This document shows positions 1-64,000 of a DNA stretch of 64,000 nucleotides, in pieces (within the stretch, counting starts at the first letter, position 1; the number at the start of each line of letters is the position of its first letter). The notes under the pieces are model-generated. The model saw only the letters and a list, made by a program, of their open reading frames with translations. It did not search any database and was not told the origin of the DNA. Source of the DNA: Leptodontidium sp. MPI-SDFR-AT-0119 (lineage: Eukaryota > Ascomycota > Leotiomycetes > Helotiales > Leptodontidiaceae); contig JAHLEZ010000002.1 of NCBI GenBank assembly GCA_020726505.1, forward strand, positions 1,550,001-1,614,000, written 5' to 3'. The position numbers and the translations under genes are program-made.

Positions 1-983
1 TTTGCGGTATGAGGGGAGTTGGCGGATGACCCAATGAACGAGAACTGGGATGGGGGATTTGACGCTGGTCTCAAGGGTCTCGGTGAGGTGGACGACGGCT
101 GCCATAGACTCTGGCAGTGGGGCCTCTGGAATCTTCGCCTCAGTATCAGTGTTAATTGGGAGCTCAAGGTTCTGAATCGACGAAAGCCCCCGAAGCGTAG
201 CCTTCGTAGTACTGTTGGAGATGTCTGCACCGAACACCAAGAACCAAACAGCATCGAGGGCAGCGCGGTACACATCATTTGGTGCCTCGAAAGGGTGACC
301 CTGAGCGATCCTAGACTTTTCTTCCCAGACGTCCAGCATATCTAGACACGAGGTGTATATTTGAGGAGCGGCAATTTTTTGAAGAAATGCAGGAGTCATT
401 CTAGCCACGATATTAGTATCCATTTCTTGGCACGTGAATGTTCCAAAAAGCTTTGAACTGATTCCTTGACTTGGTGCGTGAAGGAAACATGAAGGCTGGA
501 GGACACTCACAAGTCTTGCAACCACCGTCTATGCTTCTTGAACTGCTCCTCTGGAGTCTTCATCGAGATGTGATGTTTGGGGATAAGACCCAAGAAAATA
601 TCACCGAAAAAATTCGACCTATCAAACTCCTTCGTCCGTCTCAACAACACATCCTGCGCTTCTCTAAAATCCGTAACGACAACCCATGGCCTGGAGAATG
701 GTCTCGTGAACAGCTGTACGATCGGCGACTGATGTTTGATATTGTGCGATGTCATCCACACCATGAGCTCCTTCGTCGCACCCACGTGCTTGACCATCGA
801 GACCATATCGCCGAGGATGGAACTCGTAGCTTCTTTGTTGTAGGGTATCCCTGGGAGGGGAGTCGGTAGCGCTTTTCGATACGCTATGTAAAAGGAGACT
901 GTGAGCCCGCCGGCTAGCAGGAAAAAGGTAGACAGGCCGAAGCCGAAGATGGTGAACGGTTCCGCCATGCTCAGGTTGCTCAT
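1..983 (-). CDS. Cytochrome P450 monooxygenase, N-terminal part (cut by left edge)
   Basis: Membrane-anchored haem-thiolate monooxygenase; substrate unknown. I start it at the ATG at 983 (MSNLSMAEPF), followed by one hydrophobic anchor (FGLSTFFLLAGGLTVSFYIA) and the proline-rich hinge LPTPLPGIPY, the usual microsomal P450 N-terminus. Exon 1 runs to about 511 and ends in RRWLQD. A 53-nt intron (510-458, GTGAGT...CAG) joins in frame to FSKLFGTFTCQEMDTN and MTPAFLQKIAAPQIYTSCL, a typical P450 B-C region (WLQD..MTPAFL). The frame stays open to base 1, so the I-helix, ExxR and haem-binding Cys motifs lie outside the window. Reading starts further upstream (to 1100) add an unconvincing leader. The family call is firm; the subfamily cannot be given from this half. 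Confidence 0.88.
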
Positions 984-2791
984 TAGCAAAATCGCAGGAC
1001 TATTCCGGGGGTTTCGAACGTTGGATATAGTTGAGAAAAGTGAATGCAGAAAAAAAAAAGGACGAGGGAGGAACGAGCGTAGTTTTGTTTCTCGAGTCAC
1101 CTTGTGTGACTTTGTACTGCCTGCATGGCGCCGGGACGGAGTCGGTGATGACCGGTCAGCTTATCGAGGTAAAAGGGATCTTAACGAATGAAAGATATCC
1201 CATCGGTCAGGAATCTCGGTTTCGGAATAGCGTTTCGTTAAGAGAGTTCATCATCTCGGGTATGAGACTTGGATGTGCTACAGTTTGGCTGGAGGCACGG
1301 GCTAAGTGAGTCTCACTCACGCCTTCCGTGCGCTGTACCTGGCCTATGGAAATGTTCCAGACCACTTTCTTATTTTGGATAATGGGTAGATAGGGTAGGT
1401 ACTTGTTTATGGGCAGACCGCCCAGGTGAACATACGAAGAGTTGTATGAATCCTAATTTGAAGTTTCATTTAGCTGTTGTTTCCTCGGAACATTTTCAGT
1501 GTTTTTCAGTGGCGAGACAATTGTTGATCGCCCCATAGGAATCTAGATTCAAGCTTTGCCACTTCCTCGTTATCATCGCCTAAACCAAAGGATTTGGGCT
1601 TACAAGGGTGGAAACGGCGTTTGGATGATTATTGCTTACATCAGCGCGAAGTTTGAAGTCGACAGAAGCCATCTACGAAAGTCCCATCTGCTGCTTTGAC
1701 AACTAAAGTCATCAATCCCCGACACATGAACAGAGCATTGCTAGCTCCATTATACAGACGCAATGACTATCAAGCTCACATGATCTAACAAAACAGCGAA
1801 AATGAATCAAGATCGATTCTTTTAGGTCGCATATAAAAAATGTTAATCCTCGATCCCACTCCCTCCTCGTGAAGCTTGAGTTAATAAATCCCAGACTCGA
1901 TCAGCCTACAATTCTAAACGAAGCACGCAATCAGAGCCAAAAGCGAGAGGCGAAGCAAGAAGCGGGCAAATGAACATCAATCTCACGACGACAACAATTC
2001 AAATTACCCAGTTCGGGCAAAATGGCTCTTCTCAGCGTCTCTACTCTCGCGATCAGCAACCAATCACATATATTTTATTAAACCAGCATCCTTAAAACCA
2101 CTCAGCTACTTTATCACATTCCAAAATGAGCCAAAGATCAGGAATCTAACATAAGTCATCAATGACTGCGGTACGTTTAAACCCCCCAGCCTCCTCCGCT
2201 AATAAATCTCCCAACTCGGCCAAGCAATCAGCCCTATACACGACATCCACGACATCCCCTACCACGCCAAACCTTCTCATAACCCACCAATAAGCACCGG
2301 ACCTCGTACTTGATTCCACAAAACCCCACCCAAGTCCCCGGCGGCAAAACCGAAATTCTAAACAAACAACCTGAACACTGGAGCAAGCGAGCTTACTATG
2401 TTGTCATCTGACTGTATCCCCTTCTGACGCAGCCACTCACGACCCTTATGTCAGACAGCAAATACCGGGATTGGAGCAGCTAGCTTATTGGATGACCAAG
2501 ATTTCGGCCGCTGATCGATGAAGGATCAATAAAGCCAATGAGTTCCTTGCCTGTTAAGGTTACGGTATTGTGTGATACGTTTGATGTGTTTGGAGAGGGG
2601 CTTTTGTTGACGAGAGATGGATGAGTGATGGCCGCCAAAGCCCGCTTCGGAAAAGGAGCAAATGCAGGCAAGGCGAAAACGTTACCATTGACCCAAAAGG
2701 GGAGTTTCAACATAAGTACAGTAGTCTATCTAAATCTCTCCATCATCCATTCCAACAATCGATCTATCCGGATACCTCCCCATCCACACCC
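984..2791. other. Intergenic region between P450 and decarboxylase
   Basis: About 1.8 kb without a convincing gene. The short open frames here lack recognisable domains and look like chance. The left part should hold the P450 promoter and the part next to 2792 the decarboxylase 3' UTR. I saw no repeat or RNA gene. Confidence 0.5.
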
Positions 2792-4520
2792 TCACAAACA
2801 CCCCCCAAGCTCCTCAATAGCAAACACCAACCCATCAATCGTCCCCCTCCTCGTATCCCTATTAACCACAACCCTAAAGAAACTCCCCCTCTCCCCCGGC
2901 GCATAATCAACCATGAACCCCCTCTTCAAAAGCCCCTTCGCAATCCCACTCGTCGTCCTCGTATTCTCCTCCTTCTCAACACTCAACCTCCCCTCCCTCG
3001 CAAAGTAAAAACACACCTGCAGACACGGCGGCGGGTTCTCCGACACCAGCACAAAATTCCCATTCTCCTGGATCTTGGTCGCGAAATATACTGCTACGGA
3101 GAATGCAGAGTCGATTTGTGCCGCGAAACCTGATGTGCCGTAGTATATCCAGCTGAGTGCGAGTTTCAAACTATCGCCACGTCGTCCACATTGGAGTGTT
3201 AGATCAGCTAGATCCCACACCTCGCCGCTTTCGGTGTCGGCGTCTTCATGGAACAGGTATCCCGCAGGTAGAGTATTCGCTTTGTGGAATTTCCTCAGAT
3301 CTGGACAGAGTAGGAATGAACATGTCATGGGCACGCCCATCATCTTATGCGGATTAACAGCCAGCGAATCCGCAAGTTCGGAACCGGCCATCTTGTGTTT
3401 GTGCGTTGGGGAGAAAATTACCGATCCGCCCCAGCTGCCGTCGATGTGGAGCCAGAGATTGTACTTTTTGCAGATGGCGGAGATCTCTTTGAATGGATCG
3501 TAGGATCCGAGGACTGTTGTCCCTGCTGTGGCGTTGACGTAGAATGGTGTGAGGTTCTCGCCTTTAGCTTTTTGAACGAGTTTCTCTAGTTCTGAGGGGA
3601 TCATTCGACCTAGATCATCGACTGGGACGGACCAAACGTTATCTGTCCCAAGACCGCACATCTGAGCTGCTTTCTCGAGAGAGTAGTGCCCATGATCTGA
3701 TGTGAAGAGAACGAATTTGTGGTTTCCGTTTCCAGCTGTCTTGCTTTCTGGGTAGAGATTGTTCCGGGCGATGATGATGGATGTGGTATTTGAGGCACTG
3801 CCTCCTTGGGTACTGATGCCTCCTGCAAGTGGGCCGTCGAATCCAAATAGATTTGCAAAAGCTTTTGCTGTCGTCTTCTCGATTACTGTGAGTGCAGGAG
3901 AGACTTGAAAGACATGGACCTACACCATCAGTATTCTCGCTCCAACATCCGAATAACGAAAACTTACATTAGTATTCAACACCGCGAGTAACAGCTCGGA
4001 AATAACTCCAACCTTATACAAGTCAGAACATATGCATTACGGGGAATTTTGGGGACAAACAGCATTGGTGCTAGCATACAACTTATCCAAGAACCCTTGA
4101 TCCCAAGTATTCACACTGTACTGAAGCACTTGCTCAACAGTAGCTAAAAGTCCTTCTTTTCCTTTCCCGTTGCCTGGAAGATCGACACTCATAAGCTGAG
4201 CCAACTTTTCTGGTCTGTGGTGCTCAATGAGAGCTGTCCGGGGGCCACCGCCGGGAATAGCTAGTCCATGACCCGTATGTATTGAAGTTGCATCCTCATC
4301 TGCGGATCTGATGAATGGAATAATCAGAGATTGAACAGCTTTGAGTAGCTGTAACTTATCAGCTTTTTATGTTTATCTGAACCTAGTATTCAATTGCCAA
4401 GAATTGGGCATGTTTGCTAAGAGATGTTGCTTTGCTCACATCGTTAACTTCATCAGCTCGATTGAGGGACGACTTCACGCCACCATTGACGTTCGGCAGA
4501 GAAGTCCCATTTGAAGTCAT
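2792..4520 (-). CDS. PLP-dependent group II decarboxylase (glutamate/cysteine-sulfinate decarboxylase type)
   Basis: Pyridoxal-phosphate enzyme that decarboxylates an amino acid, probably Glu, Asp or cysteine sulfinate. Four exons join in phase 0: 4520-4440, 4348-4061, 4012-3968 and 3919-2792, giving about 513 aa, normal for the family. Visible motifs are HTGHGLAIPGGGPRTALIEHH near the N-terminus, VFQVSPALTVIEK, GGISTQGGSASNTTSIIIARN, the cofactor-binding HIDGSWGGS, and NPHKMMG with the Schiff-base lysine. The start is the ATG at 4520; a longer open frame upstream of it is not conserved-looking. The intron that splits exons 1 and 2 begins GTGAGC and removes an in-frame stop. It is divergent from NOP9, with about 600 bp of shared upstream DNA. 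Substrate cannot be settled without alignment; aromatic decarboxylases are less likely from the motif spelling. Confidence 0.9.
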
Positions 4521-5123
4521 TTTTGGAGATATATGGATATGATAACAGGTAAATAACAAAGATCTATAATTATCAAGTGAACCAAGAAAATGAAACAAAG
4601 AGTCAGCTTCTGTAATGACCCATGAAGATATTTAGTCTAGTCAAGAGGATTAAAAATCCCATTCCTCCAACTATGGGATAAAAAAAAGTTTTTGTCAGAA
4701 CGCCTCGGAATGACGAGTGATTTTAGTGGGCTTTAATACGGTAAACCCATTCGGGTAATTTGGGAGAAGCGGCATATGTTCCACCTGCCCACTCTCATAG
4801 GAATGCACCTGGAAGAAAGGCTTTGGAATCAGGAATGAGCTTTAGATAGTACTTAAATCTAGATCTACTTTGAGTTCTCATTAAGTAGAAGTGAAATAAG
4901 GATACTCTCTAAGTGTACTTAGGTAAGGCTGACATGGGTTTGGGAATTGTTTTTCCCCCTCGGATCCTTGACACAAAATCTTTTGGTGGGGTTGGCGGTC
5001 AGCGGCAGAATCGCTCAAAGCAGTTCACCGCTCAAATTATTCTCTCTTTACAAAAAGTTCGAGACTCAACTGCACCAAAGCCACCACTTCACGACAGGAA
5101 GGAATTGCCAACCAACCACCACG
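4521..5123. promoter_or_regulatory. Divergent promoter region, decarboxylase / NOP9
   Basis: 603 bp between two divergent start codons, so it must hold both promoters and 5' UTRs. I recognise no specific site. The frame of NOP9 is open upstream to 4947, but that leader is not like the family. Confidence 0.45.
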
Positions 5124-7562
5124 ATGCCCAAGGAAAACAAACACAGCAGAGGGCGGAGAGATGAGAAGAAACTGAAGCGCAAGAGGGAGAGAGGCGAAGA
5201 TGATACCCAAGGTCAGAACAAGAGGCAGAAATCGCAAGATCCGGCCGTCGAGGAGGATATAGACGTCCAATTCATTGGTACGGACAATGCTGCCGCTGCT
5301 CCTTCAATGGGAGATGGCTTCGCAGAGGGGCAGGGAGAAGGAGAAGGAGAAGGAGCTACAGAGCGCCCTTTTTACGGTATGCTAGAAGACCAGGAGCAAG
5401 AATACTTCCGCCGAGCAGACGAACTCCTCGAACAGAATGACTTTCCCTCCGAAGAAGAGCGCGCCCTATTCCTGGCGAACGTCTACCGCGAAGCCGAAGG
5501 CAAGGAGCTGAAGATTGCGTGCAGCCAGTCTTGTTCACGATTGATGGAGAGGCTGATCTTGCTGAGTACCGTGGAGCAGAAGAAGAAGCTGTTTGTGACT
5601 TTTGCGGGGAATTATCCGCATTTGATACAACATCGGTTTGCGAGCCATTGTTGCGAGACGCTTTTTATCCAGTCGGCGAATTTGGTTACGGAGGAGCTTA
5701 TTGCAGATTCGAAGGCCAAGAAGAAGAATGCTGGTGTAGGTGAGGATGAGGATGCTGATGTAGAGATGAAGGAGGAGGAATTACTTTCTATGGAAGATCT
5801 CTTCCTCCAAACTCTCGACGAGTTAGAAGGTCAAATGACATTTCTTCTCACCGACCGCTTCGCATCCCATACGCTCCGCGTCCTGCTAGTTATTCTGTCC
5901 GGTCGCGCGCTGGAGAAAGCGTCAACAAGAACCCTCATGCAAAGCAAGAAGAAAGAAAAGATCTCCATTACAGGTCTAGACACCACACCAACAGAACTCT
6001 CCCTCAACAAACGCGCCGTGCCCTCCTCCTTCCAATTCGCGATCGACAAGATCATCTCCGACACGATCGCCACAATGGACACAACATTCATACACATCCT
6101 AGCGACTCATCCAACTGGAAACCCAACCCTCCAACTCCTCCTCGAGCTCGAACTCACGAACCCCAATTCCAAGAAAGTCGTCAACGCCTCCAAGAAAACA
6201 ATCATCTCCGCTCTTCTCCCAGACGACATCACAGCCGAGAAGAGCGAATCCCAGACTTTCATCAACGGCATCCTCTACGACGCAATAGGTTCCCGGTTGC
6301 TAGAAACAATTGTCACATTCGCACCAGGAAAGCTCTTCAAGCAAATCTACCGCACCATCTTCAAAGACCGTATCGCCGCCGTAGCAAGAAACGAGATCTC
6401 TTCCTACGTAGCTATTAAAGTGTTTAACCGTCTGAGTAAAGAAGATCTCGAAGAGGCAGTCGAAGCCATCATTCCCCAAATCGAAGGCCTGGTCCAAAGA
6501 AACAGGACCGTGATCCTTAAGACCCTCCTCGAGAGATGTCACGCCAGAGGCGCTGATACAAAGGGTCTCGTGGACGCGATCGCTGCATCCTACGACCCTA
6601 AGACATCAAACGTCCTCCTCAAGATGTCCTGTATAGACGACATCGCCAACTTAATAACCAGCACTCAGCAAACCCCAGAAAGCGAATCCGCCCCAGCACA
6701 ACAAACCAAACCCAGCGCCTCCCAACTCCATGGCTCCCTCCTCGCACAATCGATGCTTTCGATTCCCGGCCCCCCAGCCCAATTAATTCAAGACTCACTA
6801 CTCTCACTCCCACCACAGATCCTCCTCGCCCTCTCAATCTACACAACAACATCCCACATAATCCAATCAGCCCTCCTCCCGACGGTATCAAACACCATTC
6901 CCTTCCGCCGGAAACTCATCAACGCCCTCCTATTCCCCCCCTCTTCGGACGAATCACCACCAGTCCTCACACTAGCCCTCTCCCCAACAGGCTCCCACGT
7001 CCTCGACGCCCTCCTCAGCAGCACCGCCTCCCCAACATCCCTCACATCAAACACCGCATCGGTCCCCCTCTTCTCCCTAACCGAACGCATCGCCTCCATC
7101 CTCCTCTCCCATGAGTCCCAACTCCGCGACAGCTGGACAGGACGCATCGTGCTGCGAAACTGGTCACTTGATCTCTTCAAGCGTCGACGTGGCGACTGGG
7201 TTAAGAAGATTAAAGAAGCTTCTCTTGAGAAGATGCGTGCTCTTCCTTCCACCACACTCACATCTACTGAGTTTCAGATCAATGGAGATGAAAATGAAAA
7301 TGGCAATGATGAAGATGGAAATGGAGAGACCAAGCAACCTAAAGTCTCAGCCCCAGGAATGGGCAAGAAGAACAGGAAGGATAGGAAGATGGCTAAGAAT
7401 GCTGCGAAAGCAGCAGCTCAAGGGCCGCAGAAGAGCGCGATCCAGCTTGCGAGAGAGAAGTTCGCGAAGGGGAAGTTGGAGAAGGGCGGTCATGGTGCTG
7501 GGAAGGGAGCACCTGGGAAGGATTACAGGACGGGTGCTAATGCTAAGCCTGTCAGTGCTTGA
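5124..7562 (+). CDS. NOP9: Nucleolar pre-rRNA-binding protein Nop9 (Pumilio-like)
   Basis: Nop9 is a nucleolar PUF-like repeat protein needed for 18S rRNA maturation in the 90S pre-ribosome. The single-exon gene encodes 812 aa. I start at the ATG at 5124 (MPKENKHSRGRRDEKKLKRK), which begins the typical basic head; the open frame extends upstream to 4947 but that stretch looks like 5' UTR. The recognisable family block is QEYFRRADELLEQNDFPSEE..LFLANVYREAEGKELKIA followed by CSRLMERLILLS, i.e. the first Pumilio repeat. More helical repeats follow through about residue 650, including FASHCCETLF, FASHTLRVLL, GSRLLETIV and ISSYVAIKVFNRL. The C-terminus is Lys-rich (GKKNRKDRKMAKNAAKAAAQ), normal for the family. 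Codons in the 5900-7200 part are strongly C-ending. Confidence 0.96.
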   Translation: MPKENKHSRGRRDEKKLKRKRERGEDDTQGQNKRQKSQDPAVEEDIDVQFIGTDNAAAAPSMGDGFAEGQGEGEGEGATERPFYGMLEDQEQEYFRRADELLEQNDFPSEEERALFLANVYREAEGKELKIACSQSCSRLMERLILLSTVEQKKKLFVTFAGNYPHLIQHRFASHCCETLFIQSANLVTEELIADSKAKKKNAGVGEDEDADVEMKEEELLSMEDLFLQTLDELEGQMTFLLTDRFASHTLRVLLVILSGRALEKASTRTLMQSKKKEKISITGLDTTPTELSLNKRAVPSSFQFAIDKIISDTIATMDTTFIHILATHPTGNPTLQLLLELELTNPNSKKVVNASKKTIISALLPDDITAEKSESQTFINGILYDAIGSRLLETIVTFAPGKLFKQIYRTIFKDRIAAVARNEISSYVAIKVFNRLSKEDLEEAVEAIIPQIEGLVQRNRTVILKTLLERCHARGADTKGLVDAIAASYDPKTSNVLLKMSCIDDIANLITSTQQTPESESAPAQQTKPSASQLHGSLLAQSMLSIPGPPAQLIQDSLLSLPPQILLALSIYTTTSHIIQSALLPTVSNTIPFRRKLINALLFPPSSDESPPVLTLALSPTGSHVLDALLSSTASPTSLTSNTASVPLFSLTERIASILLSHESQLRDSWTGRIVLRNWSLDLFKRRRGDWVKKIKEASLEKMRALPSTTLTSTEFQINGDENENGNDEDGNGETKQPKVSAPGMGKKNRKDRKMAKNAAKAAAQGPQKSAIQLAREKFAKGKLEKGGHGAGKGAPGKDYRTGANAKPVSA

Positions 7563-8796
7563 GTCTTTGTACATGGATGGAAATGAGAGATGCGTAGATA
7601 GATATATAGATGTCTCGCTGGATTGAAAGAATAGACGAATGAATGAATGAACAAAGGCCTTATAGATACTTCTCCCTCTCTCTCCACCCCTGCCCAGATA
7701 GCTTTCAATCCTGAATCAAGTCTACCGTCCAAATCGATACGAAAAATACACAACCCCGATCTTGCTTACACCTCTGGGGAAAAAAATTATCTACCTGACC
7801 CTTCTCTGCAACAGCCTCACCCCAAACTTCCCCTCGACGAACACTACACACATCTCCTCATTCAAGATTCCCAAAACCTACCTCACTAACTCACTCCACA
7901 CCTACTTCCTAACTTAGATTAGCCTAGCTAACCTCGCAACCTCGCTGCGCTAGTAGACATCTACTATCTTCCACCTAGCTTAAATCTTGCTTATTTTCTC
8001 CAAAAACCAAAACAAAACAATTAAAATCCATCAAAGTCAAAGTCAAATTAAAATTAAAACCCATCTTAATCTCTGCGTCTCCCTTCCCAAAATCCGATGC
8101 TTCCCAATACTCCACCCCAAAGCCAGGACCGCAAAGTAGATAGGTTCGGATCTTTTGTGTGTGGTTAATAATTGATATTTTGTTGGGTTTGTGGGTTGGT
8201 TATTTGACAATTCAGATGGGACCAGGCGATTAGGTGTACAGTACTTTTAGAAGGGGGCTGATTGGATGTAAGTCTCCAGGTACTTCCCTAAAATTTAAGC
8301 ATTCAAGAACTACCAAATATAAACTTCCGCTCAGAGATTTACTTAGACTCGAGACATCTTCAAGCTCAGGCCTCGAAGCTCCACGTCAGATCACTCTCTT
8401 TTCTTAGTCAAAATCACTCAATCAAAGACCAAATGGTTTGTAGGTTCATCGTATTGCTATCTATCCCATCGTTGTACTGGATTCCCAGTGAAGAATTCAT
8501 CGTCCGTTATTCATCATCATCATCATCTCCCGTAATGTTCGCACCTAGGCATCCAATTCCATATGCCTCTATCAAAGCCCTTTTGAAGAAGAGAATAGAA
8601 TACAAGTCTGCAGCCAAGCAACCATCAATCCGCCATATTCGGCCCCCACAACATGAGGGTTTCGAGATTCGCAGGCAAGGGAAGATGTACTGACAGCCAG
8701 GAATCGCAATGATAAAAAGGATGCTATAAGAGCAAGCAGGAAGTGAAAAGGTGATGAAGAATTTGCAAGGGCAAACACTCTCAAATGGTTGTGAGT
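7563..8796. other. Convergent intergenic region, NOP9 / Argonaute 3' ends
   Basis: Should hold the two 3' UTRs. C/T-rich and A-rich stretches, and short open frames of low complexity (for example a Ser run from CAT repeats near 8511), but no supportable gene. Confidence 0.5.
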
Positions 8797-11700
8797 TTAG
8801 ATGTACCACATGCCACTGCGGATCTTCCACATAACGTCGTCGTTCTCCGGGTTCCCGATGGGCAAAAGTGGAGCGGCCTCGCTGGGCCTGGAAGAACCGG
8901 TCTGGGAAGTACCATCGTTCGTAGTACCTTGTCTCGCAGCCTCAGCACGGCGCTCCTCAAACTTCTGACCTCCACGAGGGCCATCGGAAGCTGGAATGGA
9001 CTCGTGAGCACGAGCACGGTTGGATGCCAAATGGGCATAGTAGATTGCCGGGACTGGTTAATATTAGAAATGGAAGTTGGGGAATTAGTGAGAAAACTTA
9101 CAGAGAGAAACTGGGGTAGTGGAGCGCATGTACTGGTATGAGAACTGGTAGATCATCTTTTGGAAGTCGTTGATCGGAACATTTGCCTCGTCCTTGAGAA
9201 CGTGGTAATGAACAGGACGAGCGGTACCTTGGATGGCGGAGTGAGCGCAGAGGTAGAAGTCATACTCGTAAGGATGAGTAATGTCCTTCTCAACCAGAGT
9301 ACCTGGAAGGGCGTTTGAGTTGCGGTCACCAGATTGAGAATCACCTTCCCTGGGGAAGAATCTGATATGGTGACGCTTGGTGCAAACAGTGACGGTCCAT
9401 TGAATCTGTTTATTGTTAGATATGCCACGTCAAGGGATAATAGACTGACCCTGGAAGTCTCAGAACCGAAATGCTGAAGCATAGCCTTCTTCATCTCGTC
9501 AACCTCCTGGCTGAGAACATGAGAGTACTGGCCCTCAGAAACACCATCACGGAAGTAGTAGATGTGGTGAGGTAGATTACCACCACCAACTCTCTCCTTC
9601 CACTTCTGGACGTATGGGATGATCAATTGCTTGATGTTATCTGGAGTGATCATCTCAACACGGTATCCATTGGTCTGGACTGCAGCAGCATAACGGCAAC
9701 AGTCTCTGTCCATAGACATGGTGACAGCTGCCATAGAAGCCTGCGGACTACCAGGAGCTGGATGAGAGACATCGGCACCTTGGGCATGTCAGTAGAAGTG
9801 AGGTATGAGGGAAAGGGAAAACACACCAATGATCATGGTTGGTCGGGTGAAGAAGCCCTTGGGGCTGACAACCTTTGAAGTTGTACCGCCGAGCTTGGCG
9901 TTGACCTTCATGCAGACATTGGAGCAGTACTGCGGCTGGGCCTTGTTGACATGAGCAACGTTGAGGCCTACTTCTGGTCAGAAAAAATCCATTTCTGAGA
10001 TTTAGGGGAAACTTACACTGAGACATCAATGCGAATCGGCACTCGGAGTTCTTCTTGAGGCGCTCATACATGAACGAGTCGCGGCCTGGGAGGACATAGA
10101 ACAAGATCTGAGGCATAGCCTTGACTTGATCACCAATAGCCCGACGAGCATTATTGACAAGGGTTGGGAGATCCTCATTCTGTGTTTGTTTGTAGATGAG
10201 AGGATTCTTGTTAGAGATCCTACCTCCGTGACCAACGTATGTAGAGACAAAGACGTTGATGAAGTTGCGAACATTCTGCTCGGAAGTGCAACCACCAACA
10301 ATGACGAAACCCCAAGAGTTAAGAGGCTCAGGGTTAGGAAGTAAGAACTTCTTACCGCGGAGGTCCCAACGTCCGGCAGTACCAGGGTTGAGCTTGGCCT
10401 TGTCGAACTGGATCTCAGGGTTCGGAAGAATGCGAGCCTGAGTCTTCAAGGGGTTAGTACAGGTTTCACCAAAGCTGCGAGATGTTACTTACGATAGTCA
10501 TGTTGGAATCAACCTTGATATCAAAGTGCTTGAGGTAGTTGTCCTCGTGCCACTTTAGCATGTTGACACCATGCTTGATCGAAGCAATGCGCTCCTTTGG
10601 TCGAGTAACTGCAAACTTGATCATGTTTGATGTCTGAGGAAGTTAGTTGAAGAATCCGAATGATTAGGAGAGAATGCTTACTTGCTCGGGCGATAACTTG
10701 AAGTTGTATCGCTGATTAGGAGACAGAGTGCACAACTCCATGGGGAACATGCCGGCTCGATCAGTGACGATCAATGGAAGGTACCAGAACTGGAGCTCAA
10801 TGTTGTAGGTTCTCTTGAAGTACTCAAAGACAGTAACTTCATTCTCAGCACCAGTTTCACGATTTCTCAACTTGAAGTAAGTGTTCTTGGCATGGGCACC
10901 AGTCTTGGAGAATGCCTCGCCCTTCTCGAAGGTAAACTTCTTGATAGCATACTCCTTCTTGTCTGTTTGTAAATTAGTTGGAATTCTGTATCAGAAAGAA
11001 AGAAAACTTACCATCACCCTTGCCACGATGCTTGACAATGAACTTAAGCTTGACAAACTTTGCGAGGTTCTTGAAGTCCTCCGACTTGGTCCAACCGCCC
11101 TTTCCATCCTTGACAGGGAGAAGGAGATCACGGAAGACAGTGTACGATAACTGGCGATTGCGTTGGTGGCAGTAGTTGCGAGCAGCCTGGTGGACATCCT
11201 GGGCAGCCCAGAAAGTACCGTTGGCAACATCAACGTTCAAAGCCAAGCCAGTGCCTGCAGCACCGAGTGAAGACATAGGCTTGGATTTGGTTAGCCATGC
11301 AGATGATGAGCAAAAGGGGAAAACTTACGCTGCAAAGACGGATGGAGGTATAGACACCCTTCATAGCGACAACAACATTGTCCAGCTGATGACTGGTAGT
11401 ACCACGGCTGAAGAAGCTGCGCTTGATCATAGTGTATTGTTCAGATGGGCCTTGGCGCATGCAGTGATCAAGGAAAGCTATTGAGAGTTAGAAAAGACAA
11501 TGCTGACAGAATGTTGGTGAACTCACTGATAGCCTCCAGAACCGACTTATCAAACTGAATTGACTTGTTCAGGTATGCGCTGATGACAGCCATACGGATC
11601 TGGGTGGTTGGCTTGATGATGACATAGACAACATCGGCGGGCTTGTCAGCACGAGGAGCGCGACCCTTCTCAATATCAAAGTTAACAGTGATTCGCTGCT

Positions 11701-13630
11701 CGCCAATTCTGTACTTGGACCTGTGACAGTTAGCGATTTGCAAGCAGAGAGTGGAACGGATAACTCACCAAGCAAGCTTGTTGCCATCCCAAAGCCACTT
11801 AGTACCAGATGGAAAGACTGAACGAAGACGCTCCTGAACAGCCTTTGACTTCCAGACAGCCATGATCTTGCCACGCTTCTCGGCGCCGTTGCCAATGTTA
11901 ATCTTGAAGTCATGTTAGTGTTGAGTCATGGGGGTGAAAACGGTATCAGGGTGGATGGGTGGATGGTGAGTTGCGTAGAGCGATGAGGGTGAGCGCATGG
12001 CAAGCCCAGCTTGAGTTGAGGGCGAAGTGAGGTTGAGGATGGGGTGGGTTGAGGATTGGAGAGAACTTACATCATATTGTTGAATATCACCCTTGATCCA
12101 ATCTGTGACCTTGAACTGGTTGACTTGGATATTGACTGCTCGTCCAGTGCTATTGTACTTGCCGTTGCGGAGAGGTAACTCGCTGGGGAAATCGTACTTT
12201 GGTGTATAGTCAGCTTCACGACCGACGGTAAAGTTGAAAGGCTCCATGATGGGTGATGGAGGCAAAGTGAGTAGGACGTAAAGTTATGGTGAGCTGAAAT
12301 GGGTAGAAATGAAGAATCAACAGGTTGAGAGACTTGGTTTGGTTGTTGGTTGTGTATTGATGATTGTGTGTATGTTTGGAATGATGTTGGAGGATGGAGA
12401 GTTGGTCGTGGAGCAAAGAGTTGTTGTTGTGTGTGGAGGAGGAAGTGCTGTTGTTGGTAGGAAAGGAGGAGGGTTCTTATAGGTGTTGGGAGGAGGGAGG
12501 TTGGCGCTCAATCGCTCTCTTCACCAACTGGCGTGGTGCGGGGTAGCGCTGGATGGATTGATTGTTCTGTAGAATGAGGAAGGAGTGAGGGGAGTAATGA
12601 GGTGTGTTAGAGAGAGGCAAATGGAGGAGTGAATAGAGAGTGGCGGAGGTAGATTGAAGTTGAAGAAGTTGGAGCTCGAAACTTGGAACCTGGAGCGGGA
12701 ACCTGCAGAAGCTGAAACCAAAACACCACCCTGAGTGGACTACTCGGTTGCAACACCAGTTAATAACGCAACTCGAGTTCTTTCCAAAGCCTTGAAGGCA
12801 AAGATGACTTTATCCACTGGGACAGTCTCTTGATCATACATCTCAAACACAACCACTGACGAGCCAGCAACTGAACAATCAAACACGGAACAAGAAAATG
12901 GAGAACTTACTTCAGGGCCTTCTAACTTGTATGCAGCCGCTGGCAATTCCAGACGAGTGTTAGTGATAACTTTCTCCTTTGGTGCAGCAGGACGAGCTGG
13001 ATCAAAGCCCATGCCTTGACCAAATGGATTTGGGCCACGCTGGACTTGAGGCTGGCCGCCGAAGCCGGGCTGCATCTGTTGAGAGGCTCCTTGTTGTTGG
13101 TACTGCTGAGGAGGGCCTTGCTGTTGATACATCTGTGGCTGAACTTGCTGCATCATACCCTGAGGAGGTCCTTGTTGCATGTACTGCTTGGAAGGACCGC
13201 CTTGATGATTGCCTCGGCCTGGAGTATTTGGTTGACTACCTTGGGGAGTGTTGCGACCTGGTGTACCTGGTGGACCTACTTGCATCAGCATCGGGGAGCC
13301 TCTAGGAGAACCTGGAGGGAATCCACTCTGCATCTGCAAGTGAGGAACACGGGGGGACAGAAGGGGGGTACCAAGGGGAGTACCTTGATTTGAACCTTGA
13401 TATCCAGGAGGACCTTGGAAGCCGCTGGGGTTTCTGCTATGCTCGCCAGGACCATCAAAACCGCCGGAACGGGGCTTGGATGGTGGTGGCATGGTAGAGG
13501 CATTGACAGGACCTTGGGGCTGGTACTGTTGATATTGTTGAGGTGGACCTCCTTGGTACTGGCCATTGCCATGGTTATTACCGTGACCGTTGCCGTCACC
13601 AGCACGCTGGCGACCTGCTCCACCGGCCAT
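8797..13630 (-). CDS. Argonaute protein (small-RNA-guided slicer)
   Basis: Core protein of RNA interference: binds small RNAs and cleaves matching transcripts. About 13 exons read in frame on the minus strand. Exon 1 (13630-12911) is a Gly/Gln/Pro-rich low-complexity arm ending TNTRLELPAAAYKLEGPE. Then come an N domain (about 12241-12071: YDFPSELPLRNGKY, AVNIQVNQFKVTDWI), linker 1 (FPSGTKWLWDGNKLAW), PAZ (11000-11480: FLDHCMRQGP, YTVFRDLLLPVK), MID (SPEQ, PLNSWGFVIVGG) and PIWI (10000-8800). Catalytic landmarks are present: the Asp in TMIIGADVSHPAPGS, the Asp in YYFRDGVSEGQ, and HSAIQGTARPVHYHV with the last metal-binding His, so slicing looks possible. It ends DDVMWKIRSGMWYI, near the family's usual hydrophobic tail. 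Typical introns are GTAAGT, 45-80 nt. The exon 1-2 intron (about 670 nt) is unusually long, and ATG 12247 could start a shorter form. QDE-2-like versus Sms-2-like is not resolved. Confidence 0.93.
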
Positions 13631-13930
13631 AGTTTCTGGACTCCTGTCTAGATAGACTTCTGTGAGGCAAAGAGGTCAGCAAGGTGTCAAGCCAAGATGT
13701 CAACACAGCCAAGCCACGATGTCAACAAACCCCTCAATCCTCCGTGTTGCCACAGATTGTCAAGATCGCCAACAAGAGACACCGCGAAACAATGGCTTCT
13801 ATGGCAGAGCCGAGGAAGAACAGATAGGGGAGGGCAGAGAGGTACGGAGGCATGGAAGAAAAAAAACGTACAGGAGGTGTTCAGGATTGCTCCGATGACA
13901 CAAAGGACAACGCTAGTGTTGGACACAGAC

Positions 13931-14161
13931 CTGCGATCAATCGGTGGTCAGCAAGCTGTTCTTCAAATGCTATACCTCAATACAATCACAAGCTCGAGGA
14001 AGGAGATCGAAGGTTGTTGTGTTGTGCAGCGTGGGAGAAGGCAGCCCAAGATCGAGAGATCGAGGTCGTCACCCACCGCCCAACCAGTAACAAAACAAAC
14101 AAATAAACGCGCCCCGATTGCAAAACAAACAATCAACGAGCTGGAGAGAGGGGAGACTTAC
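13931..14161 (-). other. Probable intron in the Argonaute 5' UTR
   Basis: On the minus strand a CT-rich leader (14300-14165) ends in CGA|GTAAGT at 14161, and an acceptor TTGATCGCAG lies at 13931. The open frames inside have no domain. The exact acceptor is a guess; RNA reads would settle it. Confidence 0.4.
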
Positions 14162-14915
14162 TCGAGGACTGCGAGATATGGTTCGATGCAAGATCGAAAA
14201 GAAAGGTAAAGGTGTTTACGAGAAGGAGAGGTGTTGTGGTGGAGGTTGCGGGTGAGGAGGAGAAGAGGAAGAGGTTGTGGAGGAAGAGAAGAGATGAGAG
14301 AGGAGAGCGGTTGTAGACAGGCAGCCAGCTGGGGGCCTTAGCCTTGGCGGTGAGGAGGGCAGTACTTTCTCATTCAGGTTGTTGACGTTCTACCTAATTC
14401 GGCTAGCTTTTGTAGGTCCGGCGAGGAGGAGCAGATGAGGCGAGATATGGAGGAAGTCGATGACAGAATAGGATTGAGGGACAGGATGTGCACGGTCGTG
14501 GAGAGAGCAAGCATGGCAAATGACCACTTCAATCAGAATCATAGACTCCAATCAAATTAAACTCAAATGCAATGGAAAGAAAGCATCCTCAATGGATGCA
14601 GACTAACTTGCACTGTTTACGTTGGGTGTTCTTTCTAGCCAGAAGGTACATAATATGCAGACTACGAATACTCCTACCCCCGAATCATCCACTCTAGTCC
14701 CTCGATGCCTGATCCATTCCAAACAAGAAAGAGAGCTGCCATGAACGTCCAAAAGAGGCAGAATCGACAGAAAGTTCCCAATCCAGCCTCGATTCACTCA
14801 ATGACAAGCTCAAATATGTAGCTATGGCTCCAGAACTGCAGTTCGACTTTGAACAGGGTCCCTAGAAAGGACATCCGGACTTGTTGAGGCACCTCATGGA
14901 GGTACAACCTGGGTT

Positions 14916-14916
<1 letters not shown>

Positions 14917-14951
<35 letters not shown>
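14917..14951. repeat. 35-base poly(C) homopolymer
   Basis: An uninterrupted run of 35 C in a gene-free region about 0.7 kb upstream of the Argonaute leader. On the other strand it is G35, able to form G-quadruplexes. The true length in the organism is uncertain because such runs are read poorly. Confidence 0.9.
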
Positions 14952-15940
14952 AGAGGTAGATGTTACCTAGATATGAACGAAAAACTGGAAATCACTTGCT
15001 CCACCTGCTTCTCTTTCATGGGGCTTGGCGCTTGCTTTGGTTACGTTCCTAGGTAGATAATTGGTTGAGGCCAAGCAGAATCGGAACTGCTCCAGACCTG
15101 TGGCCTTCTCGACCTAGCATCCCAGGGCCAGGCCAAGCAGAGAACAGAAAATAGGTTATCCATTCCACCGCCAATCAAAAGACTAACCGCGGCTGTCTAT
15201 TCGATACAACCTACAGCTGTAGCCGTGTAAACAATCCCCTCGCAGCTGTCTAAAGACCTCAAGCAAAATCACATCCACGAATCTACTCACATTAAGAGCT
15301 CGTGTTTGAAGGATATCTAACTAGTTATCTAGATTCCGAGAATCCTAATATTAAAAATAAAAATATTAAACAAATGAAAATAAGACAAGCAAACCATGTA
15401 CCCAATGAAGAGCAAATTCAACATCCATCAATTCAACAGCGAGTTTGTAAGAGAAAGCAAAGCACAGAACACGAGCCTGCGCAAGCAAGACCCCTGTGCA
15501 GGAAAGGAATACTCGGAGAAATCAGTCGTGGAAAGAAAAACTTACAAGACAATCAGACAATCAGAAATACACATTCGGCTTTCTTTTCACCAATATAGAA
15601 AATTATAACAATACTCTTAGTCTATTGACCTCTAAAGCTTTACTCATTTCAATTCCATAATCTCACATGTATCTCTCAAAAGAAAAACTTCACTTCTAGA
15701 ATGTTGAACAAAACCGAATTAGATCCTTGATTTGCAGAGCTGCTTGGTTTCAATCTGCATCACTTTCACAAGTAGACGTCGAACCACAAGAGTAGACTTT
15801 ATTTGAATGGAGCACTGTAAGAAATTTATTACAAAAGCAACTGGTAAATATTAAACAACTTGGAAAGAGACAAAGCGGTCAATCTCGATTTTCCTTTGAG
15901 CATAAACAACCTGCGCCGCAAGTATCAAGAGGGATCCCCG

Positions 15941-16168
15941 TCACCTCATTCTGTTTCCGAACAACTTTGAAGGTCCACGCTCATTATGCTCTTTACAATT
16001 ATCGCAGAGTAGACTTCTGCAAATTGCCTTGTTCGATTCGAAACTCTGATAAGCGCAATACGAGGCAAGGTCGGCAAGGGTACATGCGTCCGTGGAAGTT
16101 GCCTCGCCTACCTGGTGCTGCTTAGGAGGGCACCGGGTGATATACCGTAGCAGCTGCGGTCGGTACAA
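15941..16168 (-). CDS. Small Cys-rich open frame, possible secreted-protein exon
   Basis: A 75-codon frame with six cysteines (CPPKQHQ, ACTLADLASYCAYQ, ICRSLLCDNC). The spacing recalls small secreted fungal proteins, but the frame itself has no signal peptide. An upstream frame at 16597-16379 begins MSSSLKSLFLATIVL, which could be a signal exon, but I cannot build a convincing splice between them. Could be chance. Confidence 0.18.
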   Translation of the reverse strand: MYRPQLLRYITRCPPKQHQVGEATSTDACTLADLASYCAYQSFESNKAICRSLLCDNCKEHNERGPSKLFGNRMR

Positions 16169-17750
16169 CTTATTGATTGTTCAACCGTAAAGCTGGTATG
16201 TTGAATTAGAGTAGGTATTGAAAGGGCTAAGGTGGGGAGAGGGCGATGTTTAGGTGCACACCTCGGGCCTCAACTTCATTTGAGTTGGGAAATTGTGTAG
16301 CAGAGTGAGAAGAAGGTCGAAGGATGCATCAAGAAAGCTTAACCAAAAGATAAAGGTGAGAGACAACCACCGATGGAATCACGGTAATAACTGGATCGTG
16401 ATTCCCGCCTGGCTGCTAGCCTGTGACTGGAAGCCACTTGAGGTGTTGTTGTGAAGGAGTGTGAATGTCTCCAGAAGAGCTATGAATATCCACCCCGCCC
16501 CCATTTCTTTTCCAAGTAATATAATAAGCGAAGGAAGGTGCCAAGGGGATTTAAGAACGATAGTTGCAAGGAACAAACTTTTGAGAGAGGAAGACATGTC
16601 CTAGACCTTCGCTAGGCCTCTAGCGCTCCTGGGCTACTTCGGGGGCCTAGGTATGGGTCAGGGCAATTTACTAATTCAGGGTCGATGCTGCTACAGGAAG
16701 ACTCTACACCGTCTCTTGATCCATAGCTTATTTTAAAGCACGATCCGAGGTGGAAATGCTCTCCTATTTGGGAGAAGAATGGTAACGAGAGCACAACAGT
16801 GATCTCATGATCGAAAGTAGGGAATGTCATTGTATTCAAGTGAAAGTGCGGAAGTAAGAGCGCAAATTCAAGGGAATAATCGGGGGCAGCAATGCCCTCA
16901 GGTTCAAGCGGGAAAAGCCTTCACTCTTTTCTGTCGTGGCCGAGCCACTTGACTTGCTTATTTATCGCCTTCCTCCAGCTGAGCGATATAAATGGGCTCA
17001 GAATATGTCGCCAGCCTTTCTCTTTTGTTCTCTCAGCTTTAGGTACTGTCGTTATAGGATTGGCTTTGAGATCTCAGCTTGAAAAGTCAACACACGGGAA
17101 GAACCACAAAAGACAAGAAACCGAAGGGGTAACGGATCATACAGATCACAATTACTCTAGGTCTACCAGATTTATCTGAAAGCTATATTGTCTTCGCTAA
17201 CACGACTATCTATTCAAGCTTGCAAATGACAGACTCCACAAGGCCTAGCAGGAAGAGGGTTTGCTTCCCGCAATTTCAGAAATGTTGGTTGTGTCTTTTG
17301 TACTTAAGTCTTCAGGCACACAAGAACCCGAGATTTCGAGGATACAAAAGTTATTATAATCTAGCCACAACGTAGCCTCGGGGCAGGTCTGACAAAATGA
17401 TTTGACACCTCTTCTTGCGGAGCCGTGGGGAACGTTTCAATTCACGTAGCATGGAGTTTGGAGCCCACTCCCCTAAAACAAATGAGATCAACAAATTTAG
17501 AAAGCCAGCTTTCGAAAATATTCGAGCTGGATGTTGTCGGTAATGGCAGTCTCGCTTCGGTTTTATTGTAGGCCATTAAACAATGTATAGTTAAAATGAT
17601 CTGAAGAATAGTGAAGCTTCGCGAAAGACCGTGTCCTATCGTGTGTGTGTGTGTGTAGCGTTTCACAAGCTTAAATGAAAAATTACGAGCCCTCCTCGCC
17701 TGACACTCTTGAGGCTCGCTGCTGGAGCACTCAAATGATGGTCCCGTTCA

Positions 17751-19440
17751 ATGCGTCTTCTCCTGTTTGCCGACCAGAGAAGGCCATCGAGAATCCACAC
17801 CTCCCCCATCCATACAGGTCTCGTACATGCAACAGAGAATGGCGCTCTCAGGTACAGTACATTGTATCCGCCGCTGAAGGACAGTGACATTCGCATTTTG
17901 ATTCTTCATCCTGGCCAGAGGGACGATATCATACGGTGTGACCTCATATCGTGTCCTCTCAAACCCGACCACAAACTGCCATACACAGCATTGTCACACA
18001 CATGGGGCTCTACGCATCCGAGCAAAAACATTCGAGTCAATGGATGTGCAGTTCGTATCCGCCAAAACCTCTGGTTAGCTTTGGGAGCACTACGAGGAGA
18101 TACACGAACAATTTGGGCGGATGTTTTATGCATCAACCAAAGCGAAATACTCGAACGGAACCGTCAAGTGGCACGAATGTGCGACATCTATAGGAACGCT
18201 TCTTGCGTTACGATTGGCTAGGAGAAGCAGGCGACGATAGCGACTTGGTGTTCGATTACCTGGCGACGCCCCATGCTTCAAGTTTGCTGAGAATTGCTAT
18301 GGGGAGTGAAGGACTGCCTGGAGAAAGAGAGGATTCTCCCGTTGGTTTGTCCAAGAGATTCAAGAAAGCACTATTAGCTTTGTGCGAACGTCCATACTGG
18401 AGAAGGGTATGGATCATTCAGGAGGTCCTTGCAACATCGCGCTTGGCAGTGCTATGTGGGTCGAGACGTATGGCACTTACTAATGTTCTTTGGACTCAAG
18501 ACACCCGACTCTATGGGGACATCTCCGGAATCGCGATCGTCATGCTGGGCAACTCCAGCATGGTCAATCATCTGTCACAGAGGAAATCTGGCGCACGATG
18601 ATGGCTATTCACTTTCGCAGTTAATTCTGACATGCTCGGATTGCAGCTCTCAATGCTGCGATACACGCGACAAAATATATGGCCTCTTGAGTCTATCCAA
18701 CAACAAATTTGACATCAAACCGGATTATTCTAAAGACACATTTGATATCTACATGGCCTTCATCAAGTTTCACATCTCACTCGATCACAGTGGTCGTTTT
18801 CGATTCGCAGATGATCCGCATCTACTGCGCACTGTTCAGTGACTTCTGGAAGACTCTATGTGGGACCAGAAAACGCGCAGCTTCTGCTCACTTCGGACTC
18901 TGAGGTCCAAAATGGAATCCAATGGGCTTTTGAACCTTTCAGGCACGGTATCTTTGCGAATCTGGGATACCGTGAAGGATATTGGACCTTTGATTTGCAT
19001 GCTGCCTAGTGAATGCGAAGTCGAGCTTCTGAGTGAACAAAGATTATTGCATGAGGATAGCAAATTTGTGGAAAACATTCCGGACACTTCGCCACTGTTC
19101 GACAATCTCCATGATGATCTATGTTATGCTATACTTGAAGACTCCCATCGCACACAGCCAATTGCCCCCTGTTGCAAGGGAGTTTCGGATAAAAGTCTCC
19201 CCATATCCACCGACTCGTTGCGAGATTGGACCTCTCATAGCTCGGAAGGTGTGTGTCGAGCTTATACGACATTCGGTGGTGGATCAGGGATTGCACCAAT
19301 GGTAGCCCAATGTGGGGATATGATCTGTTCGATTGGTGAATTGAAGACCGAAATGTTATTGTTCGTTCGGCGAGCGAAAGCAAAGACCTTAGAGTTGTTG
19401 GTCAAGGAATAATTGTTCGGGAGTCTGATCCCTCGAGCTC
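17751..19440 (+). pseudogene. HET-domain gene, broken by frameshifts
   Basis: HET proteins trigger cell death when genetically different hyphae fuse. The N-terminal half is clear: DSDIRILILHPGQRDD, YTALSHTWGS, IWADVLCINQSEILERN and RQVARMCDIYRNASCV are HET motifs 1 and 2. At about 18212 the frame runs into TAG, while one frame over it continues with WLGEAGDDSDLVFDYL and RPYWRRVWIIQEVLA, exactly as the family should; one missing T explains this. A second change near 18590 moves to DDGYSLSQLIL and CDTRDKIYGLLSLSN. Beyond 18840 the reading switches again (VGPENAQLLLTSDSEVQNG) and becomes hard to follow, though NVIVRSASESKDLRVVGQGI near 19370 resembles a HET C-terminus. With at least three shifts I call it a pseudogene. 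Confidence 0.8.
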
Positions 19441-20620
19441 ACGAACTATGCTTATTTTAGGGGAAGGCAGTATGATGATCCCTTCCGTGAATCTGCTTTA
19501 GAAGATTTAGCTGACTGTTTCAGACAGATCGAAGAACTCCAGCTGCGAACTGGATGTTGATCTTGAGACGCTATTGCTATTGATGCGGTAAAGATCTTCA
19601 ACTAGGCATGGCTTTTAATCAACTCCACTCGATACAAGCGCCTATAGTTTCCAATTTATGTCTCTCCTATTATATGTTTCAAGTTGATCGTTGAAATAGA
19701 TTTGAATCAGACCAGGCAAGCTGTTTGCCCGTTATGTGCCTGTTATAAACAATAGCTTCGCTTAGTCCGTACTGAGGGGGGATAGTACGGATTAGCCGAA
19801 GGCGTGGTTTCTACCTCTCCCTGGTCCTGAACCTCCTATAGTATTCCCTTAGCGCATGTCACGAGTAGCCTTTTTTGAATATTGCCAATTAGAAAGCAGA
19901 ATTTAAATGCCTCAGTAAAATTACAATTTCCCTTAATTCTAGAATGGAGTTTATGAAGTGCTCTATTTAACTCCAAACCATCTTGGTTTGGCACTGCGTC
20001 AGGTAATTATTTAAAATACTTAAGAAAGTCGGAAATTTATATTACCTGAATTATGCATCACGAACCCCGTAAGTAAGCATGAATGCGGGATTCATTCCAT
20101 TTCATTTTTCTTTGAATTGCCATAGCATCGCGTGTATCGCCTGCGTGAGTGGTTTCTATGATACATTTTTTGCAGTCCACCAGAAACGCCATGCATCCCA
20201 AGGCTCCCAGACTATTTTGAGTCCTGCTGTGAAGGGAAAACTCAACCCCCTCCCCTCATTAAGAAATTGGTTCATGCATGCAAAAAACAAACGTAAAGAG
20301 CTGAAGAACCTCCCTTGACCGTACCCCTTTCCCGTAATACGTTTCCCTTCCCTTTAGCTTTAGAATACCCAAACCATCCCGTATAATACAAGTAAGTATC
20401 AATCCAACAACCATGCTCTCCCTCAAAACCCAGCCCAATATACCTTGCCCGATCCAGTAGTTGGTATGCTACGTCGCGTTTGCCTACCGAAGGAAGGAGG
20501 TTGAAGCGTAGCGGGACTAGCTATCCGAATGGCTCTGCCCAGTGATTTTCTGGACGGCTAAATTATCGACCGTAGTACCCTGATTGCAAACCAAAGTTAG
20601 CAAATGAATCCTGACCAACT
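19441..20620. other. A/T-rich intergenic region
   Basis: About 1.2 kb without a supportable gene, between the HET relic and the 3' end of RNA14. A short imperfect hairpin lies at 19762-19794. The stretch 19850-20060 is clearly A/T-rich and may be decayed repeat DNA. Confidence 0.45.
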
Positions 20621-23600
20621 TCAATACCAACTAGCAGCGGGCCATAGGAGAGGAGGGGCAGTAGGCTTCCTATTACCAAAACCAGATTCAACCCCGTAAT
20701 AACTACCACCAGATCTACTTGGTTCTGATGTTACGTGTGTCGGTTGAATGCTTGGTGGTGACGGATATTCGGGAGCTATTCCTGCATAACCATGCCACCC
20801 CGGAGGACTAGAGTAGGCAGGAGCAGGAGAACCTCGATATTCCGGATCGTAGAAGCCGTTGCCATTCATTTCCACTGGGTTGGGATGTGGTTGGAACTGC
20901 TTCTGCTGTCTTTGATACGTCTTGGGTTTGTTCATGGCGGTGGAGGAAATATTATTACCATATCTTTGCGGAGGAGGAGGGGCTTGAGACTCTTCCTTTG
21001 CTTGTTTCCACGTGTTGTAGTCTGGGACGATTGCGTCTTGGAGGAGACGGACTAGAGCCTCAGGTTTGAATTTGGTGGCGGAATACAGATCAGCTCGCGG
21101 GATGATGCTGAGTAGGAATGTGATATCGCGAGGCACCACAAATGGAGGCGCGTTCCAAGAAGGAGTACCTTGTTGGAGGCGCTTCTGCTGATCAAGTCGT
21201 CGACCAGCTGCTCCCTTTAGCGGAGACTCCCCTCGAGCAAGCTTACGCGGCCGATTGAGGTCGTTCTCCATGTCCTCAACCGGGAAAGGTCGCTTTGGCG
21301 AATTGGTTGTCTGAAGGTATTGGGGTCTTGGACTTCGACTTGCTTCTTGCACGTACTGAGGGCGTGGGCTGACCTGCATGACAGGCTGTGGCTGTTCGAT
21401 AGATTGCATAACTCCCTTAGGCCGAGTCTGCGTGGCGGGCGAGACAATCAAACGAATTCCAGTTGGTTCGAATCCCTCTGCACTATACCTTGCCGCGAAC
21501 TGAGATAGCTTCGGGTCGTCAGGGAAGATCTCCGCCATTCTTTGCTCCAACTTGGCAATCTGAGATAACTCGCCGTACTGGGATTCGTACTTGTGGAAGT
21601 ATGCGTAAAGCGCCTTTGATTTTGATACCATTTCAGGCTTTTGTGTCAAGCGGCTGACCACTGTCTGAAATGTGACTCGAGCGTCTATTTGATCATTAGC
21701 AATACCCTTTGTTAAATAACGTGATGACTCACTCGTAGTATCTCCGATGGACAGCAGGTGCTTCAGGTATTCCAAAGTAAAGCCAGCATCCTCCGGAAAC
21801 AATTTGGCTCCTCTCTCGAAGATTTTCGTACCGGCTGGATCCTTGTAAACGTGGTGTTCAATCAAAGCAGCAGCAACGTAAACATCACTGGTAAGCTTTC
21901 CACGGCCTCTTGCGTCTGCAAAGACTTTTCTTGATCCACCTACGGCATCCTTCCCGGAATCCTTCGGAGATCCTTTTCCTTGGACCCGACGCATGGATCT
22001 CATCAGCGCAATCCACGTAAATGAAATTGTCCGAGAAAGAAGCTCTGTCTGCTGCGCATAGCTCTCTTGAACAACCTTACGTCTTGCAGCTTTGGCAGCT
22101 TCTTGATACTGAGTATCAGCATCGTCATCCTCATCATCATCCGCTTTAGTGATGGCTCTGATGGAAGCATCAATGTCATCAACATATGGGGTCTCCTCAA
22201 CCTTCTTCAACTCAGCAGTCTCCTGAACCTTCACCTGTTTGGCCATTTCGTACAGGGTATCTAGGAGTTTGTCAAAAGGCGCACGAACAATTGCACCCCG
22301 CTCCGCTAAACTCTTGTCGGCTTCACCTGTTGACAGTGTGGACTCGAGACGATCTGCTTTCTTGAAGGCCATCAGACAGCTTTCTGGATTGGCCAGGAAA
22401 CCATCATCAAGAAAAGTGTCTCCATCCTTCTCCATGCCGTTATTAAAGCACCAATCAGCCGCATCAACCCAGATCTCTGGCCAGAATCTCAAAGCCATGA
22501 CTGCCTGCTTGTAAACGTACAGGACTCGCTGCTTGTAGATCTCAGGCTCCTCGTCCTTCAGCACCAATGGATCTTCTTGCTCCCATGAAATCCAGCCCTT
22601 CCATAACTGGACTTGTTGCTGGTACTCTTGATCGCCCTCAAATCCGGGAGCAGGTGGTAACCTGGGAAGAGTCGTTCTTATAAGACCACGGGTGAGAGTT
22701 TCCAAAGCTGTGTTTGCGCTTCTGGCAGACATGTATGAAGGGGATTTTTCTTGTAGAAATTTACGGCCCTATGCAACGTTAGCTTGGCATATTGCAATCA
22801 GATTTCGTCCACTTACAGTAATTTTGTTGAGACTCATCTCGAATTGATCATATTCCTTCCATAGGCCATTTAGGGAGGACATTGGGACGTTTACGGCGCG
22901 CTGATAGGCCTTTCGAAGTTGGTCCATCTTTTGCTGGTCCTGCCAACTGCTACCACCAATTTGGCCTGGTGCACCTCGAATGAATTGTATATATTCCTGC
23001 CATAATCTACCAGAATCTTTATCGATCCCGATGTTGGCCAGGACGAAGTCGTAGGATTGGGAGACAGTGGCTCGTGCGGTTCCAGTGGCATCGTTCGTCA
23101 AGTCGTTTCTGCGTCGAATGTAATTCAAATAGACCAACCAAAGCTGCACATTGGCCACTGTCAACAAAGATCTACCGAATATGTTCTCGGCGGCGCTGAA
23201 ATTGTCGTTCTCCAGCTCCATTTCTGTGTACGCAACCCATATTTCGGCCTAATTCATATCAGCAAAGCATTCCTCCAGGGGATTCGGGTCACTCACAGCT
23301 TGAGGAAACACTTTGAAGAATCTTTCATATACTACGCGCGCATCGTCAAGCTTGTTGCGCTTGCGATGTTCACTGATCAAGGACAGCCAAGCATCCAGAT
23401 CTCCTCGAGGGTCCTCCTTGATCCGATCTTCAAGTATGCCGACTCTGTCATGTGGAAGGCGAGCCTTTGGAAGAGACACATCTTGTGCCGGAGCTGCAGA
23501 GGTCAGTACCTGTGCTGCTGGAGCTGGTACAGAAGTAGCCCCAGTAACACTTGTGTTCATGGGAAGATTGTATGAAGATTGCGAAGCCTTTGAATCACCT

Positions 23601-24100
23601 TGATCCTCGGGAGTTGTTGGCATATCTTGCGGGGTGACAGAGTTGTGGAGTGGAGAAGGGGAAAGTGCTCGAGAAGAGCTGTTAGTTGCTGCTGGCTGTA
23701 AACCTCCCACGGCCTGCACTGGTGTTGCTGCATCGTACTCCTCATCGGAATCATCAGCGATGAATCCTCCCACAGTCTTCGGTTTTCGAGTTGATCCTCT
23801 TGAACTTGATCTCGATTCAACTTGACCTGCGACAGTAATTGCAGGAAGTGTAGAAAGAGAAGCAGGGTCATAGTCGCCGCCATCGGATTCCGCAGCAGAT
23901 CCTGAAGAAGATAAAGCACGAAGAACTTGGTCATCTGCAACATTTTCTCTTTTGACATCTTGATCGTTTGTATGTTCAGTATTTGAAGGTTGCTCGCCCT
24001 CTGCGACCCCATTTGCGCCCTCATCTTCCCAAGCCATGCCATCTTGCCCTGCCTGCATTTGATGCTGCAAGAGAGCTATCTCTGCATCTTCCTCCCCCAT
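20621..24100 (-). CDS. RNA14: mRNA 3'-end-processing protein Rna14 (CstF-77 homologue)
   Basis: Scaffold of cleavage factor IA: a HAT-repeat protein that binds Rna15 and drives mRNA 3'-end cleavage and polyadenylation. Start ATG 24100 (MGEEDAEIALLQHQMQ). Exons: 24100-23297 (acidic, disordered head, then PHDRVGILEDRIKEDPRGDL, DARVVYERFFKVFP), 23248-22817 (AEIWVAYTEMELENDNF; LWLVYLNYIRRRND), 22768-21733, and 21684 onward. HAT-type repeats continue to about residue 730 (VMALRFWPEIWVDAADWCF; FTWIALMRSMRR; LEYLKHLLSIGDTTNARVTF). The C-terminal region is Pro/Gln-rich and includes the Rna15-contacting segment RDITFLLSIIPRADLY. The last frame stops at 20621 (WPAASWY); a further tiny 3' exon at about 20570 (acceptor CAATCAG) is possible. 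It faces away from ASF1 with a shared 600-bp promoter. Confidence 0.95.
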
Positions 24101-24698
24101 TGTAAAGATTGTATGTGAGTTGATCGGAACCTGGAAAGAACGGAATGGTTGGAGGGGATCTGGACTGTCGCGTGTCAGCATGCTGTCTAGAGTTTGCAAG
24201 AAGAGGGCGGACCTGTTTGTTGGAAACAAAGGGGCAGATGCGCAGCAGATACGCGCTCTTAAAAACTAAGCTGTGGTGCTGGGAAAGGAACAAAGGTGGC
24301 AAAGGCGTCGTGGTCAACGTGGTGGTTGTCGTGGTATGATGAAGGAATGAGGTTATTCGTAGCTGGAGACCTTGAAGCAATCAGCCTTTCAAAGAGGAAT
24401 TGAAATCTGGTCCGGGAATGGACTAGTGTTCCCACGTGATTGTCTTTATTGAATCTCGATTGCCAAGGAAAGCGCGGTCAGGACCGACGCGACCTCTGGA
24501 CCAGCAACTTCACCTCTCTCGCGTCTTCCTCGAACCCCAAACAACCTTCTTTCACCACATCTCCCACCACCATATTTAAGTCTCGTGCGATCCCCACGCT
24601 CGAGCGAATTTTGGTTTCCTCTACAACTACAAACAACGAAAACAACAACAAACATACAACACCGCACCCATTACAAGAAACCCCCCCCCGTCGTCAAG
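24101..24698. promoter_or_regulatory. Divergent promoter region, RNA14 / ASF1
   Basis: 598 bp between two outward start codons of conserved nuclear genes. The ASF1 side has the usual fungal leader: CT-rich, then A/C-rich (CAACAACAAACATACAACACC) and a C9 run just before the ATG. No specific factor site recognised. Confidence 0.5.
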
Positions 24699-25703
24699 AT
24701 GTCTGTCGTATCTCTTCTGGGCGTCAATGTCCTCAACAACCCAGCCAAGTTTGGAGACTCTTATGAGTTCGAGATCACCTTCGAATGCTTGGAGCCACTT
24801 CAAAAGGGTAAGTGACACTGCATATGCAATACAAGACGAGGTCGAAACGCTAATACCTCTTCGCAGATCTCGAATGGAAGTTGACCTATGTTGGATCTGC
24901 TACTTCGTACGCATCCCCCTCACTTTCCAGGGACAAAGACACATCTAACAATACTAGCGATGAGCATGACCAAGAACTCGACTCCCTCCTCGTCGGTCCC
25001 ATTCCAGTTGGTGTAAACAAGTTCGTCTTTGAGGCCGATCCACCAAATACCAGCCGTATTCCAGATGCCGAAATCCTTGGTGTCACCGTCATCCTCCTCA
25101 CCTGCGCATACGATGGTCGTGAGTTCGTTCGTGTTGGATACTATGTCAACAACGAGTATGACTCTGAGGAGCTCAATGCCGATCCACCAGCCAAGCCCAT
25201 CCTTGAGAAGGTCCGCCGAAATGTCCTTGCAGAGAAGCCAAGAGTCACCCGATTTGCTATCAAGTGGTACGTTAGGCAGCAGCGGGGAACACCTGGCATT
25301 ATCTAACAATTTACACAGGGACTCCGAGGCATCTGCTCCAGCTGAATTCCCACCCGAGCAACCCGAGGCAGACCTAGTCGCTGATGGAGATCAATACGGA
25401 GCTGAGGAGGCTGAGGATGAAGAAGAGGATGTCGTTGAGGGTGGTGAGGCAGCAGCTGCTGATCCTGATGCTATGGAGCAAGATTCTGAGATGGCTGGAG
25501 CTGAGGGTGATGCTGCTGTTGAGGAGTCTGATGACGGAAGCGAGGATCTTGAGGCTGAGAGCAGTGGAAGCGAGGATGAAGAGCTCGAGGAGGAAGAAGA
25601 GGTTGCCGGCGAGGGCGATGCTGATATGGACATGGATGGTGTTGAGAAGCCTCACGCCAACGGCAGTGTCCCAGTTCAAGCCGACGCTGTTATGGCCCAC
25701 TGA
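24699..25703 (+). CDS. ASF1: Histone chaperone Asf1
   Basis: Asf1 binds the H3-H4 dimer and passes it to CAF-1/HIRA and to Rtt109 for acetylation. Exons 24699-24807, 24877-24906, 24958-25266 and 25319-25703 join in frame. The core is nearly textbook: [74 protein letters not shown] and [20 protein letters not shown]. Then come [28 protein letters not shown], and a long acidic tail of Asp/Glu/Ala as in other fungal Asf1 proteins. Total about 277 aa. The acidic tail is encoded by GAG/GAT-rich repeats, so its exact length may vary between strains. Confidence 0.97.
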
Positions 25704-26228
25704 TTTCTCTATACCCCATGACTTTACAAGCATACTTTGTTTAGATTTCGTTAGGGGAGGAGTTTCGACAATGCCTTATGGATGGATGAGCCGCCTCTGC
25801 AGATGGCATGGAATAAATGATGATCACGCATATATACAAATTCTCTTATCCTGTTCGTACATCCGCCTTTACATGAAAGCCATGTGATCGAAGCTCATCA
25901 TGTCCCGGTGTTTGCCCCCACACTAGTGCAGCGCAACTCAGCCCAACAACCACCAAATTCCAACTATGCTAGCATTTTATAGCTTGATGTCTAAGTAGGT
26001 AGGCCTCGAGCCTCACACACCCCTCGATCGCAGGTTGTAGAAGCATCCCAGATAAGTAAACGACCACAACTGTAATCGAGAGCCCGCAGATTCACAGGAG
26101 GAGGACCGACTATCAAGAGTCTACTAAGAGGAGTTTGTCATCCATTCATCTATCTTACATGCACCTTTCAGTCTCTTCCCGAATATTGTTTTGCATCATT
26201 CTGCAACCTTACTCAAGGCATCACCGAC
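25704..26228. other. Convergent intergenic region
   Basis: Holds the 3' UTRs of ASF1 and of the hydrolase gene. Nothing else seen. Confidence 0.5.
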
Positions 26229-27020
26229 CTATCCAACAAAAGCCCCCGCAGCCTCCAGCAAAAACTCCGTTGTCTCCCCCGGCCTACTCAACATCGGTGC
26301 ATGTCCACTCTCCACCTCCCTCATCGTAACCTCTCCACCCTGCTCCCGCGCCATCCCTACCAACAACTTCTGCATCTCAAACGGCAATCCCCTATCCTCT
26401 CTCGTTCCCAAAAACCAACACGGCACATCCCTCCACCCAGCATACACAAACTCCCCCCCTTCAGCAAGCGATTTCAACGACTGCTTCGTCACCTCTCCAA
26501 CCCACTTCTCTCCCTCCTCAACAGATAAATCATGATAGAACAACTCACGTATACCGTTGGAATCGATCGTGAAATCCGCGAAGCCGGATGAGGAAATTTC
26601 CCAGAACGGTGGTGGTTTGCCGCCGCCGCTGGAGAGAAAATCGAGGCCGGTTACGCAGAAACCGGTTGCTATCATGGCGAAGCCTATGACATGTCCGTCC
26701 ATGTCCTCACCATCTCTCGGTACTTCTCGTCCTGCTTTGGGTTTCGTCAATCCTTTGATTGCACTTGCGCCAGGAATACTTCCGTAGGACCACACTACGA
26801 CGATGACATCTCTCCCCTGTGTCGTTTCAGATAATATGGCTGAGCGTACGGCGTTCAGGTCGTCTGAGAATGTGGCGGAGGCATCGCCGAGCGTGGATGG
26901 TAGTGTGGGCGTCAAGGAATTGTAACCGTGTGTTGACAGGAGGGAAGTCACTTTTGACCAGCAGCTGGCTTTGTGCCACGCACCTGGGACGAAGACGAAT
27001 GTTGGTTTTGGGTTGGCCAT
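26229..27020 (-). CDS. Alpha/beta-hydrolase fold protein
   Basis: A 263-aa single-exon enzyme of the small esterase type, related to the group that includes plant salicylate/nitrile esterases and many fungal AB_hydrolase proteins. Visible: FVFVPGAWHKASCW (oxyanion-hole strand and loop), the nucleophile elbow VVVWSYGS with Ser as nucleophile (the first Gly of G-x-S-x-G is replaced by Trp), and VESGHAPMLSRPGET near the C-terminus with the catalytic His. The acid residue probably lies around PCWFLGTREDRGLPF. No signal peptide, so likely cytosolic. The substrate cannot be told; no cluster context helps. Confidence 0.88.
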   Translation of the reverse strand: MANPKPTFVFVPGAWHKASCWSKVTSLLSTHGYNSLTPTLPSTLGDASATFSDDLNAVRSAILSETTQGRDVIVVVWSYGSIPGASAIKGLTKPKAGREVPRDGEDMDGHVIGFAMIATGFCVTGLDFLSSGGGKPPPFWEISSSGFADFTIDSNGIRELFYHDLSVEEGEKWVGEVTKQSLKSLAEGGEFVYAGWRDVPCWFLGTREDRGLPFEMQKLLVGMAREQGGEVTMREVESGHAPMLSRPGETTEFLLEAAGAFVG

Positions 27021-28427
27021 TGTTGCTTTAGCCGTATAGATAGAACTGGCTTTGTTGATTCGGTAAACTCAAGTGCCGATGGAAACAAATTGATGTGGCT
27101 GGAACTCAACGAGTAATATCTGCTACTATGTGAACCAAAGCCTTCGATAACTCAAAGTACGCAAGTAATTTACTCAATTGAATGTAATATGTCAACATAA
27201 CAAGCAATAAATCAATCCCCTAAATCTGTATCTCGATTCATTATATACCCGTCTTCTTCTCGTCTCACAACTAACTTCTCGCCTCACAACTAACTTCTCG
27301 CCCGAATTCCAACGGACTTAACTCCCTAGCCTCATCCACCTTTTCCTTTTTCCTTCCCGTCCAAATAGTCGTCTGACCCGATCCTACCTATCCCTTTTCG
27401 TCGTTCTCGCCTAATCTTGCGAACCAGTCCTGTCTCCGCCCGAAGGTGATCAATTTTGCGGGCGGAATCGGGAGTTGAAAAACGGGCTATGCAGCGCACC
27501 TCTTCACAGTCTTTGTGGTGGAATATGGCTACCTAATTCTTACTAGACAATGGCTTAGGATAAGCTTGTGCGTGTGCAGTAGACACGCTGTGGCTTGCAT
27601 GCCGGGGCAGTCTTGAGTCACAGCATGTGCTGGAGACTTTACTAATCAAGTCAAGGTGTCTTCTACGCAGTAGAAGCAAAAATCGAGGTGTGTACGTTAA
27701 GAGATGTAATTCGGTTAATTTACGCAATTGTTTAAGGTACAGCTAGTTCGAACCCTGTGAGCTTACCAGGGATAAGAAGCTATCACAATTAGAAATCCAT
27801 TGAGTAAAAATCAATTTTGCAAAACCCAGACTTGGCCACATAATACGAAATCGAACAGTTTATTACGGCCCAAACGAAACTTTGAAACCAACGAAAATCA
27901 AGCATCTTGACGATTAGTTTTCAAAGCCTTTATATAAAGACATCCCAAATAAACGTATTTTGATAAGAATTAATAATGTTACTAAGAAGTGAAGCTTTGT
28001 GGACGAGTTGTTTATTTACATGATTTCATTCTTCTGCTGGCCAGCGCCTTGCGCCCCTCGCCCCTGTCAAAAGCTATCGTCGCTCATTAGCGAAATAGCT
28101 CCTCTCCCTAAACATATACCTCAAAGAAGATGCCAGGTTACTTACATTAGATCGATAGCAAGAATTACCAAAATTAGTGATCATTAATCTCAAATACAAG
28201 CCCTCTCCCCCGGACTTATCTATAAGTCATAACATCAGCAGTACTAGAAGCTGACTAGTTCTTGTGGGGTACGAGAAAGTCCGATCGTAGCACTATCGAT
28301 TCGAACAACTCCACATGAAAGTATACCCCTTAGCAAGTATCGAAAAGGGCGGTTCGAATCAGTTGCTAAAAGCTTTAAAATCGACTGCGATCTGAAGCTG
28401 ATAGTTGTGTATCTGGTATAAAAGCAG
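27021..28427. other. A/T-rich intergenic region
   Basis: 1.4 kb with no supportable gene. A short direct repeat (CACAACTAACTTCTCGCC, two copies near 27265-27305) is visible. Sequences resembling a tRNA B box at 27748 and 28351 do not fold as tRNA. Confidence 0.45.
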
Positions 28428-30430
28428 TCAACGAAAAGCGAATAGGTTCAGTACCGTCGAACTTGCGGATCTAGAAGGCGGGATGTCGCGCAGTTGCATC
28501 CAAGCGGATGCTGCGCCAATGAAGTGGAAGTTCTCAACCTTCGCCTCTGAATTCGAAGACGCGAAACGAGAGCTGTCCAAGTGTCTGCTCTTGGTGAAGA
28601 ATGAAATGACTTTTGCGTCTAAGCCTTCTAACCCAGAATCATGGATATTAGGTAGGTTGCTGCTTGGCTGTGGGGGGTCGGACACCTTAATGTCCGTTGT
28701 CTTTCTTGCTACATAGGGACCATAGTTGTCGTCCAGCGTGCAGAGGATATCGCCGACTCGTGTGGAATGTGGAACTAGCGCTATGCCGCCATTATCAAGA
28801 AATGCCATTCGCTTTCCGGGAAAACAGCCAGGGCCGTGGAGATCGGTCATTCCAAGTATGAGATAGTTGATAACTTCCGAGTTGTAATATGTTGTATCTT
28901 GGTGTCGTCGATATGGTTCAACGACTGGGAGTGTTGTGTGCCCAGACTGAAGTTCGGGGTTCGATATAGCCTTGAGCCTCCCCAGGATGAATTCACCGGC
29001 TCGGTGGTGGGTTCTCGATGTTGGCATAAGTGGTAAATATTTGTTCTCGGATCCCATCCATTGTTGAAGATAGTAATACAAGTGGTTGTAGACTCTTAGT
29101 CCGATCGCTTCACTGACAGATGTCCCCTCCGGGAAACCGGACATGACTTGTTGAAGAAGTACTCTCAGATCGATCAAAGGTGGCATGTCGTCTCGGATGA
29201 ATTCGACCATGCCATCTATGGAGCCAGTGCACGCAAGTATTCCAGCATCCTGTAGAATTAGTAGAGCGTCACCTGTACCCTCGACCGTGGTGCTGCGGAT
29301 GCTTGTGGGCACAGATACATGCGGAGATGTCCAGTCTGGCACCCATGATGGTAGGTGTTTTCGACGCAACTCGAGAAGAACATCCTCCACATGGGATAAA
29401 ATGTCCAACCTGCTTCTTGAGTGCAGGAATGACACCGCCACGTCAACATAAACTTCCCGGATTGATTTGCCGTAGTTGACGTCAACAAACAGGTTCCTAT
29501 GACCTGTGCTATCTCGACGGCTTCCCAAGAGCCCGAGATGGGCATACACCATATCTCGCGGGTCCGTCACTCCTAGCGACCGCCTCGAGGAAAGAATCTT
29601 CAAAAGATACCCGCTCTTAACTGGTTCTTCATCCACACCCTGTGCATTTCCAAACTCCCAAGATGCTTCGATCGCTCTCGCCTCTGACATATCCACCAAG
29701 ACCTTGATCCTATGTTCCGGGATTCTTGGGTTTATAAGCATCCCAGCGAACAAATCCCATCGGACGCGCTTAAGCCCAACTTGGATCCAAGGATCTAGCG
29801 ATAAGACTAGTTCTTGCAATACCCACACGCGCGTGAACCAAGGCCGCTGCAGAATGGTCTGGTCAGCAAGTAGCCTAATATCTTCCGGCACATCGGGAAG
29901 CTTGCTCCGTTTATTTGCTCGCGAAGGCGTGTTATTCACTAGTGCCGAACGTTCGCTGCTGCAGGAAGTTGAATGTGCTGCCCTGCAAAGAACATCCATG
30001 ACCTGGTCTGAGGGAGGCGTACCCTCTCCCAAAAAGATAATAGTGTGGCGGGCGAGAGCAAAAATCCGTCCCATCTGCTTCACCTGTGTGTTCTTCTCAA
30101 TGAAATCGAATTGGTTGATGCATATACCGTCTGCCCAGACCAGTAATGCTGTTTTGGTGTCTCGAATGTGCTGCAAGGCCGAATGGAGGGACCTAGTTAT
30201 CGATAGTTGATGGCTACCGACATGGATACTCGCACAGACAGAAGATTCACCCCACGCATAGGAAGGGCGATATAGTAAGATGATATTGATAGATCGTATT
30301 CGACAAGGCTTGCGCTCTGGAGATCGCAGCGGACGGGGTCGTCGAGGTTAGCTGACGGGTGAAGCATGATTAGGCGGAAAGAATCAGGTCCGACGAGTGG
30401 AACATACTGGTATGTTTCCAGGAACTCCAT
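28428..30430 (-). pseudogene. HET-domain protein gene with a single frameshift
   Basis: Start ATG 30430 (MEFLETYQYVPL), then FRLIMLHPSANLDDPVRCDL and YYIAL. At about 30262-30268 the frame must move by one base to give SYAWGESSVCASIHVGSHQLS and QHIRDTKTALLVWADGICIN, the conserved HET motif. One missing T (GCCCTT|CC) explains it. Beyond that the frame is open for more than 580 codons with all landmarks: FIEKNTQVKQMGRIF, RPWFTRVWVLQELVLS, VTDPRDMVYAHLGLLG, VDVNYGKSIREVYVDVA, LPSWVPDWT, and the C-terminal GGIALVPHSTRVGDILCTLD. So this copy is whole apart from one base. It is either a young null allele or an assembly error, and a functional gene in the organism is quite possible. Confidence 0.85.
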
Positions 30431-30807
30431 TTCTAGATCTCGCAATGGTATATATATAAGTACCGTATCAAGCACGTTACTTCTGATTTGTGAGGTTGGA
30501 TCGTGATGTTCCCTAAGGAAAGTGGGGTTTAGTACATTCCTGTTTCATTGGTTGACGGAACAGCCACAAAGCGTGACAAATGAACTGATATATATGCAGT
30601 TTCCTGCTTCTATATGCATAGTATTAGAAACAGAAGCTCCCGGTGGTGACTAGTCAGTCCTGGTATGAATCGATGCAATGATCCGGAAAAAGAAAAAGAA
30701 AAAAATAGTGACATGGCCCGATGAGGAAGGCTCCTGTGAGATGCTTCAAAGGATTTGGTGCAATCTCGTTCGGGATATGAGAACATATATATTCGTGTCG
30801 TACGATA
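30431..30807. other. Intergenic region
   Basis: 377 bp between the HET gene start and the CorA-like gene end, with an A-rich GAAAAAGAAAAA tract near 30690. No gene. Confidence 0.45.
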
Positions 30808-33597
30808 CTATACATTCTGTTCCTGACCCAAACTAGATTTCTTCCTCCTATTCCTCAATTTCTCCCACCACGAAGGGCCTTTCTCCCTTAGTGTTGGCTT
30901 CCCTTTCTTCTCCGTCGATGTAATCGGAGACACCACGTGCGCAATTCCCTTCGGCGGAATCGAATTGTTAGAGGCTTGACCACTGCTGATCTCTTCACTA
31001 GAAATTTCGATCTGCGGCGGTAAGTTGGATGTGGATGAAGGAACTTGGTCCTTGATACTGCTGAGGGAGATAGATGAGCGTTTTCGGAGCTCAACCTGGG
31101 CTTTGCGGATGTTGATTGCTTGCGTGGCTTCTGATCCCGAGAAGGTGCGCTTTTTGCGAAATCCCGCTATGGTTTATTGAATTAGGAATCAAGTCCTGAG
31201 TAGGAGGTAGGGAGGGAGGGAGAGCTTACAAGGATTATCCCCATTGTCGGGTTTGGGTGTTTCTTCGAGCAGGAGTTCTGGGTTGCGGAAAATCCAGGCT
31301 AGCATGATGTGCCATTTGGAACGCCAAAACTCCATGCCGGAAGTTGTGTTGAGGGAGCCGATGAGGAGGAAGAAGGGGACGCAAACGGTGACCATGGTGA
31401 TGGCGAAATCTTTAAATTGTATCTCGCTTGGCATGTTTGACATTCCAAAGACTGAGGTCACGAACGTGAGAGGCAGGAAGAAGATTGAGACCTGTTTTGA
31501 ATTTAGGGTTTCGATGTCGATCTTGAGGTTTCGCACTTACCAATGTCAAAAGTTTGATGTTATGGCCTTGGAGAATAGTGACGGCAGATAATTCCACACT
31601 CTTCCTACTCTCCAGCACCGAAGTCCCCGAGAAAAGCTGATCACGCAGAGTTCGGATCTCCTTCCTCCGATCGTCGTTCTCCTCGAACATTTTAGACATG
31701 TTCTTCATTTCCCTATCGAATTCTTTCTTGAGGCTTGCCATTCTCTTCCGCCAGTAGACGTTTCGAGGGGAATCTTGGTCGATCATTGGCCAAAGACTTT
31801 TGTGCTTTCCTTCCCAGACCTCATCCGTGAAAGTATCTTCGTATGCATCCATAATGGCTTTGATGCTGTCGTTCATCAAACCCAAAGTTTGGTAGGCCCA
31901 GAAGTATCGTCTTGAATATGTGAATTCTGCGTCTTCAAATAGCAATTTGTCTCTCAAATCCCCGCTGAACATGAAATCGGCCTGCCAAGTTAGCCTCGGT
32001 CACAATTGGGTTGCTCTCAAGTAGCTCCCGTGGGATTATGGTTTGTGTCACGTAGTGTCTTAGGTGCTCTTACCGGTGGTGTCACAAGCTTGCTAATCTT
32101 TCTGTAAATATCCTCGAAACGTTTCTGGGCATCCCGAAACTCGGCAAGCAACGTGTGTAGAAATGCTTCAGGGCCATTGACATAGTGTTTTGTAGAATCA
32201 TGACTATCCATGCTGTGCTTGTGATCAGGGTAGCATTGGATATTCAATACCTGCCAGGGAGCCCATGGGTCATATACAAAGCCATGTTGCGTCCTTGCCT
32301 TGCGAGCGGGGTTTCTCAGTTTCCTAATTGGATGACCTCCCAATGACAATGCAACAACAGAACTACACCGAGATATTGGAATATGCCCTTCGCCTTTCCT
32401 GAGGATCTTCTCAGCCGAGTCAGATCTTTGCCAAGGCATCGGCTGTACCTCATCGCCAACGATTGTGAAATAACTGGAGGGTCGGGAAGTCAGCAATTAT
32501 TCGTTTACATGTCATTTAAACAGACTTGGGAATAAATTATTCTTGGGACAGCGAAAATGTAGGAAATGGCTATCGCCCGAGCAACGTACTCGAATTCGAA
32601 TACAAAGGATCTTTGTCGACGGTGGTCAGGAGAAAATGATCGACCTGGGATGTGCGCCTACCGTTGTCAGTTCGTGGCTGCAGAACGTGTAGGAAGCACA
32701 CACCGTAGACTTATCTTCTTCCACCAGGTACTGGAAAAGCTCATCCATATCAAAGTCTTTGTTATTTGCCAAATGTAGAGCGCCGAGCATGACTGGAGAA
32801 GGCTCTCGAACAATGGTAATCCGACCGACTGCAGGTCTTTGGGAATCCGGATCCGTGTTTAAATCCTAAACCTCGTCAGCCCTGCCATCTTTTTCAGATA
32901 TTTCATACCCTACCTGAATAGCCTGCCAAACAGCAGAGTCAATTGAGGTTGTTCCATCTTTCACGACTTCTCTTCGAGATAGCGGGGCTCCATCCGTCGA
33001 AACGTCGAATACCGAATAGTGCGAAAGATGCCATCGTTCGTCGTCGGGGTACTCTGGGAAGAGCGACGGATAGAGCAGCCGTTTGTTATGAACCACCGTA
33101 TCCAGCAAAACGTCTCCATGTTCGTTGAATGTATATGTCTTCAAATGACTTCTCAGGTCTTCGTAGTCGTACTTGTAGGAGGGTAGTGGGGTTTGTACGT
33201 AGAGTTCGTCGTCATTGTCGCTCTCGTCGCTATCCCCAGTCAACACACTGCTGTGGACTGTCACAGGCCTCTCTCCATCAAGTTCGGAAAAGGATCGTCT
33301 GTGTCGTTTAGGGACTGCAACCGAGAGCCCTGGTGAATTGGGAGTTGGTGATAGTGGTGGGATTGGCGAGACTGGTGTGGGGAAAGTCGATGCTCGAGTT
33401 AGCATCACATTTGAGGGTGATGCGTGGGAAATTATTGCCGTCTCTGGGGACGTGGGAACTGGGGAAGGTAGCACTTGGTGTTGTCCAGATGCCGTCTTAG
33501 CCAGAGCCTCGTGGACCTGTCGAAAAGTGGTGAGGTAGGCTTGGTGTTGCTCATCAAGCCTCTTGAGCAGCTCCTCTGTGGTTAGCACTCCCGTCAT
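30808..33597 (-). CDS. CorA-like divalent-cation transporter domain protein
   Basis: Fungal CorA/Mg2+ transporter-like membrane protein. Seven exons join in frame: 33597-32914, 32865-32704, 32657-32590, 32473-32074, 31981-31541, 31491-31230 and 31166-30808. The N-terminal 120 residues are Ser/Pro-rich and disordered. Then comes the cytosolic part common to this fungal group: FSPDHRRQRSFVFEFDYFTI and GDEVQPMPWQ, then FAFLHTLLAEFRDAQKRF-type helices. A long helical stalk follows (SRRYFWAYQTLGLMND; VYWRKRMASLKKEFDREMK). The pore end is SIFFLPLTFVTSVFGMSNM, followed by a second membrane segment VTVCVPFFLLIGS. The canonical GMN signature reads GMS here, a change seen in some fungal relatives. The tail is Ser/Lys-rich. 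Transport is inferred from the family only. Confidence 0.88.
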
Positions 33598-35492
33598 GTT
33601 TGTGTCAAGGCGTACAAGAATTGAAATCGGTGTGACAACGGAGAGAATCCATGAAGAAGATTGGAAAGCAAAGAGTGGGCGACGAGGTTTCTATGGATAT
33701 TCCCAGCTTGGCTGAGCCGCAAGGCTCGCTCTGGGAGACTGCAGCCTCTTGCTGTGTGGCCTATGCACGGTCAATCACCACACATGCTGGACTTACTGTA
33801 TGCATCTCCAGGTCTAACTCTGCGCCTCATCCGCCCCCTCAAACGGCTGCCTGTTCGGGTCAGGGCCGTCAGGGAATTGAACGTCGGGCCGCATTACGTT
33901 GGGTTCCAAGCCTTGGGCAATGGTCTCCACAGATCCTCTTGGCTGTAGTATTCATCATACACGACCAATCCGTGTCGGTGATGCTTGTCGACTTTTCATT
34001 CTGGTCGGTGAGAAACGCAGAGAGCATGACGCCAAGTTCTGCGCCGCAGACCCGCTCCACTTTTACCCAGACACGTGACGAGATTTCGTATATTTTGCAC
34101 TTCATTTGGAGTCCCCAAAGTGTTACTATTACTGGGAGAGTAGATTACTGGTAGAGTGGATTTTAGAGCCCTCTAATGCGTTGTTGATGGGACAAGGGGT
34201 GAAGCGAGTGAAATGATGGAGTATTGTTGCTTCCTCGCTAAAACTGCTCTGTCCTTGTTAACTTCAACGACCACTTCACATCAAGTGACTACTACTCATA
34301 GTCAAACGGGAATCATGATTGAGTTACATGCTTGATCGCTGACTATTATCTTTCAAACAGGTATTATGATCGAGTTACAGCCTCGATCATTAACTATTAT
34401 CGTCTATTATACTTTAGTCATGCTTCCTCGATGCTTCCTTCTTCCTCTCCCTAATGTTCCAACCTAATTAAAGTTAAAGTTCGAAGGGTCCAAATTAAAT
34501 ATTGCTTTCTCTTACTTTGCACCCTTTAACATTCTAGTCCAACATACCGGCCTTGCGGTTGAACGCTTGAGGTGGCTATTTTCCAATCTTGTTTGTATTA
34601 CGGGCTCTTTGGAGGAGAGAACTAATTGGTAGCATGGTCTGCATGGAAATGGGAAATCCCATGTCTCATACGTAAGTTAGGTACTCTAGTAGAGGAGAGG
34701 ATGATGGGGCAAAGTCCCAGTCAACTTGCCACACCTTCTAAAGCGCAATCATTGAAAAAGAGCGCGGCATACCAGGGATCCTGATTTATCTCTAATATCG
34801 ATACTTTAAAAATCTTGTAAGGATAGAACAAAGATGTTTTTCCGTGGTCGAAGGCATGATACAGGGTCTTTAATTTGTGGGTATAGATGCCATTTGGTGT
34901 TTGCAGGCATGTTGGAGAAGTGCGGTGCTGGAGCCAAGTTTAATATCATGAAACATTGATTACCTCGAGTACTTTCAAGCTTATTTGTCTACGAGGTTCT
35001 CACTTCAGATTCAGTTCTCACAACTATACCTCCAAATATATCGAAGTAACAACCCACTTAATGTCCATCCCCGACTCAACACGTCCTCTTCCGCAGCATG
35101 ACCATATTCAAGAGCCTACGCAACCCACATTTCATCAAAATATATCAGTCCCGATGCATAATCCCGATGCTCATGCATTGTGGTTAGAGGCAGAAATTCA
35201 GAAATTAAATTTGTATTCAAATAGCACTCCAAGTATTAGTGCGATATACCCCAGTATGTAATCAGAAACAACGTAATAGCGAGGGATACGAGGCACCTTT
35301 CAGTTCGCGGTATTCTGGCAAACCTGCAAAACAATATCTTGGAATTCAACGCTTCAGGCTTCATTTTAATACAATGTAAATCCTCCGCAAAAGATAATCT
35401 CCACTATCTCTGCACAACCTCAACGCCAAAAATACATACCGAACGCCTTTCCCTCGCCCATCCCTCCACTAGAAGCAATGAAGATCCATCTA
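33598..35492. other. Intergenic region with an imperfect tandem repeat
   Basis: 1.9 kb with no convincing gene. Open frames at 33651-34154 (plus) and 35061-35261 (plus, MSIPDSTRPLPQHDH) have no recognisable domain. A 51-bp tandem duplication at 34302-34402 is listed separately. Confidence 0.45.
34302..34402. repeat. Imperfect tandem duplication, unit about 51 bp
   Basis: Two adjacent copies beginning TCAAAC(G/A)GG and ending GACTATTATC / AACTATTATC. Most differences between copies are C/T or G/A changes. Confidence 0.75.
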
Positions 35493-38400
35493 CTAAAACC
35501 ACTTCCCTGTAATCCCACCAAGAACCATATTTCGCTTCTGCTTCGAAACGTACTTGTTCACATCGTCTGCCCACCCTTGGCTATTCTCTAACATCTTATC
35601 TGTGCTGTCGCCCATGATATTCAGTTTCTCCGTCCGTTCATTCAATTGTCTGGTCATGTAGTCGCCCCATCCTTCTGTGGAAACCGTACCAGGTGGTGCC
35701 CGACTTGAACCCTGGCCGCTTGAGCGCGCCCTGTCTTCAGCTGCGGCCGCTGCCATCATGCGTTTACTTGGCGGTCGGTCTGGTCCACCGATGAGCAGAT
35801 CGAGATCAGTTGGGCTGACATATTGTGTGCCTGCGATCCATTGCAGGTTGGAGATCGTCGGGCGAGGAGGAATCAAAGCTTCGGGGTTGAAGATCTTGTC
35901 GTTGGACTTGGGGAGGCCATGACCGGTGCCCCAGACGCTGAGCATGGCTATTTCTGAAGGGCCGGTCCAGCCAAATATATCACCGGATGTGGTGACGATT
36001 GAGTTTGTAGTTCTAGTTTTATCAAGCATGGTAAGAGGTGCGACGCGGATTTCCTTGAGAGCTGGAAGGGAGAAGGCTCGTGTTGTACCGTCTCCGAAGA
36101 CGCCCACCAGAGCGTGGCCACGATCTTCGAAGTCTACTACGTTTGCAGCGTCGCAGAGGAAGTCATCGAACGTCTTGTGAGCCCCTTTTGCGGTTGCCGG
36201 CTTGAAGATGCGGACTTCTGTCTGGGTAACTTAAAACAAGTTAGCATGGGTTGGAACTAATCATAAAGAGTGTTTACCAGCTACAAGTGTGCCATGGGTC
36301 TGTTGGCCTGTTCGGAGAGCCCCAACAGCGGCTCCAGTTGCCGGCGCAGGTCTTCCAGTATCGGCAACAATCGGGGAGATGGAGATAATCCTGTCTGCTA
36401 AAGCAGAAACACCAGCGAATTGAGCAGTGTAGCCTCCATTTTGCTGGGGAAGGATCTTGAGAGTGATGACCTTGCCGAGATTCGTCCCCACGAAGCATGC
36501 AATACTGGAGTAATTGTCTCCTTCAAGAGTCATGACTCCGAATTCGATGGTAACTGCCCAGTCTGGTCTTCCGGAAGTCTGACTACTTCCTTTCTTCATG
36601 AAACTGCTACGCTTGTCGGACTTCACGAAGTCGGTCATGGTAGCACTGAAGATGACGGCTGGGCCACGGAGATCGATGATCGACAAGAAGCCCCCTTCGG
36701 AGCCCATAGCTACAAAGCCAACATCTGACATCTTGACTGCAGTGATGGGACCTTTTGCCATGTCATACAAGATAAATGGTTGCAGACCTTCCTTCAGCGA
36801 TGACTCCGCACGAGAAGTAATGTCTGTAATGCCACCAGGCTTAGTCTGTGTAGCATTTGGTGCCTCTCGTCCGAAAAGCTTATTAGCTCCCCATCTGTAG
36901 ACTACCACTTCACCAGTAGCGGTACCAACAGCCAACTCTCCTGTGCTGGATCCCATACTCAACGAAGTAATATTTACGTCGTCGTATCGGTCGAGAGCTT
37001 TTGCAATGTCTACTTGCAATGTAGCACTGTTCTCAATTTCATCATCATGACCAGCATCCCAGATCCGAACTGTGCCATCTCCATGGGCCATCTGGATAAT
37101 ATTGCGCGCCTCATATCTTCTCAGATTCTTGACACCTTCTGCACCACCACGTACTAATTGGGGACCTTGCTGACGGTTCTCAACCATACCTAGCCATCGT
37201 GTACGATCCACTGGAGTCATCGACATGGAAGTAGCGAAAGGATGAACGAATGAAACGGAAGGATGCAGTTGATTGGTAGGCGATATGGGGTATCCGCTTG
37301 GGAAAGACAATGTGATGAGCTCTCCCGAAGATAGGAGTGCAATGACAGCGATTGGATCTTGAGCGCCAGCAAAATGAGGCGAAGTGCGGGGAATAAGACA
37401 GAAATCAACGATTTCAGCGCCTGGTGGTGTGGGAAGCAGATGTGTTTTCTTCGCTTCCAAATGTGTGGAGAGGATCTGCCACGTTGAAGTGGAATAGACT
37501 GGAGTCGGGCCTAGCTCGAGGAACGAGAGCCCCTTTTCTGTGACGGTGGTTGGCATGCCACCAGCAATGAGGATTCCAGTATCATCTGGGTTGGCCTTAC
37601 AGCACCAAGCAATTTTGGAGAACGGCTCCTTTATGGCAAAAGTACCAGGTGTATTCCCAAAACTGTTAGATTGCTGTCCTGGCTTGTCAACATGCGAGTC
37701 TGACAGGGTCCTTGCCATCACAACGCGACCATCCTTGGGATCCCAAAATACGAGACTTTCATCATTGTACGCCGTCCCAACAAATGTGCCAGTCGGATGC
37801 CAGAAAACATGTACCAATTGCGGCTTCCGTACGGTGTTGTGTGACAAAGGGTCGGCATTTCCACCAGGAGCTCCCACAGGTACCTCGTACTGAAAGTACT
37901 TGATGGGTTTGTTCTGCTTGAACGAGTATATCACAGCTCCCTCTGTGTATCCGATCAAGAGCTGGCCAATATCCCGAGGATGTAATTGCATAGAGACAAT
38001 AGACATCAGTCTAGATCTTGGACTTCGTTCCCTCCAGAAATTCGGCAGTCGTAGAGGGGCCAACTTCTCCCTGTCCAAATCGTATGCAATAATCTCTCCA
38101 TTTTGAAGCCCTATCAGTGCCCAGTCAAGCATGGGATCTGTGACCAGCGTAGTCACTATTCCTGGTGGCGTGTATGATGCCAACTTCTTCTGATGTACCA
38201 GGTCCCATATTATGATTTCATTCTTCGAATCGAGGCTGATGAGGCGGTCGGAGCAGAACTGGAGGGTCTTGACAGAAGCTCGGCGGGGGTAATGTGAAGG
38301 TGACTTGAACACGCCTCTGTCCAAAGACATATATCTGTCCGCTTCCAAAATTCGACTCGTTTGTGCCTATGGCGAGGAGAGATTGTATGGGATCGTATGC

Positions 38401-38596
38401 TAAAGACCTGGGTGGGGAGTGAGGTTAGCAGTGCTGGTGGTGAGCTTCCGCGGGGTCCGTCGAGGCTTCAAACATACCCAATCTGGGAGTTGATTCCATA
38501 TCGTGCCTGGTCATCTGGAGCAAAAAGTTCTGGCAAAATGCCAGCGGATAGATCATTCTGGATACCAGCTTGCTTTCCACGTAGGAAGCCAGCCAT
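35493..38596 (-). CDS. Sro7/tomosyn-type exocytosis protein (Lgl family), with an apparent one-base insertion
   Basis: WD40 double-propeller protein that binds the plasma-membrane SNARE Sec9 and the Rab Sec4 in polarised exocytosis. Exon 1, 38596-38478: MAGFLRGKQAGIQNDLSAGI, ELFAPDDQARYGINSQIG. Exon 2, 38407-36278: SLAYDPIQSLLAIGT, SGQIYVFGQRRVQVTFTLP, then ASVKTLQFCSDRLISLDSKN, IIIWDLVHQKKLASY and many WD-like blades. Exon 3, 36217-35493, ends with an R-SNARE-like helix (DSTDKMLENSQGWADDVNKY). Around 38285-38289 the frame shifts: VTFTLP needs four C, but five are present (GGGGG on the plus strand), giving PPPSF instead of the expected RRASV. The longest open frame (from 38348) therefore starts with a spurious peptide. 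Since all other exons are clean, I think the extra base is probably a sequence error rather than a dead gene. Confidence 0.9.
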
Positions 38597-39353
38597 TTTG
38601 ATTTTGACGAGGTGGGCTGCAGTAGTTGGCAGTGTTGTTGATATGGCGAGGACCCTGGCTTCACAGCTCCGTCATCCCGCTCACCAGCTGGAAGCGTGTA
38701 TGTAGGTGAGATCATGTGACCGCCAAGTCTGTTCCGGGTTGGCATTCCTGGGCGATTAACTTTTTTATCTTCTTTGTCTTTAAAGTATTGAATTCATTGG
38801 TGGGTTATGGTGCCCCATTTATTGCTTGTCTACTGGCATTCGCACGAGTTTGCATAAATATTGCCAATACAGAAGATATCAAAGTGAGCTCAACACTCCT
38901 GGTATGCAACCTCAATTTCGCATCGACCAAGATGTATTTTGTGACCTGAAGTCAATAATCAGAGTTTCAGTCCAAGTTGAATGGGTTTATTCTACGTCTT
39001 CCAATCAAGGTTTTGCTATTTGAAGCAACAGGTTGATGGGAATGTCTCCCAGGCACTGTGCACCTGCCCCTCACAGGCGTGAGATTAAAAGAGACCAATA
39101 AATATATAATGTGAAAGCTTTTGGCTACTTACATAGTACCATTAATGAAGCGTAGGGATCTGAGTTCTCTCACTCCCATTGGAACTGGCCGTTTAGAATG
39201 GCTTGCATGCCCCTCTCACTGTTTGCAGAATGCGTAATTCACTCTACCCAACCCTTATAAGTGAAGCAACGCTCGGTAAGTAAGTTGCAAAAAGGTCTAC
39301 CGTAATTCGAGTCTCTAACACGAAGGTATTCTGACAAAAAAGAAGCAACGGAA
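38597..39353. other. Intergenic region
   Basis: Promoter side of the Sro7-like gene, then about 600 bp A/T-leaning DNA. No gene seen. Confidence 0.45.
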
Positions 39354-39440
39354 TGTGAACTGTACCCGGATTGAACGGGTGACCGCCTGGATTCAGTTCA
39401 CACTGGAATCAGGAATGATACCACTACACCAAAGCAGTAG
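39354..39440 (-). tRNA. tRNA-like locus, possibly a degenerate intron-containing tRNA
   Basis: On the minus strand there is an A-box-like TGGTGTAGTGG (39431-39421), a perfect T arm (39380-39364: stem ACCCG/CGGGT, loop TTCAATC) and a T6 Pol III terminator (39341-39336). The anticodon region (CCTGATTCCAG...TCCAGG) would need a small intron of about 11 nt and could give anticodon CCA (Trp). The 3' acceptor strand ACAGTTC has no good partner at the expected 5' position, so the cloverleaf fails as drawn. Either a pseudo-tRNA or a rearranged one. Confidence 0.35.
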
Positions 39441-39810
39441 CATCTATGTAAGATAATGTAATCGCTCAGTTGACCCAGTGACGAGAGACAGAGGATCGCG
39501 GCGAACCAACGTTCTGCGATGCACCCAACTTCCCACATAGATAGCCCATCCTCAGAAACATACCAAGAAACTACACTGTGGCTGTAACTTTCAAGACATT
39601 GAAAAAAATCGAGTTCTGTTGAGAAGAAGCGCCGAGGGCCTACACGTTCCATGTCTTACATTGCTGCCGATAAGCATACGCTACATAAGGAAAGTCACTG
39701 CATCATTCTTAATCCCAGGCAGCCCAAGGGTCCCCGGGGGTCGAAAGAAATGCGATCAATAACTCTCCACTGTGGGTGGTGCAGTCTTTGAAACCCCATG
39801 TAGTGTGCAG

Positions 39811-40389
39811 TCATGATATTCCAGATCCCAATCCTGGTCTGAGTACTGGTCGCGCTGCCCAAATCGCAGCATGTATGGCCTGGGGTATGATGGGATGAAT
39901 CAAACCTGTTAAGATGGACTGGTCGACAAAACAGTGAGTTCCGTGCGTGAGGCCGGCGATGTTTCTGAGTTGATGTCCCGTTTCAAGCATCCGTATGAAA
40001 TCGAATCCTTGGAGATTGTCCCTGAACGTTGGAACGGGAAGAAGCTGGTCTGGCGCCGTTGCGTGCATGTGTAGAGTAAACGTAGACAAGGCATCCATGA
40101 ATATAAAATCGCGTACTGCCTTGAAATATATGCCGGGGCTATCCCCTAGACGCAGAAAGTCAGTATTGAGTTCCAAATACTCGTGCCGAGCCTCATGATT
40201 TACACCAAGCATCCCACCAAGCTCTACTGGGAGGGAGTCAAATAGACCAAACCCAAGTAACGCCATGACCATGGAAAGAGAGGAAGTATTGTTATGTGCC
40301 AACAAAATCGGAAAGTCTGTGTTGGGTGTTACGAATAGGAAAGCATGGACTAACAACAACGTTTGGGAGCCGGGATGACAAAGACCCAT
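39811..40389 (-). CDS. 2EXR-like domain protein, probably incomplete
   Basis: A 192-codon frame. The middle (LPVELGGMLGVNHEARHEYL, YFKAVRDFIFMDALSTF) matches the core pattern of the fungal 2EXR family: L-x-VN-x-EAR ... YF-x-x-x-RD-x-x-F. The first part of the domain (FPxLPxELRxxIW) is missing or scrambled into MGLCHPGSQTLLLV, so the N-terminus may be decayed or a missed exon lies upstream. The C-terminal third has no similarity I know. Function of 2EXR proteins is unknown; they are abundant next to HET genes in such fungi. Confidence 0.45.
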   Translation of the reverse strand: MGLCHPGSQTLLLVHAFLFVTPNTDFPILLAHNNTSSLSMVMALLGFGLFDSLPVELGGMLGVNHEARHEYLELNTDFLRLGDSPGIYFKAVRDFIFMDALSTFTLHMHATAPDQLLPVPTFRDNLQGFDFIRMLETGHQLRNIAGLTHGTHCFVDQSILTGLIHPIIPQAIHAAIWAARPVLRPGLGSGIS

Positions 40390-40886
40390 GCATGCACATT
40401 ATAGATGCTCGATTGCGGTGAAACATTAAATTCGTGTTCTTCGTTCCTCACCAAGTAGATTTCTGCCTCCTTTGTGGCATATCAAGTTGCTCAAAGTACT
40501 TTGCGCGGACGGGTACATCTAAGCGAGGTCAGAATCACAATATCGGAATCTCAAGTCCCATATCTGGAAAGGATTCAGCCATTCGTCATCGTAAACAACG
40601 ATTTCTCCAAATTAAATAGTGTCAACTTTCAGAGAGGATAGTCTATCCTTCACTTCAGACTGTTTGCCAACGCCCAAAGACCAAGTCCGAGTTAGCCCTC
40701 TGTTTTCTAACTCGAGGACCTGAAATTTGGTTGTCCTTTCCTCATCACGGCTAGCATTCAATATCATAAAAGACTTTAGACATGGGCGAGATCGTACAAC
40801 ACTGATGTCTTTCCCGCCAACCCTCTCACCGCCATTCAACACAGTTTTTCAAAATGAAGAACAAAAACAACAAATCCCCTTCCTTC

Positions 40887-41404
40887 TTAGCAATTGACGA
40901 TGCACACTAACCCAAGAAAGCTTATGAGAGATATTACTCCCCACCGCTGACTCCTCATACCGACCCTGCCTGCTCGGCTAGTCGAAGGCGTCGATCGTGG
41001 TGGTGTCGTAGTGGGCGTGCTGGCCACAGTACCGCCTCTAGCAGCGAACCCAACTGTAACAGCACCGCTCCTACAGCCGCAACCAATCCCTCCGGATCAT
41101 CGATACGCCCTATCCTCGTATATGTGAAGCTGCTCGAGTAGTCCTCATACCACAACACAAGGGTTCGCGAGCCGTAAAGCATCAAATCGCCAACTCTGAT
41201 AGAGCCGGGGTTGGAAGCTGATGTTGGGAGTGAAGTAGGTAGTTCGGCATGTTTCTCATTGCCGTTGAGTTCGGACATTTGTAGGTTCAGAGGGAGGAGG
41301 GATTGGAATTCTGAGGCGGTGGGATTGTCGAGTAGTGAAGTAGTGAAGACGGAAGAGCCGATGGTGAGGTGGAGAGCACCCGCGGAACTGCTGTTCGTGG
41401 ACAT
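40887..41404 (-). CDS. Cyclophilin-like fold protein, with an apparent one-base frameshift
   Basis: The frame from ATG 41404 (MSTNSSSAGALHLTIGSSVF) reads TTSLLDNPTASEFQSLLPL, MSELNGNEKHAELPTSLP, PGSIRVGDLMLYGSRTLVLW and YTRIGRIDDPEGLVAAVGA. This is the cyclophilin-like fold family found in bacteria and fungi, not peptidyl-prolyl isomerase proper. At 41066-41067 the frame should read GAGAVTVGF but one G seems to be missing. One frame over, the protein continues Ala/Thr/Ser/Pro-rich (TVASTPTTTPRSTPSTS) and ends in a hydrophobic tail (WGVISLISFLGLVCIVNC) with stop at 40887. In the uncorrected frame it ends at 40955 with a low-complexity Arg/Leu tail. No signal peptide visible, so the tail's meaning is unclear. 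Confidence 0.6.
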
Positions 41405-42997
41405 CTTAAAAGTGAAGATACGCAAGTCCTGGTAGGGGACTTTGAATCGGAAGTACTGTAGCAAGGCTGGATTTGGAGTTCAGAGAATGGAGGTCGACAT
41501 GTTTGGGACTTTAGGGGATGCTTCTTATATTTTGATACCCGAGTGGGCGGATGAAATCAATAACTTTGGCATACAACCCCATGTCTAGTAAAGACACCCA
41601 CCATCATTAAACCATGTTTCCATCTGTATCTGGTTAGCTGAAGTCTACTTCAAGTATCAGCCTCAATGCTCTTACTAGTAAGCAGTCTGCATTAGCGCCG
41701 ATTCGACAACTTGGCTACAACGAGAGTGTCTTCCTGAAAGGTGCCAAGTAAAGGTAAAATTCTGTGAACAAGCACAGGATCCCGGACTCTTCCTCCTCTA
41801 TATCTTAATATTACCGATCAAATATGCTAAAAAGTTATATTTCAGAAAGGCGGATCGGCATCTCGAGATGAAAACGAAATCCCAAGGCAACTCCTCCTTC
41901 CCAGCCTTCCTAGACAAACTCACTTCATGGTCCCTGGTCACCAATATCAAGTTGCGGTGTCCATGGGATCTGAAAGTCCTCAAGAAATTGGGTCGCAATC
42001 AAAAATGATTCGCCTTTATTTGGCTCTAGTTCACGAGCATAATAACTTTTGCTCTGAGGATCGCTTCTAGCGAATGTGAGGTAGGTACAATTGCTCAGCT
42101 TCATGGCCTGCACGGCCAGTAATTATTGTCCCTTCTTTCCTGCTTTCTTTAGTCGGATTTATCTTTTGGATGAGAGTTAATGAAAATGCCAGGAGATTAT
42201 CACATGACGTCGAGGCTAGCCAACTTCGTCACCGGTGAAGCGATAACTCTTCAGGTAGGTAGGTAGCCTTCGCTCCCTGAATAAAAGTCCGTTCAAAGTC
42301 GCTAAATCATTTCAGAACATTGACTTCAAGGAAAAGCCGAGCTCGGGTTTAAGCAAGCCTTAGTTTTGATCTTTAAGTGAATTGTATAAGTAGGAAAGCA
42401 ATTCGCTTCATGGAGACGAATTTGGCGAGCCTCGCGTAAATGTGATCCACTGGGCCTAGGTAATGTGCCGCTGCTGCACAAACGTGCTAGCAACGCAACG
42501 AGGATTTAAAACTTCGTGTGAGATCGATGAATGCCGATCGGAACTTCATATTCGCAAGAGTCCTTCTTGGATCTCGAAGAATTGCCTCTGGCCGGATCCG
42601 AGGGGTCAATGGAGTGGGGCAGCTGTTGGAGCTTGAAAGTACTTACGTCCTCATCCAAGTAGACTTGGAGCAGGTTGTCAGTGTGATGTATCTAAAAGGC
42701 TTCTACTTCTTTACATAGATAGTGGGATGTTAATACTACTTGGAAACTCTGTATTATAGATTCATTCGTTGCTTGACCTTTTGTTGCGGTTTAAGAACCG
42801 AGCCCCATTACAATGGAAGTTCGTCTTAACGCCGAGTACTATATAAAGTAGGAGTCCTATGAAATCGTAAGGCTTGGAAAGCATGATTGAGATCGTTGTG
42901 TTCCGTGATGCAGCGCAGCGTCTTCGTTGAGGTGTCAAAAATTTATTTCTGTAATGTAACCAAATAAGAGGAAACCCCACATCAAGCATAACAACAT
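41405..42997. other. Intergenic region
   Basis: 1.6 kb without a supportable gene; several short chance open frames. It leads up to the tRNA-Ser gene. Confidence 0.45.
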
Positions 42998-43034
42998 GGC
43001 ACTTTGGCGGAGTGGTTAACGCGATGGCCTGCTA

Positions 43035-43054
43035 TTTGAAAGAAGAGCAAAGAC
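43035..43054 (+). other. Canonical tRNA intron (position 37/38)
   Basis: 20-nt intron at the standard eukaryotic place in the anticodon loop; includes AGC able to pair with anticodon GCT. Removed by tRNA splicing endonuclease by family knowledge. Confidence 0.85.
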
Positions 43055-43075
43055 AGCCATTTCCTTCGGGAGCGA

Positions 43076-43132
43076 GTGAGTCTTTAACTCCAGCTCAAAA
43101 ACAGGAGGAGTAAATTACTAACAGCACTCCAG
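43076..43132 (+). other. Spliceosomal-type intron inside the tRNA T arm
   Basis: 57 nt with donor GTGAGT, branch motif TACTAAC (43116-43122), and acceptor CCAG 11 nt after the branch A. Exact GT-AG removal leaves GA+GTG, TTCGAAT, CACTC, a perfect T arm. No bulge-helix-bulge fold is obvious. See finding. Confidence 0.75.
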
Positions 43133-43164
43133 GTGTTCGAATCACTCAGGTGTCGGCAAGATCA

Positions 43165-43174
43165 TTTTTTTTTT
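43165..43174 (+). terminator. RNA polymerase III terminator of tRNA-Ser
   Basis: Run of ten T starting 10 nt after the tRNA 3' end. Confidence 0.85.
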
Positions 43175-44559
43175 CTTAGCTAGACGCTCGTTCGTTAAAT
43201 TGCTCTTTGTTTGGCGTCTCTTTGACAATGCTTTGTCTCAAAGACCTTTGTTCTTCAACAAATTTTTTTTTTGGGGGAAGTAATTGCATGTTATTAGTAT
43301 TGTTATTTTTCTATCTTTTTTCAAGCTGCCTTCCATTGCCGTTAGGCGAGTCTGTTGCGAGGGCGGGGGCGGGCTGTCCCATGGCCTGGAGGGGTGGCTA
43401 GCTGGCGGTTCGGCTTCCGCTCTTTCTGTCCTGCATAATTGGCATCGGAGCACTAACACTGAATTAATATGTTCGATGTGTCTGCAATCTGGTAAGTACG
43501 GATGAGTGCCAACGAATTGGCATCACTATTGCTGAAAATGCTCAAGTTGGTGGGGTTATGCCGCCCGGTATCTGACGGGGTCACTCACTGACGACGCCGT
43601 TTGGCTACCATAGCAGCTTCGAATTCAGGAGGTCTCCAACCATCCTTCAAAGTTGGAGGCAAAGTCGGAGGCTAAGTATATACTCACTGTGCAAATGGAA
43701 ATATCTTGATTTGTCTCCCAGATTGTCGTGAGAAGATTTTGTAGACAGATTCTGCCACCCAACCAATCAATTAGATAGAGGACAGGTGCTTCGAAGGTTT
43801 CGGTGGAAACTCAAGCGAGATACGCATCGCCATTCACTTACTGGAAAACCCAGCTATTTCGCTGCAAGTCATAGTGCAAGCATCATGTTTAGCATCGAGG
43901 TCTGTGGCCAGTCAAAGCAATTTGACCTCAAAGCTAGCGTTCATAATTATGTGCCTTTCTAGTGCCGGTCGAGCCTCTTCACCAAATACACTCACTTGTT
44001 GCTGAGCCATCAAAACAAAATACCCCATTCTCTGGCAAATAGCTTCAGCCAACGCAACCTGCTTCCAATCCTAACCTACGTCCGTGTATACCCTGGGAGA
44101 GTAACACGTATTTGTATCCGAATAATGTTCAAGATTTGAGCAGCCTGTTAGGTCTCGGCTCTGCCAAGTCTGAAATGTATACTTCTGATTCATCGACTGC
44201 GCTGCTGGTGTTCAATTGCCATTCGAGTCTATCATAGGATTGCTGCAAAAGCCCCAGAGATTATGATCGAAACCCATATTGGGAGTATGTTTTGATTGGA
44301 AACACCTGCTCCAGCCACAGCGAATCCCGTTTAGCTGCCTCGGCATTCGAGATGCTCAAACCGGAGCTTTTCCCAAGGGGTTTCAACCCAAGACATCGAC
44401 ACAGCCGCCACAGCGATGCTATGACACGACCACCTCTCCGACGTCTTCAATCTGCTGTTCGGCTTCATACTTCCCGTCGAAGCATCAGTCTTTGGAAGGC
44501 AGCGGCGCCCGGGGTCAAAATAGGTCGCAGTATTTTGGATTTCCACCCAGCCAGCGACA
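43175..44559. other. Intergenic region
   Basis: 1.4 kb, including short T runs near 43262-43273. Frames at 44292-44621 and on the opposite strand have no known domain; part of this may be a 5' extension of the next gene. Confidence 0.4.
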
Positions 44560-45137
44560 ATGTCTATTCCGATCCAGCCAGTATCCAGATCGAAGTCTGG
44601 CCTTACAAGGCAAAGGGCTAAAAACGACCCCGCCAAATCGATGAGCCTCGAAGAATATATCATAGAACATGCAGAGCCAGGAATAATTCTTGTTCCCAAG
44701 GATGACAACGATAAGTCACCAGTCCCAGGCTTCATCCACACGCCACTGAGTACATACAATGCGTTCAAGAAGCTCGAGAAGGACGCGCAATCGTCAAAAT
44801 CTCAAGTGTCGAAAACACCAGGCAATGTATTCCAAGTACACATCACCCTGCCTACCACTACAAGTTACACCGAGCTGTCCCAGCTGTGGATCAATGGAGG
44901 TGGCTTGAAGTCGAGAAGCGTGAAGGCCGGTACAGAGAGTGGAACTCAGAAGCGATCATGACAGGAACGCGTCAACAGAAAGTGATTAGGATGGGAGACA
45001 AAAACAAGAAACGGAACGAGCGCATCAGCCAACAATACCCGGAGACAGTCAAGACCGAAAGCAGTGAGGGCTCGACGCAAGAGCGCCCAACGGAGGGAGG
45101 AAATCTAAGGTGGATGGGGAAGAAAGAGAGAGATTAA
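44560..45137 (+). CDS. Unrecognised charged protein, apparent one-base frameshift
   Basis: The first frame (start ATG 44560, or ATG 44641 MSLEEYIIEHAEPGIILVPK) reads as ordered protein: DDNDKSPVPGFIHTPLSTYN, AFKKLEKDAQSSKSQ, FQVHITLPTTTSYTELSQL. At about 44888 the sensible reading moves one base (DQWRWLEVEKREGRYREWNS) and continues to a stop at 45137 with a Lys/Arg/Glu-rich tail. A missing G in CTGTGG(G)AT would make it one protein. I do not recognise a family. It could also be a chance overlap of two frames. Confidence 0.35.
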
Positions 45138-45625
45138 TGGAAGGCGCATGCTGAGAGGACACCCTCAGCGGATATCATGCTTGAAGATCAACCAGCAAGC
45201 GTAGATGAACACATAGCAGGGCACAGGGGCAAAGGAGGATATCAGAGGAAGGTGAAGTACGATTCTTTCAGTCGAATCTATCGCCAAGCTTCGCACTCTA
45301 CTAGGCCCGCCAGCGGCTTTTAACAAAAGGCGAGTCGAGGGAATGGGTGGAAGCCGAAATGCATCCAATTAAGCATCTATAATAAAGACCGCTCCATTCA
45401 TAGCATACAAAAGCAGCAAAATAAAATGAAAACGTCTCAACTTTGTGCGAATGATTATTTCCCTTCTTGCCATTGGTTGACGCTAACTACCCAAACCAAA
45501 ACATGTGGCTTGTGGCTGAAATCTGGACTTCGCTAGTTCGGAGGGAGGCTATCCCCAACTAGCCAGTCACTATCCCGAGGAGGCATTGAATATTTGGATG
45601 CCGAACGCTTCGATAGGGTACCGCA
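45138..45625. other. Intergenic region
   Basis: About 490 bp; nothing supportable. Confidence 0.4.
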
Positions 45626-47736
45626 ATGATGAGGACGTGGCGACGCTCGTATCCTCGCCTGACCCATCTCTTCCCACATGAAATTGGTGTAGGAGGAAGA
45701 GCCAGAGCCTTGGCGCTCACGAGCTGGACACCCGTGATCCGGACAAAATCTGCGAGGCCATTTCACAACGGGACATACTCTCCACCCAAATCCAATACTT
45801 GGAGACCGGTGATTCCACAGTCTTCAAGTCACTTCAAATACAGGCCCCTCACGGGCTCGTCGGCCATCCGTCTCGTCATCCTAGAACCAGTCCGAGGAGA
45901 GGATCCTGTCAGATGCCGCCTCATCCACGTCTCCCTCGACGACAATCCACAGTATGAATCTTTATCATACGCATGGGGAGATTCATCTGTCACTACACCA
46001 ATATATATCGATGGCAAAGCAATCCCGGTTACTGAAAACCTCGAATCGGCTCTCGTGAATCTCCGAGATGAGAGTCTTGAGAATCCAAAGGACAGAGTTC
46101 TGTGGGTCGATGCCATATGTATTAATCAAATGCATATTCCGGAGAGGAACGATCAGTTCCAATAAATGAGAGACATATATGGGAATGCCGCAATGGTTCT
46201 CATCTAGATTGGCCGCTATCATGAAACTGTGGACACTTCTATTCGCGATATCGAGACGTGGGGCTTCCATACTTTGGAAGAAGGCACGAGGGAACAGACT
46301 AAGAAAACCTTTGAATTCATGACAGATATCTTCAAATTGTCATGCAAAGACGAATATGAAATGCAGCTCCTGATAGCATCTGCAACGAAACACGACTGGG
46401 TACACCTCGAGCGCTTGCTAAACAGACCGTGATCCGAACGCCTCTGGGTTGTTCAAGAGGTATACCTGGCCCGAAGGACCCGACTCATCTGTGGTCGCGT
46501 CGAATGTGAATGAACTGAGCTCTCTCACGCATGCCAATTTCTCAGCCTATCAGCATTGGCATCGTCCACAGCTTCACCATCTGCCGTCAACTTTGTACTC
46601 TTAGCCTTGGTTTCTTACGGCAACCCACGCATCCATGCTAAGCTTTCCCAAGTACCGAAGCAAGCGATCATCCTTTTGCTTCGCAACCTTTCGCATTTTG
46701 CTTGCACGGATCCGCGTGACCGTCTATACGCAATTCTGGGAATCTGTTGCGACGGAGAAGGCATTAATGTTGACTATAGCAAGTCCGTTCAACAGGTGTA
46801 CGCTGATTTGGTATGGTCGTATATTGCAGAGACATCTGGATTGGAGATATTCAGCCTTGTAAACTATACACTCTCCTCAGCTTCCGGACTGCCTTCTTGG
46901 GTGCCAAACCACCAACCTGGCCAGCAAACAGACCTCGACGTAGTCCCGCTCTTGTATCGGTCAGCATTGGCTAAGGGCCCGTCAGGGGAGTCTGAAGAGC
47001 CGTCAGTTTATTCTTCCTCTGGAGGTAGTCTCAGCGATGCGTCATTATCAAAAGACAGACTTTTTTTTAGCACTATCAGGGACAGCGGCCGGGAGAATAG
47101 CTGGTATATTCGATGTCCATGAAATCGATGAACTCGAAACGGAAGAGGCTCTGGGATCGGCGGATCCCAGGATCCCACGCCTTCACTTGACTACCTGGCG
47201 GGTTTAAGAATCTTCAAGATCAGTGACTTGGAAGCGAATGTGGCACAACACTTTGGATTTCCAAAGTTGGCTTATGCCTCCCCTCTTTGGTATGAGTTTA
47301 CAGATGTACTTTTTCGAGGGCTCGAGCAGACTTTAACGCTGAAAGTGTTCCGTGGGATCGATGACTTGCACTATCGATATGCAGTTCTGCGCGGATTTGA
47401 ACCGATCCCTTTCGATTCAAACCAGATCTTGACGAAAAGACCCGACGAAGAGATTATTTGGTCACCCTAAAACTGGCCGTGAATATGATCGCTCGTCAAA
47501 TACGAATGTTCGTGACGGCTGAAGGCAGGCTGGGATTGGCTATGTTAAGCTCAAACGTGCAAATTGGCGACGAAGTCTATGTTCTAATTGGAGGAAATAC
47601 GCCGTACGTCCTGAGGAAAGACGAAGAAAGTCATCACCTGATAACACCGTGCTATCTCTATGGTTTCATGAATGGAGAAGCAATGAATGGGTTGGAGGTG
47701 GGGAAGTACAAGTTGGAGAAAGTCACTCTCGTGTGA
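45626..47736 (+). pseudogene. HET-domain gene inactivated by nonsense codons
   Basis: Full-length HET relic. Motifs in order: IRLVILEPVRGEDPVRCRLI, YESLSYAWGDSSVTTPIYID, LWVDAICINQMHIPERNDQF, MRDIYGNAAMVLI, ERLWVVQEVYLARRTRLICG, CTDPRDRLYAILGICCDGEG, VDYSKSVQQVYADLVW, LPSWVPNHQ. The C-terminal FVTAEGRLGLAM, GDEVYVLIGG and YGFMNGEAM are also typical. The first 490 codons stay in one frame but carry stops TAA 46163, TAG 46205, TGA 46430 and TGA 46511. They sit where the family has Gln, Trp (VWIG), Trp (PW.ERLWVVQE) and an unconserved codon. All are explained by C-to-T on one strand or the other. Two more stops near 47120-47131 and a frame change near 47460 add damage. Confidence 0.88.
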
Positions 47737-48135
47737 AATCGTCTGTCTCGAATTTCTGGAGTCCAAGAAGTTGCATATAAATCGATTTCAGGCTCAAGAT
47801 GAAGCATCAGCTTCCTCGAACTGTTCGCTTCGTCTCGCTCTACAACTGCAAAACTTGTACGCTGAGTTTCCATTCTGAAATGGGAAGCTGCAGACATTTG
47901 AACGATTTTCAAGAAATTTTCTACTGTGGTTGTACATCCACTCTTGAGTCTATCGCCAAGCAACATTCGTCGCATCTTGATCAAATCTACTCAATCTCGT
48001 CTCTCAGTCCATCCATTGGCTGGAGGCATATGTGTGTGCATCAGCTGATAAGTGGGATTGGCGGTGGCTGTGCCATGGAAGCCTATGCCTGCAACACCGA
48101 AGATCAGAATTTCAACACCATCGGCGATAGTAAAG
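47737..48135. other. Spacer between two HET relics
   Basis: 400 bp; no gene recognised. Would contain the promoter of the second HET gene. Confidence 0.4.
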
Positions 48136-50158
48136 ATGTCTAATATCGAGGGAAACCTCGGCAAGTTTTGCGATTTCTGTACAGAAATCTCTCGCATTCT
48201 AGGATCAAATCACCCAGAAGCCATCGATGTGCCACATCACAAAACCTACAAGGCCTTCTTGGAGTCAGCAGAAGGCTGTCCATTGTGCAGCCTGGTTATC
48301 CAAGGTCTGCGGAAATATCGAGATGGAATTGTTGGGATCAAGTGTTCCTGTTCCCGAGAACTCCGGGTCCAGGTAAAGTATTCCCAAGGGTTGCAGAGTA
48401 ATGCTTTCGCTGCCCCTCTTGAGGACAACTTCTACTTTGATCTTTTCCGAGATAGAAGTAAGAAATCTTTCACGGAGACTGGATACGAGGCTGAAACATA
48501 TAGATCAAGCAGTAATGGTAGCTCATGAAGTCTTTGGTAGACCTATCTTAGAAGATCCGGCCGCAGAAGCGGTGGTCAGTGTCGCACTGCCCTGGATCTC
48601 CGATTGTCAGAACAACCATGTCTAATGTCGCCAAGTCGAAGACGAGAATTTACCAACTCGTGTTCTGGATGTTGGTAAAGACGGCAACGACGTCGTGCTG
48701 CGGGAATCGAAAGATCTATCTGGAAACTACACAGTTCTCAGCCACTGCTGGGGAACAGAACGAACTCTTACCACAACCGTCGCAACAATTTCCCATCATA
48801 TGGATAAAATATCGTACAAAAACCTACCAGCTACTTTCCTAGACGCCGTCAGAATCACCCGACTGCTAGGCGTCAGATACCTTTGGATCGACTCACTGTG
48901 TATCATCTAAGACTAGCTTTCGGACTGGAAGCACGAGAGCGCTAAGATGCACGAATATTACAAAAACTCCTTCGTCACGATAGCAGCGTTGGATTCCAAG
49001 AATAGCTTTGCCGGAATGCTTCACCAGCGACAAGTTCCATCCGTCCAAATTCCAGGGTCCGAGAACCTCTTCCTGCGGTGCAAAATTCCGATGGCTCGGC
49101 AGATCTACGAGTATTCCATCCTGGAGTCTCGAGCTTGGTGTCTCCAGGAACGTTTGCTTTCTACCAGAGTTATTCATATGGCGAAATCAGAACTTTTGTT
49201 TAAGTGCCGCACGAATCACAGACGTGAGAGCAGTGTTCAAGTTGGAGATAGCGTGGCCATGGAAGGCTTCTATCGATTTGGTCCCGACAGATTGAAACGA
49301 ACACTTGATGATCTTGAGATAGACCCGCTATGCTCAGAAAAGGCACCTCAGTTTTAGTACAATCTTGTTCGGCAATATTCGCGGAGGACTTTGACGAATC
49401 CGACGGATATGCTGCCGGCAATTCTCGGCGTCGCAAAACAGATCGAGAGGTATACTGGACTCACGTATGTCGCAGGTTTATGGGGAAAAGATCTGCCCAG
49501 AGGCTTGCTGTGGGCAAATGACCTGAAGAGAAGTTTCGAGGGCCCGAAACCACTGGAAACTGGAGCTCCAAGCTGGTCGTGGGCTTCTGCGACGGGCGAA
49601 AAGTACTGGCCTGAGGTACAAACCCCTTCACCGCGGGAAACTATTGGATGGGCCCCAAAGATTATAAGTGCCTCGGAGTTGAAGCTTATTCTGCGGTGTC
49701 GATATGTCAGAGTCTCGCTAAAACGATCTCCGCCAAACTCTCCCAGCACCGATGTAATCCTAGGGCAGCATAACAACAACAGTCTTGATTACGGATGGGA
49801 CTTGAGAACCACAGCAGAAGTGTACTTGTGGTCGGAACATGGCCATGGTGACAGAATTGGGTGGATGATGGCAGATGATGCGTACACAGACCCATCCTCC
49901 CACGCGTGCTGCATGGCACTGGAGATCATACGGACGCACCAGAGATATCCGAACGGGTTAAAACCCGAAGATGGCACCTTCGCTGAAACTCTGTCTGCCA
50001 AGGTGTGGTTCTTGATCGTTGTTCCCCATCCAGATGTGGAAGGGGGTTGGAAACGGATTGGCGTTGGTATGTCTGTAAATCCAGACGAAGACTTGGATGC
50101 AACTGCGGCCGATTCTATTTTCGAACGTGGTGACAATGACTGCATGTCATTATCTTAA
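48136..50158 (+). pseudogene. HET-domain gene, whole but with four nonsense codons
   Basis: Start ATG 48136 (MSNIEGNLGKFCDFCTEISR), Cys-rich N-terminal zone (AEGCPLCSLVIQGL), then a probable intron (about 48458-48509, GTAAGA...ATATAG) joining in frame to NQAVMVAHEVFGRPI. The HET block reads YTVLSHCWGTERTLTTT, NLPATFLDAVRITRLLGVRY, LWIDSLCII, HEYYKNSFVTIAALDS, SRAWCLQERLLSTRVIHMAK. It ends with LPAILGVAKQIERYTG, YVAGLWGKDLPRGLLW and APSWSWASATG. From 48401 to 50158 one frame is kept, broken only by TAA 48623, TAA 48908, TAG 48914 and TAG 49355. Expected residues are Gln (NHVQCRQ), Gln (IIQD), probably Gln, and Trp (WYNLV). Each is a CpA to TpA change on one strand, the RIP context. This class (long Cys-rich head, WSWAS tail) is different from the neighbouring relic. 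Confidence 0.88.
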
Positions 50159-51700
50159 TTTTTAGTCCTTCGTCAACTCGGTTACCCACAAACACATGTC
50201 ACTCGCTTTGGACATAACCTCGTTGGTGAAATTCTTTGCCATATGGAGATCTTCGAAGGACGATGCTTTTAGTCTTAACCCGTCCCAAGCTTTCCCTCCA
50301 TACAAAGTCGAATGCAAAGAACTGTCTGGTCTTGAAGTCTTCGCTGCAGTACATCGTTAAGAGACTCGTCCAACTCTACCCATGGTCGGTTTGAGACACA
50401 AATCTTGACTTTTGAGGAGGCAACGCTTCAACAAAAGCTCACATCCACTTCCGACATTTTTTGGTCCCGGATCTTTGAGCTTGGTAGTATCTGGCCAACA
50501 ACTCATCCCGCCATCTTCAAGAATTGACAGGATGATTCCTTGATGGCTTGCTCATCTTTCATGAATCTGACGTTTTATCATCCCGAGATGTTTTGAGTCC
50601 GTGATGACTGACCATCCCAGCTACCCATTTTCAGGCGAATCTCCGCCCTAGCCTTGGGAGCTCATGGATGCACCTGGACCTAAGCCACACGTTCGACATC
50701 CCAGACATTCTAGGTGCAATCGAATCATTGGATATTGGCCAAGCACAAGTCCACCAGAATCGCAGAGCCTCGTCCTGAAGTGTCAACTTCCGCCTGAGAC
50801 TTACCAAAATTCGATCTCATTGAGACACTATCTCGCGCTTTGATAGAATGTAGATATTCCCTAATGTATCCTCATGCCGCCGAGCCGATCTCATTTTCTG
50901 GCAGAATGAAACGGCCTCATAGTTCTGGACATCCAGCCAGCCTCAAGGGCCGAGCCGCATCTATGAAATCGCAAATAGAAACATGTGGAGGAACGGCGTT
51001 TTCGTGATGCCATATCGCAATTTTCAAACATGCGGTGTCACCACTGGCCTTTGACACCGCCCAAAGATGTCGATTGCGCCCAGCCAAGTGAAGTTACACA
51101 CGTTGCGTTCATGTAAGACAGCTTCCCGTGAATGCGGCATTCCGATCTGAAGTGCAATCGTGCCAGGTCACAGATGAAATCACAGCCGCGCAACGACGTG
51201 GAGTTTTTTTGTGTATCTTGTACTGTACCAAGTTGTTTATGTCTTCTTGAAGACCAAGAGGTATATTTATGAGAGTTTTCATTCAACTATTCTCGCCTGC
51301 CGAGCATCGTCCAGATTGAGATTCGGATATTAAATCAATCCGGTTCAGCTGAGCACCCTCAGGCGCTCAGGGGAAGAACAAAGCATGATTGCCAGGGCAA
51401 TTAGTGGACGGCTGTTTGCTTTAGAGGCTGGGAGGCTACCCATCTGCGCGATGTCAATGTCCTCTACCCTGCTCTCACTTCCCTCTGCCAACAGGTGGAT
51501 CGTCCTGTCATTCTTTTGCTTGACCTGGGCACTATGGGTACATGCAATGATGCAACCCCATGCATGTCTCAAGCCTCTTGAGGCATCTTTCTAGAGCCGA
51601 CACCAGAGCCTCGTCAATATCCCCTCCAGGTTCCGTTCCTCACTTTAATCCAAACTTGTATCTATCAATCCAGATCAACCAACAGATTCACCAAGCTGCT
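50159..51700. other. Intergenic region, possibly decayed DNA
   Basis: 1.5 kb without an open frame of note on either strand between 50160 and 51000; short scraps such as HLDLSHTFDIPDILGAIESL hint at a dead gene but I cannot name it. Confidence 0.4.
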
Positions 51701-53348
51701 ATGATGTTATGTAGGATTGTTCTTTTCCCGTTGATCACCGCAGTCTCCGGGCTTCGATGGGTCGGGCCACAAGAAACCATCTCTGCAACCGCAACTGCGG
51801 ACTGGACCCCGGCTCCAACAAAGGTCACAGAGAATACAGCGCATGAACTCTTCGGGAGAAGCCTGTATCCAGCAAATCTTTGCGGGGCGCAAGTATCTCT
51901 TCTGCCAGGCTTCTAATGGCGCTGACAGGTTAGCAGGCAAGGTTCATATTATGTGAAAGCATATTGCGGAGACAAATCCTACTGTGCGTGGTTCACCGAT
52001 ATCAAGGTCGTAGGATGTTGCTCCAGCGGAGGAGCTTGTGATGCTGTGTATACATCTTGTATAGACCAAAGGGATGATACCCCACAAGGCGAATATATCC
52101 CTGGGGTGTTTACTTGGTAAGTGAAGCCGCACCCTGAACACCCTGAACACCCTGAACACCCTGAATTCGTCGATTTGCGGCTTCGTGCTGACTTGCCCGC
52201 CAAGCACCAACCTCTGCTACCGCAATACATTCCCCAATGGCTATTACCAATATGGTTGTGGGAGTACGTCGATAGGGGAAACGGTAGTTTATTCATGGCC
52301 TGGTGATAACCCAGAAGTCTCGATTGCGATTCTGTATACCGGAGGTGCCTTCAAGGAGACGACAGCTCCTACTTCAACCATTCTAATTGATACTTCGACT
52401 TCGGAAGCAGAGGAAACATCAACGACATCAACAAATCCACTTCCAAGCTCTAAATCAGTAACGACAAGTTCTGTTGAATCAACAGAATCTCCCGCAAGTC
52501 CTACGACTGTGACCAGAAGCCCACGCCCACCAAGTCCTCCCAGTGAAGGTTCAACCATCGTCACCACCGTCGCAGCGACTTCGCGGAAAGCCTCCTCAAC
52601 GATTTCGAGCTCCGCCAGTGAAACTTCTGATGCCGCCAGGACAGAACCAAAAGGGCAGAGCAAAGGACTGTCGGAGGGTGCCAAGATTGCAATCGGTGTT
52701 GTAACAGCAGTTGTTGGGATCGTGATTATTGTGTCCCTTGCATACGGTTTCTTTCGGCGTTACAAGCAGCGTAAAGACTCGCAGCACTTTCTCAACACTT
52801 CAGCAGGTGCAAACACTTGTCAAATTCCTCAATATGACCAGCCTGTCATGGGTACAAGGTTAAATCCCACCGAGTTGTATCAACACCCTCCTGTGCAATC
52901 GAGGGGGCCACAATACCACCCAGTGCCTGCCAGGGAAAGCCCTCAAGACCCTCCTGTGCAATCAATGGGGCCGCAATACCACGAAGCACCTGCCAGGGAA
53001 AGCCCTCAAGACCCTCCTGTGCAATCAAGGGGGCCGCAATACCACGAAGTGCCTGCCAGGGAAAGCCCCCAACACCCAAGGGAGAGCGACCGTCCAAACT
53101 CGGCCGCGTTTTCATGGGAGCTTCATCCTTCGTATGAGCCTGTTCGACAAGTGTCGACGCAAAGCCCTGTCAGCCCAGCGACCTTCCCAACAGCATCTCC
53201 GCAGCGACCCAGCGTGACACTCACACCTCCTACGCCCCAATACCCACATCGACACGAGTTAGCAGCGGATGGGAGTGCCAGAATACCCGAATTAGATAGC
53301 ATATGGAACGGGGATCCTGGATGGCACGCCCCTTACCCTAGAATTTGA
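51701..53348 (+). CDS. Cys-rich single-pass membrane protein (cell-surface sensor-like)
   Basis: Start ATG 51701 (MMLCRIVLFPLITAVSG) gives a signal peptide. The ectodomain has a Cys pattern common in fungal surface proteins: YPANLCG, CGDKSYCAWFTDIKVVGCCS, CDAVYTSCID, then after an intron CTNLCYRNTFPNGYYQYGCGS. Next come a Ser/Thr-rich stalk (about 100 aa), one membrane helix (IAIGVVTAVVGIVIIVSLAY), RRYKQRK stop-transfer, and a Pro/Gln-rich cytosolic tail with three 22-aa repeats. Exon 2 ends at 52116 (TG|GTAAGT) and exon 3 starts at 52205. The first intron (somewhere 51880-51945) could not be resolved cleanly; simple splices are one base out of frame. No named domain; resembles Mid2/WSC-type sensors in architecture only. 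Confidence 0.72.
52131..52165. repeat. 9-bp tandem repeat inside an intron
   Basis: ACCCTGAAC repeated nearly four times (52131-52165) within the second intron of the membrane-protein gene. Confidence 0.85.
52884..53081. repeat. 66-bp coding minisatellite, three units
   Basis: Three near-identical 66-bp units encode PPVQSxGPQYHxxPARESPQ in the cytosolic tail of the membrane protein. In-frame length, so unit number can vary without breaking the gene. Confidence 0.85.
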
Positions 53349-54321
53349 TGTAGGCTGGTGGACGAGAGGAGAAAAGACCGTGAGATAGGGCTAAAGGGAA
53401 TTGCGAGATAACAGACATTGAATGAGGGGACTACAGGAGGCTATAATATATGGATTTCATCAACAATTTGTTCATGTAGCATTTTAAAACGGAAATAGTA
53501 CAAGTGAACAAAAACTGCAAAGTGGCTACAGCAAGACTTAATGAATGAAATCATATGTTTCATAGAATTAAATTTCTTCCTAGAGTCAGTTTGATTGTGT
53601 ATACGGAACCTTATTTCTCCTCTCCAAGAGACCCTTGTCCATTTTAAGCTAGTCTGACTTCCGCACAGTTTTTTGCAACTCAGGATATTTGTTAATGTAT
53701 TCGCATATCACGTTCCGCATGTGTTATTAATGGGAAATTGAAAAGGGTGAACTCAGCATGCGGTCGTTGTTATAGGCAGGCTGAGGGGCAATCTGGGATG
53801 AGAGACCGGTTGCCCAGTCTAGCCATCCTCTCGCCGGTCCCCCTCATGGAATATGGACCGCTCCGGTGTGAAATCGGGTCTTGGAGCAACATTTCATCCG
53901 TATCTGCAGCTGAAATCTGGTTCAGAAGAATCCGAACTTTTGAAGCGACCGGCCGGTATGATTCACAGCCGAACATGTGATGAACTCCCTTCACCAGGCC
54001 CTGAGACCGGCGAAGGCTTGCGAGGGCTTCGGCTCCCTGGATGGACTTCTGTACGAATTCTGGGCCACACTTACTATTTAGAAAACCCGAGTCAAGTTAG
54101 ACCAAGTCTATTGATTATAAATTGTCAGCTTATCTCCGGAACACCCTCCTGTGTGGATTAGACCGAACGGTAAGCGGCAGCCCCTTCCACCAAATCCACG
54201 ATATATAAGGAGGAACACTGCCAGGCTTCTTTAGAATAGAAGATAAAGAACAGTATTTCTGCTCCAGTCTTGTCCTGTAGCACTCTCTCCATCATCTTAA
54301 GAAATAGATCGACTTTGAAAT
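53349..54321. other. Intergenic region
   Basis: About 970 bp. A frame at 53738-53980 has no known domain. A possible TATA (ATATATAAGG, about 54201) precedes the reductase gene by about 120 bp. Confidence 0.45.
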
Positions 54322-55577
54322 ATGGCTCACGCACTTATCCTCGGCGCCTCTGGAATTTCGGGCTGGGGAATTCTCAACCAGATCGGCGTTTATCCAACCT
54401 CGACATTCTTCTCTCATATCACTGGCACAACGAATAGACCCCTTTCATTTGACAAGGCTCATCTACCCGCCGCTGATACTCGCTTTCGCCTCGTTTCTGG
54501 CATCGACTTTACAAGGCCAATTGAAGAAGTTGCAAGCCTTTTGAAGAAAAAGATCCCTTCAGTGGAAACAATCTCCCATGCTTTCTTTACGGGTACTTAT
54601 TTCCCCAATCACGAGAACTATCAAACGTCGATATGGTAGCTAACTTTTATAGCCTATATACACAAGGACGATCCTCATGAGCTACACGAGGTCAACACTA
54701 CCCTTGTCAGAACATCAATCATGGCTATTGAAATGGTGTCTACAAACCTGAAGACTGTTATCCTGCAGACTGGTGGCAAAGGGTGAGCCAAATAGTAGCT
54801 CTCATTACTGAGCACAACTTCGCGCTGACTGCCGTCCACAGATATGGAGTACAGTATCCTCTGAAGCTCATAACTCCGTTCAAAGAATTTCTACCAAGAA
54901 TCCCATCGCCCTACGCCGAATCAGTCTTCTACTACTCTCAAGTCGACATTCTGAAAGAGCTCTCGGCGGGCAAATCATGGACCTTCACCGAGATCCGACC
55001 CGATGTTGTTGTCGGTTTCGTTCCTGGATCCAACGTGATGAATTTCGCGCAGGGACTCGGCATGTATCTGGCTCTCTACAGAGAAGTCAATGGTGCTAGA
55101 AGTTCTGTTCCATTCCCAGGCACGGAGAAAGGGTTTCGAGCATTCCACACGGATACCTCTCAGGATATTCTTGCTAGAATGGAGATCTTTGCTGCGACAA
55201 ACATCGACAAATGTGGGAATGGAGAAGCATTCAATATCGGCGATGGAACGGTCTCATGGTCCCAAGTTTGGCCAGGCGTGTGTGAATATTTTGAACTGGT
55301 TGGTACAGGGCCTATGGAAGGTAGCTTGACTATGGAGGAATTCGCGAAGCAGAATGTGAGGGCCTGGGAGCAATTGGCTAGGAGGACGGGAACTGATCCC
55401 GAGATCTTCAAGTCGTACAATTGGTTGTTTGTACATTTTATGCTGGTGGTGTTTGATTTTGACAGGCCGTATGATTTGGCAAAGGCTAGATCAGTTGGGT
55501 TTGGGGAAGAAGCAGAAACTTTGGACGGGTACAAGATCGCTTGGGACAGGATGCGAGCCGCAAAGTTTCTCCCTTAA
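54322..55577 (+). CDS. PRISE-type short-chain reductase (SDR, progesterone 5-beta-reductase/iridoid-synthase-like)
   Basis: NAD(P)H-dependent reductase of the extended SDR superfamily; fungal members often reduce enones in secondary metabolism. Exons 54322-54592, 54653-54782 and 54842-55577 join in frame (about 378 aa, normal). The dinucleotide-binding start is HALILGASGISGWGIL. Family landmarks are FFTAYIHKDDPHELHEVN, LKTVILQTGGKGYGVQY and the active-site tract SPYAESVFYYSQVDIL, where PRISE enzymes carry a conserved Tyr. Then SWTFTEIRPDVVVGFVPGSN, FPGTEKGFRAFHTDTSQDIL and NGEAFNIGDGTVSWSQVWP follow. The typical C-terminus is KARSVGFGEEAETLDGYKIA. A TATA-like element and a CT-rich leader precede it. 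No other biosynthetic gene lies next to it, so a cluster role is not supported. Confidence 0.92.
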
Positions 55578-57004
55578 AAGTCATTTCCATAAAAGAGAAA
55601 ACACAATTCTTGTAGAGTTTTGCTATTATCAAGCTATGTCAAAAACGGCCTCATGTTTCTTTCCCAGCCACGCTGTGGAATCCAGTGTCTTGCCCAATTT
55701 CTCATCGAATATTCAGTATGGCAGCATGATCAACTCCCATTTCTCCCTCCCACAGTCTCACTTTTCTTCGGCGTGTCCAGACCCTCCAATTACATCAGCG
55801 GCATTAATACCGTATGCACCTCTCCCAAAACCATCCTTGACCAGATTTCTCGCATCGAGGCTGTCTGGCGACGAATCTTTGACATTGGTGATTTTACCAC
55901 CAGTGCCAACTTGAGATGTGGATGCAACTCCGAATCCAGAGTCGAAATCCACATTACGTCCCAACTTGGACTGATCAAAGCCGTTGACTAGTATCCCTAC
56001 CACATCCATCTTTAGCATTTTAACATTGACACGCGATGAATCTCATGGACTTGGACGTCTACTTACCGCTTTCATAATTTACATCCCCATTCTCCGCAGC
56101 TCGCCTCTGGGGACTCCGTGTATCGCCCGAGACTGGATCAACTGTATACGTCACCATCGTGCCTTCCCACCAAATCCAGCCGCCTGGTTATTGAGCTGGT
56201 GCATGACACCGGAACAGGAAGTGCAAACATTGTCGCAACCGTGCCCAACGCGATTAAAATCGAAGGTAACATTTTCCTAGAGTCTGATATCTTGATAGTA
56301 TGATCGAGAAGCTTTACGGTATGTATACGATATTGTTCAAGGAAGGTCGTTGATCTTGAGATGAGAGAACCACACTGGATAAGTTGAACTTGGGAATTGA
56401 TGCTGAATGGCTGCATGTCGGGTTACACGACAAGGATTGTGCCGGCTTGACAGGAACAAGTCAGTCTTGGCCTACAGGCGACCAGCATAAATCTCGAACC
56501 TTATCAAACGTGATTGCAACTTTGAAACATCCAAGTGCAAGACTTCCAAAATGAGGATCCCTTCGTTCCTCATGTCAATCTCAAGTATCTCGGGTTCGCT
56601 GGCTTTCTACCACAGGGATTCACTCGTCTTCGCGCTGAGACGGCATACGTGAGAATCTTGTGAGCAGTATCTGAGCCGTGAATTTAGACCACGCAGACAG
56701 CCACGAAACAAGACATTGTCGCAGTTACCTATAGGACCAAAAACTGTGCTTTCAGTTTAGAAAGGCAGGCGAAATTTCCAAGACAAAGCTTGGCATTAAG
56801 CTGCTTTCTTTGTCTTCTGGGGTCAGCCAATTGACGGACCGGTTTCAAGGGAAAGTTAAACATAGCGAACGGTCGTTTCAAAGACTTCCGAATCGTGTTC
56901 TTTGTTTCCAATTTCCTGAAACAATGCTATTCTTTTGTGTATATCTCCACTCCCTGCTCATTGAAAGGGTTGCATCCACATCATCAAAGGTCTAAATCGC
57001 AATC
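55578..57004. other. Intergenic region
   Basis: 1.4 kb. Overlapping frames around 55620-56300 lack any recognisable domain. Confidence 0.45.
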
Positions 57005-57220
57005 ATGGGTAATAATCTCCCCCCTAAAGCGATCACAGCGGACCAGGAGTACAGAGCTATGATGCTGAGATGTAAAGGACACTGGTACTTGAACAATCAA
57101 GGAGCCGGCCCCCCAGACAGCAGAAGTCATGAAGCCCATGTCCACTATTGCCCGAATGGGGTCTCGTGTCCTCATGGCAAAGACTGTTCTGAGTGCCGGT
57201 ATCAATGGCGAATGAAATGA
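57005..57220 (+). CDS. Tiny Cys/His-rich protein with N-myristoylation-type start (copy 1)
   Basis: 71 aa. It begins MGNNLPPK, a plausible N-myristoylation site (Gly2). The core has Cys and His in pairs: MLRCKGHWYL, then HEAHVHYCPN, GVSCPHGKDCSECRYQ. This shares an ordered pattern with the frame at 58010: C-x-G-H-x-(Y/F) ... H-V-(H/D)-x-C-P-N-x-x-S-C ... C-x-x-C. Two genes with the same rare layout 1 kb apart on the same strand argue against chance. The Cys/His spacing could hold zinc. No family recognised. Confidence 0.5.
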   Translation: MGNNLPPKAITADQEYRAMMLRCKGHWYLNNQGAGPPDSRSHEAHVHYCPNGVSCPHGKDCSECRYQWRMK

Positions 57221-58009
57221 AAACGTGTGCTAGACACAATTCCAGACTTGAGATAAAGAAGTGAACTGCATGCCAATGACTGTTCATGCCTGCTTCTCCA
57301 AACCACAACCTTGGAAATCAGAATTTGAAATTGAAAGATTACCTGCTAATCTAGTCAATTTTCTTAAACAATTACTTCATTGTTAATTATCTGTATGACT
57401 GTTGAATTTTTTGTGATATTGTGAGTAGGAGATCTAACACCAAGTGCGAAAGGGCTGGGTTGTTTTTGTTGATGTCGCTTAGATCGTACTAATCCAATTT
57501 GCCTCCTTGAGTTGAGGAATTTTCGGACTAAGGGAGTGCATATCATTCACCCGAAAGTCAAAATTGAATAAACAAAGACTCTTATCTGGATATGCGTGAC
57601 TCTGGGTGATTCAGCCATGTCTCAGACAGAAAACAGAATTCGTGAACAATGTTGGCATATCAATTCCGATGACTCAACCTCCTGCGAATAGAAAACTATA
57701 CTCTTTCGCTCCAACAAACACTCTTTGTGCCTCAAATATTCGAATCTTTGTACTTGATCAAACCTTTGTTTCCATTCAAGTCTCAAGTATAAATGCTTAC
57801 GTAGAACACGTTACATCACCCGACTTCAGGACTTCAGCTTGTTCGATACACTTGATATCCACAGAGAGGTGGAACTCAGCGACCGTGCCATCAGCTAAAT
57901 ACCGACTATAGATACATCCAACAGTCTTAACCTGAATTCCAGAGATCCTGAGGATCTTCGAACATAAAGATCATCACACTCGCACAACAAGCTCTACTCG
58001 TCGCACACC
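57221..58009. other. Spacer between the two small paralogous genes
   Basis: 790 bp; open frames here show no domain. Confidence 0.4.
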
Positions 58010-58249
58010 ATGGGGTGCAACGGGTCCAAAATATCAGCTGAACCGATAAAGAAAAAGTGTCCCGGCCACGCTTTTTTCAAGCGCAGCTCGGAGGATCGGT
58101 TGTGCCAAGGCCACGTTGACAGATGCCCAAACCCAAGAAGCTGCGAGGCGAGCTGCAAAAGATGTATGGGCATTCTGAAGTCTCGAGACATATCTAATCA
58201 GAGAATCCGGAAATCTATGAGCCGCCTGCAGGGTAGAAGAGTTGTCTAG
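58010..58249 (+). CDS. Tiny Cys/His-rich protein with N-myristoylation-type start (copy 2)
   Basis: 79 aa. Starts MGCNGSKIS: Gly2 with Ser6 is a textbook myristoylation signal, and Cys3 would allow palmitoylation, so a membrane-bound location is likely. Core: KKCPGHAFFKRSS, LCQGHVDRCPN, PRSCEASCKRCMG. The spacing parallels copy 1 (CxGH...HVxxCPNxxSC...CxxC), with a basic C-terminus. A zinc-binding fold is possible. Function unknown. Confidence 0.55.
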   Translation: MGCNGSKISAEPIKKKCPGHAFFKRSSEDRLCQGHVDRCPNPRSCEASCKRCMGILKSRDISNQRIRKSMSRLQGRRVV

Positions 58250-59691
58250 CGGGTCTTGGTAGAGTATGGAATCTGTGTGGAATTTTCTTTTGGCGTGGGG
58301 TTTTGGAGTATGGCGGCTAGGTACTATCATGGGCGAGCCTGAACGATTTCCTTTCTTGGGAGTCGGGACGGACATGAATCTGGGGATGCCAGCGATAAAG
58401 CCAAAGATCACAGGGCCTACTCAGGGAAACTGTCCCGGACAATACGCACGCAAGTTCTTGAATGACATACGTTGTTATTGCTTTGTCTCTGTTAATGCTA
58501 TTTATTGTCACAAACTGCCGTCGAGTTCGGAATGCAGGATCGGGAAGGTAAATAGTATTTCTGGATGAAACTCGCATTTTGGCTACTCGTGACTATAATT
58601 TTGAGCGTTTCCCCTTCTTTTGCTAAAGCAATGTTTATCATGTGAAATAATCTTACTAAGTGTAGCGATGAGTATCAAAATGATCTGTGATTCCTCTCCA
58701 GGCATGTGGTAAAATGCTATTGACAAACAAATGGTAACGACATCGATAAATATTTATTTAAGATACAAACGATATTCGAGAGGTAGCTACAGAATGATGT
58801 GGGGCTAGAGCATTGTGGGGAAATTCAAGGGTTGAGATTTGACCTTGAGGTGGTGAGGGGGAAGCATGGTCGCACCGGGCTGTCTTCAACGATCGAGCTC
58901 TGGTAGACCTATGCCTCGAATGATGGCTCCTTGACAGTTCACTCCTCTGGAAAACCACAAGAGTTTAACTCGGGGAGCATCCTCAGGTGAAAAGTACGCT
59001 GAAAGTCGCACGTAGTTTTGTCAAAAGGAATGAGGGTTTCGATTCGCAAGATCCATAATTCATCTCTTGCTTATCTATTGGCCAGGAGTTGTGGTGTGGT
59101 TACACCTTGAACTATCACAAGCATTTAGGTTCGACAGTGTATATCATTCTTGAAATCATGGCTGAATGCATGTTGGATTCAGCCTATTATAAGCACGCTC
59201 CGTCATGCCGGCTGCTCGCATGACCAACCAACCGGTTCACGGTGGTCTGACAAAACACAAATCCTCCCCTCAGGGACAGGCTGAGAAGCCTACAACTAGG
59301 CTCCCGATTCGAATGTCTCGACGCTCGCAGCTGGGCGTCGCGGCCGCCCCAATAGTGATTCGAAATGGTGCTTGGATGCTGCTATAAGCGGTGTCAGCGG
59401 AGGGTGATGAAATCAGACATGGGTTGCGGATCCTTGTGTCTCGATCCTGGAACTCACTTCCAAGAAATGAAATTTCTGGTCAGATTCAACTGGAACTTTT
59501 GAAGTAAATCTCTAAATTAGCCTTTGCTGGAGTAGGAAAGAAGGGTTCGCTGTCACTCACTCTATATTGAATCGAGTTTCCTGGAGTAGCAGAGCGAGCG
59601 TTGCTACTGAGCTGCAGAAAACATCCAGGAAAGCTGCATCCCGACAACACTGGTTTTCTGTCGCAGAATAGTCAATCTAGATGAGCAAAAA
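58250..59691. other. Intergenic region
   Basis: 1.4 kb. A frame from 58329 (MGEPERFPFLGVG... NCPGQYARK ... RCYCF) is faintly like a third, decayed member of the small-protein pair, but the match is too weak to call. Otherwise nothing. Confidence 0.35.
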
Positions 59692-61575
59692 CTAGAAGGG
59701 AATCTTTTCCGGCGGCTCATTTCCTCTCAACGCCTCAATGTATTGTAACAGTCCTGGGGCACTCTTCCTGGATTGAAGTTGGGGTGGACAAGTGAGGAAT
59801 TTTGATGTTGGACCGATCGACTTTGCATGTGGTCGACCTCGCTGTTGGACCGAAGGGTGACTTCGGACTGTGGAACTATACGCATATGTATCTATCGGTG
59901 CGGTAGGCCTACTCGTCTCGTCTTTGGCCCAGAACTGTAGGACATCTACTTGCCAACTCTGGATATTCAGATTCAAATTGCATTGCAAGAAAATTTCATC
60001 GGTGATTCGATAAAGAAGGCTAATTCGCAGACGACTGGTGTGAAGCTCGTCAAGCAGCCAATGATTGATTTGACCACCTTTGTTAGACTCGTCGAACTTT
60101 GGGGTCAAACTGCTCAATTTGGCTTCTTCATCTTCTGTCCGTGGAAGGAGAAGAGGAAACGTACTCTGAGAGTTCTGTGTGTCGGTGGAAGGAAACGGGA
60201 GGACATCATCCAAAATATCACCGCCTTTGTTGGTAATCTTGGCCGCGTTGTTAGCCTCCCTCTCCTCGTTATCTTCGGCAGTGGATGGTTCGTTCCTGTC
60301 GCCCAAATTATCAACGTCTATCCCGGCAGCCAAGCATATCGAATAGAGCCTCTCGACATCTTTCTCGATTTCCACGATTTCGTCCCTCGATGCCGAAATT
60401 TGTTCTGGAAGCTCTGCCAAAATGGTTTGCAGACTCTCGTGAAGATCGAGCCCGACATTCAATCTAGTTTCTTTACTTGAAAGTAGAGCCTGCATTTCTT
60501 GTCTCATATCTTGTAGCCTTTCTCTTGCAAGATCTAGATCACCAAGCCTCGACAGATATTGCGCATGCAGTGGATGGTAATCTTCTGTAGAGTCTGATCC
60601 GAAGTCCATAAACGAGCTTGGAGCAAGTGGAGACGCTTTTCCTATGGGATCTTTTTGACGATCTTGCGATGGAGTTTCGGGACTGCTGATTGTCGTGTCT
60701 TTGTGAATGCGCCCTTCTATCATTGCCATCTCGAACTCCATATCATCAAGAGTCTCCTCTATCTCATCATACTCATTCTGTAGTGGCCCAAACATGTCGC
60801 GAGTCTCCTGCATGTTGTTGAAAAGTTGATCAAGTGTGTCTGATTTGGTGGAGAGTGTAGTGAATTCCGAAGCAGACACATGTTCTCGTACATATCTCAT
60901 GAAGGCCTCGTCCGCAGCGGCTTTCGCAGACTGCTTGTCTTGAAGTAATTTTCGTTTGGTGCGAAGTAGAGATCTGGTTCGCAAAGCATTCGCCCGCAAA
61001 GAACGCAGACGGAGGAAAGATTCATTGGTGTTTTGGTCGTCAGCCGCGTTAGGAACATAATCATCCTGAGCAAAATACCTCTCTAGTTGTCCTTCTGTGT
61101 GAGCATAACTAGAGACTCCTGGAACTACGTGATGTTCGCCACCTGAATCATAATGACCAATTTGAAACCTTGGACTTGATGGTTGCTCAGTTGGGACATC
61201 TGGATGGAGTAAGAAGATGTCTTCAATCTGGTCAATGGACTCTGGGGAAGGTTGCAACTTGGCGGCGAGCCGAGCTAAATGATCTGGCATTGGAAGTTGC
61301 GAGGTCAATGGCTCTGAACTCTCCTTTCGAGATGGTTGATTTGGAAGGCTATGAGCGACTGAATTGGCTGGTGATGAAGTTCTCTTGAAGTCGCTCGTTC
61401 CCGGTTCAGAGGAAAGTCGGGGTTTGTGTCGATTCACATCTTTGGCCGAAGCGTCCCTTCTGCCTCTCGGCTTTCCATTCCAACTATGGTGCCAGTCCTG
61501 CAAGGAATCATGTTTCGTTTTTTGTCGAAGTGACTGAAATGTAGGCTGGCACCTTCCATGATTGTTGGGGTCCAT
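59692..61575 (-). CDS. Conserved-looking coiled-coil protein of unknown function
   Basis: About 627 aa from ATG 61575 (MDPNNHGRCQPTFQSLRQKT); a start at 61623 adds 16 residues. One exon. The N-terminal third is Ser/Pro-rich and disordered. The middle is a run of heptad-like helices (RLRSLRANALRTRSLLRTKR; LDQLFNNMQETRDMFGPLQN; YDEIEETLDDMEFEMAMIEG; LGDLDLARERLQDMRQEMQA). The C-terminal part has a more ordered block, INHWLLDELHTSRLRISLLY and LNLNIQSWQVDVLQFWAKDE, which looks like the conserved end seen in hypothetical proteins of related fungi. No enzyme motif. It faces away from the DUF6590 gene with about 600 bp between. Confidence 0.8.
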   Translation of the reverse strand: MDPNNHGRCQPTFQSLRQKTKHDSLQDWHHSWNGKPRGRRDASAKDVNRHKPRLSSEPGTSDFKRTSSPANSVAHSLPNQPSRKESSEPLTSQLPMPDHLARLAAKLQPSPESIDQIEDIFLLHPDVPTEQPSSPRFQIGHYDSGGEHHVVPGVSSYAHTEGQLERYFAQDDYVPNAADDQNTNESFLRLRSLRANALRTRSLLRTKRKLLQDKQSAKAAADEAFMRYVREHVSASEFTTLSTKSDTLDQLFNNMQETRDMFGPLQNEYDEIEETLDDMEFEMAMIEGRIHKDTTISSPETPSQDRQKDPIGKASPLAPSSFMDFGSDSTEDYHPLHAQYLSRLGDLDLARERLQDMRQEMQALLSSKETRLNVGLDLHESLQTILAELPEQISASRDEIVEIEKDVERLYSICLAAGIDVDNLGDRNEPSTAEDNEEREANNAAKITNKGGDILDDVLPFPSTDTQNSQSTFPLLLPRTEDEEAKLSSLTPKFDESNKGGQINHWLLDELHTSRLRISLLYRITDEIFLQCNLNLNIQSWQVDVLQFWAKDETSRPTAPIDTYAYSSTVRSHPSVQQRGRPHAKSIGPTSKFLTCPPQLQSRKSAPGLLQYIEALRGNEPPEKIPF

Positions 61576-61623
61576 CCTTGTCTGACGTGTCGAATCTGTG
61601 CATTTGGCAAACAAACAATCCAA

Positions 61624-62197
61624 GTTGGCAAATAATGGGTGAATGGTAGGGGTCTAGGAAGTTATTCGTCGCCTAACAATAGACATCACTGGTAATCCGA
61701 ATTGACTGAGACCATCTGGCGGTGGGAAGGGTTATATCCAATATTGTTGGATTTCAGGCTCTCTCGCTAGTCCGCCTCATTCCTTTGTAGACATGGATAC
61801 CACTACAGCCTTCCGAGCAAGCTACCGGGTCTGTACGGAGCACGGGGTTAAATTTGACAGGGCGGCACGACGCAAAAGCCCCCGATTTAATCGTAGTGGT
61901 TGCAAGGCGATAAGACATCCTTGGGCATTAATGGGTCAGCCGTTACCGCATCAGCCTCCCCGGCCTCGTCGACCAGTTGCTGAGATATGAATGGTTCGCA
62001 AAGTTGGCGTGATATCTCGAGCAGCACATGCAGCTTCGAAAAGCAAAGCGTGACATGCTGCATACTACTATGTGATGGTTGCCAGTTTTGAGCCTCAATT
62101 TCATTTGTCTATTTGAGATGCGTCCCGGAAGCGGGCCGCACCGTCCCTAAGGTTGGATGGGCCTCGGTTTTGTTTAACTGAAGCTAACGTTCTCAAA
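61624..62197. promoter_or_regulatory. Divergent promoter region, coiled-coil gene / DUF6590 gene
   Basis: 570 bp between outward starts. An open frame at 61793-61990 has no domain and is probably chance. Confidence 0.4.
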
Positions 62198-64000
62198 ATG
62201 CCGAATAGACGAAGAGAACATCAGTCGCGCCGTCGCAATTCTGTTGCGAATAGCTCTAGTTGGTCTCCGTGGGGCCAGGACGAAGCCGGCCGAGAAGCAC
62301 GCTGGCGAATCAACTCTGCAGGTAGCAAATTCAACTCCAGCTGGGGCATTTTCGGCTTCTGTGATCCAGCTTGCCTCGCAGAAACATGTTCCGATACTGA
62401 CAGGTGCAGGAACTTATGTGTACCAGTACAGACAAGACGGTCAGATATCAAGTGAACCAAGAAGCTTTGGAGAAATTGGTTCCCTGGCGCAAAATATTAG
62501 AACATCAGACGGTGCCAGTCAAGACTCAACACAAGACAGCCCAAGTATTGATCCCTATGTATCCTCTCAAACTTCTGGTCCAATCGGCAATTTGTCGCAG
62601 AACGTTGCAAGCTCTTCTTTGAGTGACACGTACACTACGACATATCAACACTTCACCTACTCGCCGCGCAATAGTGGTGGCGAGGTCGCTCATTCCAGTG
62701 GTACTATTCCCCAGACCAAAATAGTGCTTCAAGCTCTAACTATGTATATTAGATCCACAGGGATCTCGGCCAATTGCAATTGGCCGAAACACATCAGGAT
62801 ATGAGCCCAACCCAAGAGCAACCGAGTTTCAACCTATGATTCGCGGATCAAGTTATCTGACTTCGTCTGGATACCAGATTCAGGAGAGCAGTCCCGGTAC
62901 TCTATTGGATGAACCCACTACAATTCCAACCTAACTAATCGAATTAGGATACAACCAGCCCCCACCAGATCAAGACAAAGAATATCCGCGAGATCAAAAC
63001 ACGGCAGGTGCAGAGGACGATTACCAGGTGAGTAGCTCTATGGAGACAGTTGTTCCAACCGACTGGCGTCGCATGGCTGGCAAGGCTTCAACCGAGACCT
63101 CCCATACCTCGATGCTACAGTTTGCGCGGATCAACGCACCTTCTCCCATTCAAAGTGGATCGTACAACATACCATCAAGGCCCCGGGGTATTTCCCAGCA
63201 ATCTGTACCAGCTGTCCAGCGTACGTACTTTGAAGTTCTATCGTTTTCTAACGCAGTTACTAAGTCAATTCAGACATTGCTCCAGAAGGGTCGCAGTCTG
63301 CCCCACAAAACCCCAATTCGAACAGCGGCGGCGGGAGTCGAGACTATACCCCGCAACCCGGCAATAACATACATAAAAACATCCCCACCCTTCAGCCCAG
63401 ACAGTCAAAGGAAACATTGAATCCTGGTGGGCAAGGTCCGATCATTGGTCGATTGCAACTAACCAGGCACAGAGTTCCAAGTCCATGACTCAAGCTTTTT
63501 CAAGCCGGGACAAGTATGCTTCTATTGGCTGCCAATCTCAAAATCTCAACTAATATCAAGGCCAGGTGTTCAAGGTTCTCTGGGCTGAGCCTGAGGGAAA
63601 CACAGCAAGTTCAAGTGCGACAGCGGTGACCGATTATACGCTGCAAACGAAGTTCGATGGTGAAAATGTCTATACCTCGATTCGAAGATTTATCATCGTA
63701 GCTGCAGACAAAGGCCACTGCCAGTGCCTGTCAGTAGACCCAAACTTTTCTCACTCTCTCATGTCTCATGCTTTATTCCACGGTATTAACCTTCATGTTC
63801 CAGACCCATCCTCACTTACAAATACTATGCGACGCTCAAAAATGGTGTGAAGGCCGACGACCATGCTATCGTCTACATGGATGATCCAGTGCCAGACCCG
63901 CTTCCGGGAGAATCACTGTCACTGAAACCAATAAAGCTGAAGGCAAAATCTCCTCGTCATAAGCTGAAACCACAATCTCGGATCAACTACGCCAAGATAT
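62198..64000 (+). CDS. DUF6590-domain protein, cut by right edge
   Basis: Fungal protein of unknown function. Start ATG 62198 (MPNRRREHQSRRRNSVANSS). Exon 1 ends at 62321 (NSAG|GTAGC) and joins at 62410 to give GTYVYQYRQDGQISSEPRSF, a W/Y-rich opening typical of these proteins. A long Ser/Gln/Pro-rich, poorly ordered middle follows with introns I could not place. The domain begins about 63470: FQVHDSSFFKPGQ, intron, VFKVLWAEPEGNT, GENVYTSIRRFIIVAADKGH and CQCL. Then comes an intron (63730-63803, GTCAGT...CAG) and PILTYKYYATLKNGVKADDH, AIVYMDDPVP. These are the F-K-x-G-x-VF-x-VLW-x-EP, RRF-hV and DHAIVY landmarks of DUF6590. The gene runs off the window in frame. Confidence 0.78.

Follow-up and report, generated by a model that had tools for sequence, protein, structure and literature searches.

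The window analysed here, a 64,000-nucleotide stretch of the genome of Leptodontidium sp. MPI-SDFR-AT-0119, a helotialean ascomycete, carries on its forward strand a tRNA-Ser(GCT) gene that we checked base by base and that extends from 42998 to 43155, up to the discriminator G73. Exon 1 (42998 to 43034) runs from the 5′ strand of the acceptor to position 37, including the A-box region and the GCT anticodon, and is separated from exon 2 (43055 to 43075; the 3′ strand of the anticodon stem, the variable arm, and bases 1 and 2 of the T stem) by an ordinary anticodon-loop intron of 20 nt, located by ARAGORN at 43035 to 43054. A spliceosomal-type intron of 57 nt follows at 43076 to 43132, placed by paralogue comparison at tRNA positions 50/51 in the T stem. 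It begins with the 5′ splice site GTGAGT (43076 to 43081), contains the branch motif TACTAAC (43116 to 43122), with the branch A 11 nt from the intron 3′ end, and terminates in CCAG, the 3′ splice site CAG occupying 43130 to 43132. Exon 3 (43133 to 43155) supplies the remainder of the T arm, in which the B box is unbroken, together with the 3′ strand of the acceptor and the discriminator. Ten T residues at 43165 to 43174 form the Pol III terminator, and an AAATAAG box, a probable Pol III upstream element, is situated 36 nt 5′ of the gene (42962 to 42968). As read from the sequence, the gene has A and B boxes and a T-run terminator and is free of internal T runs. A preliminary description had reported the gene, the 20-nt anticodon intron, the 57-nt insert, the TACTAAC motif, and the T10 run, and all of its coordinates were exact. 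Both serine codons concerned are in use, as one ORF of 862 codons contains AGC 15 times and AGT 4 times.

Other features were observed in the window. The protein encoded at 4977 to 7562, named Nucleolar protein 9 by several sources, showed 100% identity over 94% of the query to a protein of Leptodontidium sp. 2 PMI_412 and 91 to 81% identity to those of Cadophora, Rhexocercosporidium, Oculimacula, and Rhynchosporium. ORFs with the Pfam HET domain PF06985 were found at 17751 to 18221, 28428 to 30176, and 45626 to 46165.

Neither ARAGORN nor Rfam at gathering cut-offs identified any tRNA in the raw window. After deletion of 43076 to 43132, ARAGORN called a tRNA-Ser(gct) with the 20-nt anticodon intron, and the spliced copy, which has a long variable arm and G73, was paired throughout (acceptor, D, anticodon, variable, and T stems, 7/7, 3/3, 5/5, 3/3, and 5/5; 23/23 in total), in agreement with the earlier claim that GT-AG removal restores the T arm. 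ARAGORN is tolerant, as a 57-nt deletion gave Ser(gct) at 21 of 103 offsets; this program alone therefore cannot set the edges of the insert, and they rest on the paralogue L029. That gene is unbroken at 50/51, and once spliced it is identical to the window copy letter by letter in its exons, the anticodon intron excepted. Against L029, the gap in the window gene can be placed in four registers, exactly one of which yields GT-AG.

We found four tRNA-Ser(GCT) genes in the genome, and all four are interrupted. By hand numbering, L029 (C4) has introns at 7/8 and 42/43 plus an anticodon intron, L111 (C26) has introns at 15/16 and 28/29 and lacks the anticodon intron, and L150 (C45) has introns at 7/8 and 28/29 plus an anticodon intron. 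Together, the four genes hold seven spliceosomal-type introns distributed over five sites; of the two in L150, one falls at a site also used in L029 and the other at a site used in L111, and 50/51 is unique to the window gene, none of the three further copies being interrupted there. Each of the four, once spliced, pairs at 23/23 stem positions with the same distribution over the five stems, and the differences among them are compensated (e.g., in the anticodon stem, ATGGC/GCCAT, ACAGC/GCTGT, and ATTCC/GGAAT). L150 has T as discriminator and an unusual D loop. A genome search with the spliced Ser(GCT) sequence as query returned no contiguous Ser(GCT) copy, only exon pieces, and the same search detected intact Ser(AGA) genes at an E value of 2.6e-34. 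This search overlooked the interrupted L150, which was recovered with a variable-arm pattern; at up to three mismatches, the pattern matched the four interrupted Ser(GCT) genes and nothing else. An intact tRNA-Ser(GCT) gene elsewhere, set beforehand as the observation that would speak for a dead copy in the window, did not emerge from our searches, which recovered three further copies, each of them interrupted as well.

The genome searched comprises 76,969,438 bases in 69 contigs. By reading individual loci, we modelled 22 interrupted tRNA genes with 31 introns, 13 of the genes having one intron and 9 having two, so that the single case described before became a genome-wide feature: 30 more introns of like design in 21 other tRNA genes, which places the window intron beyond chance. 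The interrupted genes comprised four Ser-GCT, Ser-AGA, Leu-CAA, Leu-AAG (L137, assigned by ARAGORN and by its loop), a gene read as Leu-TAA (L108), L035 (a Leu body with a CGG anticodon), two Arg-TCG, Arg-CCT, two Ile-AAT, Glu-TTC, two Glu-CTC, two His, two Pro-AGG, and one Ala-CGC-like gene. About 19 intron sites in the cloverleaf were counted by hand, from 6/7 in the acceptor to 69/70. Another 56 tRNA genes were listed without such introns. These numbers describe a sample, whose composition depends on the search methods, and not a census, from a genome that may be incomplete: 63 of 2,877 candidates of the tRNA family search were scored, and one site search gave 47 sites versus 45 in a backward control. 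Of the 47, 21 were examined (19 read individually and 2 covered by L122 and L124), yielding 11 tRNAs, 5 of them interrupted.

Leu-TAA, Pro-AGG, and Ala-CGC were not encountered as intron-free genes in this incomplete survey, and Phe, Tyr, Asn, Asp, Cys, Lys-TTT, Thr-AGT, Ala-AGC, and Val-AAC were not represented among the matches listed. Any of these nine may be absent or may have been overlooked, and the Phe, Tyr, Asn, Asp, Cys, and Lys-TTT genes may also be concealed by introns. BLAST with generic fungal tRNAs as query gave zero candidates, and the pattern TAGCTCAGTYGGTWAGAGC, used for Phe/Tyr/Lys/Asn, matched only the four Ile genes and one unrelated site. L035 (G000:C3:817094 region) contains two introns in a Leu-like body close to that of the Leu-CAA gene L037, has a CGG (Pro) anticodon, and shows one acceptor mismatch by eye; at least L035 and L150 may be dying copies. 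An uninterrupted 5S rRNA gene shares the 3-kb locus of L035. A degenerate Leu-AAG gene (L138) was left out of the counts, as were L095, L103, L104, L062, L097, L098, L100, L130/L131, and others, in which no sound tRNA was seen. Among these, L103 and L104 (G000:C11:590772 and C33:31739) are Gly-GCC-like, with a 5′ end unlike other Gly-GCC acceptors and an unchanged 3′ part, and L130 and L131 (G000:C46:110879 and 111652) are near-identical tRNA-like units about 770 bases apart. A tRNA A-box pattern also picked up a repeated element that is not a tRNA; it contains TTAGTGTAGAGGTTTCCAC, has similar flanks, and is present on five contigs (L125, L127, L128, L129, and L135).

All 31 introns have GT-AG ends and lengths of 49 to 79 nt, and their 3′ ends are CAG (16), TAG (8), or AAG (7). 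The branch motif CTRAY (NCTRAY) is present in 30 of them, with the A 9 to 14 nt from the 3′ end; the one intron without it, Ser-GCT-3 intron 1, counts against the explanation that we favour. The weak 5′ site GTTTGA of the second Ser-AGA intron likewise counts against it and makes this intron one of the least certain models, although its removal restores the end present in L041 and L044. An uninterrupted relative in the same genome reveals the junction of 18 of the 31 introns, with one to four registers each and a single GT-AG among them. The junction script counted 22, and four were dropped as based on 12-mers only: L108 and two Pro genes, whose 12-mers lie outside the tRNA of L069 and L122, and L140, whose 12-mer lies in T arms (e.g., that of L061). 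The 18th junction includes the 12-nt Ser-AGA end, matched in L041 and L044.

As a comparison set, 310 kb of this genome yielded 25 predicted coding introns. The median length was 54 nt in the tRNA and the coding introns alike, and the two sets also resemble each other in GT-AG ends and branch motif; the coding set is small, uncurated, and picked by the same splice motifs together with open frames, so that this likeness is no independent proof. The two classes differ in base runs: TTTT occurred in none of the 31 tRNA introns versus 7 of the 25 coding introns (Fisher P = 0.002). Shuffling predicted 6.6 TTTT-containing tRNA introns, and zero was reached in 0.1% of shuffles. AAAA was not avoided, occurring in 12 of the 31 tRNA introns versus 2 of the 25 coding introns. 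The absence of TTTT is as expected if the tRNA introns are transcribed by Pol III.

Unspliced, the interrupted genes largely escaped the tRNA finders. ARAGORN gave no tRNA for 17 of the 22, the wrong type for 3, and the right type for 2 (L060 and L154), and upon splicing a tRNA was called in 22/22, compared with 5/22 before; spliced L108 (read as Leu-TAA) was labelled "Stop" and spliced L011 (read as Arg-TCG) "???". The Infernal tRNA model at the Rfam cut-off detected 4 of the 22 unspliced genes (L009, L011, L059, and L060) and 6/6 intron-free control genes. Given this 4/22, essential tRNAs would be overlooked when such genomes are annotated.

Some introns also interrupt the internal promoter. 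The B box is split in L035, L037, L137, and L140, and the A-box region is split in, e.g., L143, L144, L111, L154, and L160; the split boxes pose a difficulty for TFIIIC binding and count against the favoured explanation. An AAATAAG-type box was found 5′ of exon 1 in 20 of the 22 interrupted genes, at 23 to 67 nt (median, 36), and a similar box in 44 of the 56 uninterrupted genes (median, 42), or 64 of 78 overall, mostly at 25 to 60 nt, these counts being without a shuffled control and the L150 search covering only 30 nt of upstream sequence. The box is likely a Pol III upstream element, and its position near most genes with an exon 1 of 6 to 12 nt supports the placement of exon 1. A U6 family search yielded two loci. 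L149 (G000:C13:138532-138689 and the preceding 75 nt) is a U6 gene with two GT-AG introns, one beginning with GTATGT or GTGTAT and the other having GTAAGT and ACTAAC; L148 (C13:117239-117337) is U6-like and unbroken but divergent, especially in its 5′ part.

Short spliceosomal introns of this kind have parallels outside protein-coding genes. mRNA-type spliceosomal introns occur in fungal rRNA genes, where an mRNA-type intron likewise lies inside a noncoding RNA gene; the host there is a Pol I ribosomal RNA and here a tRNA. A 1993 report on deuteromycete 18S rDNA appears in the reference list of PMC11782384. According to PMC5832005, frequent interruption is known for only two small structured RNAs, U3 and U6, and U6 introns occur in fungi; with L149, this accepted precedent is present in the genome studied here. 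Like the mRNA-type introns of fungal U6 snRNA and U3 snoRNA, the introns described here are short, of spliceosomal type, and located in a gene for a Pol III or small structured RNA. They differ in that the host is a tRNA, that at least 22 genes are affected at about 19 sites, and that an anticodon-loop intron is often present as well. According to PMC8450103, a eukaryotic tRNA gene has no more than one intron. The canonical nuclear tRNA intron at 37/38, a substrate of the tRNA splicing endonuclease, is also present in the window gene (43035 to 43054), whereas the T-stem insert at 50/51 carries spliceosomal signals and lacks a bulge-helix-bulge. Spliceosomal introns in tRNA genes were not reported anywhere in the literature searched, which excluded most subscription papers and all bioRxiv preprints, in line with the earlier statement that such an intron appeared to be undescribed; the term "spliceosom" was likewise absent from PMC4090602.

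According to the same review (PMC4090602), noncanonical introns are rare in eukaryotes, with nucleomorphs and Cyanidioschyzon merolae named, and archaea, C. merolae, and nucleomorphs have introns in the D arm, T arm, variable region, and acceptor, with several per gene. Noncanonical positions and multiple introns are thus shared with those systems and would fit removal of the inserts by the tRNA splicing endonuclease at a bulge-helix-bulge, defined here as two 3-nt bulges flanking a 4-bp helix at the junctions. The introns of those systems have a bulge-helix-bulge or measure 3 to 24 nt, unlike the 49- to 79-nt introns with GT, CTRAY, and AG seen here. In a simple position-fixed test, the 4-bp central helix was complete in 1 of the 31 introns and all three helices in none, and junction pairing (49 pairs) was no better than when introns were swapped between genes (49.7 pairs; P = 0.60). 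Endonuclease cleavage would also leave the constant GT, CTRAY, and AG signals unexplained, and we regard it as hardly credible. Group I or II introns were rejected because 49 to 79 nt is too short for them.

The interrupted genes could instead be pseudogenes, with intact copies elsewhere doing the work. For Ile-AAT, His, Ser-AGA, Leu-AAG, Leu-CAA, Arg-TCG, Arg-CCT, and Glu, intact genes are indeed present; L138 is a degenerate Leu-AAG gene with a remnant intron; some decay is visible in L035 and L150; and, according to the review, insertions in the D or T arm of eukaryotic tRNA genes mostly mark pseudogenes (PMC4090602). This does not fit Ser(GCT), for which neither the spliced query nor the variable-arm pattern revealed an intact gene and whose stems are intact and compensated, nor the avoidance of TTTT in the introns, and general pseudogene status is very unlikely. 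Just as improbable in our judgement is a recent wave of mobile introns that are tolerated in tRNA genes and not established. Introner elements place many introns at many sites in one genome, and the present set resembles them in this respect, with many sites, up to two introns per gene, and paralogues with and without introns. A repeated family, as expected of introners, was not evident: 13 of the 31 introns were searched against the whole genome and matched only themselves, and among 22 tRNA and 2 U6 introns compared, full-length likeness was confined to the Arg pair L009/L011; the introns of L035 and L037 are alike at their ends. Of the two possibilities raised in the preliminary description, a spliceosome acting on a tRNA precursor or recent insertion of an mRNA intron, the former is favoured, since the 13 of 31 introns searched are single-copy, the introns compared are mostly dissimilar, and none of the 31 contains TTTT. 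The introner explanation concerns origin and is compatible with spliceosomal removal.

The features that can be read directly are the anatomy of the gene, the splice signals, the exon edges set by the paralogue, the recurrence of this design across 22 tRNA genes and U6, and the lack of an intact tRNA-Ser(GCT) gene among the search results. On this basis, a spliceosomal-type intron in the T arm of a nuclear tRNA-Ser(GCT), as first proposed, is supported as the best reading: with a probability of about 0.9, the window gene would be a working nuclear tRNA-Ser(GCT) from which an endonuclease-type anticodon intron and a T-stem GT-AG intron are removed, the latter by the major spliceosome. Pol III would transcribe the whole precursor and terminate at the T run, and the T-stem intron would be excised by the spliceosome like a short fungal mRNA intron. 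Only afterwards would the cloverleaf fold, the ends be trimmed, and the anticodon intron be lost. The window intron, like many of the others, disrupts a stem or the T loop, so that splicing should precede folding, end trimming, and probably removal of the anticodon intron. Decoding of AGC and AGU, and hence growth, would then rely on spliceosomal removal.

We consider it likely that the spliceosome is an obligatory tRNA-maturation enzyme in this fungal lineage, with AGC/AGU decoded only via spliced Pol III pre-tRNAs, several such precursors having a split A or B box, translation tied to splicing, and introns spread through Pol III genes, including U6. UUA, CCY, and GCG decoding may be included, since no intron-free Leu-TAA, Pro-AGG, or Ala-CGC was seen. 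The spliceosome is a known machine, and it is the tRNA as a substrate class that appears to be new. If this is true, tRNA would become a further class of RNA that the spliceosome matures, the rule confining nuclear tRNA introns of eukaryotes to 37/38 and to one endonuclease would be broken, and the spliceosome would act efficiently on Pol III transcripts beyond U6 and U3. It would also open to test how the spliceosome is loaded on a Pol III transcript, how TFIIIC deals with a split box, and how introns invade a gene class.
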